A stretch of DNA of 64,000 nucleotides from Natronocalculus amylovorans (lineage in GTDB: Archaea > Halobacteriota > Halobacteria > Halobacteriales > Haloferacaceae). The stretch lies in assembly GCF_023638035.1 (NCBI RefSeq), contig NZ_JAKRVX010000003.1:372001-436000 (forward strand). Reading direction: 5' to 3'. The notes below the pieces were generated by a model that had not been told where the DNA came from, did not search any database, and saw only the letters and a program-made list of their open reading frames with translations. Shown here piece by piece: positions 1 through 64,000 of the stretch; the first letter of the stretch is position 1, and every line of letters begins with the position of its first letter. The position numbers and the translations under genes are program-made.

Positions 1-1150
1 CACCTTCTTCTAGTTCGTAGCTATCCGATATTTTTCGATTTGATTTCCCATTCACTGCGTGTAAGTAGCCTTCGCCAATATCTGTGTGGACCGCAAATGC
101 GAGATCTTTCGGTGTCGATCCGCGTGGAAGTAAGAACGCATCCGGCAGCACGTTTCCGGTTGCGTCTGTCCATTTTGACTCGTTTTGCACCGGAAATGCG
201 GTGAGGTGATCGAGCAAGTCATAGACGGCTGCATTCAGTGCGGTCTGCACGCCTGTGCCCCCATACTCGCTCATTACCTCACGGATCTGTTCGAGCCCTT
301 TCGTTTGTGCATCATTCAGATCGCCAGTAATTGTGAAATCCGCATCGCCTGGATCGTAGTCGATCACACCGGCTTCAACGCCACGACGGAGCGCCAACTC
401 ACCATCTGCGGTTGTAGGGATCACATACTCCGCAGCGTCAGAAAGGCGTTCAAGATTCGATTTCGGTGCAACGTCTGCTTTGTTTGCAACGAGAATGATC
501 GGTTTCGTTCGCTCGCGAATATCGGTTGCGAGTGCGTTCCGATCGTCATCCGTCCACTGAATCGGATCGTCTGGATACTCTAGCTCTCGAAGGCTGAGCG
601 CAACGGTGTACTCTGTCGCACCAAACCCAGTGAGCATGTCGGTGAGTGCCTCGTCAATCTCGAAATCCGGCGATCGGGACTTCCGCTCGATCGTTTCCCA
701 GTTTCTGTCGACAATCCCTGTAAGCCACATATCCAACTCGTTTTGGATGAATTCGACATCGGCAACCGGATCATGGCTTCCAATTTCGACGGGCTCACCC
801 TCTTCGTTAGTCCCACCCGATGCATCAAGGACGTTGATAATCACATCGGCGTTCGTCAACTCATCAAGGAACTGGTTTCCGAGGCCACGACCTTCGTGTG
901 CGCCGGGTACCAACCCTGCAACGTCGATCAACTCAACTGGGACGTACCGCTTCCCATCATGGCAGCGATCGACGCCACAGCGTGCATCACGTTCGAGACA
1001 TGGGCAGTCCGTCCGAACCGTAGCGACACCACGGTTTGCATCGATTGTTGTAAACGGATAGTTTGCGACATCAACATCAGCGAGCGTTGCTGCGGTATAA
1101 AAAGTAGATTTCCCCGCGTTCGGTTTTCCCGCGAGTGCGATCGAAAGCAT
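1..1150 (-). CDS. YchF/Obg-type redox-regulated GTPase/ATPase, 3' end outside window
   Basis: Reading leftward from an ATG at 1150, the frame stays open to the window edge (about 383 codons), so the C-terminus is missing. The N-terminus carries the G1 P-loop GKPNAGKST at residues 8-16. It is followed by a switch region (NYPFTTI), a G3-type DVAGLVPGAHEG and a G4-type NKAD near residue 250. After G1 there is a short Cys-rich insert (CPCLERDARCGVDRCHDG) that I take to be a haloarchaeal feature of this protein. YchF-family P-loop proteins bind ribosomes and hydrolyse nucleotides, and the C-terminal TGS domain would lie just beyond the edge. The next gene upstream on the same strand starts at 1401. 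The family call is secure; the nucleotide preference is not readable from sequence. Confidence 0.9.
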   Translation of the reverse strand, partial: MLSIALAGKPNAGKSTFYTAATLADVDVANYPFTTIDANRGVATVRTDCPCLERDARCGVDRCHDGKRYVPVELIDVAGLVPGAHEGRGLGNQFLDELTNADVIINVLDASGGTNEEGEPVEIGSHDPVADVEFIQNELDMWLTGIVDRNWETIERKSRSPDFEIDEALTDMLTGFGATEYTVALSLRELEYPDDPIQWTDDDRNALATDIRERTKPIILVANKADVAPKSNLERLSDAAEYVIPTTADGELALRRGVEAGVIDYDPGDADFTITGDLNDAQTKGLEQIREVMSEYGGTGVQTALNAAVYDLLDHLTAFPVQNESKWTDATGNVLPDAFLLPRGSTPKDLAFAVHTDIGEGYLHAVNGKSNRKISDSYELEEG

Positions 1151-1203
1151 ACACATCCGTTCACAACCTGGAGGAAATTGCCTTTCGGTCCGAACTTACA
1201 ATC

Positions 1204-1401
1204 TCAGCGGAGAATATCTTGTACTCGTCGTGGCTCACCGGAAAATGTGGGCTCTTTCTCTACCATTCGCAAGACATCGTGATCGGTGACATCCGGATAC
1301 GATTTCTCTGTTGCCTCCTCAATAAGGGCTTTTTCAAGCCGGAACTCGGTGCCTTCGTACTCAACGTCAACACCATCATCATCAAACGAGAGAACGGTCA
1401 T
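1204..1401 (-). CDS. small conserved haloarchaeal protein (DUF5800-like)
   Basis: This is a 65-residue acidic protein starting MTVLSFDDDGVDVEYEG. An ATG lies 27 bases further upstream (1428), but the MTVLSF start fits the conserved block better. The pattern of a short beta-rich N-terminus followed by a helical YPDVTDHDVLRMVEKEP segment matches, from memory, a haloarchaea-only family annotated DUF5800. No catalytic residues or membrane segments are visible. It lies just upstream of the YchF-type GTPase on the same strand, 53 bases away, so the two may be co-transcribed. The function is unknown. Confidence 0.7.
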   Translation of the reverse strand: MTVLSFDDDGVDVEYEGTEFRLEKALIEEATEKSYPDVTDHDVLRMVEKEPTFSGEPRRVQDILR

Positions 1402-1451
1402 ACCAGACAGTATCACATCCGAAGGCAAATACTTCGGGATTTTCGTACGAC

Positions 1452-2870
1452 TCAGTCTGTGATCTCCACGTCAGAGATCTCAAATCGTGCACCACCGTGT
1501 GCTCCCTCAGTCACTCGTATTTCCCACTCATGTGCATCGACAACCTGTTTAACGATCGCAAGCCCAAATCCGGTTCCGTGGGCTGAGTTGCTATATCCAC
1601 GATCGAAAACAACAGTCCGCTCTGCGTCCGGGATCCCGGGACCTGTATCTTCAATATAGAACCCAGTTCCGTCCTCCAACATCCCAGCAATAATTGTGAC
1701 TGACGGGCCACCGTGTTCGATCGCATTCCGGAGGATATTTTCGATCGCCTCTATTGTCCGCGCTGGGTCACAGCGTATTTGTTTTGAGTCCCGAATCTCA
1801 AGTGTTGCCTCTGGCATGAGGATGTTCTGGCTGCTTGTTTGAACCAGTTCTGAGAGTGTGATCTTTCGACGGTCTTTGAGTACCGCACCCTCTTTTGCAA
1901 GCGTTAACAGTTCGTTAATAAGTGTATTCATCCGGCTGAGAGCACCTGCTGCAGTTTTGAGATATGGGCTGTCATGCGCTTCTCGTGCGAGATCAATATA
2001 CCCGTCCGCAACATTCAACGGATTACGAAGGTCGTGTGCAACTGTCGATGTGAACTGTTCTAGTTGCGCATTCTTTTCCACCAACTGCTGATCATGAAGT
2101 TTTCGTTCAGTAATATCGCGGGTAAACCCGACAATGAAGTCTACGTCTCCCTTTGCATCCGTAATTGGCTTGCAGCGAGATTCGACCCATAGCTGAAGCG
2201 CATCGGATTTGTTCACGCGATATTCGATCTGGACGCTATGTCCATCGGAAGCACGTTTCATCGCCTGTTGGATTCGGTCACGGTCTTCAGCAGCGATCCG
2301 GTGGACAAACGATTGCGGATTCTCTTGTAACTCCGAGACAGGGTGTGCGAATATCTTCTCATATGCAGCGTTGACAAATCGAACAGTCCCCCAATCAGCA
2401 GAAAATACCCACAACGCATCGTCGGTATTCTCAGATAGCTCTTGAAGTTGCGCGTTCTCATACGCGATCTGCTGGTTTTGACGACGTGTGTCAACGTATG
2501 AGCATATTTTTCTCGCCAGAAGCTCGGATTGATTGCCGATCGTATCTTGAATCACATAATCAGTTACACCAGCGCTAATACTCTCGCTAGCAACGGCTTC
2601 GTCTCCTGTCTCCGTAAACAGGATGAACGGAATCTCACGATCTTGCTCACGGACCGATCGAAGAAGATCAACACCGGTCTCGACAGGCATATGATAATCA
2701 CTGAGAATGCAGTCGATATCCCCCATCTCAAATATCTCTCTTCCGTCCGCAGCGGAGTGAGCCGTTCGAACGGTGAGACGGTTGTGCTCTCGCTCCAACC
2801 GTGTACTAACCAATGTGAGTAGGTCGGGATCATCATTGACATACAAAACAATAATCTCGCTGTTAGACAT
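1452..2870 (-). CDS. response regulator-PAS-histidine kinase fusion
   Basis: The protein is soluble, 472 residues long, with no membrane segments. Residues 5-120 form a receiver domain with acidic residues NDD near 13 and the phospho-acceptor Asp in ILSDYHMP near 58. A PAS domain spans about 135-260. It is followed by a HisKA H-box (STVAHDLRNPLN, His near 280) and a HATPase_c domain with N box (NAIEHGG), G1 (DTGPGIPD) and G2 (GTGFGLAIV). REC-PAS-HK fusions are common orphan signalling proteins in haloarchaea and probably sense a cytoplasmic ligand. ATG 2870 is preferred to the GTG directly before it. No partner regulator or output protein is adjacent, so the target is unknown. Confidence 0.9.
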   Translation of the reverse strand: MSNSEIIVLYVNDDPDLLTLVSTRLEREHNRLTVRTAHSAADGREIFEMGDIDCILSDYHMPVETGVDLLRSVREQDREIPFILFTETGDEAVASESISAGVTDYVIQDTIGNQSELLARKICSYVDTRRQNQQIAYENAQLQELSENTDDALWVFSADWGTVRFVNAAYEKIFAHPVSELQENPQSFVHRIAAEDRDRIQQAMKRASDGHSVQIEYRVNKSDALQLWVESRCKPITDAKGDVDFIVGFTRDITERKLHDQQLVEKNAQLEQFTSTVAHDLRNPLNVADGYIDLAREAHDSPYLKTAAGALSRMNTLINELLTLAKEGAVLKDRRKITLSELVQTSSQNILMPEATLEIRDSKQIRCDPARTIEAIENILRNAIEHGGPSVTIIAGMLEDGTGFYIEDTGPGIPDAERTVVFDRGYSNSAHGTGFGLAIVKQVVDAHEWEIRVTEGAHGGARFEISDVEITD

Positions 2871-2957
2871 CACAAACTGTTCAGTTATTATATATTATCA
2901 CACGATGAAAATCTTTCCGTAAAAGGGGTACAAAAAGGCAGTATACGTACGGACGGC

Positions 2958-4256
2958 TCAGAAATACCCAAACAGCGTCCCACCAAGAACGAGAACCCAA
3001 ATAAGAACGCCTGTAAGCAAGAGGCTGTTCCAATGTGTGTCACGGGTTGCACGGCGAGCGGCCCCGGCCGCAATAAGTCCGATCGTTACCACAACAAACA
3101 TCCGTTGAACGACCACGTCGATCGGGAGCGAATCAACGCCCATTGCGCCATAATCAATCCAGATTGCAACTGCAAGCGTGAGTGATGCAGTGATGGCGGC
3201 ATCCATCCGTCGCTCCAATCCGTGTGCGATCGCATATGTTGCGACTGGAATTCCGATTGCAATAATCGGGTATAGGAGGGCCGCGATCATATGCATCGAC
3301 AGGAAATCCACATGCCGTTCTAACACGACACCGATTATACGGACACCCAAAAATAGTGTAAGGATTGTCGCAGCAAGCATCAGATGTCGCGCTTCAATCC
3401 GATCGGTGACGACGGCGATCCGCTTGCGATCAACTCGCGTGAGGTGCCGATTCAGTACGCTTGTTGTACGATCACCAAACTGACTTGCCATGGTGAGTCC
3501 CATCCCAACAGGGAGTAGTATCATTCCGACAAGATCGACAAGTGTTGCCCAACCATCAGCATCAGACGGTCCTGAGTTCTCGATATTAATGCGGGTCACA
3601 TCCGATCGATTATCGATAGATGGCAGTGACATAAAGTCGCGTTCGATTGCAAGCTGGGCGGATTCGACTCCATCAACGCGGTGTCTGAGCGTAAACCAAT
3701 CAAAATGCTCTGTATGACCCTGCATTGCGACCCAGTTATCATTCTCATTCGGTGCTTCGTACAGCCGAATATGCATGCGGTGTCCGTAGTAATCTCCGTT
3801 ATCCAGCTGTAGCGTCTCTGTCATCCAGTAGCCGCTCTCGTTTGGCCCAGGGTCAACCCATGCATATCGGGTTGTACCCGCGGCTTCACCCCATTCAAGT
3901 CCCGTTGCATGGTGTTGTTCTTCCGAAAGGAACGAGTAGGTTTCAGGCTCTGCGTCAGTTTCGTTTTCGCTCATCTCTTCCCACTCGCCATTGCCCTCCT
4001 CTGACAGTGCCTGAATGACATCTCCGCTGTCACCGCGCACGATGACATTTATCGGACTCCGCTTTTCGAACGACTGAGCGGAATTCATAAATGCCCAAAA
4101 TCCGCTTTCAGAATCGTCGAAGGTGACCAAATCAGGTGCCTCATCTTCTTCTGGAGCAACATCGCTTGTGGAAGGAGATGCGAACAGCGACGGACCCCCA
4201 ATGAAGACGAATGCAATCCCAATCAGCACAAGAACAATGAGAATCTTTCGTCGCAT
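2958..4256 (-). CDS. polytopic membrane protein with large extracytoplasmic domain
   Basis: The 432-residue protein has a hydrophobic N-terminal segment at 5-27 (signal anchor). An acidic, soluble, presumably extracellular domain follows at about 30-230, rich in Trp and Tyr. Then come six hydrophobic helices between about 235 and 432, the last running to the C-terminus. This resembles haloarchaeal sensor-like or transport-like membrane proteins with no assigned function. I see no P-loop, Cys cluster or known transporter motif. It is divergent from the beta-helix gene starting at 4300, and the 43-base gap must hold or overlap both promoters. Confidence 0.7.
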   Translation of the reverse strand: MRRKILIVLVLIGIAFVFIGGPSLFASPSTSDVAPEEDEAPDLVTFDDSESGFWAFMNSAQSFEKRSPINVIVRGDSGDVIQALSEEGNGEWEEMSENETDAEPETYSFLSEEQHHATGLEWGEAAGTTRYAWVDPGPNESGYWMTETLQLDNGDYYGHRMHIRLYEAPNENDNWVAMQGHTEHFDWFTLRHRVDGVESAQLAIERDFMSLPSIDNRSDVTRINIENSGPSDADGWATLVDLVGMILLPVGMGLTMASQFGDRTTSVLNRHLTRVDRKRIAVVTDRIEARHLMLAATILTLFLGVRIIGVVLERHVDFLSMHMIAALLYPIIAIGIPVATYAIAHGLERRMDAAITASLTLAVAIWIDYGAMGVDSLPIDVVVQRMFVVVTIGLIAAGAARRATRDTHWNSLLLTGVLIWVLVLGGTLFGYF

Positions 4257-4299
4257 TATCCTCTTTTAGGAGTCAGATGGTTTATTTTTTGCTTCCTCA

Positions 4300-5229
4300 G
4301 TGAGAGTTCCCGGGCGCTTTATTAGCCCCGAGCGACAGAGTGGGTATGTGTCTTCCCGCGTCGATCCGCTCGATATACTCCAGATCCCAGACGGGACAAC
4401 AGTCGAAGAACACGACGTTGTAACGGATGGAGATGTCCTTATTGGGAGAGACAGCACGGTTGAATTTGGCGTCCGCGGTCGAACAGTCGCAGCCGGTGAG
4501 GGTGTGTCGATCGGCAATAGTATCGAAGCAGATGCGGACTGCCGGCTCGATACATTTTGTGACGTTGGTGGAAGCGTGCTTGTTGGTGCAGACGCATATA
4601 TCGGCGAGCGAGTTGAAATCGGTGGCCGATTGCTCGTCTCTGGCGATCTAGATGTTGGTGACGACGTTGAAATCAATGAAGGGTTCGAGGCAAATGGGTG
4701 GATCAATATTCGGAATCCAATCCCAGTCTATCTATTCTATTTTATTATCCTGTCGCACCTGCTTCGGTTTGGAGATCAGGATGCGGCTGAGCAGTTTGCA
4801 ACTGCACTTGCTGGTGAGGAGATCGAAGAACGTGAGCCGTTGACAATCCCTGCAGACGCACAGATTTCTGACGATCGCTGGGATGTTGATACACCAGCGA
4901 CGATCGGTAATGACTGTCGAATTCACGGAAATATCCGCGCGAGCGCAGTCACTGTTGGCGAGCGAAATACGATTTTTGGTGGACTCACCGCAGCCGGTGG
5001 TGACATTACTGTTGGCTCGGATACCGAAATTGTTGGCAATGTAACGACGTCAGGAACAGTGACAATTCATCCTGATGCGATCGTTCGTGGAACGGTCCGT
5101 GCGGGGGATTTGGTTGTCCATGAAGGTGCAACAGTCACTGGGTCGCTTCACGCAAGCGGCGATATGCGGTATGTGCAACAAAAATCAACGGCAGATCAAA
5201 ATCAAAACGATGACTCCGAATCCGAGTGA
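4300..5229 (+). CDS. bactofilin-like polymer-forming beta-helix protein with central hydrophobic segment
   Basis: The protein has 309 residues and a GTG start. Two blocks (about 25-135 and 190-295) show the short-period pattern of beta-helix coils with regularly spaced G, V, I and D (for example VLVGADAYIGERVEIGG and ITVGSDTEIVGNVTTSG). That is typical of bactofilin or polymer-forming cytoskeletal folds and of hexapeptide acyltransferases. Between the blocks, near residues 145-160, lies a strongly hydrophobic aromatic stretch (PVYLFYFIILSHLL), which could be a membrane-contacting hairpin. No acyltransferase catalytic His is evident. Archaeal bactofilin relatives (halofilins) affect cell shape. 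Whether this is an orthologue cannot be told here. Confidence 0.7.
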   Translation: MRVPGRFISPERQSGYVSSRVDPLDILQIPDGTTVEEHDVVTDGDVLIGRDSTVEFGVRGRTVAAGEGVSIGNSIEADADCRLDTFCDVGGSVLVGADAYIGERVEIGGRLLVSGDLDVGDDVEINEGFEANGWINIRNPIPVYLFYFIILSHLLRFGDQDAAEQFATALAGEEIEEREPLTIPADAQISDDRWDVDTPATIGNDCRIHGNIRASAVTVGERNTIFGGLTAAGGDITVGSDTEIVGNVTTSGTVTIHPDAIVRGTVRAGDLVVHEGATVTGSLHASGDMRYVQQKSTADQNQNDDSESE

Positions 5230-5249
5230 CGATTTTCAAGTAAACTGAG

Positions 5250-6008
5250 TTAGTCAGGTGTGCTCTCACAGTGACAGGTGAACTCGTTTTCGTGTAGTCT
5301 GTTGGTAACCGTCTCTGTGAGTCGTTTAAGATTCACTGCATCCTCTCGATTATACGAGACAAGTGTCTCAAGTGATCCATCTCTCCCTTGTGTATGTTCT
5401 TGCCAGAGTCGAACGGCGTCAAGGCCAGAGATGTCCGGTCGATCACGTTCGATTCCAATCTCGCGCTCGATTGGTTTGAGCCCGCCTGAAAGCCCGAGCT
5501 TTTTGCAGGGATACATGAGATCCAGGTGTGGTGTCTCAATCGACAGTTCGAAACAGTCCTCTAAGAACGGCTGATCGAATCGAATGCCGTTGAAACTCAC
5601 AAGTAACGACGCATCTGCGCACATTTCTCGGATACGTTCTGCAGTAAGATTATCTCCTCGGACAAGCGTCGTTGTGTCGCCATTCTGATGGTAGCTGACT
5701 GTTGTGACAACGTTTCGTGATGAATCCAACCCTGTGGTTTCAATATCAAAAAAGCAGGCACGATCGCGGAAATTCTCGTACAATCGCCATCGCTCACTAC
5801 TTGGGAACCGGGTATCAAAGAACCGTGCATCCGGATCGCCGAGATGTGACTGTGCTTCGTCGATGAACTGTTCAATTCGCTTGCCCGTCGCCGGACCGAC
5901 TGCGGATCGGTCAAACGCATCCCAGTGGGTAATTCCTTGCTGCCAGAGGTTCTGTTCTGTCTGTGTTCCCACACCTTCGACAGGAATGAAGCTATTCTCA
6001 ATTCGCAC
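5250..6008 (-). CDS. RNase H-fold DEDD exonuclease (YprB-like)
   Basis: The 252-residue protein has a GTG start. An N-terminal helical region (1-80; GVGTQTEQNLWQQGI, helix-hairpin-helix-like) precedes a DnaQ/RNase H-like exonuclease core. The core has Exo I FFDIETTGL (Asp and Glu near 90-92), Exo II SFNGIRFDQPFL (Asp near 145) and Exo III YNREDAVNL (Asp near 225), giving the four acidic metal ligands. This matches the RNase_H_2/YprB ribonuclease-H-like family predicted to act on nucleic acid 3' ends. The SRAP gene upstream (6097) is divergent, which may hint at DNA repair. The substrate is unknown. Confidence 0.8.
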   Translation of the reverse strand: MRIENSFIPVEGVGTQTEQNLWQQGITHWDAFDRSAVGPATGKRIEQFIDEAQSHLGDPDARFFDTRFPSSERWRLYENFRDRACFFDIETTGLDSSRNVVTTVSYHQNGDTTTLVRGDNLTAERIREMCADASLLVSFNGIRFDQPFLEDCFELSIETPHLDLMYPCKKLGLSGGLKPIEREIGIERDRPDISGLDAVRLWQEHTQGRDGSLETLVSYNREDAVNLKRLTETVTNRLHENEFTCHCESTPD

Positions 6009-6096
6009 AGCTACAGTGTATGAGTCAGCCAGTAAAACATCATGGGTTAGTCGTATAGACGGTAGTGATTAACAGCCACAGCAGGTAGAATACGAT

Positions 6097-6786
6097 ATGT
6101 GTGGACGCTACTCGCTTTTTACGCCACAGGTCAAACTTGTCGATCGGTTTGGCGCAACACCAGAACAGCCACTAACAAGCCGATACAACTGCGCACCTGG
6201 CCAAGAGCTGCCGGTAATTACAACCGAGCACCCAGACAGAATGCAATTTTTCAAATGGGGATTCACGCCAAGGTGGGCTAAGAAGTCGTTTGATATGATC
6301 AATGCACGAGCAGAGTCCGTGCGATCGAAACGAAGCTTTTCGGATGCGTATAAATCACGACGCTGTCTGGTTATTGCAGATGGATTTTATGAATGGGTCG
6401 AAACTGATGACGGTGAGAAGCAGCCATATAGAGTGGCGTTTGCAGACGATCGGCCGTTTGCAATGGCAGGATTGTATGAGGAGTGGACACCGCCAACACA
6501 GCAGACTGGGTTAGCAGACTTTGGTGCCGGTGGAGACACAACCCCGGAGACCGTCACATCGTTTACAATAATTACAACTGAACCAAATGAGTTGATCGCA
6601 GACCTCCATCACCGAATGGCGGTTATTCTCTCTCCGGATGAAGAACAAAAATGGCTTACTGCGGACCCTGACACAGCAGAACCGTTGCTCGATCCATATC
6701 CTGATGACGAACTACAGGCATATCCGATCTCAACGCGAGTGAATAGCCCAGCAAACGATGACCCGTCAATTATAGAACCAATCTGA
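6097..6786 (+). CDS. SRAP-domain abasic-site DNA-protein crosslink protein (YedK/HMCES)
   Basis: The 229-residue protein begins MCGRYSLF, so Cys2 becomes the N-terminal catalytic residue after Met removal. SRAP proteins use this Cys to form a thiazolidine crosslink with abasic sites in single-stranded DNA. Other family hallmarks are visible: YNCAPGQ, FFKWGFTPRWAK, NARAESV, GFYEW (with the catalytic-site Glu) and the late HHRMAVIL with its conserved His. Length matches bacterial YedK. It stands alone, divergent from an exonuclease-like gene. The assignment is secure, and the role is protection of AP sites during replication. Confidence 0.93.
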   Translation: MCGRYSLFTPQVKLVDRFGATPEQPLTSRYNCAPGQELPVITTEHPDRMQFFKWGFTPRWAKKSFDMINARAESVRSKRSFSDAYKSRRCLVIADGFYEWVETDDGEKQPYRVAFADDRPFAMAGLYEEWTPPTQQTGLADFGAGGDTTPETVTSFTIITTEPNELIADLHHRMAVILSPDEEQKWLTADPDTAEPLLDPYPDDELQAYPISTRVNSPANDDPSIIEPI

Positions 6787-6856
6787 CAGAATTAACTGTC
6801 AATATAGACGGTGTAATTGTACTGACTGTTAACTGACTGTGGGCCAAAACACAAAT

Positions 6857-7078
6857 ATGGCAACATACCAAGCGACATTCGAGGTGGACTCAAAATCCGA
6901 CACATATGCCGTAGAGCGTATTCTTGATCAGGCATATGATGCCGTTCGAGAAGAGTCTCGTAGCGTCAGAGAAGGGAGTACTGATTCGACAGCGCTCCTC
7001 GAATCATTTAAAAGGCTTCGAGAGGGTGCAAAAGGATCGACCAGCGGGACGCTAACCATCACATACGAAGAAAAATAG
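6857..7078 (+). CDS. small uncharacterised haloarchaeal protein
   Basis: The 73-residue protein starts MATYQATFEVDSKSD. A GTG 18 bases upstream is an alternative start. The predicted layout is a beta strand, a long charged helix (residues about 15-60, with a Ser/Arg-rich middle) and a final beta strand (GTLTITYEEK). The strand-helix-strand build suggests a small ligand- or RNA-binding fold, but no motif is recognisable. There are no Cys residues and no membrane segment. The codon use and CGATCG density of the surroundings look native. No function is assigned. Confidence 0.55.
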   Translation: MATYQATFEVDSKSDTYAVERILDQAYDAVREESRSVREGSTDSTALLESFKRLREGAKGSTSGTLTITYEEK

Positions 7079-7140
7079 TAGAATCTATCGGATAGTGGAA
7101 CGCTCCAAACGTTCTTTGAGAGGATTCACGTCAACAGTAC

Positions 7141-7566
7141 ATGGCAGAGCTTCCACCAGATCGACAGCTCATACTTGAGGTTCGATCGGAACTGGATCAG
7201 TGGACGACACGTGCTCGTAATGAAGCATACGATGAACTGTTTGCGGGTGAATCACCGATCCTCTCGGCAGATGATCAACAACTGCTTGATGCAGTCGACT
7301 CTGCACTAGAACGACAGGGAGGCGATGGTGTGTGGGGAACCGATCAATACGGTATTTACAGCACAGATGACACTGATACAGATCTTCCGATCGCAGTTGT
7401 CTGTGTGTATCATGCACAAATCACGTCTGATTCTGTGTTGCGAGGATTCGATGCGATTGATGACGATGTTGAAGAACGGATCAATGGTGCGCTGTGGACC
7501 TACTGTGAGCGTGTCTCTACGCTGATTGGATTAGAACTTGAGGAGTATCTTAGTATACAAGGCTGA
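7141..7566 (+). CDS. uncharacterised acidic haloarchaeal protein
   Basis: The 141-residue soluble acidic protein starts with ATG at 7141. A helical N-terminal half (ILEVRSELDQWTTRARNEAYDELF) is followed by a mixed region with a single beta-rich core (PIAVVCVYHAQ) and a helical C-terminus (YCERVSTLIGLELEEYL). I recognise no catalytic motif. It sits on the same strand as the genes at 6857 and 7724, with gaps of 62 and 157 bases, so an operon is possible but not shown. The family is probably conserved in haloarchaea and the function is unknown. Confidence 0.6.
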   Translation: MAELPPDRQLILEVRSELDQWTTRARNEAYDELFAGESPILSADDQQLLDAVDSALERQGGDGVWGTDQYGIYSTDDTDTDLPIAVVCVYHAQITSDSVLRGFDAIDDDVEERINGALWTYCERVSTLIGLELEEYLSIQG

Positions 7567-7723
7567 GTCGATCGATGCTTCTCCACAGAACAGTCAGGAT
7601 ACTAGACACTACGACAGCCTGATACCTACTGACAACCTATCTTTGGATAGTGGTTCGCGGATGTTCACTTGGCTCTGATTTCGACTGCTATTTTCAGCGC
7701 TTGTGCGCTCCGGTGATAGACAT

Positions 7724-8353
7724 ATGAAAGACAGTACTCAGACACGAACAGTTGAAACACGAGCGATCGACGGCGTTGATGCCCTCATTAATACAAATCC
7801 CGGAGACATCTTCATTGATCTTCCAGCCTCGAATCCACGGTACATTCGGCTACAGGAAGGCGATCGGATTCAAGAAGGCGATGTCAGCACACGGACTGCT
7901 GCGGAGATGGCAGGCCCACTCTTGGCACATTGGACCATCGATACAATCACAACAGAGACGGTCCGTGGAACAAACACTCAGAATGGCAAAGAGCGCGAGT
8001 GGGATCGCGAGAACCTCATTGCCCGGTTATGTGCTGGAGAGTTTAGTACAGAGTTGCGGACGTTCGATCGCGTCAGTATCACTGAAATTGAGGGATGGCC
8101 TGGATTGCAGCATGATAGAGAGAGTGATACTACGCAGCCATATATTGTCGCAGTTATATACGGAAATAACGGGGACAAATTTACCCAGGTGTATGCCGCC
8201 ACCGCGAAGGGCGAGTGGGACTCATTACAGCTCGTCCAGCAGGATACTGCAATCACGGACCTCAGTGATTCACTGCAGCAAACGATCGAAGCCGCAGTTC
8301 AGACTGCACTCGCAACTGAAAAACAGTATCAGAGATTTGATTCACTCGAGTAA
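7724..8353 (+). CDS. uncharacterised soluble protein
   Basis: The 209-residue protein starts with ATG 7724, following CAT; an in-frame codon at 7703 is less likely. It is mostly beta and mixed, with short blocks such as GDIFIDLPASNPRYIRL near the N-terminus and YIVAVIYGNNGDKFTQVYAAT near 140-160. A helical C-terminal tail follows. It has no membrane segments, no metal-binding cluster and no P-loop. It is the last gene before the CGATCG-poor arsenic island, and the last CGATCG before the island (about 8282) lies within it. No function is assigned. Confidence 0.55.
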   Translation: MKDSTQTRTVETRAIDGVDALINTNPGDIFIDLPASNPRYIRLQEGDRIQEGDVSTRTAAEMAGPLLAHWTIDTITTETVRGTNTQNGKEREWDRENLIARLCAGEFSTELRTFDRVSITEIEGWPGLQHDRESDTTQPYIVAVIYGNNGDKFTQVYAATAKGEWDSLQLVQQDTAITDLSDSLQQTIEAAVQTALATEKQYQRFDSLE

Positions 8354-8560
8354 GGTACACGTTCCTCAAACTCAGATAGCGGAAGTCTCGTTCTTTCCCC
8401 TGTAAAACATCACACGTTGTGTTGAGACTAGATGAAGCACAACTTCGGAGGATCGGTTTTGATGTGTGCCTTAATTCACCGTTTCAAAGAGAGGTCTAAA
8501 AGACACTATTATATCAAAAAGCGCTCCATCACGCGATTACCATTCCACCAGATCCTAGAT

Positions 8561-8853
8561 TTACTGTGAATCGTTCGTGTCGACTTCGTCGAACAAGTCT
8601 GTGACTCGCTGTTCGATATCATCTCGGATCGCACGGACCTGATCGAGATCTTGGCTGTCTGGATCTTCCAGTGCCCAGTCACCACTTCGTTGCGGATGCT
8701 ATCGGCGGGGTGAGTACCACCGGTAATGATGTTAACACTGTCTTCGAGGCCACGACGCTCACGCTCGCGCTCGGCGAACGCTGTCGACATCTGACTACGG
8801 CCAGCGTTCTATACACAAACGAATGCTAAGGTAACCGATGAATTATCACTCAT
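8561..8853 (-). pseudogene. arsC: arsC (low-molecular-weight arsenate reductase), stop in the P-loop and internal deletion
   Basis: Translation from the ATG at 8853 gives MSDNSSVTLAFVCV, then TAG, then NAGRSQMSTAFAERER. In the LMW phosphatase/ArsC family this position reads CVQNAGRS, so one CAG-to-TAG change has put a stop in the active-site loop. The frame continues through GGTHPADSIRNEVVT. It then jumps, in another frame near 8690, straight to DWALEDPDSQDLDQV and a typical ArsC C-terminus ending TAA at 8561. About 50-60 central codons, including the region of the resolving Cys, are missing. It lies downstream of arsR, the order known from Halobacterium arsRC. It is a decayed gene. Confidence 0.85.
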
Positions 8854-8936
8854 AAACTGTAGATTCGCTGCTGCCGACTTGAGAGCTTGTCTGTGAAATA
8901 TATGTCTCTATAGCACCAGACGGTGGCTGATAGTAA

Positions 8937-9335
8937 TCATGGGACGATAGATCGAGAGCCGTCGAGTGCAATCAGGATGGCAGTGGCTCGGTTCGTTGAC
9001 CGATATTTGCGCCACTTCCCGTCCTTTCGCCGTGTGAGGAGCCCGGCCTCAGTGAGCTGAGAGAGTGCGTGGCTAATCGCACTGTCACTCACGTCGAGTA
9101 GTGGGGCGAACTCACAGACACACAGTTCTTCATCGGCAGTATGGAGAATTCTGACGATCTTGTAGCGTGTCTCGTTTGATAGCGCGGACAGCAGGTCGAC
9201 GTCCGCTTCGAGATCAGGGCCGCCGACGGCTGCATCCAATTCTTCGAGTTCTTCGAGGCGTTCTTGGAGCGCGTCGCTCGTACAACTCCCCCGTTCATCG
9301 CTGAGATACCGTTGGAGCCGGTCGCTCGCTGACAT
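8937..9335 (-). CDS. arsR: ArsR-family winged-helix metalloregulator
   Basis: This 132-residue repressor has a helical N-terminal extension (1-45) and a winged HTH at about 45-120. ELCVCEFAPLL carries the Cys-x-Cys of the alpha-3 As(III)/Sb(III) site. The recognition helix region is SDSAISHALSQLTEAGLL, followed by the wing RRKDGKWRKYRS. ArsR proteins bind operator DNA and release it when arsenite binds. It is divergent from arsD and upstream of the broken arsC. A TATA-like TTAATTTA lies about 25 bases upstream of the ATG, which suits leaderless transcription. Confidence in the family is high; the inducer is inferred from context. Confidence 0.92.
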   Translation of the reverse strand: MSASDRLQRYLSDERGSCTSDALQERLEELEELDAAVGGPDLEADVDLLSALSNETRYKIVRILHTADEELCVCEFAPLLDVSDSAISHALSQLTEAGLLTRRKDGKWRKYRSTNRATAILIALDGSRSIVP

Positions 9336-9763
9336 ACAGATAGTTGATCGATGACTAAATTAACTCTTTTGCAGTCATTGCCTGCTCAACAACTGAACGA
9401 TTTAGGATCTCCTAATTTACTGTGATCATAATATTCAGTATACTACAGTGAGAGATGACACAGTCAACATGGTCACAAAGGGAATGATCGACGACAGCAA
9501 AGTAGTTGCTACAATACCTTGCTGTGTCTTAACTGCGAATTGAAAGCGTATTGCTCGAATACCGCCACCCAGCGAGAGAGAACGCAGCGACTGAACTCGT
9601 ATCCTGACAGAACTACTGCGGCCGCTTTTCGATTTAGTTATCATCGAAACGTTTAGTGCATAGTTCATGTTTTGTTCAAATGAGTACGAAACAAGACGAC
9701 TCTCAATCACGGTCGAAGGTTCCGGCCAACCGAGACTCGTTTGATCACCGATCCAACAAACCC
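9336..9763. promoter_or_regulatory. divergent arsR/arsD control region with candidate operator
   Basis: No gene is supported in these 428 bases. A dyad TTAGGATCTCCTAA (9402-9415, six-base arms, two-base centre) sits about 70 bases upstream of arsR and is a candidate ArsR site. GTATTgctcgAATAC (9548-9562) is a second, weaker dyad. An AT-rich TTTAGTG-like box near 9652 stands about 27 bases before an in-frame ATG at 9680. That would allow a leaderless arsD message with a 28-residue N-terminal extension. The long minus-strand frame crossing this region has no recognisable protein character. Confidence 0.4.
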
Positions 9764-10090
9764 ATGACTCAAATCCAACTCTACGAAGAAGCAATGTGCT
9801 GCTCCACAGGCGTCTGTGGACCTGACCCCAACGACGAACTTGTCGAACTAAGTGCTGCACTCGACCAACTCGAAGACGAATTCGCCGAGGCTGAGATTTC
9901 GCGTGCCAATATGCAGCACAACATCGACGAGTTCCTCAATACTCAGGAGATCTACGATCTCGTCGAAGCAAACGGCCCCAAAATCCTCCCGATTACCACC
10001 GTCGACGGCGAGATCGTCGCCAAAGAGGAGTATCTCTCCTACGATGAGCTGGCAGCCGAACTGCGCGCCAATCAACCTCAGGAGACCTAA
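9764..10090 (+). CDS. arsD: ArsD arsenite metallochaperone
   Basis: Counting from ATG 9764, the vicinal cysteines in EAMCCSTGVCG fall at 12, 13 and 18. These are the positions of the arsenite-binding Cys of classical ArsD, so I prefer this start. An in-frame ATG at 9680 would add 28 residues. The protein is 108 residues with the thioredoxin-like ArsD fold (RANMQHNIDEFL, GPKILPITTVDGEIV). ArsD passes As(III) to ArsA and raises its ATPase activity. It lacks the C-terminal Cys pairs seen in some bacterial ArsD proteins. The gap to arsA is three bases, so translation is probably coupled. Confidence 0.92.
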   Translation: MTQIQLYEEAMCCSTGVCGPDPNDELVELSAALDQLEDEFAEAEISRANMQHNIDEFLNTQEIYDLVEANGPKILPITTVDGEIVAKEEYLSYDELAAELRANQPQET

Positions 10091-10093
10091 TTA

Positions 10094-12031
10094 ATGGCAA
10101 CAACGCAACCGGCAACTGACGCCCGAGAGATCGTGGAACCGAGCAGCGAGGACACCGAGTTCGTCTTCTTCAGCGGGAAGGGCGGCGTCGGCAAGAGCAC
10201 CGTCAGCTGTGCGACAGCGACGTGGCTCGCCGACAACGACTACAACACCCTGCTGGTGACGACTGACCCCGCGCCGAATCTCTCGGATATCTTCGGCCAG
10301 GAGATCGGCCACGAAGTCACCGATATCGACGGGATCGACAACCTCTCGGCCATCGAGATCGACCCCGACGCCGCAGCCGATGAGTACCGCCAAGAGACCA
10401 TCGAGCCGATGCGCGAGTTGCTCGATGACGAGCAGATCAAGGCTGTCGAAGAACAGCTCAACAGCCCGTGTGTCGAGGAGATTGCGGCCTTCGACAACTT
10501 CGTCGACTTCATGGATTCCCCGGAGTACGACGTGGTCGTCTTCGATACTGCACCCACCGGTCACACCATCCGGCTGATGGAACTTCCCTCCGACTGGAAC
10601 GCCGAACTCGAAAAAGGCGGGTCAACCTGTATCGGCCCCGCCGCCTCAATGGAGGAGCGTAAGAAGGATTACGAGCGCGCCATTGACACCCTCCAGGACA
10701 GCGAGAAAACCTCCTTTGCCTTCGTCGGCAAGCCAGAGGACTCCTCGGTCGACGAGATCCAGCGAAGTGCGTCGGATCTGGGCGAACTTGGTATCGAATC
10801 GCAGCTCCTCATTATCAACGGCTATCTACCCGAATCAGTCTGTGAAGACCCCTTCTTCGATGGAAAACGCGAGGACGAACAGGCGGTCATCGAACGCGCC
10901 GCCTCGGAGTTCGACGTCGACGCGATGGAAACCTATCCGCTCCAACCCGGTGAGATTGCCGGTCTGGACCTCTTGGCAGATGTCGGTGGCGTCCTCTACG
11001 ATGGTGACGAGGCCACCGTCGACGTGGGGTCGGCAACCAACGTTGCGAAAGCCGAGTCGGTCGACATCGAGTCACTAGTCGATCCCGACGCAGTCGCCGA
11101 GAAGCTCCAGCCGGTCGACGGGGAGACGCGCTATCTGTTCTTCACTGGGAAGGGCGGGGTTGGCAAGAGCACCATCGCCGCGACGTCAGCAACGAAACTC
11201 GCTGAAGCAGGCTACGAAACACTCGTGGTGACAACAGATCCGGCCGCACATCTTGAAGACATCTTTGGCGAGCCAGTCGGCTACGACCCGACATCGGTAA
11301 GCCAAGCAAACCTCGATGCAGCCCGCATCGACCAGGAGCAGGCTCTTGAAGAGTACCGCGAGCAGGTGCTCAATCACGTCACCGAGATGTACGAGAACAA
11401 GGAGGACACTCAGATCGACGTCGACGCGGCCATCGCGAACGTCGAAGAGGAGCTCGAATCACCGTGTGCCGAGGAAATGGCAGCCCTCGAAAAGTTCGTG
11501 GCCTACTTCGACGAGGACAGCTACGACATCGTCGTCTTCGACACCGCGCCGACTGGTCACACGCTCCGCCTCCTCGAACTCCCCTCGGATTGGAAGGGCT
11601 TCATGGATCTCGGGTCGCTGACGAAGGGTGCAGCTCCCGCCAAAGGCGACCAGTATGACAACGTGATCGAGACGATGCAGAACCCTGACAAAAGCTCGTT
11701 CGCCTTCGTCATGTATCCCGAGTACACACCGATGATGGAGGCCCATCGGGCGGCCGAGGACCTGAAAGATCAGGTCGGAATCGAGACCTCCTTCGTCGTC
11801 GCCAACTACCTCCTGCCTGAAGAGTACGGCAACAACGCCTTCTTCGCCAACCGGAGGGCCCAACAGCAGCAGTATCTCGGCGAGATCAAGGAGCGGTTCG
11901 AGACGCCCATGATGCTCGCACCGCTTCGACAGGACGAGCCCATTGGCCTCGACGAACTCAGCGCGTTCGGCGACCAGGTGACCGGACTGGATGCACTCAA
12001 CGAGCAGGTCACAGAGATGCCACAACAATGA
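10094..12031 (+). CDS. arsA: ArsA arsenite-stimulated ATPase, two fused domains
   Basis: The 645-residue protein is a tandem of two SIMIBI ATPase halves, each with a deviant Walker A GKGGVGKST (28-36 and 352-360) and a DTAPTGHT switch. Cys126 and Cys458 (both SPC-EE contexts) and possibly Cys179 (STCIGPA) correspond to the metalloid-binding cysteines of bacterial ArsA. This supports an arsenical ATPase rather than a Get3 targeting factor. ArsA energises an arsenite efflux carrier, but no arsB or acr3 lies in this window. In Halobacterium the plasmid arsADRC cluster likewise lacks an adjacent arsB. The stop overlaps the start of the next gene (ATGA). GC content is well above the neighbourhood. 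Confidence 0.95.
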   Translation: MATTQPATDAREIVEPSSEDTEFVFFSGKGGVGKSTVSCATATWLADNDYNTLLVTTDPAPNLSDIFGQEIGHEVTDIDGIDNLSAIEIDPDAAADEYRQETIEPMRELLDDEQIKAVEEQLNSPCVEEIAAFDNFVDFMDSPEYDVVVFDTAPTGHTIRLMELPSDWNAELEKGGSTCIGPAASMEERKKDYERAIDTLQDSEKTSFAFVGKPEDSSVDEIQRSASDLGELGIESQLLIINGYLPESVCEDPFFDGKREDEQAVIERAASEFDVDAMETYPLQPGEIAGLDLLADVGGVLYDGDEATVDVGSATNVAKAESVDIESLVDPDAVAEKLQPVDGETRYLFFTGKGGVGKSTIAATSATKLAEAGYETLVVTTDPAAHLEDIFGEPVGYDPTSVSQANLDAARIDQEQALEEYREQVLNHVTEMYENKEDTQIDVDAAIANVEEELESPCAEEMAALEKFVAYFDEDSYDIVVFDTAPTGHTLRLLELPSDWKGFMDLGSLTKGAAPAKGDQYDNVIETMQNPDKSSFAFVMYPEYTPMMEAHRAAEDLKDQVGIETSFVVANYLLPEEYGNNAFFANRRAQQQQYLGEIKERFETPMMLAPLRQDEPIGLDELSAFGDQVTGLDALNEQVTEMPQQ

Positions 12032-12402
12032 GCGACTCCGAATCCGTCCAGAACGCAGAGGACGCCGTCGAAGAGAAACTTCAAACTTTCATCGATGCTG
12101 TTGCGGACAGCGAGAGCTATCAGGAGTTCATTGAGGTCAACAAGCAGCTCGAAAGCGACCCCAAAGCGATGGAGCTGCTCGATGAGTACCGACAGAAGCA
12201 ACAACAGATGCAACAGGGCTTCGATCAAGAACTCATGGCTGAGCTCCAAGAGATTCAAACAGAACTCTCGGAAAACAAGACGATTCAGCAGCACAGGGAA
12301 GCCCAGTCGGCACTAGTCGAGTTGCTTCAGGAGACCAACGACGTAATCAGCGAGCCGATCGGTATGGAGTTCGCCCAGTCCTCGGGAGGTGGGTGCTGTT
12401 GA
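12028..12402 (+). CDS. hcsL: YlbF-like 'halo-CC-star' protein ending in Cys-Cys
   Basis: The 124-residue, almost wholly helical protein is rich in Gln and Glu (QKQQQMQQGFDQELMAEL) and ends SSGGGCC followed directly by the stop. This fits, from memory, a haloarchaeal YlbF-type family called HcsL, named for the terminal CC-stop. YlbF/YmcA proteins in Bacillus form a complex that binds Fe-S clusters through Cys residues. A terminal vicinal Cys pair is a natural site for As(III) or another thiophilic metal. The start overlaps the arsA stop by four bases. A direct role as an As(III) donor or scavenger for ArsA is inference only. Confidence 0.75.
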   Translation: MSDSESVQNAEDAVEEKLQTFIDAVADSESYQEFIEVNKQLESDPKAMELLDEYRQKQQQMQQGFDQELMAELQEIQTELSENKTIQQHREAQSALVELLQETNDVISEPIGMEFAQSSGGGCC

Positions 12403-12581
12403 GCACCGCTGACGAAGAGGTATTGGCAGCTGCCGAGGAATTCGCCGAGGAGCTTCGAAGCGCCCAACAGGAATCGAGCCAGTTCGAATTCAACTCACTG
12501 CTGCTGCGCTGCAACGATGCGATCACTGCGGAGATCGGGGTCGACTACGGCGATGTTTGCGATACTGACGATTGCGGTTAG
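12399..12581 (+). CDS. hcsS: small Cys-containing partner of the CC-star protein
   Basis: About 60 residues: helical and acidic, with Cys near 38 (LLRCNDAI) and a Cys-rich tail VCDTDDCG. It resembles the small half (HcsS) of the halo-CC-star pair. Start choice: the GGAGGT at 12385-12390 is two bases from GTG 12393 but eight from TTG 12399. TTG overlaps the hcsL stop as TTGA and is preferred. The expected CC end is replaced by DDCG-stop exactly where transposase sequence begins. The last residues may therefore have been altered by the insertion. Co-translation with arsA and hcsL is likely. Confidence 0.6.
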   Translation: MSTADEEVLAAAEEFAEELRSAQQESSQFEFNSLLLRCNDAITAEIGVDYGDVCDTDDCG

Positions 12582-13329
12582 TCGACGGGATGTCGGTGGT
12601 AAGTGGGCTTGATCAGGAGAACCGAGCGTTCAAATTCGCCACGCTATCGATTGTCGGGCAGAATATTCCACTCGTCTTGGCTGTCGAATCTGTGCGGGAG
12701 AGCTCAGCATGGGACGAGAACCCATCTAATCAGGTCCATCGAATTGTCCGTCGACTCCTCCAACGTGCTAAAGAGCATGTGCCTATCAAGACAGTACTGT
12801 TCGACCGGGAGTTCGACTCTATGCGAGTCTATCAGACACTCTCGAATCTCGAAATAAATTACCTCATCCCGAAACTGGTCTCCAGCTTTGAACAGGACGT
12901 ATTCAATCACTTGGAGGCGGACGATCAAGAGGTCGTTGTTGAGTTGGCCTCCGTTCACGTCGAGACGGGCTCGCATCCGATGCGGTTCCTATACGTTCCG
13001 TCGACGAAAGGCGAGGAACGGCAGTATTTGCAACTAATCTCAGGGTCAGTCCAGATGAAGCCGAAGCACTCTGTCGCCGGTATAGTCACCGGTGGCAAAT
13101 CGAAAACGAGTACAAAAGCATCAAGAACGACTTCTTGGCGAAAACGTCCTCGAAGGACTATCGGGTTCGGCTATTCTACTTCGTATTCGCCGTGCTATTG
13201 TACAATATCTGGCGGCTCACTGACTTCCTGTTGAAATCCGGTGTCGATGGTGAGATGGACTATGCGCCGGTCCTGACAGCAGGAGAGTGCGTAGAGTTGG
13301 TGTGTGGAGAACTGATACCGCCTGATTAA
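12572..13329 (+). mobile_element. IS4-type (ISH) transposase remnant, 5'-truncated and frameshifted
   Basis: The readable protein starts abruptly with VDGMSVVSGLDQENR; the N-terminal third is gone. FDREFDS supplies the second catalytic Asp. Near 13010-13020 one base is missing (GAGGAACGG in place of a likely GAGGGAACGG) and the frame shifts. The other frame continues with RRYSHRWQIENEYKSIK, which carries the Y-(2)-R-(3)-E-(6)-K signature of IS4 family elements, and runs to IPPD and TAA at 13329. The element cannot make a full transposase. Its insertion abuts the end of hcsS and may have deleted island genes. CGATCG is absent here. Confidence 0.85.
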
Positions 13330-13626
13330 ACGGGTATCTCACCAATGGCTCGCATTTCTTGAGTGGCGACACTCCGATTCGAGGCCAAATACCAATTAGC
13401 ACCAGTGGTGTTATTTCTGGAGCGTGTCGAATAGAAACCCACGACAGTTCGTCTGTCTGCTACTCGATTAGCGGTGATTACTGAAAAATAGCGAGAACAG
13501 GCCCAGTTCTACCCCATCCTCCGAAACTGTGGCTGAAGATCGCACCCCATATTTTGTATAGCGTTATATAATTTATGAGTTCAAAATACAACAGTAGTTT
13601 TGCTAAAATGAGATACAAATAATTGC
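13330..13626. other. no gene seen; AT-rich tail of the island
   Basis: The stretch between the transposase stop and the recombinase stop has no supported reading frame. Its left part may hold the right end of the IS. Its right part (from about 13550) is AT-rich with TATA-like runs. I could not identify an inverted terminal repeat or a target duplication by eye. Confidence 0.4.
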
Positions 13627-14682
13627 TCAACAGATCGAGTAGATACTTTCCACGTAGGTTTCTCGAACTTGGTCGCCCCAATTGTGGGTGTAGGTGTCGA
13701 TGATATCATCAGCAACATCACCCCGGAGATACTTCACGATCCCTCGGTCGCCTGTTCGATCGCGCAGATGTGTGGTGAAAAAATGCCTAAAATAGTGTGG
13801 TGTAACGTTCTCAGAGGCATCGCCACCGGTATGATACCAGCCTTGCTCGCGTGCATAGCGCTCAACGATCGTCCGAACTGCTGGGGGCGTGATTCGATCG
13901 CCCCAATCGTGGCCCGTTGGAACAAACAACGGCTTCGCAGGTGAGTGGATGTCCGGTCGAATCGCAAGCCACCGTTTGAGTTCGTATTGGAGCTCTTCAT
14001 CGATCGGTATCACTGTATCCCGTTTCCGTTTGTTCGATGCGGTTCGTTCTTCGCCGTGATACACCTCTCCGCGCTGCGGCTCTGCTGCGACATATAACGA
14101 GTTTGGACGTGATTCCAACAGTGCCCTTGGGGAAATCTCGTATGCGTCAACGATCTCAGGGTCCGTAAGTGAGAGATCACGCAAATCGAGGTTACAGAGC
14201 TCTCCAACACGCATCCCTGTTTTCAACAGCGTAATAACCAACACCCGATCGAGCGGATGAGCGATCTGTGACACGAACATTCGCATCTGGGGGATGGTGA
14301 TCTCTCGACGCTCAGGGTCTTTGTCGATCGTTTCATCCATCTCCTCCATAACCAGTGCCATTGGATTCCCTTCAAACACCCCAACTTGATTCATATATGC
14401 GTAAAATCGGTGGAGATACGCCGCATACGAGGCGATCGTACTGTCTCCGATCGTCCCACGAAGCGAGTGAATCCAGGCCATACAGTCTCGATGCGTCGCC
14501 TTACCAGGTCCGATCGACGTACCACGCGGATTGACTGCGGAGTCAGACAAAAATGTCTCGTATTGACGAAGCACACGTTGGTATGCCGCTCGTGTCCGCT
14601 CGGATTTCCCATGAAACAGCATGTCCTGGAGGAAGTAGCCGATCGGATCCTCGGGATCATCGGTCGTTGTTGTTGCACTCAT
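13627..14682 (-). CDS. tyrosine recombinase (XerA/phage-integrase family)
   Basis: The 351-residue protein has an N-terminal SAM-like core-binding domain (about 10-110; GKSERTRAAYQRVLRQYETFL) and a C-terminal catalytic domain. Catalytic residues are the Arg of GMRVGEL (near 175), the HYFRH motif (His-x-x-Arg, near 310), a later His/Trp region (YTHNWGDQ) and a Tyr in ETYVESIYSIC close to the C-terminus. The family cuts and rejoins DNA at specific sites, for example XerA at archaeal dif. The start overlaps the stop of the upstream small gene (ATGA). CGATCG density within the gene is native, so it is probably chromosomal rather than the island's own integrase. Confidence 0.9.
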   Translation of the reverse strand: MSATTTTDDPEDPIGYFLQDMLFHGKSERTRAAYQRVLRQYETFLSDSAVNPRGTSIGPGKATHRDCMAWIHSLRGTIGDSTIASYAAYLHRFYAYMNQVGVFEGNPMALVMEEMDETIDKDPERREITIPQMRMFVSQIAHPLDRVLVITLLKTGMRVGELCNLDLRDLSLTDPEIVDAYEISPRALLESRPNSLYVAAEPQRGEVYHGEERTASNKRKRDTVIPIDEELQYELKRWLAIRPDIHSPAKPLFVPTGHDWGDRITPPAVRTIVERYAREQGWYHTGGDASENVTPHYFRHFFTTHLRDRTGDRGIVKYLRGDVADDIIDTYTHNWGDQVRETYVESIYSIC

Positions 14683-15074
14683 GAATCGAGTGCCTCGTAT
14701 CCACCCTTGCGTGGGTTGTACCGAATCTTGTTCTCCGATTCAAGTTCCGAAATTGCATCTTCTAATCGATCTTCAAAATCCCCCGAAAGTTCTGCAACAA
14801 GGTTTTCCCATGACATATGTGGTTGTGAAAATAAGGTCTCGAGAAGGCGTGTTTTGAGGCCATCACCCCCGGGGTGTGAGCGGTCAGAACCACCCTCCAG
14901 ATTTGGCGCGTTCGACTCAAATTTGAACCCGTTTCTCCCTGCTTGTACCATTGTTCTGACAAATTCGGCTTGACTCATCTCCAACGCATCAGCATGAGCC
15001 TTCCACTCGGATTTTTGATACTGGGGGACGTATGTCTTTACTGCGGTTCGTGTTCGATCGCCCTCATCTGCCAT
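14679..15074 (-). CDS. small recombinase partner (DUF5805-like; RHH-like plus winged-helix-like)
   Basis: The 131-residue protein is translationally coupled to the recombinase. The N-terminal third (TAVKTYVPQYQKSEWKAHA, then SQAEFVRTMVQAG) looks like a ribbon-helix-helix: one strand and two helices. A Gly/Pro/Asp linker (85-105) leads to a C-terminal helical and wing region (RLEDAISELESENKIRYNP, then a beta turn) that looks like a winged helix. From memory this is the haloarchaeal DUF5805 family, which accompanies such recombinases. A role as an accessory DNA-binding or directionality factor is inferred from the coupling and the two DNA-binding-like parts. Confidence 0.7.
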   Translation of the reverse strand: MADEGDRTRTAVKTYVPQYQKSEWKAHADALEMSQAEFVRTMVQAGRNGFKFESNAPNLEGGSDRSHPGGDGLKTRLLETLFSQPHMSWENLVAELSGDFEDRLEDAISELESENKIRYNPRKGGYEALDS

Positions 15075-15433
15075 ATACTCACGTTATTCTGAACGTTCTT
15101 GAATCTATCCCCATAATACAGGATAAGAAGACTTATGTCATTATTTGACCCTCAAAATCACCCTAGAGTATGCTAATATCTCTTACTATAGTGCTACTAA
15201 TTTCCCCATCTAGTCCTACTAAATTAGATATTTATATCCGAAGTGCATATTTGTCCTTTATCGAGCATCATAAATTGGTACTCATCGGATGCTTATTTTG
15301 TGTGCGTTCAGTATTTTCTCGAGTTTCATTTGATTTGTCTCCTGATCAGAAGGTGATATAATACGATCGTTGTAACAGGTGATCGCTCCACAACCGGCAC
15401 ACATATCAGTATTCCTACTATGAGTTACACTGA
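15075..15433. other. AT-rich intergenic region between recombinase operon and pfkB-like gene
   Basis: No gene is supported in these 359 bases. The sequence is distinctly AT-rich, with a short perfect dyad GATATTTATATC (15227-15238) and repeated CTACTAA words (near 15193 and 15215). The two divergent promoters must lie here. A XerA dif-like site could also be present, but I cannot recognise one with confidence. Confidence 0.35.
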
Positions 15434-16384
15434 ATGAAATCGGGGCTCGCTGATCCGACTGTTGTGGTAATTGGAGCTGCCGCGATCGATCGACATTACC
15501 GGCTCTCAAACATGCCCACGCGTGATGGTGGTGCATACGCGCATGCAGTTACGGACGCTCACGGTGGCGTCGGTGCGAACGTCTCAATTGCGCTTGAAAA
15601 GTTGGGTGTTTCCACGGGATTGATCGCACAGATTGGCGATGACGATATTGGTGCGCAGGTATCCGAACACCTGGAAAAAGCACCGATCGACAACAGACGT
15701 GTTCGACAAACGCAAGCGACCTCGACACACTGTCTCGTGCTTGGTGACGAGCAGGGAGATCGGATGATTGTTGCTGCGGGGGACAGCGCAAAACAGCTTG
15801 CACTCACCGAAGCAGACCTTGCATATATCAAATCTGCAGATATCCTCTTTTTTACCGCATATGTCCCCGATCGCGTTACACAAACGATTATTTCGGAGCT
15901 TGGCGGGAAGGACGGCCCTGCACTTGCGTTTGACCTCTCGGGACCACTCGAGGAGCTAAAAGACCGTGGAACGGAACCAGAGACGATTGATCGGCTGCTT
16001 GAGCATCTTACACTGTTTGTTGGAAATGAGGTTGCAGTTAGCTCATATTTCGATGAATCCACGACAGACCCAATTACAGCTCTCTCTGCGGCAGGTGTCG
16101 ATCGCGGTGCGATCACAGCCGGATCATCAGGTGCAACCCTATTTACGGGTGATACGAGACATCACATCCCTGCATTTTCGATCGATCCAGTTGATACCAC
16201 CGGAGCAGGAGATACGTTTGTTGCAGGACTCCTCACTGTCTGGGTAATTGAAGGTAAGCAGATGGCTGTTGCAGGTGAGTTCGCTGCAGCCGCAGCTGCA
16301 CTCAACTGTGTGGAGCCGTATGCACAGAGTGGGCTTCCAACACGGAGGGACGTTGCATTGTTTCTCGATGAACGACGGACGTGA
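15434..16384 (+). CDS. PfkB-family sugar/nucleoside kinase
   Basis: The 316-residue ribokinase-fold protein shows the N-terminal VVVIGAAAIDRHYRL and the Gly-rich substrate loop AHGGVGANVSIALEKLG near 40-55. The PfkB signature 2, DTTGAGDTFVAGLL, lies near 255-268, with the catalytic Asp after the GAG anion hole. The substrate cannot be read from sequence; ribose, ribose-1-phosphate or a nucleoside are options, since haloarchaea use PfkB kinases in nucleoside breakdown. The stop codon is directly adjacent to the stop of the convergent btpA gene, with no intergenic base. Such tight convergence suggests a conserved pair. Confidence 0.88.
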   Translation: MKSGLADPTVVVIGAAAIDRHYRLSNMPTRDGGAYAHAVTDAHGGVGANVSIALEKLGVSTGLIAQIGDDDIGAQVSEHLEKAPIDNRRVRQTQATSTHCLVLGDEQGDRMIVAAGDSAKQLALTEADLAYIKSADILFFTAYVPDRVTQTIISELGGKDGPALAFDLSGPLEELKDRGTEPETIDRLLEHLTLFVGNEVAVSSYFDESTTDPITALSAAGVDRGAITAGSSGATLFTGDTRHHIPAFSIDPVDTTGAGDTFVAGLLTVWVIEGKQMAVAGEFAAAAAALNCVEPYAQSGLPTRRDVALFLDERRT

Positions 16385-17200
16385 TTATCTAACGCGTTCG
16401 GCTGCAGCCATTAGTTCGCGTACTCGATCGACAGATACCGGAGCAGTTGTCTGTCCGCCTTGTTTAAGAGACGTACCCACGATCGCACCATCAACCGTCG
16501 AAAGAATCGTCTCAATACTGTCTTTCGTCACGCCACTGCCAACAAAAATCGGAGTAGTAAGCCCATGGTCCTCTCTAACTGCCGCCATTGATTCAAGATA
16601 TGACTGGTCTGCCGCATGGCCGGTTCCGCTCCCAGTGAGAATTGCGGCATCTGCAAGCCCGCGATCGGTTTGGTCAGCAAATGACTCTGCGGTGAACGAT
16701 TCGCTGGCAAGCGGTGCAGAGTGTTTCACGTCAACATCAGCAAACACAGAGACATCCGACCCAAGCTGTTTCTGCAATCGTAGTGTCTCATGTGCAACTC
16801 CCTCGATCACACCCTGGTCTGTCACGCGTGCGCCCGTGTGAACGTTTACACGGATATATGCTGCATCAACCGCGTGTGCGATCGAGAGGGCGGCGATCGG
16901 ATCGTTGCGCAACACATTGATTCCGATTGGGAGTGTCGTCGCCTCACTTACGGCGGTTGCAGCACGAGTCATCGCAGCAACCGTATGTTTCGGGACATCA
17001 TCGGGATAAAACGGCGCATCACCGAAGTTTTCGAGCATGATCCCATCAACGCCTCCTGATTCGAGCCGTTCAGCATCTCGCACCGCACGACCGATCACTG
17101 TTTGTAGCGAGTCGCTATGTTTCGGCGATCCTGGAAGCGGTTCGAGATGGACCATCCCAATAACTGGATTTGCGGTCCCGTACACAGAGTGGAGATTCAT
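16385..17200 (-). CDS. btpA: BtpA/SgcQ-family TIM-barrel protein
   Basis: The ATG at 17200 gives 271 residues beginning MNLHSVYGTANPVIGMVHLEPLPGSP, the typical BtpA N-terminus; the longer frame upstream is unlikely to be translated. Family motifs visible are GVDGIMLENFGDAPF, PIGINVLRNDPIAALSIA, FADVDVKHSAPL and PIFVGSGVT near the C-terminus. BtpA was first linked to photosystem I biogenesis in cyanobacteria. Most members, including archaeal ones, are of unproven enzymatic function and resemble phosphoribosyl or aldolase-like barrels. It ends tail to tail with a PfkB kinase, which hints at a sugar-phosphate substrate. Confidence 0.88.
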   Translation of the reverse strand: MNLHSVYGTANPVIGMVHLEPLPGSPKHSDSLQTVIGRAVRDAERLESGGVDGIMLENFGDAPFYPDDVPKHTVAAMTRAATAVSEATTLPIGINVLRNDPIAALSIAHAVDAAYIRVNVHTGARVTDQGVIEGVAHETLRLQKQLGSDVSVFADVDVKHSAPLASESFTAESFADQTDRGLADAAILTGSGTGHAADQSYLESMAAVREDHGLTTPIFVGSGVTKDSIETILSTVDGAIVGTSLKQGGQTTAPVSVDRVRELMAAAERVR

Positions 17201-17446
17201 ATACACCGTTTTGTCCGTGCTGTAATCAATACCGAACATCGAACTGCGTTTGAGTATGAGTCCTTCGACTGATGTACAACAAATAAATTGCATATCGCTA
17301 TACAAAATTTAGTATGCTACATGATAGTTGATCAGATCATGCTTCCCTACAGAATACTCACTACGAACCGCGTTACAGATGAAAAACGAATTAAACCAAT
17401 AGGTCTGAGTATGGGTAGAGACGGTTTATCATATCACATTGTACGC

Positions 17447-18811
17447 ATGTTGGGAGAATACGACTTAGTCATTATTGGCGGCGGAATTAGTGGGGCCTCA
17501 CTGCTCTACACAGCATCGCAATTCACAGATATCGACCGCATTGCACTCGTCGAAAAGGAAGATGAGATTGCGGCGATCAACTCACATCATACAAATAACT
17601 CACAAACACTGCATTTCGGGGATATCGAGACAAACTACACGCTCGAAAAGGCCGAAGAGGTAAAAGAGGGTGCAGAGATGCTTGCAGGGTATCTCGAAAA
17701 TGTGGACCCTGATCGGGAAATGCACGCAAAGCGGAGCAAAATGGTGCTCGCAGTTGGTGAAAAAGAAGTAGAAAAGCTTGAACACCGCTATCACGAGGAA
17801 GGATTTGGGGAACTATTCCCAAAACTTGACGCGATCGGTCGAGAAGAGATTACGGAGTTGGAGCCGAAGGTTGTTGAAGGACGCGACCCATCAAAAGATC
17901 TGCTTGCATTACAGACGCCTGACGGATACGTTGTTGATTACGGTGAGACGGCAAAATCCTTCATCAAGGATGCGACGAACCGAGATGGCGTTGACGTATT
18001 CACTGGGACAACTGTTGAAAACATCGAGCAGACAGACGATGGCTACGTCATCGACACTGACGATGGATGGTTTGAAGCGGAGACAACCGTTGTAGCGGCA
18101 GGCTCACACAGCCTCCAAATCGCAAAACAGCTGGGGTACGGCCAAGATGTGTCACTGCTCCCGGTTGCAGGGAGTTTCTTCCTTGCCAACGACATGTTGA
18201 ATGGGAAGGTATACACGCTCCAAATGAAGAAACTTCCATTTGCTGCAGTGCATGGCGATGCTGACGTTCACGACGCCTCGATTACCAGGTTTGGTCCAAC
18301 AGCAAAACTTGTCCCTGCGCTTGAGCGTGGGCGGATTCGAACTGTTGGTGACTTCTTTGATGTCTTTGGTCTCAACGTGTCCTCATTCTTGAGCTACGGA
18401 AATATCCTTGCAGATCGGATCTTGCTTCCGTACGTCTTGAAGAATCTTGTCTACGATCTCCCGGAGATCGGGAAGCGATCATTCCTCCCAAACGTGCAGA
18501 AGGTAGTCCCATCCGCGACGATCGAGGATATTGAGCGAGCGAAAGGTTACGGCGGCGTTCGACCACAGATTGTCAATACGAAAACAAAGAGTCTGGATAT
18601 GGGCGAGGCCAAAATTACAGGCGACGATATTCTGTTTAATATCACCCCGTCACCAGGTGCTTCAACCTGTCTGAAAAACGCATTCCGTGACATTCAGACC
18701 GTAATCGAGTTCTTGGATGACGAATATGAATTTGATGAGACTGGGTTCCGTGCAGCGACGATTGGCCAGTTCCCACGAAAAGAAAAACAATCAATTTCGG
18801 CTCAAGACTAG
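17447..18811 (+). CDS. mqo: malate:quinone oxidoreductase-like FAD dehydrogenase
   Basis: ATG 17447 starts MLGEYDLVIIGGGISGASLLY, an FAD-binding GxGxxG Rossmann motif, which places the start; a TTTATC box lies about 25 bases upstream. The protein has 454 residues. Later blocks ASITRFGPTAKLVP and GYGGVRPQIVNT, and the Ser/Thr-rich NITPSPGASTCLKNA near the end, match Mqo. The enzyme oxidises malate to oxaloacetate and passes electrons to menaquinone at the membrane, feeding the oxidase encoded at the right end of the window. 2-hydroxyglutarate oxidases share the fold, so the substrate is probable rather than proven. Confidence 0.85.
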   Translation: MLGEYDLVIIGGGISGASLLYTASQFTDIDRIALVEKEDEIAAINSHHTNNSQTLHFGDIETNYTLEKAEEVKEGAEMLAGYLENVDPDREMHAKRSKMVLAVGEKEVEKLEHRYHEEGFGELFPKLDAIGREEITELEPKVVEGRDPSKDLLALQTPDGYVVDYGETAKSFIKDATNRDGVDVFTGTTVENIEQTDDGYVIDTDDGWFEAETTVVAAGSHSLQIAKQLGYGQDVSLLPVAGSFFLANDMLNGKVYTLQMKKLPFAAVHGDADVHDASITRFGPTAKLVPALERGRIRTVGDFFDVFGLNVSSFLSYGNILADRILLPYVLKNLVYDLPEIGKRSFLPNVQKVVPSATIEDIERAKGYGGVRPQIVNTKTKSLDMGEAKITGDDILFNITPSPGASTCLKNAFRDIQTVIEFLDDEYEFDETGFRAATIGQFPRKEKQSISAQD

Positions 18812-18836
18812 CGACCCAACTGCCGAGATATAATTA

Positions 18837-18919
18837 TCACATAATTTATGTGAATAGTCTGTATTAGACTGACAAGTACCGTAGAATAACTCTGTAACAG
18901 TGTGAATCACATCTTCACA
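18837..18919. promoter_or_regulatory. two dyads upstream of dpsA
   Basis: TCACATAATTTATGTGA (18837-18853) is a perfect palindrome with eight-base arms around one T. TGTGAAtcacatcTTCACA (18901-18919) is a second inverted repeat, 64 bases before the dpsA start. A TTATAAG box near 18950 could be the TATA element. AT-rich palindromes of this size suit DtxR/Idr- or LrpA-type operators, and iron-dependent control of dpsA is known in Halobacterium. The first dyad could instead serve the mqo 3' end, but it lacks a terminator loop and a T run. Confidence 0.4.
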
Positions 18920-18982
18920 TACTCTGAAATTTGTTTAATCGCTGAAAGTTATAAGTTGGTGGATGCTGTACTAATACACGCG

Positions 18983-19528
18983 ATGAGTACACACAAGAAC
19001 GTTCGTAGACAAAAAGGCAGCGTCGAAGAAACCGGACTTCGATTAGAGAAAGAAAAAGCAGAACAGATTATCGATGCACTCAACAGCGATCTCGCTGACG
19101 CGTACGTGCTATATCATCAACTGCATAAACATCATTGGAACGTCGAAGGTGCGGAGTTCCTTGACATCCATGTCTTCCTTCAAGAGGTATACGAAGATGT
19201 GGAGTTGGCTGCAGATGCCGTTGCAGAGCGTCTACAAGCACTCGGTGGAATCCCACATGCAAGCATGACAGCGCTATCAGCCGCTGCAACGGTTGAGCCT
19301 GAAGATGAGGATGTCTATGACATCCGTACGTCACTGACTAACGATCTTGAGATGATGGGCAACATCATAGAGAGCTATCGCCAGCACATCGGGCTTGCAG
19401 AGAATCTTGGTGACTACGCAACCGGACAGATGCTTCGAGGACAGCTTGAAACGATCGAGGAGCATACTCACCACATTGAACACTACCTCGAGGACGATAC
19501 GCTTGTTCTTGAGTCTGCGACGAACTAA
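18983..19528 (+). CDS. dpsA: DpsA ferritin-like iron-storage/DNA-protection protein
   Basis: The 181-residue protein starts MSTHKNVRRQKGSVEETGL. It is a four-helix bundle of the Dps family with ferroxidase-type residues in YHQLHKHHWNVEGAEFLDIHVFLQEVYEDVELAADAVAERLQALGG (His, Asp and Glu between about 52 and 80; only these sites matter). Length and N-terminus match Halobacterium DpsA. The protein forms a dodecamer that oxidises Fe(II) with peroxide and stores it, limiting Fenton damage. The C-terminus EEHTHHIEHYLEDD is His-rich. It is monocistronic, with the next gene convergent seven bases away. Confidence 0.95.
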   Translation: MSTHKNVRRQKGSVEETGLRLEKEKAEQIIDALNSDLADAYVLYHQLHKHHWNVEGAEFLDIHVFLQEVYEDVELAADAVAERLQALGGIPHASMTALSAAATVEPEDEDVYDIRTSLTNDLEMMGNIIESYRQHIGLAENLGDYATGQMLRGQLETIEEHTHHIEHYLEDDTLVLESATN

Positions 19529-19535
19529 CTGAGGC

Positions 19536-19841
19536 CTATTTTACGTCTGGCGCTTTTTGATCGCTGTGTCCTGGAATCTCTATCTCGATCTCCAGTTCTT
19601 GATCTTTATAGCCTTCATAATCGATTTCTAGTTCGATCGGCTCACCAAACGCAAACGGTAGCTCCCACTCTTCGTCAACAATTGTGAGCTCAGAATCGTC
19701 ACGAAGCTGTTCCCCAATTTTAATTAGAAATTCACCCACTTCAACCGCGCTGAGGCGATACTCCTGCTCAAAGTCACGCCCCGGTCTAATCACTGTTCGC
19801 TCTGTTTCTGTAGTGTCTTCTCCATTTTCGGGCATACACAA
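19536..19841 (-). CDS. small acidic beta-rich protein (amphi-Trp-like)
   Basis: About 100 residues; MCMPENG offers starts at 19841 or 19835. A helix (SAVEVGEFLIKIGEQLRD) is followed by alternating hydrophobic/acidic beta strands (ELTIVDEEWELPF, IELEIDYEGY, ELEIEIEIPG). This alternation and the single Trp strand resemble the haloarchaeal amphi-Trp domain family, but the match is from memory. No metal-binding or catalytic residues stand out. It is convergent with dpsA. Function is unknown; it may be a chaperone-like or binding protein. Confidence 0.6.
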   Translation of the reverse strand: MCMPENGEDTTETERTVIRPGRDFEQEYRLSAVEVGEFLIKIGEQLRDDSELTIVDEEWELPFAFGEPIELEIDYEGYKDQELEIEIEIPGHSDQKAPDVK

Positions 19842-19924
19842 GTTGTTTGTTCGTACACGTGGAAAAATTAGTGGCCACTCAAATGACAGTTACCTACACA
19901 AAAAATAATCAGAGCGGTATGGAA

Positions 19925-20821
19925 CTATATTCGGAGTTCTGTTTCAAGTGGTGGTGAAATGAGTGCATGTTTGATCTGATCTATTGCCTCGTCAGATTCA
20001 GCGCAGTTTTCCATAAGTACTGTCTCGCTCGGGAACAACGATTCACCAAGCACAAGTCCATGTTCACGGGCTGTTGACCCCGTCATTGTTAGATAGACAC
20101 CAACGCCCGCCTCTGCAATCGCTTTCTCTTCCTCAACAGCAGGGTCTGGATAGACAAATCCAATGCCGTCTGTTGCGTCCGTCCCTAATACTGCAGAGAC
20201 AAGCCGTTCGTATCGTGCAGAGATACAAAGCGGCCCGTCATATGTTTCAATAAACGATCGGTCAAGGGTCTCACCCGGCCCAAGTACCTCTGGCATGGCC
20301 ATTAATGTGTGATATACGGTGTCTCCTAATCCAGTAACAACACGGACATCGGTATCCCGCGGATTGATTCTTGCATTAACATCTGCAAGCGAACCAACAC
20401 CATCCCCACGCAGCTCAACAACCTCCTCAAGAACGAGGTCTGCACTGTCGAAACCAAGTGCAAATTCATGCGTCCGAAGCGCTCGGAAGGGCTCTTCTCG
20501 TCCAATAAGTTGGAGCTCAATATCGTCGATTTTGACTGTTGCACTGTCGAAGACAATCCGTCGTGGATAGCCATCCCGGTCATCGCGAAGCAAGGTATAC
20601 TCAGGGGCGAATGGGTCTACTGGGTTACTGTACTCCGCAAGCCGCTCGTATGGTCCATGATCAGTTGATTGCGTCCCTTTAGTGAGTGCTTTTTCGTATC
20701 GGAGCGTCGAACTCACACTGTCTGCAAGTTCCTCTACGGCAGTCACCGTAGATAATCGTTCAAGGACTGCCTCAAGCGGGCGTCCTTTTCGAGGAACTGC
20801 GACCGCAACCGTTCGGCTCAT
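19925..20821 (-). CDS. uncharacterised protein with HisG-like N-terminal and core motifs
   Basis: The 298-residue soluble protein begins MSRTVAVAVPRKGRPLEAVLERL, recalling the IAVPNKGRL start of ATP phosphoribosyltransferase. The segment GREEPFRALRTHEFALGFDSADLVLEE recalls the DIPEYV...DLGITGxD region. It differs from HisG over the rest, and the middle contains a poorly conserved region. It may be a periplasmic-binding-type-II fold protein related to HisG but with another substrate. It ends upstream of nothing obvious for histidine synthesis. The HisG relation is weak, and a profile search would settle it. Confidence 0.5.
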   Translation of the reverse strand: MSRTVAVAVPRKGRPLEAVLERLSTVTAVEELADSVSSTLRYEKALTKGTQSTDHGPYERLAEYSNPVDPFAPEYTLLRDDRDGYPRRIVFDSATVKIDDIELQLIGREEPFRALRTHEFALGFDSADLVLEEVVELRGDGVGSLADVNARINPRDTDVRVVTGLGDTVYHTLMAMPEVLGPGETLDRSFIETYDGPLCISARYERLVSAVLGTDATDGIGFVYPDPAVEEEKAIAEAGVGVYLTMTGSTAREHGLVLGESLFPSETVLMENCAESDEAIDQIKHALISPPLETELRI

Positions 20822-20886
20822 TGTCCGATTGTTGTACTGCGTAAGTAAACCGATTCCGTTTCACAAATGGGTTCTCAAGAGAGCGG

Positions 20887-22992
20887 TTACTCTTCGTTTT
20901 CGTCTCCATCTGGTGCTGCAGCACCAGCACCGGCACCACCCATAAACGCACCACTCAGTCGCTCCCGGAAGGCATCTACTGCCTCTACATCCGTTTCGAG
21001 TTCGTCAATCCGTGACTCAAGCGATGTCACTGCTGCGCGATCGGCCTTGTCATCGAGCTTTGAGACGGTCGATCGAAGCGCAGAGAGTTCCTCATTGAGT
21101 GCTGATTCAACGGATGCAAGTTCGCTCTCCAGCCCCTGTACAGAGGACGAAACCGAGTCCACACTCTCTTCGAGTTGGGCTGCAGTTGTCGTTGCATCCT
21201 CCACATCTTCTTTGATTGTATCAACGGATTTTACAACCCGATCGGCAGTCGCAGCAGCTTCGCCCGCAGTTGTTGCGGTCTCCTCGAGATCAATCTCAAA
21301 GGAATCTAGCATCGAGTCGGTTTGAGCGAGATCATCGGCAACGGTCTCTATCTGCTCAACTGTCGCATCAATATCTTCCGAAACGTCGCCAATCTCATCG
21401 AAGGCCTCCGATACATCGTCCCCAAGCGAATCAACATCATCAACGATAGAGCCAAGATCGTCATCCAGATCCGAAGTCGCCTCTTCGACGGCATCAACGG
21501 TTGACTCCGTTCTCTCGACGCGATCGGTCAGTGCGGAGATGTTGCTTTTTGTAGTGGTTATATCCGCGGCAAGTTCTGTCCGTTCTTCGTCTGCAGCCGC
21601 AACCGAGACGGAGAGATCATCAACTGCCTCTGAAAGACCTTCCAACTCGTTCTGTACGGTTGTGAATAGCTCCTCGGCGGTTCCATTGTCGTCAATGAAC
21701 TCTGCCAGCGCATCACTATACGCAGCAATATCTTCGACGTTCGACTGCAAGCGATTGAGCCGAACCTCGAAACTTCGAGGAACGCCCGTTCCAAGTTCCT
21801 TTTTCAGAATTGAGAGATCTTCTTCCGAGACATTCCCGTTACGAATTTCGGAGGCAAGCACCGCAGAGATGCCACCTTGGACCGCAACGAGAGATGATCC
21901 TGCATCAGGCTCAGGCTCCGTATTTGCTGTATCAACCGCTGTAACTGGTGGCTTGTCGGTTGTTTCTGAAGTGTCTTCAACTGAATCAGTCTCGCTGTCT
22001 GAATCTTCTGGATGCTCACTAGTAGTTTCGCTACTGGCTTCTGTCTCCTGTTTGGTCGCTTCTACAACCGGTTCCAGCTCATCATCGGTGTCGCCTATTG
22101 AATCGGCGCCAACAGTTGTTTCTGTCTCTGTTTCAATGGTGGCTTCGGTTGCAGTTTCTTCCGCTATTTCTACCTCTACCTCTACTTCAGATTCAGATTC
22201 CGTATCAGTCTTAACCGCGTGGTCATCCGCGTCGATCGGTTCGTCTTCGTCCACAGGCTCACGTTCATCGATCTCAGCGTGCTCATCGCTTGCAACCGGT
22301 TCTTCATCCACTATTTCGACGCCGTCATCGACGGCTTCAGTGAGCGTATTGTCTGCAGTATCCGGTGCAGCATCGGTTTCGATCGCGAACTCACCATCCG
22401 GATCATCTGCAAACGGATCAGATGTAGACTTTGGACCGTCTGATTGTGTTATCTCTGTCGATGAAACCTCAGAGAGTGGATCAGGGGTTGCACCGTCAGG
22501 GTCCAGTGGATCTGGTTGGTCTTCATCTTCATCTTCATCAACGCCCGGCAGCGACGATCGTTCACCCGAAAGCACGTCACGTATTAGTTGACTATTATCG
22601 GGTCCAAGAACGCCCTCAATATCTGCAGCCTCTTTGTTTTCGCTTGCTGCGACCTCTTTGATCTGCGGCTCAGTGAGAAATGCAGAGAGTTCTGTCGGGT
22701 CGTCTGCCCGGATGCCATACACTGTCCGCACTGATTCGCCTGGCTCAAGATCACGTTCAAATTCAACACGTTGATCTTTGTATGCTGTCCACCGTTCGCT
22801 TTCAAACTCCGGGTGAAATCCAACGCGCTCCATCGGGAACGAATCAGGTATCTGATCAGTTAGCCGAACGTGTACCGGCGCGGAGGCATTTGATTGAAGC
22901 GTGAAAACAACTGCTGGAACGGGGAACTCATCCGATGTGACGGTTTTCTCGACGGTTACACCGTCATTTGAGACCGTCACAGACTCATTCAT
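20887..22992 (-). CDS. large acidic coiled-coil protein with N-terminal beta domain
   Basis: From ATG 22992 the product has about 701 residues. Residues 1-110 form a beta-rich, Ig-like domain (VTVSNDGVTVEKTVTSDEF, then VHVRLTDQIPDSF). Residues about 150-385 are a very acidic low-complexity tract of Glu, Asp, Thr and Ser. Residues about 390-670 form a long coiled coil with heptad-like V/L/I spacing. The tail is Gly/Ala-rich (FMGGAGAGAAAPDGDENEE). No membrane anchor or signal peptide is seen. The design suggests a cytoplasmic scaffold, filament or chromosome-associated protein. The complementary strand carries a long Ser-rich open frame that is only a shadow of this gene. Confidence 0.75.
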   Translation of the reverse strand: MNESVTVSNDGVTVEKTVTSDEFPVPAVVFTLQSNASAPVHVRLTDQIPDSFPMERVGFHPEFESERWTAYKDQRVEFERDLEPGESVRTVYGIRADDPTELSAFLTEPQIKEVAASENKEAADIEGVLGPDNSQLIRDVLSGERSSLPGVDEDEDEDQPDPLDPDGATPDPLSEVSSTEITQSDGPKSTSDPFADDPDGEFAIETDAAPDTADNTLTEAVDDGVEIVDEEPVASDEHAEIDEREPVDEDEPIDADDHAVKTDTESESEVEVEVEIAEETATEATIETETETTVGADSIGDTDDELEPVVEATKQETEASSETTSEHPEDSDSETDSVEDTSETTDKPPVTAVDTANTEPEPDAGSSLVAVQGGISAVLASEIRNGNVSEEDLSILKKELGTGVPRSFEVRLNRLQSNVEDIAAYSDALAEFIDDNGTAEELFTTVQNELEGLSEAVDDLSVSVAAADEERTELAADITTTKSNISALTDRVERTESTVDAVEEATSDLDDDLGSIVDDVDSLGDDVSEAFDEIGDVSEDIDATVEQIETVADDLAQTDSMLDSFEIDLEETATTAGEAAATADRVVKSVDTIKEDVEDATTTAAQLEESVDSVSSSVQGLESELASVESALNEELSALRSTVSKLDDKADRAAVTSLESRIDELETDVEAVDAFRERLSGAFMGGAGAGAAAPDGDENEE

Positions 22993-23090
22993 GTCTGACC
23001 CCTGGCTCATGGGTGTGAATTTCGTAGCAGCAACTTAAATAAATCGGGCCAGTTGTCGATGTTGATACTCACCTGTTTTCTTGCGTATGG

Positions 23091-23924
23091 TTACAGCTCG
23101 ATCCGATCACCAATCTCGACCACATCAAGCACTGATGGATACGCGTAGCTTTGTGTATGTTTGTGTAGAACTGTTGGGTCTGCGGTCATTCCCTTCCACA
23201 TATCCCAGTGCGTCGGAACTAGCCGATCGAGTTGGAGATCGCTTGCAGCTTTTACGATCTCGTTTTCAGTGCTATACCATTTCGTCCGAACCGGCTCTCT
23301 CGTCTCTTTGTCAGGGATGTTACCAATCGCGCCAAATGCGAGAATACCGATATCAATATCGTACGCTTCACCAACCGCAGTGAAATTCTCGGCTGGTTTA
23401 GTATCACCACCGTGGAATATGGTTCCGCTCTCATGATGGATTACATATCCAACTGGATGTGTTGCGTCCGCGTCGTGTGTTTCAACGGCGTCGATCGTAA
23501 ACTCACCAATCTCGAACGTATCACCTTCGGTCACTTCGGTAAACTGTGACTCATCGAGGTTGTAGGTGGTGAGCCACTCCTCATTTTCAAATGCAACGCT
23601 GAGACTGTCGTCCGGGGCAAAAAAGTCTGCACCCGTCTGTTCGAGAATTGGCCCTTGGCTTGGCCCATGTGTATGGTCCGTGTGTTCGTGCGTCGCAAGC
23701 ACTGCATCTGCAGCGGTCACATCCGCCGGATCAAATGGAACCGGAACCATTCGGATCGTCCGCGGTGGATCGCCGAGTCCAACATACGGGTCAATCCACA
23801 GCACCGTTCCTTCCGAGCCTTTGATGGCAAATCCATTACAGCCGAGATACCACAGCGAAACGGTATCCGGCTCTGCCTCTGCAACGGCGGTTGGGAGCCA
23901 CGCTCCCCAATCACTTACGGTCAT
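23091..23924 (-). CDS. metallo-beta-lactamase-fold hydrolase (UlaG-like)
   Basis: The 277-residue protein carries the MBL metal motif ATHEHTDHTHG (His-x-His-x-Asp-His) near residue 75. A further His is near 160 (VETHDADATHPVGYVI), an Asp in FHGGDTKP near 175 and a final His in VPTHWDMWKG near 245. The N-terminus LWYLGCNGFAIKGSEGTVLWIDPY matches the ascorbate-6-phosphate lactonase UlaG subgroup. Members hydrolyse lactones, phosphodiesters or nucleic acids, and the substrate here is open. Downstream of the acidic coiled-coil gene with its own likely promoter. The fold assignment is secure. Confidence 0.88.
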   Translation of the reverse strand: MTVSDWGAWLPTAVAEAEPDTVSLWYLGCNGFAIKGSEGTVLWIDPYVGLGDPPRTIRMVPVPFDPADVTAADAVLATHEHTDHTHGPSQGPILEQTGADFFAPDDSLSVAFENEEWLTTYNLDESQFTEVTEGDTFEIGEFTIDAVETHDADATHPVGYVIHHESGTIFHGGDTKPAENFTAVGEAYDIDIGILAFGAIGNIPDKETREPVRTKWYSTENEIVKAASDLQLDRLVPTHWDMWKGMTADPTVLHKHTQSYAYPSVLDVVEIGDRIEL

Positions 23925-23992
23925 AGCTATCTCTCTATCGGGATGTTGGGTAAGTGTTTTTGAACGGTTCGCCTACATTGGGGTACTCATCC

Positions 23993-24955
23993 TCAGAGCC
24001 ACGGGCTCTCCGGATCAATATATCCCTCAGGAACGGAGCCATCGTACACTGCGAGAATATCGGTTCCAATATGAGTATTAAGATCCATCAGTGAGGCCTC
24101 CGAGTAGAACGCAGCATGCGGTGTCAAAACTACATCAGCTCGTTCTGATAGCGTTGGCTCTGTCGGTGGCTCAGTTTCCAACACATCCAACCCAGCCATC
24201 CCAACCCGATCGGCCGACAGCGCATCAACTAACGCATCTTCGTCAATAATTCCGCCACGGCCAACGTTGACGATCGAATCAAGTCTCCCCGCAGTTTCAA
24301 ACGCATCTGCATCGATCATGTGGCGTGTCTGTTCGGTGAGCGGCGCGTGAACCGATAGATGATCTGATTCGATGAGCAGTTCATCAAATGAGACCTTCTC
24401 AACGTCGTGCGCAGCCATCGCATCCGCATCGGTATATGGATCAAACGCGATAACCGAACAGTCAAATCCGGATAGCTTCGCTCTTGTGCGCTTGGCAAGG
24501 CCACCAAATGAGACCAACCCGATCGTTGAGTCAGCGAGCCGTGCGATCGGCTCACCAACAGTCCAGTCCCACTGGCCATCATTAACGGCTCTATCATACG
24601 GCTTTAATCGGCGGATACACCCAAGTAGCAAGGATACCGCGTGTGTTGAAACTTCCTCAGTACAGTAGTCTGGAACGTTAACAACAGTAACATCGTTCTT
24701 GGTCGCTGCAGAGATATCGATATTGTCAACACCAACACCAGCACGAGCGATTATCGAGAGCGACTCGCCCGCAGCAATACATGATTCTGTGACTGCCGTT
24801 GAGACGTCGACAACAATCCCAAACGGATCGTGTGTTTCGATCGCATCTTTGAGCGACTCACGTGGAGTAATTTCAATCGAAAAGTCAGATGAGAGCGCCT
24901 CAGACAACGTTGACTTCCGGATCATTGGATCCCTAACGGCGACAACAGTGGGCAT
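23993..24955 (-). CDS. D-isomer-specific 2-hydroxyacid dehydrogenase
   Basis: The 320-residue protein shows the family layout: a substrate domain, then NAD-binding SIGLVSFGGLAKRTRAKL near 145-160 (GxGxxG degenerated to SFGGLA), and RHMIDADAF and VNVGRGGIIDEDALVDAL near 230-250. The catalytic Arg lies in the latter block; a Glu is in LDVLETEPPTEP and the His in VVLTPHAAFYSE. Candidates are phosphoglycerate dehydrogenase-like, glyoxylate reductase or CtBP-like. It lacks the C-terminal ACT/ASB domains of SerA, so serine synthesis is not assured. Divergent from the sirtuin gene. Confidence 0.87.
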   Translation of the reverse strand: MPTVVAVRDPMIRKSTLSEALSSDFSIEITPRESLKDAIETHDPFGIVVDVSTAVTESCIAAGESLSIIARAGVGVDNIDISAATKNDVTVVNVPDYCTEEVSTHAVSLLLGCIRRLKPYDRAVNDGQWDWTVGEPIARLADSTIGLVSFGGLAKRTRAKLSGFDCSVIAFDPYTDADAMAAHDVEKVSFDELLIESDHLSVHAPLTEQTRHMIDADAFETAGRLDSIVNVGRGGIIDEDALVDALSADRVGMAGLDVLETEPPTEPTLSERADVVLTPHAAFYSEASLMDLNTHIGTDILAVYDGSVPEGYIDPESPWL

Positions 24956-25053
24956 ACAACTACTACGGTAGTTTGTGTTTTAATAAACACTGTACTGTCA
25001 GTTTGTGTGAGTGCAAAAAGCTATTCGACACTGGAGAGCGTACTGTGTGGAAT

Positions 25054-25803
25054 ATGTCTGTAGCGCCTGTTGATGCGGTTGTGGCTGCATTCGATACTGC
25101 CGACCACGTGGTTGTGATGACCGGCGCTGGTGTCAGCACTGCATCCGGTATCCCCTCATTTCGCGGTGATGATGGCATCTGGGGTGCGCAGTTTGATCCA
25201 AATGCGTTTCATATCTCCCGATTTGAACGTGACCCTGCAGGATTTTGGACAGATCGCCTCGCACTCTATGAGCAGATGCTTCCTGCCGGCCTGGCACCGA
25301 ACCCAGCGCATGAAGCACTCGCGGCACTCGAATCCGCGGGCCGCCTTGATGCAGTTATTACACAGAATACAGATGGGCTCCATCGAGCAGCAGGTACGAC
25401 GAGCCTTATAGAGCTTCACGGAACCACTGCACAGGTACGGTGTCATCGCTGTGACGCGGCAACGCCAGCGGAACCAGTACATCAGCGGATCCGGGATGGA
25501 GAGAACCCACCGCACTGTCCGTGTGGTGGTGTTTATAAACCGGACGTGATTTTATTTGGTGAACTCCTCGATCGGGAGGCCCTGTCACAGGCAAAATCAC
25601 TCATTCGAGAGACAGAACTATTGATCGTGGCTGGCTCATCACTGACGGTGCAGCCCGCAGCGGGCCTCCCACGGGGACGGAATGGGGCCGATCTTGTGCT
25701 CATCAACTACGATCGAACACCGTACACAGAGACAGCAGATATCTGGATTGACGGCGACGTTTCGACAGTGCTACCGGCGATTGCAGCTGCCCTTGTTGAA
25801 TAG
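25054..25803 (+). CDS. Sir2-family NAD-dependent protein deacylase
   Basis: ATG 25054 gives 249 residues. Sirtuin motifs are complete: GAGVSTASGIPSFRG near 27-40, TQNTDGLH near 105, and the catalytic His in ELHGTTAQVRCHRC. A Cys4 zinc site is formed by CHRC and CPCG. FGELLDRE and VAGSSLTVQPAAGLP complete the NAD pocket. The enzyme removes acyl groups from lysines in proteins such as Alba or acetyl-CoA synthetase, consuming NAD+. An aspartate-rich tail typical of halophiles is missing. It is followed 59 bases on by a LOG-like protein that may share its message. Confidence 0.93.
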   Translation: MSVAPVDAVVAAFDTADHVVVMTGAGVSTASGIPSFRGDDGIWGAQFDPNAFHISRFERDPAGFWTDRLALYEQMLPAGLAPNPAHEALAALESAGRLDAVITQNTDGLHRAAGTTSLIELHGTTAQVRCHRCDAATPAEPVHQRIRDGENPPHCPCGGVYKPDVILFGELLDREALSQAKSLIRETELLIVAGSSLTVQPAAGLPRGRNGADLVLINYDRTPYTETADIWIDGDVSTVLPAIAAALVE

Positions 25804-25862
25804 TGGAGATCTCCGAGAAACACGCAGCATTAATTCACTCCCTTTCGTTCGTGTGACTACCA

Positions 25863-26315
25863 ATGCGTGTGAGCATAATTGGCGGCGGGACGATCGACGA
25901 TGAGACGGCGACAATCGCTGAATCGGTCGGGGAAGCGGTGGCAACGAGGGGACATACTGTTGTCTGTGGTGGATTAAGTGGGGTGATGGAGGCCGCTTGT
26001 CGTGGGGCACAGACTGCTGGCGGTGAGACGATCGGTATTCTGCCGACAGACCGACTTGAGGATGCAAACGAATATGTGACAACGCCGATCGCAACTGGGA
26101 TTGGTCACGCACGGAACCCAATCGTGGTCATGAATGGCGATGCGGTGATTGCGATTGATGGTGCTGGCGGAACATTATCTGAGATTGGATTTGCAACCGT
26201 GTTTGAAAAGCCGATCGCAGGTATCAACACGCATGATGTCCCGTATATTCACCAAGTCTCTTCGGCGGCAGAGGCGGTTACGTACATTGAAGAGGCGGTC
26301 GAAACCGCGGATTGA
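25863..26315 (+). CDS. LOG/TIGR00725-family nucleotide-binding Rossmann protein
   Basis: This 150-residue SLOG-type protein has an N-terminal VSIIGGGTIDDE, CGGLSGVMEAACRGA near 38-52 and GIGHARNPIVV near 80. A Gly-rich DGAGGTLSEIGFA near 103-115 stands in place of the PGGxGTxxE of LOG cytokinin riboside phosphohydrolases. The catalytic Glu is kept in this motif and an Arg in GHARNPI. Archaeal members are usually annotated TIGR00725, with possible nucleotide N-glycosidase or nucleotide-sensing roles. The family is clear; the activity is not. Confidence 0.85.
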   Translation: MRVSIIGGGTIDDETATIAESVGEAVATRGHTVVCGGLSGVMEAACRGAQTAGGETIGILPTDRLEDANEYVTTPIATGIGHARNPIVVMNGDAVIAIDGAGGTLSEIGFATVFEKPIAGINTHDVPYIHQVSSAAEAVTYIEEAVETAD

Positions 26316-26386
26316 ACGTGCTGGATTGATGATTGTCAGGCCAACAAGAATAGCATTGATAAGGGTTGGGCAAGTGTGGCTACGGT

Positions 26387-27424
26387 ATGCACCGTCGTGC
26401 CCTCCTTGCGTCGATCGTACCAGTTGGTCTGAGCGGATGCGGTGACGTTCGAATAATAAATAATACAGGTCAGACTGAAACCGAGGAGGAACCAACAACG
26501 GAACCGGAGGAAACACCGGACGAGCAGGAAGATGAAGTTGAAATCCCAGATATTGGTGTTGACCCTGGAGAGATCCGATGTCCACCCTTTGAGCCGCCTG
26601 TTGATACCGTCGTAGCGGACACAACAACTGCACCACTCCGTCTTGGCATATCGGAGCATGAACTCACGCTCCCGGAAACCGCGTTTACCCTTGAGATAAC
26701 AAACGAGAGCGAGACAACAGTCTCATTCGGCGCCTACAGTTGGACGCTGTGGAAGCGTGTCGAAGCGGAGTGGTACCACATCGTGCCATTCACCCAATCA
26801 ACACCTGAAATAATACTTTCCACAGGGAATGAACATGAGTGGAAGTTTGAAATCGATAATACAGACCTGTCTCGGCTTCGCTGGACAGACGGCGAAAATA
26901 CAACACTGAATGGCATTGGTCCAGGCGAGTATGCACTAACATTGGCGTGCAACGTAGAGGCAGGAGAGCAAACCGAACGATTCGGCCTCTGTCAGTCACT
27001 CACAATTACCGGTGATTCGATCGAAGTCACCCCGACTGTCGATCCAGAAACACAACAGCGGGCAGGGTCGGCAGTCACCGTTCAAACAGACACGCAAGCG
27101 GAGCCGGTGCGTGCATATGAGCTTGTGCGTGCAGATTCAAACGAAACCCCACAACGCACCCTGATCGCAGAACAGCTGTTTCAGTCAGGGACGCCACAAC
27201 CGCATCCGCTTCGAAATATGATTCCATTTTTTGCTGACGATGTGACTCGGGTGCAGTATGCTATCGCTACTCGTCAGATCCATCCGTTGGTCGATCCACC
27301 GACGGTGTTCGAATACGAGGGACAACAGTATCACCTCACAACCGAAGAGTTCATCGAACCGGAAGAAACGGAGACAGAAGCCGAGACCGAGACCGATATT
27401 GAGACTGGAACCGAAGAAGAGTAG
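26387..27424 (+). CDS. secreted lipoprotein with Ig-like domain and acidic tail
   Basis: ATG 26387 gives MHRRALLASIVPVGLSGCGD: a short twin-Arg n-region, a hydrophobic core and a lipobox LSGC, so this looks like a Tat lipoprotein anchored by a lipid on Cys. A disordered Glu/Thr/Pro linker (24-60) follows, then a beta-sandwich domain (ELTLPETAFTLEITNESETTVSFGAYSWTLW; NDEFs of Ig-like type) and further beta-rich sequence. The C-terminus is a Glu/Thr repeat (TETEAETETDIETGTEEE). Cell-surface location is inferred. No enzymatic motif is seen. Confidence 0.75.
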   Translation: MHRRALLASIVPVGLSGCGDVRIINNTGQTETEEEPTTEPEETPDEQEDEVEIPDIGVDPGEIRCPPFEPPVDTVVADTTTAPLRLGISEHELTLPETAFTLEITNESETTVSFGAYSWTLWKRVEAEWYHIVPFTQSTPEIILSTGNEHEWKFEIDNTDLSRLRWTDGENTTLNGIGPGEYALTLACNVEAGEQTERFGLCQSLTITGDSIEVTPTVDPETQQRAGSAVTVQTDTQAEPVRAYELVRADSNETPQRTLIAEQLFQSGTPQPHPLRNMIPFFADDVTRVQYAIATRQIHPLVDPPTVFEYEGQQYHLTTEEFIEPEETETEAETETDIETGTEEE

Positions 27425-27446
27425 GATATAGCCGCTACCGCGTAGG

Positions 27447-28502
27447 TTACCAAGTTCCGTGGAAGGTATCGAACTCAAGCGAGTCAAGCGGTTTATTCCC
27501 AACTGCAATTTCGTACTCGCCTGGGGTCAACATCGGCTTGTGGAATCGCGGTCCATCGTCTGTTGTAATCCGTGGACAACCGGTGTTGACGAACGCATCC
27601 ATGTTGAAGTTCCGTAGCCGATCGGGCGTCACTTCGTCCATCGTAATAAGATATGCATTATCGTTGTTTTCGATGATCTTTTCAGCAATCTCCCAACGAC
27701 CTTGCCCAATCTTTGTACAGAAGATGACACCCCATTTTTCCGATCCCATTGCTTTGTGAACCGAGGCGTAGCGCTGTTTCATGAACTGCTCTGGATCTGC
27801 AATTGTCACCACATTGTTCACTGGGTCTGCGATGACGACGTTCTTGTCTGGATGTTCCATTGCAAGTCCAAGCGGATGGAACTTCCCACCACCGACGTAC
27901 AGCACTTGCTCTGCATCAATATCGGCAGATGCATAGTTGCAGCCGAGTACTTGACCCTCATAAGTGAGCCGATCGTCCCCACGTCGGGTGTGAACATTGT
28001 AGTCCCGTTCTTCAAGCCAATCGACCATGTCACCAAAGAGATTCATGTGTTGGGCCGTGGTGACAAGCCCAACATCGGGATCATCAGCAGGGTCCGCGAG
28101 CTCTTCGAGCGAGTCCTCCATGATCGGATATGGATCCACGTTGGAGAACAGCGGAACGTAGATGATTCGATCGGATTCTTTCATTGCTGAGTGCCCAAAG
28201 TGGACAAACACATCAGTTCGCCGCATCAAGTAGGTGTCCAAGTCACAGGCACCATAGCATGGCTGTCCAGAGAGCATGAATGTTACATCCGGCGCAAGCT
28301 CTCGGAGGTCGTCTGCAACTGCAGGACCACGGCGTTTCAGTCCCTCTGGGAACTGAAGTCCAACTTTTGATGCATCTCGTGCTTCTATTTCTTCGATAAT
28401 CCGATCGAGTTCGTAATCCCATTCGCGGTCATGTTTTAACGACATGCCCGTATTTCGAAGGTCACCCTCGGTTTGGGGTTCCGAGGTACCATCCTGACTC
28501 AT
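27447..28502 (-). CDS. dph2: Dph2-type diphthamide biosynthesis enzyme
   Basis: The 351-residue protein has the three Cys that hold the [4Fe-4S] cluster of archaeal Dph2: QPCYGACD near 88, GCNYAS near 180 and NTGCPRI near 310. Other hallmarks are QFPEGLKRRGP near 48 and VLYVGGGKFHPLG near 190. The homodimeric radical enzyme transfers the 3-amino-3-carboxypropyl group of SAM to a His of elongation factor 2, the first step of diphthamide synthesis. SAM would come from the synthetase at 46355. It is monocistronic on the minus strand, convergent with the lipoprotein gene 22 bases away. Confidence 0.93.
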   Translation of the reverse strand: MSQDGTSEPQTEGDLRNTGMSLKHDREWDYELDRIIEEIEARDASKVGLQFPEGLKRRGPAVADDLRELAPDVTFMLSGQPCYGACDLDTYLMRRTDVFVHFGHSAMKESDRIIYVPLFSNVDPYPIMEDSLEELADPADDPDVGLVTTAQHMNLFGDMVDWLEERDYNVHTRRGDDRLTYEGQVLGCNYASADIDAEQVLYVGGGKFHPLGLAMEHPDKNVVIADPVNNVVTIADPEQFMKQRYASVHKAMGSEKWGVIFCTKIGQGRWEIAEKIIENNDNAYLITMDEVTPDRLRNFNMDAFVNTGCPRITTDDGPRFHKPMLTPGEYEIAVGNKPLDSLEFDTFHGTW

Positions 28503-28730
28503 TGTACGTGTTTACGCATCAGGACGGTTAAACACGGTGTTTTCAAAAACAATGGTCTATCTATACTAATTGTTTACAATTTTCACTGTTTGGTGAACAA
28601 CATTCAATATTATATAGTGATAATAGTAATGTCGTACCAAGACGTCCATGGTGAGTGTTAACAGTATAATTCACATCTTCGTATCAATATAGATAATTGG
28701 CACCCCTAATTTATTTTTTGGCTATTTTGA

Positions 28731-31088
28731 ATGTATTATATGACAGACGGAGAAATGAATCTCGCCCGTCGGCTCTATGACAAATTACGGGGTCGATACA
28801 TGTTCAAAATCGGGGCAGCAGTTCTTATTGTCACTGCAGTACTTTTTGCAGGGAGTGCGTTTGCATTCACCCAGACGCAAGCCGGTGTTGAAGCAGATGC
28901 CGAACAGACACTAATGAATGCAGCGGAACGCGAAGCAGAAGGGATCGATCGGTGGCTCGAAGACCGTCAAAACGATGTCGAGACGATCTCCGCATCACCA
29001 ACACTGGCTGATGGTGACACATCTGAGATTCGTGCCCAATTAATAAACGATGATAATTTGCTACCAGACCATGTTATCGAAATCCATTACTACAACATGA
29101 AAACTGGCGAAGTCGAAGTAAGCTCGGCGGGAGCTGAAGAAGGGCTGAATGCCCGAGATGCTGATCGGCCGTGGGCAGTTGATGAGACATACTTTGACGA
29201 TGCAGATCAAGTGACGGTATTCGACCCATACGAGGCAGCAGGCACGAACCGACTTACGTTCATGAGTCCGGTAGAAGGGGATGGCTCGTATGCAGTGGTA
29301 CTTATTACGGATCTTGCTGTGCGAGGTGACGTGCTTGACTCTCCTGTCGAAGGAGGTGTGCTTGAGATACTGTCCACAGACACGGGAAATGTCGTGATTG
29401 CAGCGGATGGTTCCGCAATTAATCAAGAGTACTTCGGGCTTGATCCACTTCCACACCTCACATCGCCGCTTCATGAGCCACGAATTGACACTGTTGAGAA
29501 CGAACATGAGCTAATTGATGACAACCAGATGGTTGTTGCACAGGCACCAGTGCAAGACCAACCGTGGGCTGTAACTGTTGCCGCACCCGAGGGGCAAATA
29601 TATGCGACCGTCGGTATTGTGACACAGAATATTCTTATTCTGGTTGCAATCTCGTTGTTCGGGCTCATTGGGCTCGGTGCAGTCATTACTCGTGATATCA
29701 ACAACTCGTTGGACGATATGACTGGCTACGCGGAGGCAATCGAAGCAGGTGATTTGGAGGTGTCGATCGATCGTTCTCGAACGGATGAGTTCGGCCAACT
29801 CTCCGTGCTCTTCACTCGGATTCGAGATACGCTGAAATCACAACTCCAAGCGGTCGAGACACAAGCAGAGGACGCTGCCGCTGCAAAGGCAGAGGCGGAA
29901 TCGTTTGCAGACCACCTCGAAACAAAAGCTCGCGAATACGAAATGACAATGGACGCCTGTCGTGAAGGGAATCTGACGTCACGACTCGATCCACAGTCGG
30001 ATAGTGAGGCACTTGAACAGATTGCACTCTCATTCAATAGCATGATGGACGAATGGGAGGAGACCATCGTGGATGTCCAAACGTTCGCAGAGAACGTTCA
30101 CGAATCAAATACGGTGTTGGTCTCAGATCTTGATGAGGTAAACGATGCAAGCGTTGAGGTTGCGGAGTCAGTTGATGAGATTGCACAAGGTGCAGAAGCA
30201 CAGCAATCAAACCTCGACCAGGTTGCAAGCGAGATGAACAATCTCTCTGCAACGATCGAAGAGATTGCATCCTCTTCGGAAGCAGTCGCGGAAACATCCG
30301 AAGATGCGGTCCAATCCGTGTCATCAAGTCGTGATGATGCTGGCGAAGCGATCGATGAGATTCAAGGTATTAAAAGCCAGGCCGATCAGACGATTGAGCA
30401 GATCGATCGGCTTGATCAGCGAGTGACAGACATTAGTGAAATAACGGATTTCATCGGTGATATGGCCGAACAGACCAATATCCTTGCGCTCAATGCGTCA
30501 ATCGAAGCCGCACGGGCGGGAGAGGCAGGTGCAGGATTTGCGGTTGTCGCAAATGAAGTGAAATCGCTTGCTGGGGAGACCCAAGAGGCAGCCGAAGAGA
30601 TCGAATCGATCGTAGACGATCTCCAAGCACAGGCCGATCGGACAGTGGAGGATTTCGAAACCGTCCACGAGCGGGTTGAACGTGGGATTGACGTGATCGA
30701 AAACGCGAATAAGTCGCTTGAAGCAGTTGAATCGCACGTCATGGAAACGGACTCAAATATTCAAGATATCAACCAATCCACTGAAACGCAAGCCGTTTCA
30801 ACGGAGGAGGTTGCATCAACCGTTGATGATGTTGTCTCCATTTCCGAAGAGTCAACTTCGGAGGCTCGATCGGTCGCCTCTGCTGCAGAACAGCAACGAA
30901 TGGTACTTGAAGACGTGGTCTCGCGAACGGAGACATTAGCAAACGATGTGACGACACTGAATAAACAGCTCGAACAGTTCCATGTCTCAGCCTCCACGAG
31001 CGAGGAGGAACTTACACCACAGCCACAGCTAGCTGATGGTGGGGAAGATATCAAACGTAACACTACGACCGACACAGAACAAGAATAA
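28731..31088 (+). CDS. halobacterial transducer (methyl-accepting chemotaxis protein) with dCache sensor
   Basis: 785 residues; ATG 28731, or 28740 as alternative. TM1 lies at about 27-47, an extracellular Cache-type domain at about 50-280 ([32 protein letters not shown]), TM2 at about 285-312 and HAMP at about 313-370. A second HAMP-like linker leads to the cytoplasmic four-helix bundle. The CheA-contact tip is [19 protein letters not shown] near 578-595. Flanking Glu/Gln-rich helices supply methylation sites. The acidic tail is short. It signals an extracellular ligand to CheA and so implies a motile cell. No che genes are in the window, and the ligand is unknown. Confidence 0.93.
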
Positions 31089-31148
31089 ACGCCTTTTTGA
31101 TGGCGGAGTTTTTTCAATATTGACAGAGTAATACCAATAGAGTCAGCG

Positions 31149-31793
31149 ATGTCGAAACCCAGTTCGGATGCATTTAACGATGAACGAGTGTTACAGCACC
31201 GATCGGAGCGGACCGGCTGGGACCGATTTCTGACGGATGCGATCTACTACGGGCTTGGGCAGATAATCCTGCTCACATTTCCAATTTTTTGGCTGCTGTA
31301 TCAGACGCCGTTTATTGATATTGAGGCAATCGCAGCGGGGTGGGCTACACTCGTTGCGTTGGTTATCGGAATTGGATTCGGACGTGGTGGTCGACTGCCG
31401 ATCAACACTTCATGGCCGTCTTTGACAAATGGAATGCTTGGCTCTGCAGATGGATATCGAACCTATCTCTCCCGCGCAGTCTACCTCTCTACGACATTCA
31501 TGCTTGGTGCATACATCGGTGCATATGCGGCAATCTGGAGTGGATCACTCTTTGTAGCGCCGATCGTTGGTGGCAGTATCGGCCTCATTGCGATACTCAT
31601 GCTTCCAACACTCCTTCATGAGAATTCGTCGATCGCAGTCGCACGTATTGGGTACAATATCGTTGGGTTGGGGGTCGGTATTATCGGATCATCTCCATTT
31701 GATATCGGTGTAGGCGACCCAACTGTTGGCGTGGTTCTGCTTGCTGTTGCGATCTGTATCTACCTAGATGCAACCTACATACTGGGTACATAG
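31149..31793 (+). CDS. polytopic membrane protein, uncharacterised
   Basis: The 214-residue protein has a charged N-terminal 30 residues and about six hydrophobic segments (QIILLTFPIFWLLY; ATLVALVIGIGFG; YLSTTFMLGAYIGAYAAIW; VAPIVGGSIGLIAILM; AVARIGYNIVGLGVGIIG; VGVVLLAVAICIYLDATY). No charged transporter motif or Cys pair is visible. It lies 60 bases after the transducer gene on the same strand, and might be cotranscribed. I cannot assign a family. Confidence 0.65.
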   Translation: MSKPSSDAFNDERVLQHRSERTGWDRFLTDAIYYGLGQIILLTFPIFWLLYQTPFIDIEAIAAGWATLVALVIGIGFGRGGRLPINTSWPSLTNGMLGSADGYRTYLSRAVYLSTTFMLGAYIGAYAAIWSGSLFVAPIVGGSIGLIAILMLPTLLHENSSIAVARIGYNIVGLGVGIIGSSPFDIGVGDPTVGVVLLAVAICIYLDATYILGT

Positions 31794-31940
31794 TACACAG
31801 ATGTGGTTTGATATGTATCTGAATCTGTTCAGTTGCTATCGAGATACTTGCTAACAGTGTAAACAATTAAACAGTGAACATACCTACTCTCTGTTGTTCT
31901 ACTCTGAGAGACTATCTGTGCAATATACCCGGAGGGAGGG

Positions 31941-32195
31941 ATGAAAACACACACATTTGACTGGAAATCCGGAAGCGAACCGAGCGTTGCAATCGTTACT
32001 GCGGTCGCGGATACTGTTGACAAATCACCATCATTACTGCCGCCACTCCAGCAGTATATTGAGGTTGACTCTATTGACACGTTGTTGCTCGATAGCGCTG
32101 AAAACGGCCGTGTGATACAGCTGTCATTTACGTATGCCAAAACAGATGTCACGGTTACAAGCGATGGTTACGGCGTTGTTGAGTATGGACCCTAA
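31941..32195 (+). CDS. HalOD1 output-domain protein
   Basis: The 84-residue protein fits the stand-alone HalOD1 domain: EPSVAIVTAVADTVDKSP, then LPPLQQYIEVDSIDTLL, then the beta region VIQLSFTYAKTDVTVTSDGYGVV. HalOD1 is a haloarchaeal domain found alone or at the end of signalling proteins, and it is presumed to be an output or binding module. A GGAGG-like GGAGGGAGG lies eight to 15 bases before the ATG (31931-31939), an unusually strong ribosome site for this window. The gene has no coupled neighbour. Confidence 0.85.
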   Translation: MKTHTFDWKSGSEPSVAIVTAVADTVDKSPSLLPPLQQYIEVDSIDTLLLDSAENGRVIQLSFTYAKTDVTVTSDGYGVVEYGP

Positions 32196-32248
32196 AGTGA
32201 CACTGGTGTTACTCCCCTGTTGAAGTGTCTCTATAGCTAATTACGCGT

Positions 32249-32902
32249 ATGTCAGCGCTACCGTTAGAACACATCTCACTCGAACCAAAAGAACAGTCAG
32301 ATGGCCCGTCACCCGCCGTATTTGTGCTACACGGACGCGGTGCAAACGAGCAGGACCTACTCCCGATCGCAGACGAACTCCCCGATGAGTTGCATGTGAT
32401 TAGTCTACGGGCACCCGATCGGCTCCAAGGCGGCTACACGTGGTATGAACTTGATCTCTCCGGCGGTGGGCTCCATGAGAGCCAACCGCACCCAGAGCAG
32501 TTCCGCCGCAGCCTTGAGCTTGTTTCTGAATCCGTTTCGGCAGCAATCGAGAGCTACTCTCTTGACGCCGATCAGATAGGGCTGCTCGGATTCAGTCAAG
32601 GATCAATAATGAGCATGTCGCTTGTGCTTGAGAACCCAACGCAGTTTGCATGGGTTGTTGCATTGCATGGCTATCTTGCAGATTCACATACAGATGTCCA
32701 ACCGGATGCCATTGCGGGAAAACCGATTTTTATTGGTGCAGGGAAAGCGGATCGAATTATCCCGCATACACGAGCGAAGGACGCAGCAGATCGATTTGAA
32801 TTGATCGGCGCAGACGTCTCATTTACCGCATATAATGCGCCACATGGCGTCAGTCCAGAGGAACTGCGCGATCTGGTTGCCTTTGTGTCAGCGCAACTCT
32901 GA
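32249..32902 (+). CDS. alpha/beta-hydrolase carboxylesterase (phospholipase/carboxylesterase family)
   Basis: 217 residues with the full esterase set: HGRGANEQDLLPIADELP (oxyanion region, near 28-45), the nucleophile in LGFSQGSIMS (Ser near 116), Asp in GAGKADRIIP near 170 and His in NAPHGVSPEE near 201. It resembles the COG0400 carboxylesterase/phospholipase group, cytoplasmic and without a signal peptide. The natural substrate is probably a short acyl ester. The stop abuts the stop of the convergent antiporter gene with no spacer. Confidence 0.9.
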   Translation: MSALPLEHISLEPKEQSDGPSPAVFVLHGRGANEQDLLPIADELPDELHVISLRAPDRLQGGYTWYELDLSGGGLHESQPHPEQFRRSLELVSESVSAAIESYSLDADQIGLLGFSQGSIMSMSLVLENPTQFAWVVALHGYLADSHTDVQPDAIAGKPIFIGAGKADRIIPHTRAKDAADRFELIGADVSFTAYNAPHGVSPEELRDLVAFVSAQL

Positions 32903-33910
32903 TCAGACACTTGGAAGTAAATTGACATACCCTGCTGTTTCGATAAGAATCCAGATCACGAATACACCGTAACACCCCAATAAAAACAACCCCTCATTTC
33001 GTGTGATCGCTAAATCGGTTCGCATCGCTGTGAAAAGTGCAACGGTTGCGACAGTCAGAACGCCCATCATCGGGACCGCAAGGCTGTAATCTACAGTGGT
33101 TTGGCCGATCAAGAGCACACCAACCGGAAGTGCGACAAGCAGGTCAAACGTGTTGCTCCCAAGTACATTTGCAACACTAACCTCCCCATGGCCGCCACCT
33201 GCTGCACGAATGCTCACAAATGCATCAGGAAAGCTCGTTCCTGCAGCAACGATTGTGAGCCCCCAAAAGAACTCCGGAGAATCAAACATGTCGCCGAAGC
33301 CAAGCGCCGCACGAATCAACCCCTCAACCGCAACTACAATAAGAACCATTCCAACTGCAAGCTTGATCCACTCGGGAGCGATCGACATCTTTGGTGGTTT
33401 AACGGGCGGTTTATAATCGCTTACATCCTGATACTGAATAAAAATATAGAGAACGTACATTCCGATCGGAATCAGTGCAAGCGGCCGGCCGATGACGGAT
33501 GTTGACCCACTTCCATCGGTGTTATAGATCACACCGAACGAAAATGTCAAGAGCAAAATGGCGATCGCAAGCATGTAGAACTGGCCTTCCTTGTACACGA
33601 CATCACGAGAGACTTGTAGCGGGCTTCGTCGTAGTGCACTCAACCCCGGAATGACGAGAATATTGAAAATCGCAGAGCCGACAATGACACCGACACCAAG
33701 GTCAAACGTCCCGTGAACAAGCACACCGAGGACAACACTTGCGAGTTCGGGGAAACTCGATCCGATCGCAACAATCACTGCACCTTGGACGACAGCGGGG
33801 AGTCCGTAGTAGGCTGCGATCTTGTGGCTCGATTGCTCAAGAAGTTCGCTTCCTTTCCAAATAACGACGGTGGAGATAATCGCAAGAAAGCTGAGCCACA
33901 GAATTGACAT
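32903..33910 (-). CDS. sodium/calcium exchanger-like membrane antiporter (CaCA family)
   Basis: 335 residues with about ten membrane helices arranged as two homologous halves. The alpha repeats are VAIGSSFPELASVVLG near 50-65 and VAAGTSFPDAFVSIRAA near 220-236, each followed by a second hydrophobic helix with GSNTFDLL or GSAIFNIL. These repeats line the cation sites of CaCA exchangers. The second repeat has Asp where most prokaryotic members have Glu. The likely role is Ca2+ extrusion driven by Na+ or H+. Convergent with the esterase. Confidence 0.9.
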   Translation of the reverse strand: MSILWLSFLAIISTVVIWKGSELLEQSSHKIAAYYGLPAVVQGAVIVAIGSSFPELASVVLGVLVHGTFDLGVGVIVGSAIFNILVIPGLSALRRSPLQVSRDVVYKEGQFYMLAIAILLLTFSFGVIYNTDGSGSTSVIGRPLALIPIGMYVLYIFIQYQDVSDYKPPVKPPKMSIAPEWIKLAVGMVLIVVAVEGLIRAALGFGDMFDSPEFFWGLTIVAAGTSFPDAFVSIRAAGGGHGEVSVANVLGSNTFDLLVALPVGVLLIGQTTVDYSLAVPMMGVLTVATVALFTAMRTDLAITRNEGLFLLGCYGVFVIWILIETAGYVNLLPSV

Positions 33911-33919
33911 ATGACTGAC

Positions 33920-35254
33920 TCACCCACGAATCATACTAAACAGTCCGGTATGAGGCTCCTCATGCAGTGGGAGTTGGATCCACTCCGGTTCCTCATGCTC
34001 TTCAGCATCAACCTCATCAATCCATCTCGGCTCTTCGACAAACTGGCCATCAACAGCGACAATCTGCATTTCAAATCGAGCTGGTTCATCCTCACCAACG
34101 GCGGTATATTGGACTCGAAGAAAGTCAACACGGCCAGTTGGTTGGATAATTGCCAGGGCACGGTAGTCATCAACTGCTGCATGGAACTCCTCTGGTGGTG
34201 TGGTTGACTCAACGATGTATGCAGCGGTACCAAACACGACATCTTCTTCAACCGACGTGTTTGGTGTATCCAGATACCGCTCTACAACCTGCGCGGTTAT
34301 TCCTGTTGCAGCGGCAGTCCCTTCCGGTGATCCTCGGACCTCTGTTTGGGTCTCATTGTCGAGCGTCGATCGACGATATTCGGTTTCCCCATTGGCGTAT
34401 ATTTCAACACTTGTGTTTCTACGGGTAGCGTCTACGGTGTAGTTCATCTGCTCTTCAAATCGGTAGACGGTCCCGTTTGCAACCTCACCGTCAATACGAC
34501 GACTTACGACATCGGGGAATTCGGTTGCAGTCGCTGGGCCCGATTCTCGGATTGAAAAGACATACTGTGCACCGGTAAGTGTGTCTCGGTGGGCCTCTGC
34601 GAGGGCGCTACTGTCAGTGACTCCACTGGCACTCGTCCCCGGAGGATAGCCCTGTTGTTGGTCAGCATTGTCTGTGGTGGCTGACTGATTTGTTTGATTT
34701 ATAAACCGGTCTGAGCCATCAAACTCCATCCCCCGATCGAATTCGGATGCGTCTGTGGTCTCGAACAGCGGTATGATTCCAGTAGCGATCGCAGCACCTG
34801 CAAGACAGACAACGAGTACAAGAACAACCGCCATCAGTGGGGGTCGCGCTTGGAGCGCGTCTGAAGACGTATGTCCCGTCTCTGTGTACGTGAGCGATCG
34901 TCCGAACTGGTTTTGATAGAGCGCTTCTGCTGCGGATCGATCGATTCCATACAGCAGTAGATTTCGGACGGCTGCTGCATCCCACACAACGACATCATCG
35001 TGCAGTGGAGGCTGTTGTGATTGCTGTCGGATCCGGGCTCGGAGTCGATCGCCCCATGACGGGGCCGGCTGCTCGAGATACAGCCGTTTTGACTCCGCAT
35101 TTTTTGAAAGTGTCAATACCGACTGCCCGTTGATCGTCTCGATCGAACCGTTCCATCCCTGTTTATTAAACAGCAACAGGACAAACGCGTACTGCTTCTT
35201 GCGCGAGAGCCTGTTGAAAACAGACACAAACGTGTCTTCAGGGACGACGGCCAT
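33920..35254 (-). CDS. single-span membrane protein with N-terminal cytoplasmic and C-terminal extracellular domains
   Basis: From ATG 35254 (MAVVPEDTF; an upstream start at 35305 is possible) the product has about 444 residues. An N-terminal domain (1-115; FNRLSRKKQYAFVLLLFNKQGW, DDVVVWDAAAVRNLLLYGI) looks like a restriction-endonuclease-type or similar alpha/beta fold. One hydrophobic helix at about 140-162 crosses the membrane. The outer part (200-440) is acidic and beta-rich with many NxT/NxS sequons (for example NQSAT, NETQT). No known family comes to mind. It is divergent from the CC-star-like gene at 35345. Confidence 0.6.
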   Translation of the reverse strand: MAVVPEDTFVSVFNRLSRKKQYAFVLLLFNKQGWNGSIETINGQSVLTLSKNAESKRLYLEQPAPSWGDRLRARIRQQSQQPPLHDDVVVWDAAAVRNLLLYGIDRSAAEALYQNQFGRSLTYTETGHTSSDALQARPPLMAVVLVLVVCLAGAAIATGIIPLFETTDASEFDRGMEFDGSDRFINQTNQSATTDNADQQQGYPPGTSASGVTDSSALAEAHRDTLTGAQYVFSIRESGPATATEFPDVVSRRIDGEVANGTVYRFEEQMNYTVDATRRNTSVEIYANGETEYRRSTLDNETQTEVRGSPEGTAAATGITAQVVERYLDTPNTSVEEDVVFGTAAYIVESTTPPEEFHAAVDDYRALAIIQPTGRVDFLRVQYTAVGEDEPARFEMQIVAVDGQFVEEPRWIDEVDAEEHEEPEWIQLPLHEEPHTGLFSMIRG

Positions 35255-35344
35255 TACCGAGTGTACGGCCTCACTACGCACAAAGATTCCGGCAGCAACA
35301 CCCATCTCCGGCAGGCCTAAATCGCCGGAGTCCTAAAATCATCT

Positions 35345-35719
35345 ATGAGCGTCGAAACGGTATCCCTTGCAGATATTGGTCGAGATCTCGGTGAGCAGAT
35401 TGCAGAGACAGACGTGTACGAACGCTTCGAAAGAGCAAGCCAAGCAGTTGAGAACGATCCAGAAGCACAAGAAAAAATAGCGTCATTTGAACAGCTTCGC
35501 CAAGAATTCATGGCTGCCAGACAAACCGGTGATGCCGACCGAGAGTCGCTTCGACGGGTCCAGAACGCGCAAAATGAGCTCCACTCGCTCCCAGTGATGA
35601 AGGAGTATCTCGCTGCGCAGAGTGACCTACAAAACACGCTCGAAGAGATTAACAAAGCCATTTCAGAGCCGCTGTCGGTTGATTTCGGTGGTGAAGCAGG
35701 CGGTTGCTGTCACGATTAA
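35345..35719 (+). CDS. second YlbF/HcsL-like helical protein with CCHD tail
   Basis: The 124-residue all-helical protein has the same length and layout as the gene at 12028: LADIGRDLGEQIAETDVYERFERASQAVENDP, a long charged helix, LHSLPVMKEYLAAQSDL, then PLSVDFGGEAGGCCHD at the end. Unlike the arsenic-island copy, the Cys pair is followed by His-Asp. Cys-Cys-His could bind a metal or Fe-S cluster, as in the bacterial YlbF/YmcA/YaaT complex. CGATCG density around it is native, so it is probably the chromosomal paralogue. Function is unknown. Confidence 0.8.
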   Translation: MSVETVSLADIGRDLGEQIAETDVYERFERASQAVENDPEAQEKIASFEQLRQEFMAARQTGDADRESLRRVQNAQNELHSLPVMKEYLAAQSDLQNTLEEINKAISEPLSVDFGGEAGGCCHD

Positions 35720-35784
35720 TATCGGTCTTACTGTCAGTGTAGCGTGACAATATTTAACTGCGTATCACTGTAGAGTGTTTATAC

Positions 35785-36408
35785 GTGACACGACTCTCGA
35801 CTGGTATCCCAGTTCTCGATCGGCAACTCGATGGCGGGTTTCCAGCTGGAAGCATCGTGCTTCTTTCTGCGCCTCCCGCAAGCCAGTCTGAGCTATTTTT
35901 GTATGATTTCACGGCACCACGGCGGACGCTCTATCTGACAACGCTTCGATCTGAGGAGTCGGTTCACGATTCATTCGTGGATACAACATCACATGTTACC
36001 GTCCCAAAAATCATGGAGTTGGGTGCGGATGCCCCACTTGATGAAGCGAATCAACTGATTGGAATGTTGCCCGAAGAGTCAACACTGATTATTGATGCAC
36101 TCAATCCGCTTGAAGAACAAGACCATAACCGGTATCGATTCTTTTTAAATCAGCTACAGCGACACCTACAAAACACGGATAGCGTTGCAATCCTTCATGC
36201 GCTTAGTGGGCAGTACATTCCAGAATCACGGGACATGACTGAGTACATGGCAGATATCGTCTTTGATTTACAAACAACAGTCAGAGGAAACGAGGTTATC
36301 AACAAACTTGCGGTACCAAAGTTCCGCGGTGGCAGGGCCTTAGAAGATACGGTCAAACTCAAACTTACAGAAGCGGTAACGATCGACACCAGCCGCGACA
36401 TCGCGTAA
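35785..36408 (+). CDS. KaiC/RadA-like RecA-superfamily protein with degenerate P-loop
   Basis: The 207-residue protein starts with GTG at 35785. TGIPVLDRQLDGGFPAGSIVLLSAPP is the standard KaiC-like N-terminus, but the Walker A that should read GxxGxGKT is APPASQSE here: no Gly-Lys-Thr. Walker B-like STLIIDALNPLEE and the later DIVFDLQTT and KLAVPKFRGG strands are kept. Haloarchaea carry many short RAD55/'HTR-like' proteins of this kind. Loss of the catalytic Lys suggests nucleotide sensing or a structural role. It follows the YlbF-like gene by 65 bases and may be co-transcribed with it. Confidence 0.8.
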   Translation: MTRLSTGIPVLDRQLDGGFPAGSIVLLSAPPASQSELFLYDFTAPRRTLYLTTLRSEESVHDSFVDTTSHVTVPKIMELGADAPLDEANQLIGMLPEESTLIIDALNPLEEQDHNRYRFFLNQLQRHLQNTDSVAILHALSGQYIPESRDMTEYMADIVFDLQTTVRGNEVINKLAVPKFRGGRALEDTVKLKLTEAVTIDTSRDIA

Positions 36409-36424
36409 GCCGCAGTAGATTCGT

Positions 36425-36457
36425 GAATTACCACGGGTCGGGTGACCCGTGGAATTC
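36425..36457. repeat. strong hairpin, possible IS200/IS605 end relic or shared terminator
   Basis: CCACGGGTC (36431-36439) pairs perfectly with GACCCGTGG (36444-36452) around a GGGT loop. GAATT (36425-36429) pairs with AATTC (36453-36457), leaving one unpaired A. The 14-pair stem stands between two convergent genes. It could end both messages. Its size and GC-rich tip also recall the imperfect hairpins at the ends of IS200/IS605-type elements, common in haloarchaea. No tnpA or tnpB remnant lies next to it. Confidence 0.5.
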
Positions 36458-36470
36458 TGCTTGTTACCGT

Positions 36471-36728
36471 TTAAAATACGGTGAGTGCAACTGCACCGAT
36501 CGCAGTCGAGAGCGTAATCCCAACCCACGGCAGGGGCTTGCTGAACAGTTCTCCTGGTATCGCATCACCAAAAAATAAATAGATAAAGTAGACATACAGC
36601 GGTGAGAGCTGAATGAGTGCGTTTGTACTGGCATCGAATACAAATCGAAGTACAACAGTGAGCAGTACCGTACTGACACCAGCAGCAGCAGCAACAACAA
36701 GATCGTCCCGGGCACTATCTAAATCCAT
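36471..36728 (-). CDS. small membrane protein, three hydrophobic helices
   Basis: ATG 36728 gives 85 residues: MDLDSARDDLVVAAAAGVS, then helices at about 12-32 (AAGVSTVLLTVVLRFVF), 42-55 (SPLYVYFIYLFFG) and 65-85 (PWVGITLSTAIGAVALTVF), reaching the C-terminus. The longer frame through 36944 overlaps the FKBP gene and is not the real start. No family is recognised. It lies after the FKBP gene on the same strand with an 82-base gap. Confidence 0.65.
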   Translation of the reverse strand: MDLDSARDDLVVAAAAGVSTVLLTVVLRFVFDASTNALIQLSPLYVYFIYLFFGDAIPGELFSKPLPWVGITLSTAIGAVALTVF

Positions 36729-36810
36729 ACCTATCGGTCTGTAGTGTGGTGCAAAGAAAAGCGTGATTTTGTTCCCAGCACTCTCGCAGTAACTGCTGGA
36801 GGAGTGGGTC

Positions 36811-37800
36811 TTACTCTTCGTCGAGTTCGTCGGCGAGTTCGTCGGCGTCAATATCGATATCTTCGAGCGCTGCTTCGATATCTTCGCCACCTGCGCCACC
36901 GAGGCCACCAAGGCCACCCATACCCATTCCCATTGGGCCTGCACCGTCGATCGTTTCTTGGACGATCACGCGATCGAGGTCGAGTTTACCCATGACATCT
37001 TGGGCGATCTGTTGTTTGGAGAACATCCACTGCTGGTTCATTGTGAGCTGTGGGGTTGCTTCGATGTAGAGCGTCTCTTTCTCGACGGTTTGGGTCTCCG
37101 TCTCCGGCTCTGCATCTGCATCCTCATCCTCGTCCTCGTCATCGTCATCATCTGACTCAACAACAACCTCTTCTTCGACCTCATCCGTCTGGATCCAGAC
37201 GGTTGGTGCGTTCTGGAGGTACATCCCGAGGAGGCCTGCTGCCTGCTCTTCTCGGTCATCGACTTCTGCGACGACCTCATACTCGTACTCAAGGTCCTCG
37301 CCTGCAAGTGGGTGGTTGAAATCAACACGTGCTCTGCCACCGATGATTGTCTGGATATGACCCTGTTGGCCGTCGATTTGGACCTGTGCACCTGGGTAGC
37401 GATCGTCCTCGCCAATCTTTTCAGCGCTTACGGTACGGACTTCGTCGTCGTCGTACTCGCCAAACGCTTCGGCTGCTGGGATTTCGACAGTGCCGCTGTC
37501 ACCGACAGCACCGCCAACGAGTGCGTCATCAACGGCTTGGAAGACGTGTCCTTCCCCGATGATGATGGTGCGTGGTGAGAAATCGTAGTTGTCGTTGTCG
37601 ATTCCTGCTTCTTCAGCAACCGATTTATCCGTTGTGTCGACGACCGTGTCGTCGTCTGCTGTACGGACGGTGTATGCGACTTTGACGAAGTCGCCGTTCT
37701 CGAATCCGTCGGTTGCTTCCTGCTCGGTTTCCTCCGCCTCAACGTCATCGGCCGACTCTGCGGCGTCTTCTGCCGCTTCGGCCTGCTGTTCGTCGCTCAT
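36811..37800 (-). CDS. FKBP-type peptidyl-prolyl isomerase (SlyD-like) with acidic tail domain
   Basis: ATG 37800 gives 329 residues. An acidic N-terminal 30-residue leader precedes the FKBP core (DFVKVAYTVRTADD near 33; TIIIGEGHVFQAVDDALVGG near 85). An IF (insert-in-flap) segment follows (EIPAAEAFGEYDDDEVRTVS...VDFNHPLAGEDLEYEYEV). A C-terminal domain follows an Asp/Glu run (DDDDDEDEDEDADAE) and ends in a Gly-Met-rich then Asp-rich tail. The SlyD-like core catalyses proline isomerisation and binds unfolded chains. The tail beyond residue 190 is a haloarchaeal extension of unknown role. Cytoplasmic. Confidence 0.9.
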   Translation of the reverse strand: MSDEQQAEAAEDAAESADDVEAEETEQEATDGFENGDFVKVAYTVRTADDDTVVDTTDKSVAEEAGIDNDNYDFSPRTIIIGEGHVFQAVDDALVGGAVGDSGTVEIPAAEAFGEYDDDEVRTVSAEKIGEDDRYPGAQVQIDGQQGHIQTIIGGRARVDFNHPLAGEDLEYEYEVVAEVDDREEQAAGLLGMYLQNAPTVWIQTDEVEEEVVVESDDDDDEDEDEDADAEPETETQTVEKETLYIEATPQLTMNQQWMFSKQQIAQDVMGKLDLDRVIVQETIDGAGPMGMGMGGLGGLGGAGGEDIEAALEDIDIDADELADELDEE

Positions 37801-37888
37801 ACCCCAAACAACTCCTGTTTCACCCTTAAGAAGCACGGTTCGTACCGCAAACCGTGTGAATAACCAACACTCCCAGACGAGCTAGGCG

Positions 37889-38533
37889 CTACCGTACCTG
37901 CTCGATCGCAGCAATCGCGGTATCCAGAGAAACAACATCGCCATACTTGGCGTCAATGTCAAACAGATTTGCGTTGTGTGGCCCCGCTTTTCGATCGCCA
38001 ACGGCATCTTCAGGAACGATAACGCGATAGCCGTACTGTAAGCCATCAACTGCAGTGGCACGGACACACCCGCTTGTCGTGACACCAGCTAAAACGAGCG
38101 TATCGACACGGTTTGTTGTGAGCGCCGTTGCAAGATCAGTCCCGAAGAACGAACTGGCGTACTTTTTGAGGATGACTCGCTCCCCTGACTGTGGTGATAG
38201 CCGATCGTCCACGGCGACCGCATCAGTTCCCAGCTTGAGCTCTTTAAGTGCCGGAACTTTCTCAATAAACACGCCTGCATCGCCGTAGGACTCCTCATAC
38301 GCAACAGTTGTGAAGTATACTGGAAGGTCTTTTTTGCGGAATAGTTCAAGGAGTTCCGACGTTGCATTAATGACTGAGTCTACGTCCGATCCGAGGTCTG
38401 TTGTTGGATCTGTGAATGCGTTGATGAGGTCGATAACAATCAACGCTGGCCGATCGCCAAAGCCAACGTCGACGCCGAATGCATGCTCCTCGTAGTACGC
38501 TTGTGTTTCCGAACCGTGTGTGTCCTGAGGCAT
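37889..38533 (-). CDS. N-carbamoylsarcosine amidase-like isochorismatase-fold hydrolase
   Basis: The 214-residue cysteine hydrolase has catalytic Asp in LIVIDLINAF near 33, Lys in VILKKYASSFFGT near 125 and Cys in GVTTSGCVRATAVDG near 157. This triad and the surrounding words fit N-carbamoylsarcosine amidohydrolase best among isochorismatase-like enzymes, which release ammonia and CO2 from carbamoyl compounds. It lies 36 bases downstream of hyuB on the same strand. A route from a hydantoin-type ring via the carbamoyl acid to an amino acid is the natural reading. The substrate is inferred. Confidence 0.82.
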   Translation of the reverse strand: MPQDTHGSETQAYYEEHAFGVDVGFGDRPALIVIDLINAFTDPTTDLGSDVDSVINATSELLELFRKKDLPVYFTTVAYEESYGDAGVFIEKVPALKELKLGTDAVAVDDRLSPQSGERVILKKYASSFFGTDLATALTTNRVDTLVLAGVTTSGCVRATAVDGLQYGYRVIVPEDAVGDRKAGPHNANLFDIDAKYGDVVSLDTAIAAIEQVR

Positions 38534-38569
38534 TGATCGTGGTATGTGTATCGTCTCTCGGAGCGCTAC

Positions 38570-40423
38570 TCAGCCATGACGAGCATTGAACTCGGCTCGC
38601 TCTGTTGCGATCTGTTCTGCAAGGTCGTCATATTTTGGCAGTGGGCCAAAGTCGAACTGGCCGCTCGGTTCGCGTGTTGATTGAATCTCCTCACGCCGTT
38701 TTTCAGTTGCATCGGTATCGAGTGAGCCATCATCGCCCACCACAACCCCGTAGGCTTCTTTGGCTTCACGAGCTGAAATCAGCCCCCGTTGGACTTCCGT
38801 TGCGACAAACTCGGCGTCTCTCTCAAGCGGATCACCAAGTCCGCCACCGCCTGCGGTGTTGAATACAAGTGTATCACCTGCGGAGACCGGGATATTCTCC
38901 ACTTTGGACGGAAGGTCTTCAACCGTACCGTCGGTGCGAATCAGCTGTTTCGTACTTGGTTCGGCATGGTGGCCTCCATCAACACCCCACGGATACGTCA
39001 CTGCCCGATCGTCCTGGAATGTGATTGCCCCATCCGCTTCGAAGGTGTACACCTTTCGTATACCGTGGCCACCACGGAACTGGCCTGCGCCGCCGGTATC
39101 CGTTCTGGCCGCATACTCATCGATCGACATCGGGTAGTACGCCTCTTGATACTCTACAGGGACCGTTTTGAAAAGCGGCCACCATGAGTGGCCATCTAAG
39201 CCATCGCCACCAGGGCGGGCTGGAATGCCACCATACAGAATTTCAAGCAGTTGGAACTGGTTTCCATCCTCGTCAACACCGGAGTAGACAAGGTTTGGAC
39301 TCGTCCCATAGCTGCCTGCAACGCTGAATTTGTCGCCGAGCGCATCCGAGAAGACCGCTTGTAGAATGTCGAAATGCCGTGCCATAAGCGTCAGCCGGTT
39401 CCCTAACGCAGCGGGGAACTCCGGCTTCAGCACCGAGCCCTCCGGAATCGTGACGTTGATCCGATCGTAGTAGCCATCATTGAACGTTAGCTGTGGATCG
39501 AACGCCATGATGAGAAAGACCCCAGTGAACATCTTGAACATTTCCTCATTAAGCAGGAAATTAACGGTTCCCGGAACCTGTGGATCGGTCCCTGTCCAAT
39601 CAATGTAGATCTCATCTCCCTTTCGGGTGAGTTCCATATGCAGTTTGATTGGGCCGGTTCCTTGCCCGTCATCGTCTGCAAAATCTTCAAATGTGAACGT
39701 CTCCCCCTCCGGGAGTAGTTCCCGAATAAGCTGTGTGACACCGTCTCTGGTCCGAGCTAAGATCGCATCTGTGGCTTCAAGATAGGTTTCTTTGCCAAAG
39801 CGATCGCACAGTTCCTTGATCCGAGTCTCTGCAACGGCAGTGCCAGCAGCCAGCGCTTTGATATCTGCCTCCGCATGCTCAGGAAGTCGTGTGTTGTGTT
39901 TAAATGTCTCAAGGAGATGCTCGTCGAGTTCGCCTGCAGTCCAGAGTTTGGTTGGTGGCAGTCGAATCCCCTCCTCAAAGATTGTTGTCGCATTCACCGG
40001 GATCGATCCCGGCGTCTTTCCACCAACGTCCATCAGGTTCCCCCACTGACTGGCGTAGCCAATGAGCTCATCATCGTAGAAGATTGGCCGCAACAGGAGC
40101 ATGTCCGGCGTGTGTGACACCGCTCCGGCACACATATACGGATCATTTGTCGCAATCACGTCACCATCCTCGAGGTCATCGACCGTATACGGTGAGTTCT
40201 CGAGAATATCGTCGATCGCAGAGCCAAACTGCCCCATCACCATCCGACCTTTCGCGTCAGCCATCAGTGGGAACTGATCGGACTGCTCACGAATGACGGG
40301 GCTAATTGCAGTTGTTTCGACAACGCGATCCATCTCCTCTCGAGTGTTCGCAAGTGTACTTTCGATAATATCAAGCGTTGTCTGGTCTATGTCGTGTTCG
40401 CGGACGAAGTCTGGGGTGCTCAT
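38570..40423 (-). CDS. hyuB: hydantoinase/oxoprolinase subunit B
   Basis: 617 residues with HyuB family blocks: GDVIATNDPYMCAGAVSHTPDMLLLRPIF near 95-125 (metal-binding His and Asp), and DGLDGHSWWPLF, AGQFRGGHGIRKVY and DTLVFNTAGGGGLGDPLERD near the C-terminus. With HyuA it forms an ATP-dependent enzyme that opens hydantoin, N-methylhydantoin or 5-oxoproline rings. The start overlaps the stop of hyuA (ATGA), typical of a stoichiometric complex. Substrate choice is not decidable from sequence; the downstream carbamoylsarcosine-amidase-like gene favours a hydantoin. Confidence 0.93.
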   Translation of the reverse strand: MSTPDFVREHDIDQTTLDIIESTLANTREEMDRVVETTAISPVIREQSDQFPLMADAKGRMVMGQFGSAIDDILENSPYTVDDLEDGDVIATNDPYMCAGAVSHTPDMLLLRPIFYDDELIGYASQWGNLMDVGGKTPGSIPVNATTIFEEGIRLPPTKLWTAGELDEHLLETFKHNTRLPEHAEADIKALAAGTAVAETRIKELCDRFGKETYLEATDAILARTRDGVTQLIRELLPEGETFTFEDFADDDGQGTGPIKLHMELTRKGDEIYIDWTGTDPQVPGTVNFLLNEEMFKMFTGVFLIMAFDPQLTFNDGYYDRINVTIPEGSVLKPEFPAALGNRLTLMARHFDILQAVFSDALGDKFSVAGSYGTSPNLVYSGVDEDGNQFQLLEILYGGIPARPGGDGLDGHSWWPLFKTVPVEYQEAYYPMSIDEYAARTDTGGAGQFRGGHGIRKVYTFEADGAITFQDDRAVTYPWGVDGGHHAEPSTKQLIRTDGTVEDLPSKVENIPVSAGDTLVFNTAGGGGLGDPLERDAEFVATEVQRGLISAREAKEAYGVVVGDDGSLDTDATEKRREEIQSTREPSGQFDFGPLPKYDDLAEQIATERAEFNARHG

Positions 40424-42483
40424 TGTGTCTCACCTCGGGTTATTTCAAGGGCTGCATACGGATCGACAACCACCTCATGGTCCGGTTCGACAACAACAGT
40501 CGAATCGTCTCCAATGACGATTGCGGGTCCGGAGAATTCGGTCCCGATGCCGAGTCGAGTTCGATCGTACACTGGCGTCTCCTGTCCTTTGCCATCAAAG
40601 AACACTGTTTCAGTGCCAATCACGGCATCCTCCGGATCGGTCGCGTCTGTCTCTTCGGGCGTCAGTTCAACGCCAGCGATCGTCCCACGGCCGATCGTCC
40701 GAAGGGTTGCGATCTCAAGCGGTGCATCCAAGGTAAAATCAAACTGCTGTTTGTGTCGCTTCTCGAATGCCTCCTTGATGGCGGAGATTCCATCTTCGCT
40801 TTGGAGTTCATCGATCGTCACTGGAATCGAGATCTGAATATCCTGTCTGTAGTATCGACAGTCTGCAAAGTACTCAAAAGCGTGGTCCTCATCAACGACG
40901 CCTTCCGAACGGAGCCATTCTGCTGCAGCCGCTTGGAGCGATTCAAGCGCCGCCCCAACCGCATCGCCATCTACGTCACCTTCGACCTCAAGATACGTTT
41001 CAGAGAACTCGTTTTGAATATCGCTTGTCAAAAATCCGAACGCGCTCATCACACCAGGAGCGGGTGGAATAATGAGCGGGTACGCGCCGATCAGATCGGC
41101 CAGCGCGTTTGCATGCATTGGCCCTGCACCACCAAACGCAACCAGTCCAAACTCTCGTGGATCGTAACCGCGCTCAACTGAGACAACTCGGAGCGCGCCA
41201 TACATGTTTTCATTAACGATATCAACGGTCGCTTGGGCGGCTTCTTCGACAGTGGTTCCGCGTGCATCGGCGATTGGCTCGATCGCTTGGTATGCTGCGT
41301 CTCGATCGAGATCCATCGTCCCACCAAGCTTGACCGAGGATGGAATTCGACCAAGCACAACGTTTGCGTCCGTTACGGTTGGTTGCTCACCGCCACGCCC
41401 ATAGCAAGCAGGCCCTGGATCAGCACCTGCACTTGCTGGGCCAACAACGAGCGAGCCATTGATTTGGACGCGTGCGATTGATCCGCCACCTGCTCCAACA
41501 GTGTTGATGTCGATCCCTCTGGATTTGAACTCCCGATACCCAACTTTTGTCTGTCGGGTTGCCTCTGGAGTTCCATTTTGCACAAGACTCACGTCGGTCG
41601 ACGTCCCACCCATATCGAGCGTCAAGACATCCGAAACGCCCTTTTCTGTTGCCAGTGCAGCCGCACCAACAACACCACCGCTTGGGCCTGAAAGTGCAAG
41701 TTCAACTGGGCGTTCTTTTGCGGCACTCGCGCTCATCAATCCGCCATCCGATCGAACCACATTCAGCCGGCCAGTTGAGCCTGCGGCTTCCAGATCAGTC
41801 TCTAAATCGTCAAGGTAGTTGATAACCTGTGGGCGTGCGTAGTCGTTAATCACTGTAGTAAGCGTTCGTTCATATTCGCCATACTCTGGGACAATCTCTG
41901 CGGAGATTGAGACTGGCAGATCTGGATATGCATCCGCAATGATGTCACGAACGGCCTCTTCTTGTGTCGAATTGAGATAGGAGTTCAAAAGCGAGATTGT
42001 CACTGCCTCCACACCTGAATCGACCAACTCATCTACAGCGTCCGTGATTTCTGCGTCGTCGATCTGTTCGACAATCGATCCATCCGGAGCGCTCACTCTG
42101 CCGCGGATCCCACGAGTATCGGTAAGGTCTGCAAGCGGGTCGGGCTTTTCCATGGCCATCCATCCGTAGAGTGGCCCTGGCGTCCATGCACGCGCTAAAT
42201 GGAGAACATGTTCCTGCCCGGCAGAGACAATCAGCCCGACTCGTGCGCCAGTCTCCTCAAGGAGCATATTGGTCACGACAGTCGTCCCGTGAAACATCGC
42301 TGCTAAGTCCATGAGGTCTGCACCAGCTTTGTCCGTGGCGGATTCAACACCATCGAGCACTCCGTGTGCAGGGTTCTCTGGCGTTGATAACACTTTATCA
42401 AGCGTTAGCTCACCAGTCTGTTCATTAAAAAGGATTACATCAGTGAACGTCCCGCCGACATCCACGCCAATATTGTATGACAC
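40420..42483 (-). CDS. hyuA: hydantoinase/oxoprolinase subunit A
   Basis: 687 residues from a GTG start. The actin/hexokinase-type ATPase N-terminus is NIGVDVGGTFTDVILF. FHGTTVVTNMLLEE (near 65), LSGPSGGVVGAAALA, LTLDMGGTSTDVSLV near 285 and FGGAGPMHANALAD near 460 follow. HyuA supplies ATP cleavage and, with HyuB, ring opening. Leader: a TATATAAAG box lies about 75 bases upstream (42552-42562), so this message may have a short 5' UTR. The Bat-like regulator upstream on the same strand is a plausible controller. Confidence 0.93.
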   Translation of the reverse strand: MSYNIGVDVGGTFTDVILFNEQTGELTLDKVLSTPENPAHGVLDGVESATDKAGADLMDLAAMFHGTTVVTNMLLEETGARVGLIVSAGQEHVLHLARAWTPGPLYGWMAMEKPDPLADLTDTRGIRGRVSAPDGSIVEQIDDAEITDAVDELVDSGVEAVTISLLNSYLNSTQEEAVRDIIADAYPDLPVSISAEIVPEYGEYERTLTTVINDYARPQVINYLDDLETDLEAAGSTGRLNVVRSDGGLMSASAAKERPVELALSGPSGGVVGAAALATEKGVSDVLTLDMGGTSTDVSLVQNGTPEATRQTKVGYREFKSRGIDINTVGAGGGSIARVQINGSLVVGPASAGADPGPACYGRGGEQPTVTDANVVLGRIPSSVKLGGTMDLDRDAAYQAIEPIADARGTTVEEAAQATVDIVNENMYGALRVVSVERGYDPREFGLVAFGGAGPMHANALADLIGAYPLIIPPAPGVMSAFGFLTSDIQNEFSETYLEVEGDVDGDAVGAALESLQAAAAEWLRSEGVVDEDHAFEYFADCRYYRQDIQISIPVTIDELQSEDGISAIKEAFEKRHKQQFDFTLDAPLEIATLRTIGRGTIAGVELTPEETDATDPEDAVIGTETVFFDGKGQETPVYDRTRLGIGTEFSGPAIVIGDDSTVVVEPDHEVVVDPYAALEITRGETQ

Positions 42484-42591
42484 GTGTTATCACCTACATT
42501 GATATCTGTAGAATGGTGGCTATAGCTTCCCCCAAGCAGTGTTGGTTCTTTATATACGATTAGTAAACAATCCACGTCGCTCGAAAGAGTA

Positions 42592-43218
42592 CTACTGAAG
42601 TTTGTAGCGATGCTGGTCATTCAATGCATCAGTAAGGAGTTTCTGTTCCGCTTTACGTAGATGTTCGAGAAACGTTGCCCGGCTAATATCCAGCTCTTGG
42701 GCAAGCGTTTCGCTATCCGTTGTCCGAGGCCACTCAAAATACCCTGAATCGAGTGCAACCTCCAACACCTCACGTTGGCGGTCTGTGAGTGGAGATACAA
42801 CCCCTTCGTACGTTGTGAGGCTCGTCAGTGAGACTCTCCCAACTTCCCGAAATGCCTCGATCATCCCTTTGAGATCATCTCTGTTAAATAACAGAATGCT
42901 GTAGATACGCTCATTTCTGTCAATCCGAGTTGGCCGTTGCAAAATCCCGTTATGTTTGTACACCGCGTTGTATGCACTACAAGAGCGTTTTGTCACAAGA
43001 AGTCGATCTTCATCTAACTGTTTAGCGCGGACAACCTCATCGGACTCTTCAAGTGTCTTTTTGTATGAATCCAGCCGATCGCCCGCGTTCAGAATGAACG
43101 TCACATTCTCATCGTGAAGCTCTTCAATATCAATGTCAAGCCGATCATGTGGGCCTGTTTCAAGTGTTGAGAGGACACACGGGCGCTCTTGTTCAATCCG
43201 CAACTCTGCTTGGTACAT
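42592..43218 (-). CDS. Bat-like HTH_10 transcription regulator
   Basis: 208 residues. The N-terminal part (1-145) is a mixed alpha/beta ligand- or protein-binding domain. The C-terminus carries the bacterio-opsin-activator-type HTH: LTDRQREVLEVALDSGYF, then SETLAQELDISRATFLEHLRKAEQKLL. HTH_10 proteins are abundant haloarchaeal activators or repressors. It lies between the hyuAB block and the LeuA/CoA-transferase pair, all on the same strand, so it may control one or both. The effector is unknown. Confidence 0.88.
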   Translation of the reverse strand: MYQAELRIEQERPCVLSTLETGPHDRLDIDIEELHDENVTFILNAGDRLDSYKKTLEESDEVVRAKQLDEDRLLVTKRSCSAYNAVYKHNGILQRPTRIDRNERIYSILLFNRDDLKGMIEAFREVGRVSLTSLTTYEGVVSPLTDRQREVLEVALDSGYFEWPRTTDSETLAQELDISRATFLEHLRKAEQKLLTDALNDQHRYKLQ

Positions 43219-43284
43219 AGTCGCTCACGTAGATTGTCATTCACAACCAGTCCACAAAATTCTAGTTGTTATAAAAAACCAACG

Positions 43285-44394
43285 CTAGTTAGCTTGATTC
43301 TTCCCAGTTTCAAACAACTCTGTTGCCAATTTAACTGCTCGCTTGGTCTCAAGTGGCCCCTGTTCGGTAAGTGCATCCCGGTACGTACGAATGCGATCGA
43401 CAGTTGGCTCAATATTCGCACGTTCCAGCAGTTTTCGCGCAGCCGATCGCCCGGTTCCAGCACCGAACAACAGTCGCCGCTCACCACCAAACGTTGCTGG
43501 ATCAAACGGCTCGAATGTACTTGGATCAGTGAGCATTGCTGCGGTGTGAATCCCGGACTCGTGGGTGACCACCGCATCACCAAGAATCGCTTTCCGATCG
43601 TCAATCGACTCTCCAAGTTCCGCGAGTACAGACCGGCACGTTGGAATCAGTTTCTCCGTCTCGATCGACAGCTCATCCCCGTACTCAACGGCGAGACACG
43701 TGATAATCTCCTCTAGTGCTGGATTGCCCGCACGCTCACCAAATGATGCGATGCTTGCGTCAATCCGATGCACACCCAGCTCGTATGCAACGAGTGCATT
43801 CGCCGTTGCCACCCCCATATCATCGTGAAAGTGGACACCCAACCGATCGGTGGTGATTGTATCCGAAAGCGCAGTCAGTGTCTCTCGGACCGATCTCGGT
43901 GTTCGAACACCGACCGTATCTGCAAACACAAGACAGTCAACATCAGCAAACGTCGGGATCACCGACTGGAGTTCCGCAATGTCGGTGCGGAACGCATCCG
44001 CAAGCGTTAGATGAACCGCTGTGCCGCGTTCGTGTGCCCGATCGACGGCCGTTCGGAGCATCTCTTTCATTGTGTCTTTGTCACTTTCAAGTGCATTATC
44101 GAGATACCGCTTTGCGAACGAGCCAAAAATCTCAACAACGTCCGACTCAGCATCTACAGCTGCATCAACGTCGCCTTCAAGCGCCCGTGCAAGGCCAATA
44201 ATCTCCGCATCGGTGTTCGCTGCAAGCTCTTTGATTACGGTTTGGTCTTTCTCGCCCGTGATTGGAAAGCCCGGTTGGAGATACTGAATTCCCAATTGGT
44301 CGAGCTTGAGCCCGGCATCGACCTTCTGTTCAACACTGTAGGATCGCCCGGGAAGTTGATCCCCTTCACGGAGCGTGACATCACACAGTGCCAT
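43285..44394 (-). CDS. LeuA/homocitrate-synthase-like HMGL-family acyltransferase or lyase
   Basis: 369 residues. The N-terminal VTLREGDQLPG holds the catalytic Arg and metal Asp. HFHDDMGVATANALVAYELGVHRIDAS near 190-215 gives the His-x-His metal site, followed by GERAGNPALEEI. The C-terminal HESGIHTAAML and RRLLFGAGTGRSAARKLL match the linker of isopropylmalate, citramalate or homocitrate synthases, without the allosteric LeuA regulatory domain. It condenses acetyl-CoA with a 2-oxoacid, or does the reverse. Its ATG shares one base with the stop of the upstream CoA transferase (TAATG), so the two are coupled. Confidence 0.85.
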   Translation of the reverse strand: MALCDVTLREGDQLPGRSYSVEQKVDAGLKLDQLGIQYLQPGFPITGEKDQTVIKELAANTDAEIIGLARALEGDVDAAVDAESDVVEIFGSFAKRYLDNALESDKDTMKEMLRTAVDRAHERGTAVHLTLADAFRTDIAELQSVIPTFADVDCLVFADTVGVRTPRSVRETLTALSDTITTDRLGVHFHDDMGVATANALVAYELGVHRIDASIASFGERAGNPALEEIITCLAVEYGDELSIETEKLIPTCRSVLAELGESIDDRKAILGDAVVTHESGIHTAAMLTDPSTFEPFDPATFGGERRLLFGAGTGRSAARKLLERANIEPTVDRIRTYRDALTEQGPLETKRAVKLATELFETGKNQAN

Positions 44395-45614
44395 TACAGG
44401 ACCCCTGCCTCTCGAAGCTCATCAAGCTCTTCGGTCGATCGCCCAAGCTCGGTTCCGAATATCTCGTTATTGTGTTCACCGTGGCCCGGACCCATGTGAT
44501 TCACACGACCCGGTGTCCGTGAGAATTTCGGGACGGGTCCTGCAGTTTTAATTCGGCCGACGTCCGCATCGTCAACTTCGATAACGTTATTTCGTGCCTG
44601 AAACTGTTCATCTTCGAAGATATCTGCGATCGTATACACTGGCCCAACGATCGCGTCATGGGCCTCCATCGCTGCGACCGCATCGGCTGTTGTTCGTTCT
44701 GTGGTCCACGCTTCAATCGCGTTATCGAGTGGTTCAACATTCTCTACCCGACCGTCGTTGTCCGCAAAGCGTGGGTCATCAATGAGATCCTCGCGATCGA
44801 TCGCGTGCATTACCCGCTCAAATGTTCGCTGGTTAGACGCTGAAAGCGTCATGTACCCGTCTTTGGTTTCATAGACATTTCGTGGGGCGGCGTTTGGGTG
44901 CCGATTGCCCGTCCGTTTTCGCACCGTTCCGGTTTTGTCATAGCCTTCAACCTCGCCCAAAAAGAGCCGATAGAGCGGCTCATAGAGGCTGACGTCTACG
45001 ACTTGCCCTGTCCCGCTACCCGTTCCGGCTTGCCCGCCTGCCTCCCGTTCATAGATTGCAAACATTGTTGCTTGGACTGCAAACATGGCAGTCGTTAGAT
45101 CAGCAAGGCTGATCGGTGGCAAGAGCGGTTCACGATCCGGAAACCCGTTCGCATGTGCCCAGCCAGAGAGTCCTTCCGCAACCGTTCCAAAGCCCGGTTT
45201 GTCCGATCGCGGTCCGGTTTGCCCATATCCGGATATCCGAACAATAACTAGCTCGGGATTGAGTTCCTGCAGTACGTCTGGACCAAGCCCCCATCGCTCA
45301 ATGGTTCCTGGGCGGAAGTTCTCAATAAAGACGTCTGCATCAGAAATGAGTTCAAGGAGTAGCTCTGCACCCTCCTCAGCGGAGAGGTTGAGCGTTACAC
45401 ATCGTTTATTTCGACCGATCGATTTCCACCACAGCGAGGTGTCTTGATCGAACGGCGGCCATGCACGAAGCGAATCTTTGTACTCCGGATGTTCAACCAT
45501 AATCACATCCGCACCAAAGTCTGCGAGTTGTGTCGTCGCAAATCCACCGCTTATCATCCCCGAGCAATCAACGACTCGCAAGCCGTCAAGTGGCCCAGCT
45601 GTATCCGAACTCAT
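44394..45614 (-). CDS. CaiB/BaiF (family III) CoA transferase
   Basis: 406 residues with family III features: GLRVVDCSGMISGGFATTQLADFGADVI at the start, SIGRNKRCVTLNL near 65, FIENFRPGTIERWGLG near 95, SGYGQTGPRSDKPGF near 130 and the catalytic Asp in PISLADLTTAMFAVQ near 168. Such enzymes move CoA between organic acids such as succinate, mesaconate, citramalate or carnitine. In haloarchaea a member serves the methylaspartate cycle, but here the coupled partner is a LeuA-like enzyme. A citramalate- or malate-type acid is therefore an equally good guess. Confidence 0.9.
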   Translation of the reverse strand: MSSDTAGPLDGLRVVDCSGMISGGFATTQLADFGADVIMVEHPEYKDSLRAWPPFDQDTSLWWKSIGRNKRCVTLNLSAEEGAELLLELISDADVFIENFRPGTIERWGLGPDVLQELNPELVIVRISGYGQTGPRSDKPGFGTVAEGLSGWAHANGFPDREPLLPPISLADLTTAMFAVQATMFAIYEREAGGQAGTGSGTGQVVDVSLYEPLYRLFLGEVEGYDKTGTVRKRTGNRHPNAAPRNVYETKDGYMTLSASNQRTFERVMHAIDREDLIDDPRFADNDGRVENVEPLDNAIEAWTTERTTADAVAAMEAHDAIVGPVYTIADIFEDEQFQARNNVIEVDDADVGRIKTAGPVPKFSRTPGRVNHMGPGHGEHNNEIFGTELGRSTEELDELREAGVL

Positions 45615-45714
45615 TTCTTGTTCACTCCGGCATCAACAGTTCAACCGCAAAGCTCAATCAACATTCTCCCATCCTGTGTTGGCTGTTTATATACTTCGAC
45701 CCAAAACGGCGACT

Positions 45715-46260
45715 ATGTACGAGGTCGAAATAAAGATTGAAACCGATCACGGACCAGTTCGTGACCAGTTACGTAAACGAGGGGCAACGGAGACGGATCA
45801 TCGAACCCAGATTGACACGTACTACAATGCCCCACATCGTGATTTTGCCGAAACTGATGAGGCGCTCCGGATCCGACGGGAGAAAACTGCAGACTCCGAG
45901 ACTAATAAAGTGACATACAAAGGGCCGCTTATCGAGGCCGAATCGAAGACCCGTTTGGAGCATGAAACAATCGTTGCAGACGGTAACACACTAGATCAAG
46001 CGCTACAAGCACTCGGATTTACGCCTGCCGCAACCGTTGAAAAAGAGCGTACCTTCTACGAAATCGATGGATATACAATCACGCTCGATTCGGTGTCTGA
46101 ACTTGGCGAATTTGTTGAAATCGAAACGGAAGCCGAAGCGGCTGCGATCGAAGCCGCACGTGAGGGAGCGACAGAACTTTTGACAACGCTGGGGTTAGAC
46201 GCAAGTGAACAGATTCGAACATCTTATCTTGGCATGTTATTGGAACCTGACACGAAGTAG
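45715..46260 (+). CDS. CYTH-domain class IV adenylate cyclase-like protein (CyaB)
   Basis: The 181-residue protein starts MYEVEIKIETD, giving the ExExK metal/triphosphate motif at residues 3-7. Later charged strands ALRIRREK (near 45), KVTYKGP, RLEHETIV, VEKERTFYEIDGYTITLDSV and GEFVEIETEA form the triphosphate tunnel. Archaeal CyaB homologues may make cAMP or, more likely, hydrolyse thiamine triphosphate or inorganic triphosphate. A TATATA-like box near 45690 stands 25 bases upstream, so the message is leaderless. Confidence 0.88.
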   Translation: MYEVEIKIETDHGPVRDQLRKRGATETDHRTQIDTYYNAPHRDFAETDEALRIRREKTADSETNKVTYKGPLIEAESKTRLEHETIVADGNTLDQALQALGFTPAATVEKERTFYEIDGYTITLDSVSELGEFVEIETEAEAAAIEAAREGATELLTTLGLDASEQIRTSYLGMLLEPDTK

Positions 46261-46354
46261 CGTCAAATATTGGTTTCAAGATGTTTCAGGGTTATCCTTT
46301 GAGCACAGAAGGTTTCCGCAAGTTATAGCACCCGCCAAATCCAATCGAAGGTCA

Positions 46355-47557
46355 ATGGAACGCAACATTCAGGTAAGTGAACTCGATCGTCGCGCAGTCG
46401 AGGACCAAGATGTAGAGATTGTTGAGCGGAAAGGAATCGGGCACCCTGATTCGATCTGTGATGGGATTGCAGAAAGCGTCTCGCGGGCGCTTTCACAGCT
46501 ATATCTCGACCGCGTCGGTAAGGTACTCCATTACAATACTGACGAGACCCAACTTGTTGCAGGACGTGCGGCACCCGCATTTGGAGGTGGAGAGGTTATT
46601 GAGCCGATCTACATCCTTATTGTTGGGCGTGCAACAAAAGAGTACGACGGTAAACAGCTTCCTGTTGATTCGACCGCACTGAGTGCGGCCAGAGAGTATC
46701 TCAGCGAACGTATTCCAGAGCTTGAGTTTGGCCATGATGTGATTGTCGATGTCAAACTTGGCGAGGGGTCGGGCGATCTACAAGATGTCTTCGGAGAGGA
46801 CGCTGTTGAAGTTCCAATGGCTAACGATACATCGTTTGGTGTTGGCCATGCTCCACTAACCGAAACTGAAACGATCGTCTTCAGCGCCGAACACGAACTC
46901 AATACGACCTACGCAGATTCGCACCCAGAACTTGGGCCGGATGTGAAAATCATGGGCAAGCGTGAGGGTGACGAGATCGACATTACGGTTGCTGCTGCAA
47001 TGGTTGACAGCTATATCAACGATTTTGATGAGTATGACACCGCAGTTGAAAATGTTCGAACGTTTGTCACTGAATTAGCGCAGGAGTACACCGATCGATC
47101 AGTCAACGTTGATGTGAATACTGCAGACGACTATGATGAGGGATCTATCTATCTGACCGTGACTGGGACCAGCGCAGAAATGGGAGACGATGGCTCCGTC
47201 GGCCGAGGGAACCGCGCAAACGGCCTCATTACTCCAAATCGACCAATGAGTATGGAAGCAACCTCCGGGAAGAATCCGGTCAACCACATCGGAAAGATCT
47301 ACAACTTGCTCTCAACGAAGATTGCCGAAAGCGTCGTTGCAGAAGTTGATGGCATCCGTGATCTGCAGGTTCGACTCCTGAGCCAGATCGGACGGCCGAT
47401 TGACCAACCACATGTCGCAGACGCACAGGTTGTCACGGTCGATGGTGTCGACGTGTCCGATGTTGAAGCGGAGATTCGAGCGATTATCGATCGAGAGCTC
47501 GCAGACGTGACAGACATTACTCGCCAGACGATCGAAGGCGACATCTCAACGTTCTAA
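46355..47557 (+). CDS. mat: archaeal-type methionine adenosyltransferase (SAM synthetase)
   Basis: ATG 46355 gives 400 residues. The archaeal MAT family differs from bacterial MetK but is recognisable by [18 protein letters not shown] near 25, [12 protein letters not shown] near 60, [39 protein letters not shown] near 155 and [17 protein letters not shown] near 290. It makes SAM from methionine and ATP for methylations and for Dph2. The stop lies in open sequence. An upstream frame to 46205 overlaps cyaB and is not used. Confidence 0.95.
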
Positions 47558-47618
47558 ACAGCGAAACTGGTCAGTATATCAATAGTAATTTATTCTTTCC
47601 CTGCGCTGTTTTCAGACA

Positions 47619-48686
47619 GTGACCAAGTCTCAGTCTGCCGCAATCGTCTCTGCGATCGGCCTCCTCACTGGGTCGATAACTATTTTTACGCTTCTTACGG
47701 ACCCAAGCGATCAGGTAGTTACGCTATTGGTTCGGTCGTTTCTCCCGCTCTGTTTTTCAACAATATTAGTTGGCGCAGGCTGGTGGATGCATACTCAGGG
47801 CCTCTCACAAACAGTAACCAAACGAATACTGCTGTGGTTGTTCGTGGTTGGATCACTTATGATGGCGTTCGAGTTTGCGACAATCCTGTTTCAACAAGCG
47901 GAGGGAGTTGTCTTGGCCGATCGGATCGCGACGGTCCACAACGGATTTGTTCGAGGTGCAGTCATCGGTGTCGCCATTGGACTCTACGACGGGCAGCGGA
48001 TGATAACAGAACAGCGAGAAAAACAGCTCCAACGGCAGAACGATCGGCTCGACACGTTCGCCTCAACAGTCTCACACGATTTGAGAAATCCACTCACCGT
48101 TGCAAAAGGGAATCTCGAACTGCTCCGGATGGATGTCAAGAATCACGATACGCTCTTTAGTGAAATTGAGACGGCTCACAACAGAGCTGAGGAGATCATC
48201 GAGGATGCACTTACGCTTGCACGTGATGGTGCAATTATAACCAATGCAGAGCCACTGGAGTTAGACGCCGTCAGCACTGCTGCGTGGGACTCGATCGACG
48301 CACCAAACGCGACACTATCAATTGTTGAGACGACCACCATCGACGGTGACCGAGCTCGGATTCTTCGGCTCTTTGAGAACTGTCTTCGGAACGCAGTCGA
48401 GCATGGTGGCGCAGCTGTCAGCATAACCGTTGGGACACTACCAACAGAGGACGGATTTTATATTTCGGACTCGGGTCCCGGTATCGATCCAGAAACTGGT
48501 GAGGATGTCTTCGAGCAAGGCTACACAACGAACGAGGAGGGGAGTGGACTCGGGCTCGCGATCGTCCAGACCATTGCGGAAGCACATGGATGGACAGTGC
48601 GATTGCGAGAATCCACAGCCGGTGGTGCACGATTCGAATTCGTAACCGAGGGCAGCACAGAACCAATCGAAGCCAAAGCCTCATAA
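47619..48686 (+). CDS. membrane histidine kinase
   Basis: 355 residues, GTG start. Four or five hydrophobic helices fill residues 5-125 (SAIVSAIGLLTGSITIFTLL; VTLLVRSFLPLCFSTILVGAGWW; ILLWLFVVGSLMMAFEFATIL; FVRGAVIGVAIGLY). A short linker coil leads to the H-box ASTVSHDLRNPLTVAKGNLELL (His near 152), then N box NAVEHGG, G1 SDSGPGIDPE and G2 GSGLGLAIV. It resembles 7TM- or 4TM-type haloarchaeal kinases sensing something in or across the membrane. No response regulator is adjacent, so the output is unknown. Confidence 0.9.
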   Translation: MTKSQSAAIVSAIGLLTGSITIFTLLTDPSDQVVTLLVRSFLPLCFSTILVGAGWWMHTQGLSQTVTKRILLWLFVVGSLMMAFEFATILFQQAEGVVLADRIATVHNGFVRGAVIGVAIGLYDGQRMITEQREKQLQRQNDRLDTFASTVSHDLRNPLTVAKGNLELLRMDVKNHDTLFSEIETAHNRAEEIIEDALTLARDGAIITNAEPLELDAVSTAAWDSIDAPNATLSIVETTTIDGDRARILRLFENCLRNAVEHGGAAVSITVGTLPTEDGFYISDSGPGIDPETGEDVFEQGYTTNEEGSGLGLAIVQTIAEAHGWTVRLRESTAGGARFEFVTEGSTEPIEAKAS

Positions 48687-48764
48687 CTTCGGTCTGCAGA
48701 CGATGTCAATATTTTTAGCTTTTCGATCATAACCGCTATACTCCCCGATCAATTGTGTAGAGAC

Positions 48765-49217
48765 GTGACACGTGTTTGCTTTGTGGGAAAATTGGATATC
48801 AGCCTCCGTGATGAGCTTTTTTCGCGAGATACCTCACGGGCTGCGCTGCAAACATACACACTCAGCCAACCGTTTGCGAATTCGATCGCCGTAGATACCG
48901 TAAGCCTCGGTGCGGCGGTTGCGCTCTGTAACGATCTCAACTGGTATCTTACCCGCTTTGTTGACACGGTCTTGATTAAAGAGCCATCAATTAGCAACAA
49001 CGAATGGTTGTCGCGGCTGCTTGCGACAGATGTTCGCGATCGAAAGCTCCCACCGGAAGAGACTGACCAGTATCTCACGGTTTATGGAGTAACCGAAAAT
49101 CGGCTTGTTGAGCCGATGTACGTAACGCGTATTGATGGGTCAATTCCATCGTACGACCTCCAAGACGTCGAAGAAACAGTGGTTGTACGCGTCGCAAAGC
49201 GCGAATTTTCGCATTGA
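48765..49217 (+). CDS. conserved haloarchaeal protein (DUF5804-like)
   Basis: 150 residues from GTG 48765 (VTRVCFVGKLDISLRDELFSRDTSRAAL). The conserved words VDTVSLGAAVALCNDLNWYL and IKEPSISNNEWLSRLLA mark, from memory, the haloarchaea-only DUF5804 family. The protein is soluble, mixed alpha/beta, with three Cys but no motif. The TGA stop is seven bases from the convergent cysteine synthase stop. Function unknown. Confidence 0.7.
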   Translation: MTRVCFVGKLDISLRDELFSRDTSRAALQTYTLSQPFANSIAVDTVSLGAAVALCNDLNWYLTRFVDTVLIKEPSISNNEWLSRLLATDVRDRKLPPEETDQYLTVYGVTENRLVEPMYVTRIDGSIPSYDLQDVEETVVVRVAKREFSH

Positions 49218-49225
49218 AGAGACCG

Positions 49226-50203
49226 CTAATCAAAGAGCCCGGTCGACAGATACCGTTCACCGCTATCCCAGAAGACAGTGATTATCAGTGGGCAGTCTTC
49301 CTCACCACCGTCAGTTTTGACAGAGACATCATCGCCAAAGGAGACCGTCCGTGGTGGCTCCGGACACTCCGCCTCTGGCGTTGCAATCCGGGTTGCAACA
49401 CGCCGTGCAACGACATTTGATGCACCGCTTGATTGGCCGACCAGGATTCCCTCCTCACGTGCCAACCGACGGCACTCCGCTTCTGCCTCGTCGATCGTCA
49501 CCGTTTCGACCGAGTCGATAAGCTCTGTATCAAGATTTGGGCTAATGAAACCAGGGCCCATTCCTTGGAAGGAGTCTCCAACCGGCTCCTTGCCTGAAAG
49601 CACTGCGGAGTCCGCAGGCTCAACAGCGACAATCTCTACATCTGGATACTCCTCTTTGAGCCGGCGGCCAATTCCGGAGAGTGTGCCACCGGTGCCAACG
49701 CCTGCAACAAACGCGTCAACGGTTCGATCGCCAACCTGTTCGACAATCTCCTCACCGGTTGTCCGGTAGTGTGCATCCGGGTTTGCGCTGTTTTCAAACT
49801 GCCGCAGTTGGACCATTCCCTCGGTTTTTTCGAGCTCATCAGCTCGGTCTTTTGCATCGGATATATTTCCATCAACGAGTTCAAGCGTTGCACCGTATGC
49901 CTGCATAATCTGTCTCCGCTCTGGAGATTTCGAGGCTGGCATGACGATCGTCACAGTATACCCTTTTGCAGCAGCCACCATTGCGATACCAATCCCCGTG
50001 TTTCCACTGGTTGGTTCAACGATTGTGTCGCCCGGAGAGAGCTGTCCGCGTGCTTCGGCCCGCTCAATCATCGCGAGTGCCGGTCGGTCCTTTGCAGAGC
50101 CACCCGGGTTCTTTGATTCAATTTTTGCAGCGATCGTCGACCCCTCTGGTGAGTCGACCTGGACGAGCGGTGAGCCGATCGTGTCCAGAATGTTTCGCTT
50201 CAT
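49226..50203 (-). CDS. cysK: cysteine synthase (PLP-dependent, CysK type)
   Basis: 325 residues. The PLP Lys lies in NPGGSAKDRPAL near 40, the substrate loop is PTSGNTGIGIAMVA near 66-79, the phosphate-cup Gly-rich loop is GVGTGGTLSGIGRRL near 170, and a Ser in the PLP N1 position follows (GQSSGASN). It makes cysteine from O-acetylserine and sulfide. Compared with bacterial CysK the C-terminus has an insertion (KTDGGEEDCPLIITVFWDSGERYL). Cystathionine beta-synthase relatives are excluded by the lack of a CBS domain. Monocistronic. Confidence 0.93.
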   Translation of the reverse strand: MKRNILDTIGSPLVQVDSPEGSTIAAKIESKNPGGSAKDRPALAMIERAEARGQLSPGDTIVEPTSGNTGIGIAMVAAAKGYTVTIVMPASKSPERRQIMQAYGATLELVDGNISDAKDRADELEKTEGMVQLRQFENSANPDAHYRTTGEEIVEQVGDRTVDAFVAGVGTGGTLSGIGRRLKEEYPDVEIVAVEPADSAVLSGKEPVGDSFQGMGPGFISPNLDTELIDSVETVTIDEAEAECRRLAREEGILVGQSSGASNVVARRVATRIATPEAECPEPPRTVSFGDDVSVKTDGGEEDCPLIITVFWDSGERYLSTGLFD

Positions 50204-50321
50204 TATTCGTGGCTACGTGCTTGGGGCCTAAACAGGTGGCGGACACCGGCAAGGTTGGGTGTCGTTTTCTATCACACAAGGGCCAAATCTGTTTATTGAG
50301 TTCCACATTCGATATGTGCTC

Positions 50322-52358
50322 ATGGCTGATACTGATACACAGCAAGATAGCCATCCACTTGCACCGTTGACACCTGCGGAGATCGAACAGGCTCGTGATC
50401 TGGTTCTTGACTCGGAAGCGCTCAGCGCAGACACACGGTTTGTTGAAATCACGCTGAAAGAGCCCTCAAAAGTAACTCTCAGATCGTATGAGGCAGGTGA
50501 ATCCGACACCGATCGACAGGCGTCGGTTGTCGTCCGAGACAAGGAGAGCCACACGTCATACGAGGGAGTTGTTTCGATCGACAGCGGAGCTCTCGTCTCA
50601 TGGGAGGAGATCGATCGCGGTCAACCGCGGATGATCGGTGAGGAGTTTGTAGAGGTCGAAGAGGTGGTTACGTCCCATCCGGAATTCCAAGAAGCCGTCA
50701 AGCGCCGAGGGGCAGACCCAGCCAATGCAATCGTTACGGCATGGTCTGCGGGGTATGATTTTGTGCCTGCGGATGTCGATCGGGGTCGTCGGCTTGCACA
50801 TGGGATTGCGTGGGTCAACGCAGATGCAGACGACAAGGCCGCAACCGCATACAATCGCCCGCTCTCAGGAATCCACGCATGGGTTGATTTAGACGAGCGC
50901 GCGGTTGTGAAACTTGTTGATACGGGGCCAAAAAACGAGGATGTGGTCACGAATCTCAACACATATCGGTATCGGGAAGCGGAAGTCGAACTCCGAGACG
51001 ATCTGAAACCGTATCATGCAGTACAGCCAGAGGGACCAAGTTGGTCGGTTGACGGCCACACCGTCTCGTGGCAAAACTGGACAATTAGAGTCGGATTCAA
51101 CCACCGAGAGGGTCTTGTCCTGTACAATATCCGGTATGACGATGATGGAGACGAGCGGATGATCCTCCGACGTGCGTCATGGCCGGAAGTGGTCACTGCA
51201 TACAATGACCCGGATCCGGATCACGATTGGAAAACGCCGTTTGACGTTGGTGAGTATGGGCTTGGACGGCTCGCGAACTCGCTAACAGATGGCTGTGACT
51301 GTCTCGGCTATATGCACTATTGGGACGGCGTACTAAACGACGGAGATGGTGAGCCACAGATCATTGACAACGCGATCTGTCTGCACGAGGAGGATTATGG
51401 GCTTCTTTGGAAGCACTACGACTGGCGCGAAGGAGATACCGAAGTGCGGCGAAACCGACGATTAGTGATTTCATTTATTTCAACAATCGGAAACTACGAT
51501 TTCGGCTTCTACTGGTACTTCTATCAAGATGGTGCGGTTGAGGGACAGGTTCGGCTTACCGGCTGCAATGCGACTGGCCTCATGGACACTGATGAGCGTG
51601 AAACCGGGTACTCGGAAACGATCGGTCCGGGACATAAATCGATGCTCCACCAACACGTGTTCAACGCTCGACTCGACTTTGAGTTGGATGGGCCACAGAA
51701 TGCGGTTCGAGAAGTAGAACTCAACACGGTGCCGTATGGTCCAGAGGGATACGACCCACAGCCACACCGTGAACCCGATCGGATGCATCTCAATCCGCAT
51801 GGAAATGCAGCGTATATGTCACGTCGTCGGTTCAGCAGTGAGGGTGAGACTGGCCGACTCACAAATACACACACCGGTCGACTATGGGAGATCATCAATC
51901 CAAACGTAAAGAATAGTGCAACTGGTGAGCCTGTCGGGTATCGGCTACGAGGAAAAACGGGCTCAAATACACGGTTCGCACAACTGCCCGGCTCTGCAAA
52001 TGACAAGCGCGCAGGGTTTGCACAGAAGCACTTCTGGGTGACGCAGTACGACGATGACGAGCGATTCCCTGCAGGATCATATCCAAATCAAAACCCGGGT
52101 GGGGAGGGGCTCCCAGCGTGGATCAAACAGGATCGATCGATCGATAATGAGGATCTTGTTGTCTGGTACAATCTCTGTCAAACACACGTCAGTGTGCCCG
52201 AGGATTGGCCGGTGCTTCCAGCAAAGATGCTCTCATTCAAATTAGAGCCAGCGCACTTCTTCGAAGAGAACCCGTCGATCGATGTTCCACCGGAGCATGC
52301 GATCAAAGATGTCGAAGCGTGGCGAACGGAGAATCAGGAGTCGATCTCACTCGAATAG
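50322..52358 (+). CDS. copper amine oxidase (primary-amine oxidase)
   Basis: 678 residues from ATG 50322; a longer frame to 50259 is unlikely. The Tyr that becomes topaquinone lies in STIGNYDFGFYW near 390 (NYD motif). The copper His pair is in MLHQHVFNARLDF near 445, with a third His nearer the C-terminus (PAKMLSF preceded by THVSVPEDWP). DGCDCLGYMHYWDGV near 330 surrounds the active-site base. The enzyme oxidises primary amines to aldehydes, H2O2 and ammonia. No signal peptide, so it is cytoplasmic as in other haloarchaea. Monocistronic; the ammonia fits with the glutamate dehydrogenase nearby. Confidence 0.95.
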   Translation: MADTDTQQDSHPLAPLTPAEIEQARDLVLDSEALSADTRFVEITLKEPSKVTLRSYEAGESDTDRQASVVVRDKESHTSYEGVVSIDSGALVSWEEIDRGQPRMIGEEFVEVEEVVTSHPEFQEAVKRRGADPANAIVTAWSAGYDFVPADVDRGRRLAHGIAWVNADADDKAATAYNRPLSGIHAWVDLDERAVVKLVDTGPKNEDVVTNLNTYRYREAEVELRDDLKPYHAVQPEGPSWSVDGHTVSWQNWTIRVGFNHREGLVLYNIRYDDDGDERMILRRASWPEVVTAYNDPDPDHDWKTPFDVGEYGLGRLANSLTDGCDCLGYMHYWDGVLNDGDGEPQIIDNAICLHEEDYGLLWKHYDWREGDTEVRRNRRLVISFISTIGNYDFGFYWYFYQDGAVEGQVRLTGCNATGLMDTDERETGYSETIGPGHKSMLHQHVFNARLDFELDGPQNAVREVELNTVPYGPEGYDPQPHREPDRMHLNPHGNAAYMSRRRFSSEGETGRLTNTHTGRLWEIINPNVKNSATGEPVGYRLRGKTGSNTRFAQLPGSANDKRAGFAQKHFWVTQYDDDERFPAGSYPNQNPGGEGLPAWIKQDRSIDNEDLVVWYNLCQTHVSVPEDWPVLPAKMLSFKLEPAHFFEENPSIDVPPEHAIKDVEAWRTENQESISLE

Positions 52359-52414
52359 CACGAAACCTCGCCGCGAGCGGGGTGATTATATCCGTTCCAA
52401 ACGAAGGGTGAGCC

Positions 52415-52789
52415 ATGGAACTTGAAACGCTCACACCCGTAGCTGAGTGGACCGGCAACGTAGATGAGATTGCAGTTCTCGGCACAGATGGCCTTGTGTT
52501 CAAGATCTGGGGTGGCGACTGGTGTATCGATTGCAAACAGCAACTGCCAGCGTTTGCAGCCGCACTCGAAGCCGTTGGTGTTTCTGAGGAGTCGATCGAG
52601 CACTATCCTGTTGAAAAAAGCGACGACGGAAGCAAATCCGGCCCCGGCGTTGAGGCGTACGAAATCGAACGCATCCCAACAGTCGTTGTTGAACAGGATG
52701 GAACCGAAGTGGTACGGTTTGTTGAGACCGAATCACAGCCGATCGCGGAGTATCTCGCTGGGCAGTTGCAGTCAAAAATAACCGCGTAA
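52415..52789 (+). CDS. thioredoxin-like thiol protein (CxxC)
   Basis: 124 residues with WGGDWCIDCKQQLPAF near 34-49: a CIDC active site in place of the usual CGPC, preceded by Trp. The cis-Pro is in IERIPTVVVEQDG near 88. The fold fits thioredoxin. CxxC with Ile-Asp is unusual and might shift the redox potential. The gene starts 56 bases after the amine oxidase stop on the same strand, so it could be cotranscribed and protect against the peroxide produced. Convergent with glutamate dehydrogenase. Confidence 0.85.
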   Translation: MELETLTPVAEWTGNVDEIAVLGTDGLVFKIWGGDWCIDCKQQLPAFAAALEAVGVSEESIEHYPVEKSDDGSKSGPGVEAYEIERIPTVVVEQDGTEVVRFVETESQPIAEYLAGQLQSKITA

Positions 52790-52802
52790 CTGCGATGATT
52801 TT

Positions 52803-54059
52803 CTACGGCCAGTTTCCGCTCTGTTTGTAGGCGTTAGCGACGCGTTCGATTGCAACGACATACGCCGCGGTTCGGAGATTTGGTGCTGCAGTTTCCTCAA
52901 ACGTTGTGGTCAGATCGTCAAATGCCGCAACAATAATGCGTTCTAATTCATCGTTAACCCGCTCTTCAGTCCAGTGGAACCGCTGACGGTTCTGTACCCA
53001 CTCAAAGTATGAGACCGTAACGCCACCGGCGTTTGCAAGAATGTCCGGAACAACATGAACCTCCTTCTCAGTGAGAACTGTGTCCGCTCGGGGGGTGAGC
53101 GGGCCATTTGCGGCTTCGACGATCACATCTGCTCGCACATCTTCAGCGAGTGATTTATCGATCGCATTTTCGAGTGCTGCCGGAATCAGCAGATCAACAT
53201 CCAGTGTCAACAGCTCGTCGTTTGTGAGCTGCTCAGCAGTATCATCATAGTCACCGACTGCTCCCTGTTCAGCTTTGAACGATTTGACATCGCGTACGTC
53301 GAATCCATCCGGATTATAGATCCCTCCGCGTGAGTCAGAAACGGCAACGATCGTTGCCCCGAGGTCATCGAGGAGGGCGGCTGCAATCGAACCAGCGTTT
53401 CCAAACCCTTGCACGGCGACCGTTGCGCCCTCAATATCTTTTCCAAGGTAGTCGAATACTTCACGCGAAGCCAACATTGTCGATCGGCCTGTTGCTTCGA
53501 CGCGCCCTTCAGAGCCACCGGATTCAATCGCCTTTCCGGTAATTACGCCCGGTGCAGTTGTGTTTTCAAGCTTCTCGTAGGTGTCTTTAATCCAGTTCAT
53601 CTCGCGCTGGCCAGTGTTGACATCAGGAGCGGGGATGTCTTTGTCTTCGCCAATGAACGGCCGAAGCTCTTTGGCAAATGCACGGGTTACGCGCTCCAGT
53701 TCAACTTCGCTATAATCGCTTGGATCAATAACGATTCCGCCCTTGCCTCCGCCGTATGGAATGTCGACGATCGAGCATTTGTACACCATCCACCCGGAGA
53801 GCGCCTTTACTTCATCGCGATTGACGCCAGGATGGTATCGAATGCCACCTTTATACGGGCCACGGTCGCCATTAAATTGCGATCGATATGCACGGAAGAC
53901 CTCGATTGAGCCATCGTCCATCTCAACGGAGAGATTTGTCTCCAACACACGCTCTGGATTCTTCAGCCGCGTCAACACATCCTCGTCGAGATCGAGATAC
54001 TGGGCTGCTTCATCAATCTGCGTGCCCAGGCTCTCGAACGGATTGGCATCATCGCTCAT
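52803..54059 (-). CDS. gdhB: glutamate dehydrogenase (NAD(P)-dependent)
   Basis: 418 residues, hexameric GDH family: [34 protein letters not shown] near 55-90 includes the catalytic Lys region; [13 protein letters not shown] near 100, [15 protein letters not shown] and [17 protein letters not shown] near 215 (Rossmann). Reaction: glutamate to 2-oxoglutarate and ammonia, or the reverse. The upstream CitE-like gene (54114) runs in the same direction with a 54-base gap, so a two-gene message is possible. Cofactor preference is not readable with confidence. Confidence 0.95.
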
Positions 54060-54113
54060 ACATCTAGCAGTGTGAGCAATGGGATTAATTGTGACGGAGC
54101 AAGCACAGCTAGA

Positions 54114-54944
54114 TTAGGCTGCCCGTTCAAGAATGCGTTCTGCCTGTGCAATAAGCGGTGCATCTATCATCTCGCCAGCAACCTGAAACACACCCCGATC
54201 GGACGCAGCAGCCTCATCGCGAGCGGCGAGCACTTTTTTTGCCCACTCGAGCTGTTCGTCTGTCGGTGTGAATGCATCGTTGATTACTGGAACTTGGTTT
54301 GGGTGGATCGCTAATTTTCCGTCAAACCCAAGTGTCAGAGAGAACTCCGTATCGGTTCTTAACCCTTCAGTATCGCTAAAGTCGGTGTAGAGAGTATCGA
54401 TCGCATCAATGTTCGCAGCACTTGCTGCGAGGACAACACGCTCTCTGGCATACAACACTTCAGTGCCTTCCGTTGTACGCGTTGCACCCAAGTCCGCGGC
54501 AAGGTCTTCAGCTCCAAACACAACGACATCAGTGGCTGTTGCTGCCGCGATCGCCTCAGCATTGAGCACTCCTTGTGCCGTTTCAATCAGTGCATACAGC
54601 GTGAGATCATCATCATACCCCATCAGCTGTGCCTGCAGTTCGTCAATCTGCGCGGGATCGTCAACTTTCGATCGCATGATTGCGTCCACTACGGAGCCAT
54701 CTGCACAGATTGCAGCAAGGTCTGCACGATCGTCAACGCCTGATAACCGAACACAAACTTCAGCAGTTGGTGAAAAGTCCGGATCTGTGAGCACTGAGCG
54801 GACTGCACTACGTGCGTCGTCTTTTCGAGCTGGTGAGACTGCATCTTCAAGATCGAAGACGATGACGTCCGCCTCGGTTTGGGATGCTTTTCGGAGTAGC
54901 TCCGGTCGATCGCCTGGTGAAAAAAGAACGCTTCGTCGAGCCAT
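54114..54944 (-). CDS. CitE-like CoA-ester lyase (HpcH/HpaI family)
   Basis: 276 residues. ARRSVLFSPGDRPELLRKA near 2-20, VIVFDLEDAVSPARKDDARSAVR near 30 (Asp and Glu metal ligands), CVRLSGVDD near 66, LYALIETAQGVLNAEAIA near 118 with the metal Glu, and FGAEDLAADLGATR near 146 mark the family. Members cleave malyl-CoA, beta-methylmalyl-CoA or citramalyl-CoA. In haloarchaea one member is beta-methylmalyl-CoA lyase of the methylaspartate cycle. This paralogue sits between gdhB and a divergent MaoC hydratase, which is suggestive, but the defining mutase and ammonia-lyase genes are not in the window. Confidence 0.9.
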   Translation of the reverse strand: MARRSVLFSPGDRPELLRKASQTEADVIVFDLEDAVSPARKDDARSAVRSVLTDPDFSPTAEVCVRLSGVDDRADLAAICADGSVVDAIMRSKVDDPAQIDELQAQLMGYDDDLTLYALIETAQGVLNAEAIAAATATDVVVFGAEDLAADLGATRTTEGTEVLYARERVVLAASAANIDAIDTLYTDFSDTEGLRTDTEFSLTLGFDGKLAIHPNQVPVINDAFTPTDEQLEWAKKVLAARDEAAASDRGVFQVAGEMIDAPLIAQAERILERAA

Positions 54945-55051
54945 ATATTGTATGCTTCGAGGAGCTACTTGAGCGCTCGCGTTGGATGACCTGCTTGCTG
55001 GAACCCATGAACAATCGATATAATTTTTGCCGCGGCTGTGAATCTGCGTGC

Positions 55052-55516
55052 ATGGCTGGACGCTACTTTGCGGAGTTTACTGTTGGTGAGACGATCGAAC
55101 ATAAACGACGCCGAACGATCTCCGAGAGCGATAACCAACGGTTCTGTGATATGACGATGAACCAGCAGCCACTCCATCTTGATGCGATGTTCGCATCTGA
55201 AACGCAGTTTGGCGAGCGGCTCGTTAACGGAATATATACAATGGCGCTTGCAGTGGGTATTTCAATCCCGGAAACGACAGACGGAACGATCGTCGCAAAC
55301 CTCTCATACGATAATGTCTCACACCCAGCACCCGTTTTTCATGGCGATACGATCCGCGCACAGTCGACTGTGACCGAAAAGCGTGAAACAAGCGATGGAG
55401 CGCGCGGCGTTGTGACGATGCATGTTGAGGTGTTCACTGTCTCCCCGGAAGCAGCTGATGAGTTGGTCTGTGAGTTCGATCGCACCGTTTTGTCGCTCAA
55501 AAGGTCGTCACAGTAA
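55052..55516 (+). CDS. MaoC-family hydratase (hotdog fold)
   Basis: ATG 55052 gives 154 residues: GRYFAEFTVGETIEHKRRRTISESDNQRFC near the start, the hydratase motif NQQPLHLDAMFASETQFGERLVNGIYTMAL near 35-65 (Asn/His and Asp catalytic residues) and SHPAPVFHGDTIRAQSTV near 95. The fold is a single hotdog. The catalytic Asp/His pair is present, so it probably hydrates an enoyl-CoA, for instance mesaconyl-CoA or another 2-enoyl-CoA. It is divergent from the CitE-like gene with about a hundred bases between. Activity is inferred from family and position. Confidence 0.88.
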   Translation: MAGRYFAEFTVGETIEHKRRRTISESDNQRFCDMTMNQQPLHLDAMFASETQFGERLVNGIYTMALAVGISIPETTDGTIVANLSYDNVSHPAPVFHGDTIRAQSTVTEKRETSDGARGVVTMHVEVFTVSPEAADELVCEFDRTVLSLKRSSQ

Positions 55517-55571
55517 CTGATTGGTCGTATTGGTCGCACCTTTTTAATCAGTTGGCTGTGAGAGAGCCTTC

Positions 55572-56204
55572 ATGAACGGACAGACAGAACAAACGTCCCC
55601 GATTGTTCCAGACGGAAGTGGCGACCTTGACCTCTCCACAGACCTTGACTGGCTCTCTATTGACGACGGTGAGGAGATTTTGTGGGCCTCAACAGCGCAC
55701 AAAAGTAGCCTTGTCCCTTCGTTTGCGATCGGCATTCCGCTGGTGTTTATTCTCATTGGAATTCCGATTCTGATTGCGGCGTATCTTGATTTCAAAAACA
55801 CGAACTACGTTGTGACTAGCCGTGGCTTATATCGAAAGTCCGGGATTCTCTCCCGAGATGTCCAACAGATTGGCTTCGATAAAGTACAGAATATCTCATA
55901 CATGCAGACCGCGGTTGGCTCCTACTTCGGATACGGTAATGTGAATGTGAGCACCGCCGGTAGTTCAGGTGTTGAGCTACAGTTTCGAAGCGTCCCCGAA
56001 CCGGCCCAACTGCAGGACCTAATTACAGGACAAGCGGAGAAACGAAGCGAAAAACGCGATCGCGAGGGGCATGCTGATGAACCATCGAAGGAAGATGTCC
56101 TCGCAAACATTCTCACCGAATTACAAGCGATTCGAACTGCGATCGAATCAACAAACGCCATCGAACAAGAGCACCCACGAGGCGATCAGACAGATGAGCG
56201 ATGA
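55572..56204 (+). CDS. bacterial PH-domain (DUF304/bPH2) membrane protein
   Basis: 210 residues. One hydrophobic hairpin (SLVPSFAIGIPLVFILIGIPILIAAYL, about 52-78) precedes the bPH2 domain: NYVVTSRGLYRKSGILSRDVQQIGFDKVQNISYMQTAVGSYFGYGNVNVSTAGSS. The C-terminal 60 residues are a charged coiled coil ending GDQTDER. bPH2 proteins are found at membranes and may affect secretion or lipid balance. The stop overlaps the next gene by 11 bases. Confidence 0.88.
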   Translation: MNGQTEQTSPIVPDGSGDLDLSTDLDWLSIDDGEEILWASTAHKSSLVPSFAIGIPLVFILIGIPILIAAYLDFKNTNYVVTSRGLYRKSGILSRDVQQIGFDKVQNISYMQTAVGSYFGYGNVNVSTAGSSGVELQFRSVPEPAQLQDLITGQAEKRSEKRDREGHADEPSKEDVLANILTELQAIRTAIESTNAIEQEHPRGDQTDER

Positions 56205-56754
56205 GAGGGAGAGACCAACGTGGCTACCCAGAGATGAGCGAATCCAGTGGGAGGGACAGCCACGAACAGCACATATTCTCCCAAGCGTCGTGATTGGAGT
56301 GCTGTTCATTATTGGGTCGGCGTGGGCAGCGAGTGCCCTGTCGTCCCTGTTTGTTTTGGGTGCGATTATCGGACTGCTCATTATTGGCTGGTCATATCTG
56401 TATCTGCAACGGCTCCAGTACGTTGTCACCGAGCACGCTGTCTGGGCCCATAGTGGCGTGCTGAGTCGAACTGTTCGACGAATCTCACTCGAACATGTGC
56501 AAAACGTTGGCTACACACAGTCAGTTCGTGGCTCGTTGTTCGGATACGGGACGGTGTCGATCGAGGTGGCAGGCGGGGCCGATATGTGGTTCCGGGATAT
56601 CAAGTCACCACAAGCTGTGATGGAATATATTGAATCCTCGAATAGCGATCGAGCGCAGGACAGAGCTGAGATTCCCGGATCAGTGGCACAATGGCGATCA
56701 ATTTACAAGGAGGTAGCCGCGATTCGGGAGTTCGTTGAGAAGGACCGTCTGTAA
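56194..56754 (+). CDS. second bPH2-domain membrane protein
   Basis: ATG 56194 gives 186 residues with the same build as its neighbour: WLPRDERIQWEGQPRTAHI, a two-helix membrane hairpin at about 25-65, then QYVVTEHAVWAHSGVLSRTVRRISLEHVQNVGYTQSVRGSLFGYGTVSIEVAGG. The shared blocks (SGVLSR, VQNV, GSLFGYG) show that the pair arose by duplication. They probably form a heteromer. The C-terminus is shorter and lacks the long charged tail. Confidence 0.88.
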   Translation: MSDERERPTWLPRDERIQWEGQPRTAHILPSVVIGVLFIIGSAWAASALSSLFVLGAIIGLLIIGWSYLYLQRLQYVVTEHAVWAHSGVLSRTVRRISLEHVQNVGYTQSVRGSLFGYGTVSIEVAGGADMWFRDIKSPQAVMEYIESSNSDRAQDRAEIPGSVAQWRSIYKEVAAIREFVEKDRL

Positions 56755-56821
56755 TTTAGGCTCTCCCTGTTAGTACGGAAAACACGCATACCTAACTGTC
56801 TCCATCTCACAGTGTGCGTTG

Positions 56822-57778
56822 ATGACTACCTCCCGTGAGCTCGTCGGTATTTTTCTCCGAGGGCTCTGTATGGGTGCTGCAGACGCAGTTCCTGGCGTCT
56901 CTGGCGGTACGATCGCACTGATAACCGGCATCTATGAGCGCCTCATTGCGGCCATAACTGCAGTTACCCCTCTACGACTCTACCGAGTTGTCCGTGGGAT
57001 CAAGGCGCCGTACCGCGATGATGCCCGTGCGGCACTCGCTGAACTCGATATGGGGTTTCTCGTTGCACTAATTGCAGGGGTTGGCACCGCAGTTGTTACT
57101 GTTTTAAGTATCGTTTCGTATCTCCTTGCGACATATCCGATTCACACCTTTGGCTTCTTTTTTGGGTTGATTGCAGCGAGCGCGATCGTTCTCTACCGAG
57201 ATGTCCGGCTTGACACACGTGGACGCATTGTCGCAGCAGTTAGTGGGTTTATTCTCGCATTTCTTGTTTCAGGACAGGCTGCAAGCACGCTTGGAACTGG
57301 GAGCGTGATGATATTTGTTGCAGGTGCGATCGCAGTCAGTGCAATGATTTTACCCGGTATTTCCGGTTCGCTCCTTCTCATTTTGCTTGGGCAGTATGAG
57401 TATATGTCAAATGCACTCTCGGAATTTGTCCGATCGGTGTTGGGGATTCTCACTGGAAACGGCATTTCGGGGGCGATCGAAACTGCACCACCCGTTATTA
57501 CATTCATGATTGGTGCTGTCTGTGGGCTATTTACAGTCGCCTACGCGGTACGATTTGCACTGAAGCGATATCGAGCCGCAACGATTGCATTTCTTGTCAG
57601 CCTCATTGTTGGAGCGCTGCGTGCACCTGTTGTCCGTGTTGATGAGCACCTCACACAGACTGGAGGGGTCTGGACACCAACCGTTGTTGGTGTCTTTGTT
57701 GGGGTAGCGGTAATCGGGGCGGTTGCTGTCGGTGTGTTAGATTACTATGCAGGAGCGATAGAGTACAGCCGAGAATAG
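56822..57778 (+). CDS. DUF368 protein (PopT-type polyprenyl-phosphate flippase)
   Basis: 318 residues with about eight membrane helices. The hallmark N-terminal FLRGLCMGAADAVPGVSGGTIALITGIYERLI and the mid-protein MILPGISGSLLLILLGQYEYM form the inverted repeat of the DUF368 family. Bacterial members (PopT) recycle undecaprenyl phosphate by flipping it across the membrane. In archaea the likely cargo is dolichyl phosphate used in S-layer N-glycosylation. That archaeal cargo is inference. It follows the two bPH2 genes by 67 bases. Confidence 0.88.
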   Translation: MTTSRELVGIFLRGLCMGAADAVPGVSGGTIALITGIYERLIAAITAVTPLRLYRVVRGIKAPYRDDARAALAELDMGFLVALIAGVGTAVVTVLSIVSYLLATYPIHTFGFFFGLIAASAIVLYRDVRLDTRGRIVAAVSGFILAFLVSGQAASTLGTGSVMIFVAGAIAVSAMILPGISGSLLLILLGQYEYMSNALSEFVRSVLGILTGNGISGAIETAPPVITFMIGAVCGLFTVAYAVRFALKRYRAATIAFLVSLIVGALRAPVVRVDEHLTQTGGVWTPTVVGVFVGVAVIGAVAVGVLDYYAGAIEYSRE

Positions 57779-57783
57779 TACTG

Positions 57784-57939
57784 TTACTCGCGCGAAACCG
57801 CAATATTACGAACGGTGTCGCCACAGTGCGGACACGTTCCTGGGCTGTCTGTTCGATGCTCACGGTACGTACACGAGACACATTCGTAGTATCCAGTCGA
57901 AGGAGTATATGGATCAATATCTGCGTGGTTTGTGTTCAT
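57784..57939 (-). CDS. small rubrerythrin-like zinc-ribbon protein
   Basis: A 51-residue reading frame from ATG 57939 to TAA: MNTNHADIDPYTPSTGYYEC, then VSCTYREHR, then TCPHCGDTVRNIAVSRE. Cys at 20 and 23 and at 36 and 39 form a C4 zinc ribbon, as in the rubredoxin end of rubrerythrin. Such micro-proteins are common in haloarchaea. The first half is polar with Tyr. It is convergent with the DUF368 gene six bases away. Function is unknown; metal binding is highly likely. Confidence 0.85.
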   Translation of the reverse strand: MNTNHADIDPYTPSTGYYECVSCTYREHRTDSPGTCPHCGDTVRNIAVSRE

Positions 57940-58166
57940 ACAACATGATTACTGTTCAGTGCTCATCAACGTTCTCCTCAAACACTACAAATCGCTATTA
58001 ATCAATATTAATACTACTAGCATCGAATCTAAAACAGTTTTCATGTATTGATAAACATACTAATATAGCGTTTCTTCAGACAATCGTTAAATTATATGAC
58101 CGCGATCGTATCGGGCTACGCGCTTGTTGTCGGTCATTTTTTAGTAACACTCCACCTCTACACTGC

Positions 58167-59078
58167 ATGGTTTCAGAGCTGTTTGACCCCGATCGATGGG
58201 AGACAGTCACGGACGAATTTGACGACATTACCTATCATCGCGGTGTCGATGTGCCGGTTGTCAGGATCGCATTTGATCGCCCGGAGGTTCGAAATGCGTT
58301 CCGACCAGGGACCGTGGACGAACTGTATGCCGCCCTTGATCATGCACGAAAGCAAGCAGATATCGGCTGTGTGCTTCTCACTGGAAACGGTCCATCAAAC
58401 AAAGATGGCGGCTGGGCATTCTGTTCCGGTGGCGATCAGTCCGTCCGCGGTGGCTCCGGGTATGAGTATCGTGATGACGATGCAGCAGGCAGTGACGACG
58501 ATCCGTTAGTCCGGGAGGCAAAAGCTGGACGACTGCATATCCTTGAGGTCCAGCGTCTTATCCGATTCATGCCAAAGCCAGTTGTTGCGGTTGTTCCCGG
58601 CTGGGCAGTTGGTGGTGGCCATTCCCTCCACGTGATTTGTGATCTTACGCTTGCAAGCAAACAGCATGCAAAGTTCCTCCAAACGGATCCGGATGTTGCA
58701 TCGTTTGATGGTGGCTTTGGCTCCGCATATCTTGCCCGGCAGGTTGGACAGAAGAAAGCACGGGAGATTTTCTTCCGTGGGAAAACCTACTCCGCGGACG
58801 AAGCGGTTGAGATGGGCATGGCGAATGAAGCGATCGATCACGAGTCGCTTGAATCCGTGGCGATCGAGTGGGCCGATGAGATGACACAAAAGAGCCCAAC
58901 CGCGATGCGGATGCTGAAATATGCATTCAATCTTGCAGATGATGGCATGGTTGGACAGCAGGTGTTCGCCGGAGAGGCCACTCGGCTTGGCTATATGACA
59001 GATGAAGCAAAAGAGGGGCGGGACGCGTTTCTCGAAAAGCGGGAGCCACGATTCCGTGAGTTCCCATGGCACTATTGA
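58167..59078 (+). CDS. menB: 1,4-dihydroxy-2-naphthoyl-CoA synthase (MenB)
   Basis: 303 residues of the crotonase fold. KVYF-like MenB features are visible: VPVVRIAFDRPEVRNAFRPGTVDELYAALD near 30-60, the oxyanion hole FCSGGDQSVRGGSGYEYRDDD near 92-112, and PVVAVVPGWAVGGGHSLHVICDLTLAS near 137 (Gly for the usual Asp/Glu base). GSFDGGFGSAYL-type and ETVEMGMANE-like segments complete it. MenB closes the naphthoyl ring from O-succinylbenzoyl-CoA. A TATA-rich 227-base region precedes it. First gene of the menB-menA-menC run. Confidence 0.93.
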   Translation: MVSELFDPDRWETVTDEFDDITYHRGVDVPVVRIAFDRPEVRNAFRPGTVDELYAALDHARKQADIGCVLLTGNGPSNKDGGWAFCSGGDQSVRGGSGYEYRDDDAAGSDDDPLVREAKAGRLHILEVQRLIRFMPKPVVAVVPGWAVGGGHSLHVICDLTLASKQHAKFLQTDPDVASFDGGFGSAYLARQVGQKKAREIFFRGKTYSADEAVEMGMANEAIDHESLESVAIEWADEMTQKSPTAMRMLKYAFNLADDGMVGQQVFAGEATRLGYMTDEAKEGRDAFLEKREPRFREFPWHY

Positions 59079-59138
59079 GTAATACACGCTGACAACGTAA
59101 CCATAGCCGCTTTGCATGACCGATTCCTATACGGTATA

Positions 59139-60071
59139 ATGAGTATGCAGGAGGTGTCAATGCCAAAGGCATGGGTGATGGCTGCACGACCGCAGACGCT
59201 CCCTGCTGCGGCAGCACCGGTGTTTGTTGGTGTTGGGCTTGCGTGGAACGATGGCGTCTTTGCACTGTTTCCCGCACTCGCTGCACTAATCGGAGCCGCG
59301 TTGATTCAGATCGGGACCAATTTTGCAAACGACTACTACGATGCAGTGCAGGGTGCAGATACTGAGGCTCGGGAGGGGTTTACTCGAGTGACGCAGGCTG
59401 GAATCATCGAACCGACTGCGGTGAAACGTGCGATGTATCTCACGTTTGCGGCAGCGATTCTTGTTGGAACATATCTTGTCTATGTTGGTGGTGTTCCAAT
59501 CCTCGTGATCGGACTCATCTCGGTTGCGAGTGGGATTGCCTACACTGGCGGCCCATATCCGCTTGGATACCATGGGCTGGGTGACGTCTTCGTGTTTGTC
59601 TTCTTCGGCGTCATCGCCGTGATGGGAACCTACTATGTCCAAGCGGCAGCCGTGCTTGCAGCACCGCTGTCGATCGGAGTCCCTGCCGGAACCGTCACCG
59701 CCGCGGCATTCGTTGCAAGCCTCCCAATCGCAGCGATTTCAACGAACATTCTCGTCGTGAACAACATCCGCGATCGAAGAGAGGACGCAACAACCGGAAA
59801 GCGAACGCTCGCCGTTCGGTTTGGGTACCGGGTGAGTCGGGTTCAGTATGTGGCGCTGATGGTGCTTGCCTATGCAACGCCATTCTGGTTCGTACTCACA
59901 GAGTCCTCTTTCGGAGCACTGCTCCCGCTTGTGACGCTGCCGCTTGCAGTGAGCGTAACGCAAACGGTGCTAACAAAGACGGAGGGTGCTGCGTTGAACC
60001 CGGCACTGGAACAAACCGGAAAACTGCTTGCAGCGTACGCAGTCTTATTCACGGTGGGTCTTGCGATCTAA
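59139..60071 (+). CDS. menA: 1,4-dihydroxy-2-naphthoate polyprenyltransferase (MenA)
   Basis: About 310 residues with nine membrane helices. The UbiA-family motif is NFANDYYDAVQGADTEAREG near 60 (NDxxD), the second NNIRDRREDATTGKRTLAVRFG near 205. KAWVMAARPQTLPAAAAPVFVG is the usual MenA start. Three ATGs compete: 59139, 59145 and 59160. An AGGAGGTG at 59149-59156 is only three bases before 59160, too close, while the EVSMPKAW context favours 59139 or 59145. It attaches the isoprenoid tail that anchors menaquinone in the membrane. Confidence 0.92.
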   Translation: MSMQEVSMPKAWVMAARPQTLPAAAAPVFVGVGLAWNDGVFALFPALAALIGAALIQIGTNFANDYYDAVQGADTEAREGFTRVTQAGIIEPTAVKRAMYLTFAAAILVGTYLVYVGGVPILVIGLISVASGIAYTGGPYPLGYHGLGDVFVFVFFGVIAVMGTYYVQAAAVLAAPLSIGVPAGTVTAAAFVASLPIAAISTNILVVNNIRDRREDATTGKRTLAVRFGYRVSRVQYVALMVLAYATPFWFVLTESSFGALLPLVTLPLAVSVTQTVLTKTEGAALNPALEQTGKLLAAYAVLFTVGLAI

Positions 60072-60092
60072 CGGCGACCGTGCACTACTGAA

Positions 60093-61121
60093 ATGATTAC
60101 ACCATTTTCACTCCGTCTCAAACAGCCGCTTTCGACAGCGCACGGAGACATAACCGAACGGCGTGGGTTTATTTTCCGAATCGATCGTAATGGGACGGTT
60201 GGCGTGGGAGAAGCAACACCGTTGCCGGGGTGGACTGAACGCTACGACGAGTGTGAAACGGCACTTACAACCTATGCGAATACAGATGCGACGGCACCGG
60301 ATCCGACAACACATCCCGCCTGTGCCCATGCGATCGAGTCTGCTGAGCTTGATGCCGCGGCACGGCAAAATGGTTGTTCACTTGCCGCGTATCTTCGCAA
60401 AACGGTGTTTGGCCGCTCATCTGGACGCGACGCCATTCCACTGAACGCCACGATCGGTGCAGAGACGACTGAAAAGACGGTTAATCAAGCGATTGCTGCC
60501 GTTGAAAACGGATTCCGCTGTCTCAAACTCAAAATGGGTGTTTCCAATCCCGAAGATGATCTCGATCGCGCTCGCGCAGTCCGAGACGCAGTTGGTGAGA
60601 CGATCGCGATTCGGGTAGATGTAAACGGCGGGTGGGATCGAGAAACCGCAACCGATTGTTTGCCAACGCTTGCAGCGATCGGTATTGAGTATCTTGAACA
60701 GCCATTACCTGCAGGAGATATAGAGGGGCATACAATGCTCCGAGAGAGGGGAGCCGTTCCGATCGCGGTTGATGAATCGCTTCAACGAGCGTCCGTGACT
60801 GAACTGATTGCTGCTGATGCAGCAGATATCCTTGTTCTCAAACCGATGGTGCTCGGTGGGCCGAAACAAACTGCACGCGCAGCACAGACAGCCCAAGAAC
60901 ATGGACTCGATGTTGTCGTGACGACAACCATTGATGCTGCCGTCGCCCGGACGACTGCTGCACACGTTGCAGCGGCAATTCCACGCTGTCGTCCATGCGG
61001 ACTTGCTACTGGATCATTTCTTGCAGAAGATGTGGTTACAGATCCGCTGACAATTACTGACGGGGCACTGTGCCTTCCTGACACAACCGGGATTTTCGAC
61101 GGTTTTATTCAGTCGATCTGA
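60093..61121 (+). CDS. menC: o-succinylbenzoate synthase (MenC, enolase superfamily)
   Basis: 342 residues. The N-terminal capping domain (ITPFSLRLKQPLSTAHGDITERRGFIFRI) is followed by the barrel with KLKMG near 148 (Lys base), IRVDVNGGW near 170 (metal Asp), EYLEQPL near 193 (Glu), IAVDESLQ near 220 (Asp/Glu) and LVLKPMVLGG near 245 (second Lys). These are the catalytic residues of OSB synthase and muconate-type enzymes; the position directly after menA makes MenC the reading. The gap to menA is 21 bases. It dehydrates SHCHC to OSB in menaquinone synthesis. Confidence 0.92.
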   Translation: MITPFSLRLKQPLSTAHGDITERRGFIFRIDRNGTVGVGEATPLPGWTERYDECETALTTYANTDATAPDPTTHPACAHAIESAELDAAARQNGCSLAAYLRKTVFGRSSGRDAIPLNATIGAETTEKTVNQAIAAVENGFRCLKLKMGVSNPEDDLDRARAVRDAVGETIAIRVDVNGGWDRETATDCLPTLAAIGIEYLEQPLPAGDIEGHTMLRERGAVPIAVDESLQRASVTELIAADAADILVLKPMVLGGPKQTARAAQTAQEHGLDVVVTTTIDAAVARTTAAHVAAAIPRCRPCGLATGSFLAEDVVTDPLTITDGALCLPDTTGIFDGFIQSI

Positions 61122-61132
61122 GCGGGTATCGT

Positions 61133-61720
61133 ATGGAGAGACGCGCGACAGACTGGCGATCGACAGCGGTCGATTGGAGCGGGGCCGCTGCAGTCTGTGT
61201 GACAGTTGGTGGAATTATGCTCGCAACAGTGCTATCGCCCACATTCAGTTGGACACACGCTCCGCTCTCAGAGCTTGGAGTCGAACCTGGTGTTGCATGG
61301 ATATTCAACGGCGGACTTGTGGGTGGCGCACTCATTGGCCTCCCATTCGCATACGCAATCGCCACAGAGATTTCAGGGTGGAAACACAGCGTGATTGGCG
61401 TGGCGCTGGCTGTTGGACTCTGTTTCATGGCTGCTGTTGGCGTCTTCCCGATGGATAACCCGCTACATACCCCGGTCGCAGTTGCGTTCTATCTCACCGT
61501 TACCGCGCTGTTTGCGATCGATGGACTGCTACGTCTGCGGACACGCGCAGGGAAGATTTCGATCGCGTTTGTGCCGATACACATGCTCGGATGGATTCTC
61601 TGGGGTGCAGGGTATTTCCCGGGGCCGGGGCTTGCACTGCCTGAGCTGTACGGTGCGCTCTTATTTTCTATTTGGGTGATTGTGCTGAGCCCAAAAGCTG
61701 TTGTGTCGATTGAAACATAA
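61133..61720 (+). CDS. DUF998 membrane protein
   Basis: 195 residues with six hydrophobic helices; the first region SGAAAVCVTVGGIMLATVLSPTFSW and the conserved PLSELGVEPGVAWIFNGGLVGGALIGLPFA match DUF998. Later: GVALAVGLCFMAAVGVFPMDNPLHTPVAVAFYLT. DUF998 proteins lack a proven role; some lie near lipid or quinone genes. It follows menC by 11 bases and so is probably read with the menaquinone operon. Cytoplasmic membrane. Confidence 0.88.
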   Translation: MERRATDWRSTAVDWSGAAAVCVTVGGIMLATVLSPTFSWTHAPLSELGVEPGVAWIFNGGLVGGALIGLPFAYAIATEISGWKHSVIGVALAVGLCFMAAVGVFPMDNPLHTPVAVAFYLTVTALFAIDGLLRLRTRAGKISIAFVPIHMLGWILWGAGYFPGPGLALPELYGALLFSIWVIVLSPKAVVSIET

Positions 61721-61759
61721 CTGGCACACAGTTTTGATCGTGGGTGGAAAATCAGTGCT

Positions 61760-61993
61760 ATGGTCCGGGAAGTTCGAATTACAAAGACGGAACCGCTTCG
61801 CATTGATGAATCAGACATCGACCCCAAGTACGGCGATATCGCAATTTGTCAGTGTGGCCTCAGCGACGATCGACCGTTCTGTGATGGGAGCCACAAACGG
61901 ACGGATGATGAGATGGAAGGAGTAATCTATCGATATACCGAAACCGATCGAAAGGTCGTCGAATCGCTAACGCTTACTGAAGAAGAAATATAA
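61760..61993 (+). CDS. CDGSH iron-sulfur domain protein
   Basis: 77 residues with the Cys3His cluster motif: CQCGLSDDRPFCDGSHKR near 32-49, i.e. Cys-x-Cys at 32/34, Cys at 43 and His at 47, which bind a [2Fe-2S]. The N-terminus REVRITKTEPLRIDESDI is typical of single-domain archaeal members. CDGSH proteins shuttle electrons or clusters; the partner is not known. The gene sits between the menaquinone run and the oxidase subunit, in keeping with a redox role, but its own promoter is likely. Confidence 0.95.
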   Translation: MVREVRITKTEPLRIDESDIDPKYGDIAICQCGLSDDRPFCDGSHKRTDDEMEGVIYRYTETDRKVVESLTLTEEEI

Positions 61994-62013
61994 ATCGCTG
62001 TAAAATAAATCAG

Positions 62014-62877
62014 TTAGATCTGCCCTGCGCCGACATAGAGGACGACGACGAGGAACACCCAGACGATATCGACAAAGTGCCAGTACATCGATGCGGTACT
62101 GACTGAGAGATGCCGTTCTGCGGAGTACTGCCCATAGAGGCCACGAATAAACACGATCGAGAGGATTACGATACCGAGTGCAACGTGTAGCCCGTGCAAG
62201 CCGGTCAATCCGAAGAATGCAGATCCGTAGACTCCTTCAGTGAAATTAAATCCGTATGTGACAATGAATTGGTAGTACTCAAGCGTCTGTCCGCCAAGGA
62301 ACACCAGCCCTAAAAAGACTGTGAGACCCATTCCGCGGACGAAGTTTTTCCGATCATTGTGTCGGATTGCGTGATGCGCCCAGTGAAGCGTAAAGGACGA
62401 CGCAATCAGGACCATCGTATTTGCAATGATGAGCGAACCGGTCAACGCCTCCGTCGGTGTTGCAGCCGGGAGCGCCCAATCAGTTCCTGCACGGAAGTAG
62501 AAGTAGTATGCAAAGATCGCACCGAAGGTCGCGATCTCTGTCCCGAGGAATGTGATCATTCCCCATCGAAGCGAAACGGGACCTGCAGCAGTGATATCGC
62601 GCGTCCAGAACTTCGTAATGAACGCATGGTAGAGCCAGCCATAGATACCGACAAGGAACAAGCCAATGCTTGCAACTGCGGCTCCGATACCGATCAGTGG
62701 TGATCCAACGACGTCGCGAAGAATCCACAGCGCCATCCCGATGTAGATTCCGGATCCACCAACGGCAGTGATAAATGGCCACCAGCTTGCTTCACCGAAT
62801 CCACGTGGCCAATCTTCTACCGCTGGAAGATGGTGATGGTGATGATCGTCGTGACCATCGTCCGTTTCTAGACTCAT
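62014..62877 (-). CDS. coxC: heme-copper oxidase subunit III
   Basis: 287 residues, seven membrane helices, with the His-rich N-terminus DDGHDDHHHHHLP. Subunit III features: PFITAVGGSGIYIGMALWIL, WGMITFLGTEIATFGAIFAYYFYFR near 105-130 (conserved Glu) and FFGLTGLHGLHVALGIVILS near 225, and YWHFVDIVWVFLVVVLYVG at the end. It supports proton-pumping cytochrome oxidase assembly and stability. The catalytic subunits I and II are not in the window. The divergent membrane gene at 62950 shares the 72-base promoter region. Confidence 0.95.
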   Translation of the reverse strand: MSLETDDGHDDHHHHHLPAVEDWPRGFGEASWWPFITAVGGSGIYIGMALWILRDVVGSPLIGIGAAVASIGLFLVGIYGWLYHAFITKFWTRDITAAGPVSLRWGMITFLGTEIATFGAIFAYYFYFRAGTDWALPAATPTEALTGSLIIANTMVLIASSFTLHWAHHAIRHNDRKNFVRGMGLTVFLGLVFLGGQTLEYYQFIVTYGFNFTEGVYGSAFFGLTGLHGLHVALGIVILSIVFIRGLYGQYSAERHLSVSTASMYWHFVDIVWVFLVVVLYVGAGQI

Positions 62878-62949
62878 ACCAATCCCTTACCAGCCGACTA
62901 CTAAAAATCCATCCAACTGCGACGGCACATTTTGCCACACGCAAAATCT

Positions 62950-64000
62950 ATGCTAACTGGTACACCAATCGAACTGACGGACGATTCCGCAAGCTACTCG
63001 TGGCTCCCATCCGTCCTTTCGATAATGGACCGGGTCCCACGACGAGTGGTACGTACTGTTGGGGGAATGGCGATACTTGCGACAGTGCTTGTCGTTTTTG
63101 TCGGGAGCGCAAGCGCACACGCAGCGGCGCTTCGAGATGCCGCACCGAGTTCGCTCGATGTTCCGACTTGGCTCTTTCTGACAACAGGTGGTGGCGCAGT
63201 TGGTGCCTCGTTTTTGCTTGCGAGCTTTGTTACCGATCGAGTCTTCATCCGGTCGCTACACGAGTGGGGTGGAACACTTCCGTCTCCAGGGCGGGTTCTC
63301 AGTGGGCTCATTAAACTAACAGGCGTAGTGCTGCTTGCCTTCACCATCTATGTTGGATTCTTCGGCCCACCGACTGGGTATCGAAACTTCGCTGTGCTCT
63401 TTGTGTGGATTGCGTGGTGGGGAGGGTACGTTGCGTCAACGTATCTCATTGGGAATACGTGGCCGACGCTGAATCCGTTTCGGACGATCGCAGAGCTATT
63501 TCCGTCCGCTGACCTCACCTATCCGGAGCGGTTGGGTGCATGGCCGAGCGTTGCAGGCCTGTTGCTCCTGATTTGGATCGAAGTTGTGAGTCCCCTTGCA
63601 GATGATCCACAAGTACTTGCGGCGACAATCTCCGGCTATGCAGTGGTGACAGTCATTGGGGCGATCGCCTTTGGGAGCGACACCTGGTTCGGTACTGTAG
63701 ATCCGCTGTCGCGAGCACTTGCATACTTTGGTCGGTTTGCTCCGTTTGAGCGAACTGAAAACGGGATTGTGTTCCGTCTACCAGGGATGGCGCTCTCGGA
63801 GCCAACGCTTGTCTCTGGTCGAGACGAGGTTGCATTTATTGTCTGTTTGCTCTATGTCACTACATTCGATGGTTTTGTCGCAACATGGCTGTGGGCGGAC
63901 TTTGCGCTGTTCGCTGTTGGATTGGGTTTTCCGCCAATGGTCGTCTATTTTGTGAGTTATCTGCTTGGATTCGCTGTGTTCCTTGCAGCATTCTGGTGGG
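62950..64000 (+). CDS. polytopic membrane protein, cut by the window edge
   Basis: From ATG 62950 the frame stays open to the end (350 codons). An alternative ATG at 63025 begins MDRVPRRVVRTVGG. The first hydrophobic segment, ILATVLVVFVGSASAHA, could be a cleaved signal. Seven or more further helices follow (WLFLTTGGGAVGASFLLASF; LTGVVLLAFTIYVGFFGPP; AVLFVWIAWWGGYVASTYLIGN). It is divergent from oxidase subunit III and might help oxidase or copper handling, but no metal motif confirms this. 3' end missing. Confidence 0.75.
   Translation, partial: MLTGTPIELTDDSASYSWLPSVLSIMDRVPRRVVRTVGGMAILATVLVVFVGSASAHAAALRDAAPSSLDVPTWLFLTTGGGAVGASFLLASFVTDRVFIRSLHEWGGTLPSPGRVLSGLIKLTGVVLLAFTIYVGFFGPPTGYRNFAVLFVWIAWWGGYVASTYLIGNTWPTLNPFRTIAELFPSADLTYPERLGAWPSVAGLLLLIWIEVVSPLADDPQVLAATISGYAVVTVIGAIAFGSDTWFGTVDPLSRALAYFGRFAPFERTENGIVFRLPGMALSEPTLVSGRDEVAFIVCLLYVTTFDGFVATWLWADFALFAVGLGFPPMVVYFVSYLLGFAVFLAAFWW

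Follow-up and report, generated by a model that had tools for sequence, protein, structure and literature searches.

The window, a 64,000-nucleotide stretch from a contig of the haloarchaeon Natronocalculus amylovorans, holds a compact ars module in which two small genes, hcsL and hcsS, directly follow the arsenite ATPase gene. The relevant features, in window positions, are:

8937 to 9335, minus strand: arsR-type regulator, divergent from arsD (NCBIfam NF033788, HTH_metalloreg, 76.4 bits, cut-off 55)
9764 to 10090, plus strand: arsD, As(III) metallochaperone (NF033727, 112.2 bits)
10094 to 12031, plus strand: arsA (ArsA_halo), two-domain ATPase (NF041417, 1147 bits)
12028 to 12402, plus strand: hcsL, 124 aa (NF041416, 148.7 bits, cut-off 140)
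12385 to 12402, plus strand: codons of the HcsL tail, Gly-Gly-Gly-Cys-Cys-stop, which also hold the hcsS ribosome-binding site GGAGGTG and the hcsS start
12399 to 12581, plus strand: hcsS, 60 aa from a TTG start (NF041415, 93.6 bits, cut-off 55)
35345 to 35719, plus strand: core chromosomal YlbF paralogue with a GGCCHD tail, outside the ars module and listed for comparison only

The four genes from arsD to hcsS are separated by +3, -4 and -4 bases, just as an earlier note on this DNA had read them. The -4 overlaps recur at nearly all loci, and at most HcsL loci an ArsR gene diverges from arsD. The hcsL/hcsS junction reads GGAGGTGGGTGCTGTTGA. Relatives of hcsS are annotated with a start 6 bases further 5', at an in-frame GTG whose equivalent here is position 12393.

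A broken arsC of the low-molecular-weight phosphatase type (arsenate reductase) lies at 8570-8853 on the minus strand, with an in-frame stop near its start, then a frameshift and the loss of its middle part; intact relatives occur at sister loci. Immediately 3' of hcsS, a few bases past its stop codon, begins an insertion-sequence remnant with transposase sequence (12590-13330), to which copies near other ars loci (L033, L041, L057, L096 and L098) are 75-84% identical.

The genes themselves are not new. The earlier note saw a candidate new module and knew of no described function for them, but hcsL and hcsS are existing NCBIfam family names (NF041416 and NF041415, ‘halo-CC-star’), and RefSeq already annotates both genes in Halobacterium NRC-1 and on many plasmids. 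Both window proteins exceed the curated cut-offs. HcsL scores above 140 bits and ends in Cys-Cys-stop, whereas HcsS scores above 55 bits and lacks the terminal Cys pair. The family name carries no function, and ‘halo’ is too narrow, as two methanogens also have the pair. Within the literature searched, no paper contains ‘halo-CC-star’, and the review passages covered make no mention of HcsL or HcsS.

Linkage and co-inheritance with ArsA

HcsL and HcsS belong almost without exception to the archaeal ArsA system, and this part of the picture is new. Across 341 Halobacteria genomes, 57 encode ArsA_halo, 58 HcsL and 61 HcsS; the HcsS matches that stand alone look like remnants. ArsA and HcsL occur together in 56 genomes (Fisher p about 1e-60, a value that is overstated because the genomes counted share ancestry and are not independent events). 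Of the 64 HcsL genes, 61 follow arsA immediately and in the same orientation, and the remaining three (G064 C2, G192 and G316) sit behind truncated arsA remnants. These loci span many genera, which rules out a linkage confined to a few relatives. The survey of haloarchaeal genomes suggested in the earlier note thus bears out the link to arsA, as 56 of the 57 ArsA genomes carry HcsL. In Halobacterium NRC-1, too, hcsL and hcsS stand immediately behind arsA. The one solitary ArsA_halo, in G128 (L091; 928 bits), has neither ArsD nor HcsL alongside; it adjoins a 944-aa Tat-signal protein resembling a molybdopterin oxidoreductase.

The spread over many genera, combined with patchy presence in about one genome in six, argues that the genes move and persist as one intact unit. 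Evolutionary distances fit this picture. HcsL distances correlate with those of ArsA (r 0.67 over 57 loci, 0.81 over 17 genomes), whereas in the same 17 genomes the core chromosomal YlbF paralogue gives 0.36 with ArsA and 0.20 with HcsL; HcsL therefore tracks ArsA and not its chromosomal relative. Purifying selection acts on hcsL and hcsS, dN/dS being mostly 0.08-0.34, with one pair at 0.77 on few changes.

The association reaches beyond haloarchaea. Searches there were phylum-wide with PF06133 and class-wide with the HcsL model; an alignment search of the named genome collection found no HcsL outside haloarchaea. Two methanogens (G405 and G510, both with mcrA) encode arsD, an AhpD-like protein, arsA, hcsL, hcsS and acr3 head to tail, with an HcsL that ends GGCC. 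The additional gene between arsD and arsA is AhpD/carboxymuconolactone-decarboxylase-like and carries a CxxC motif (8241-8570, minus strand, at L169 of G405; 5972-6346, plus strand, at L166 of G510). In two further methanogens, G528 and G551, pairs resembling HcsL/HcsS have altered tails and stand without an ArsA gene in the vicinity. The near-obligate linkage, its recurrence in two methanogens and the co-inheritance together lend strong support to the earlier note's idea that a Cys-tailed YlbF-like pair works with ArsA.

Fold and cysteine tails of HcsL and HcsS

The YlbF family is widespread and known mainly from RNA processing and development in Bacillus. HcsL belongs to it, matching Pfam Com_YlbF (PF06133) at 67.8 bits against a cut-off of 23.9, and ends in GGGCC-stop, so the reading of HcsL as a YlbF-like helical protein with a Cys-Cys-stop end was sound. 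Its AlphaFold model has five helices (pLDDT 84.7), with residues 118-124 below 50 and predicted to be disordered. The best fold match is 6prk_A, RicF in the RicA:RicF crystal (Z 11.6; TM 0.73/0.78; rmsd 2.2 over 105 residues), unrelated rows reaching Z of at most 7.5. By profile and by predicted structure, then, HcsL has the RicF/YlbF fold that it shares with RicA/RicF (YmcA/YlbF) of the RicAFT complex, followed by a disordered Cys tail.

HcsS is modeled as a helical hairpin plus a tail (pLDDT 81.6), and its profile matches the C-terminal half of HcsL (probability 95, E 2.4e-8). This homology makes the two proteins paralogues, HcsS deriving from the C-terminal half of HcsL. In the window, HcsS is a 60-aa acidic protein ending VCDTDDCG-stop (C54-x4-C59-G60). 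In a sister genome, G081, it ends CDTDDCC instead; relative to that sequence, one T-to-G substitution has replaced the final Cys by Gly in the window. HcsS relatives mostly end in CC, although five other loci have a single terminal Cys; the tail holds three Cys in 53 of 60 sequences and two in the other seven. The earlier description of HcsS as small, acidic and Cys-tailed stands, with two Cys in the tail and no terminal pair.

The HcsL tail is nearly invariant. It reads GGGCC in 60 sequences with one exception (GGECC), and in 51 of the 60 the terminal pair is the sole Cys. This conservation cannot all be credited to the protein. The codons GGA GGT GGG TGC TGT TGA hold both the GGAGGTG ribosome-binding site and the TTG start of hcsS, and the tail DNA is therefore conserved partly for hcsS translation. 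Taken to its end, this would make GGGCC a by-product of the overlap and its Cys functionless, a reading that is now scarcely credible and that we reject as a full explanation. The Cys pair persists at junctions of another sequence (TGT TGC TGA TG in G257 and G272), in methanogens, where hcsS can start past the overlap, and in the core paralogue; we conclude that it is selected as protein. HcsS, moreover, bears a conserved Cys tail of its own.

As the core paralogue also shows, such tails occur beyond the ars-linked protein. It is 34% identical to HcsL and has no ars context, forming a separate clade with support of 100/99. Both proteins carry GGCC near the C terminus, but in the core YlbF 2-3 residues follow the pair (GGCCxD): all 33 relatives extracted have a GGCC or GCC pair 2-3 residues before the end. 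Cys-pair tails are thus more widely shared among YlbF proteins of haloarchaea, and they may have a general role, not one specific to metalloids. A RecA/RAD55-like ATPase gene follows the core YlbF gene on the same strand (window 35345-36408), and likewise at L103. YlbF proteins at L148-L159 except L152 (family f15, probably Archaeoglobales) form a clade of their own without a Cys tail, ending DFGEVYRR or similar.

The analogy with Bacillus drawn in the earlier note is sound. RicA and RicF, like HcsL and HcsS, are two paralogous YlbF-type proteins with disordered tails and Cys near the C terminus. In the Bacillus proteins, the ligand Cys lie in these C-terminal tails, which are needed for RicT binding, and assembly of the shared [4Fe-4S] cluster requires RicT, RicAF alone taking up none (PMC6751060). 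The archaeal pair differs in that it appears to partner ArsA, that HcsS is half-length and that the tail of HcsL closes with two vicinal Cys. Furthermore, the RicT family (PSP1 domain, PF04468), the partner that marks a RicAFT-type complex, was found in none of 46 genomes, the window's own included, while the B. subtilis control was positive. A pair with a predicted Ric fold and no RicT is likewise new. The simplest reading is that ArsA is the partner of this YlbF-type pair, whose tails would offer their thiols to the metalloid site of ArsA.

The main rival to that reading keeps the cluster. In it, the HcsL and HcsS tails would hold an Fe-S cluster as RicA, RicF and RicT do, and metalloid would never sit on them; the cluster would sense metalloid or redox stress, or control ArsA assembly. 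Fold and Cys placement are those of RicF and RicA, whose tails ligate [4Fe-4S] with RicT, and HcsL and HcsS together offer at least four tail thiols in 60 of 60 pairs (two plus two or three). In addition, the delivery of RicT to RNase Y by RicA and RicF depends on the cluster (PMC10470536). Weighing against a cluster are the missing RicT, the failure of Bacillus RicAF to take one up alone, the rarity with which vicinal Cys ligate a single cluster, and an operon context that is wholly metalloid. We regard this alternative as unlikely, though it deserves to be taken seriously.

Metalloid entry and exit, and the proposed place of HcsL and HcsS

On its entry side, the pathway has all its parts. 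ArsA has the two P-loop halves of an arsenite ATPase, and alignment to 1f48 places its Cys 126, 179 and 458 at the metalloid-binding Cys 113, 172 and 422 of E. coli ArsA; all three are kept in 62 of 62 full-length sequences. ArsD retains Cys12, Cys13 and Cys18 at 59 of 59 loci. The C-terminal Cys pairs of E. coli ArsD are absent from haloarchaeal ArsD at these 59 loci, and others have linked those pairs to its repressor role (PMC4562236). HcsL resembles ArsD in being small, having vicinal Cys and being encoded next to arsA. It nevertheless belongs to an unrelated family, matching YlbF and not the ArsD family PF06953; its Cys are C-terminal, and it accompanies a complete ArsD without replacing it.

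The exit side, unlike the entry side, is incomplete. ArsB (PF02040), the membrane subunit of the ArsAB pump, was found in none of the 54 ArsA genomes and none of 80 genomes overall, with a positive B. subtilis control. Intact Acr3 is present in 16 of the 54 ArsA genomes and absent from 38, and an ArsP-type permease (PF03773) is present in 39. Thirteen of the 54, including the window's own genome, have none of the three. Because many of the genomes are draft assemblies, any single absence is soft, but the overall pattern is not. The archaeal ArsA system is thus mostly without a known As(III) permease, a further point that is new here. The window's own genome does encode three CitMHS-type permeases. 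An earlier report already remarks that haloarchaeal ars clusters lack arsB (PMC8563766). Another describes an arsADRC cluster in NRC-1 that confers resistance to As(III) and Sb(III), either of which induces it, the chromosomal arsB playing no role (PMC3600143). With hcsL and hcsS immediately 3' of arsA in NRC-1, such work may have missed their part.

We propose, tentatively and with a little less than even confidence, that ArsA has in HcsL and HcsS an obligate accessory pair of the Ric type, with tails that bind As(III) or Sb(III) and trade it with the ATPase. In this model, HcsL would join HcsS through its YlbF-fold body in a heteromer like RicA:RicF, docked on ArsA. From this body would extend flexible tails, Cys-Cys in HcsL and Cys-x4-6-Cys-Cys in most HcsS, which would bind the metalloid and exchange it with the three-Cys site of ArsA. 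As to the direction of transfer, we infer an exit-side role, in which the pair would take metalloid from ArsA or couple ArsA to a permease. This is more likely than a second donor because ArsD is complete as the entry-side donor and because a permease gene follows in methanogens. That permease, Acr3, is encoded next in the two methanogens, while most haloarchaea have none in the operon. HcsL and HcsS may supply a part missing from an arsenic pump that in these organisms is without its usual membrane subunit.

Several observations speak against this proposal. The core YlbF carries its Cys tail outside any ars context, G528 and G551 have pairs of the HcsL/HcsS kind away from ArsA, and G128 has an ArsA without HcsL. 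Moreover, E. coli ArsA works without proteins of the HcsL/HcsS type.

The membrane side suggests another role for the pair, as structural adaptors that dock ArsA to a permease, with the Cys forming only a minor zinc or disulfide site. With ArsB absent and Acr3 mostly so, ArsA needs some other membrane partner, and acr3 follows hcsS in the methanogens. No conserved membrane protein, however, accompanies the haloarchaeal HcsL loci (acr3 at 10 of 60 and an ArsP-type permease at 9 of 60), and a Cys pair kept almost without exception in HcsL speaks for a chemical role, leaving a purely structural function quite improbable. The chemistry could instead be redox. Terminal vicinal Cys serve as thiol shuttles in other enzymes, and the tails might form a dithiol-disulfide shuttle that keeps the Cys of ArsA, ArsD or ArsC reduced. 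The AhpD-like CxxC protein encoded between arsD and arsA in the two methanogens would fit such a shuttle, but haloarchaeal loci have no conserved thioredoxin-like or flavin partner nearby, and we consider it improbable. Prenylation of the terminal Cys, as in Rab proteins, was dropped for want of evidence.

A bolder version of our proposal, which we put forward as speculation and think rather unlikely to hold in full, makes the archaeal arsenite ATPase a four-part machine of ArsD, ArsA, HcsL and HcsS. The paired Cys tails of its Ric-like pair, which lacks the RNA-processing partner known from bacteria, would move metalloid from ArsA to a permease other than ArsB, and YlbF proteins would be general metal-handling adaptors acting through tail thiols, beyond their standing as competence or RNA factors.

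An obligate two-protein partner of ArsA within the NRC-1 resistance cluster is a question directly testable in a tractable organism. If the proposal is right, the YlbF family would gain a second, simpler context in which to understand its Cys tails.
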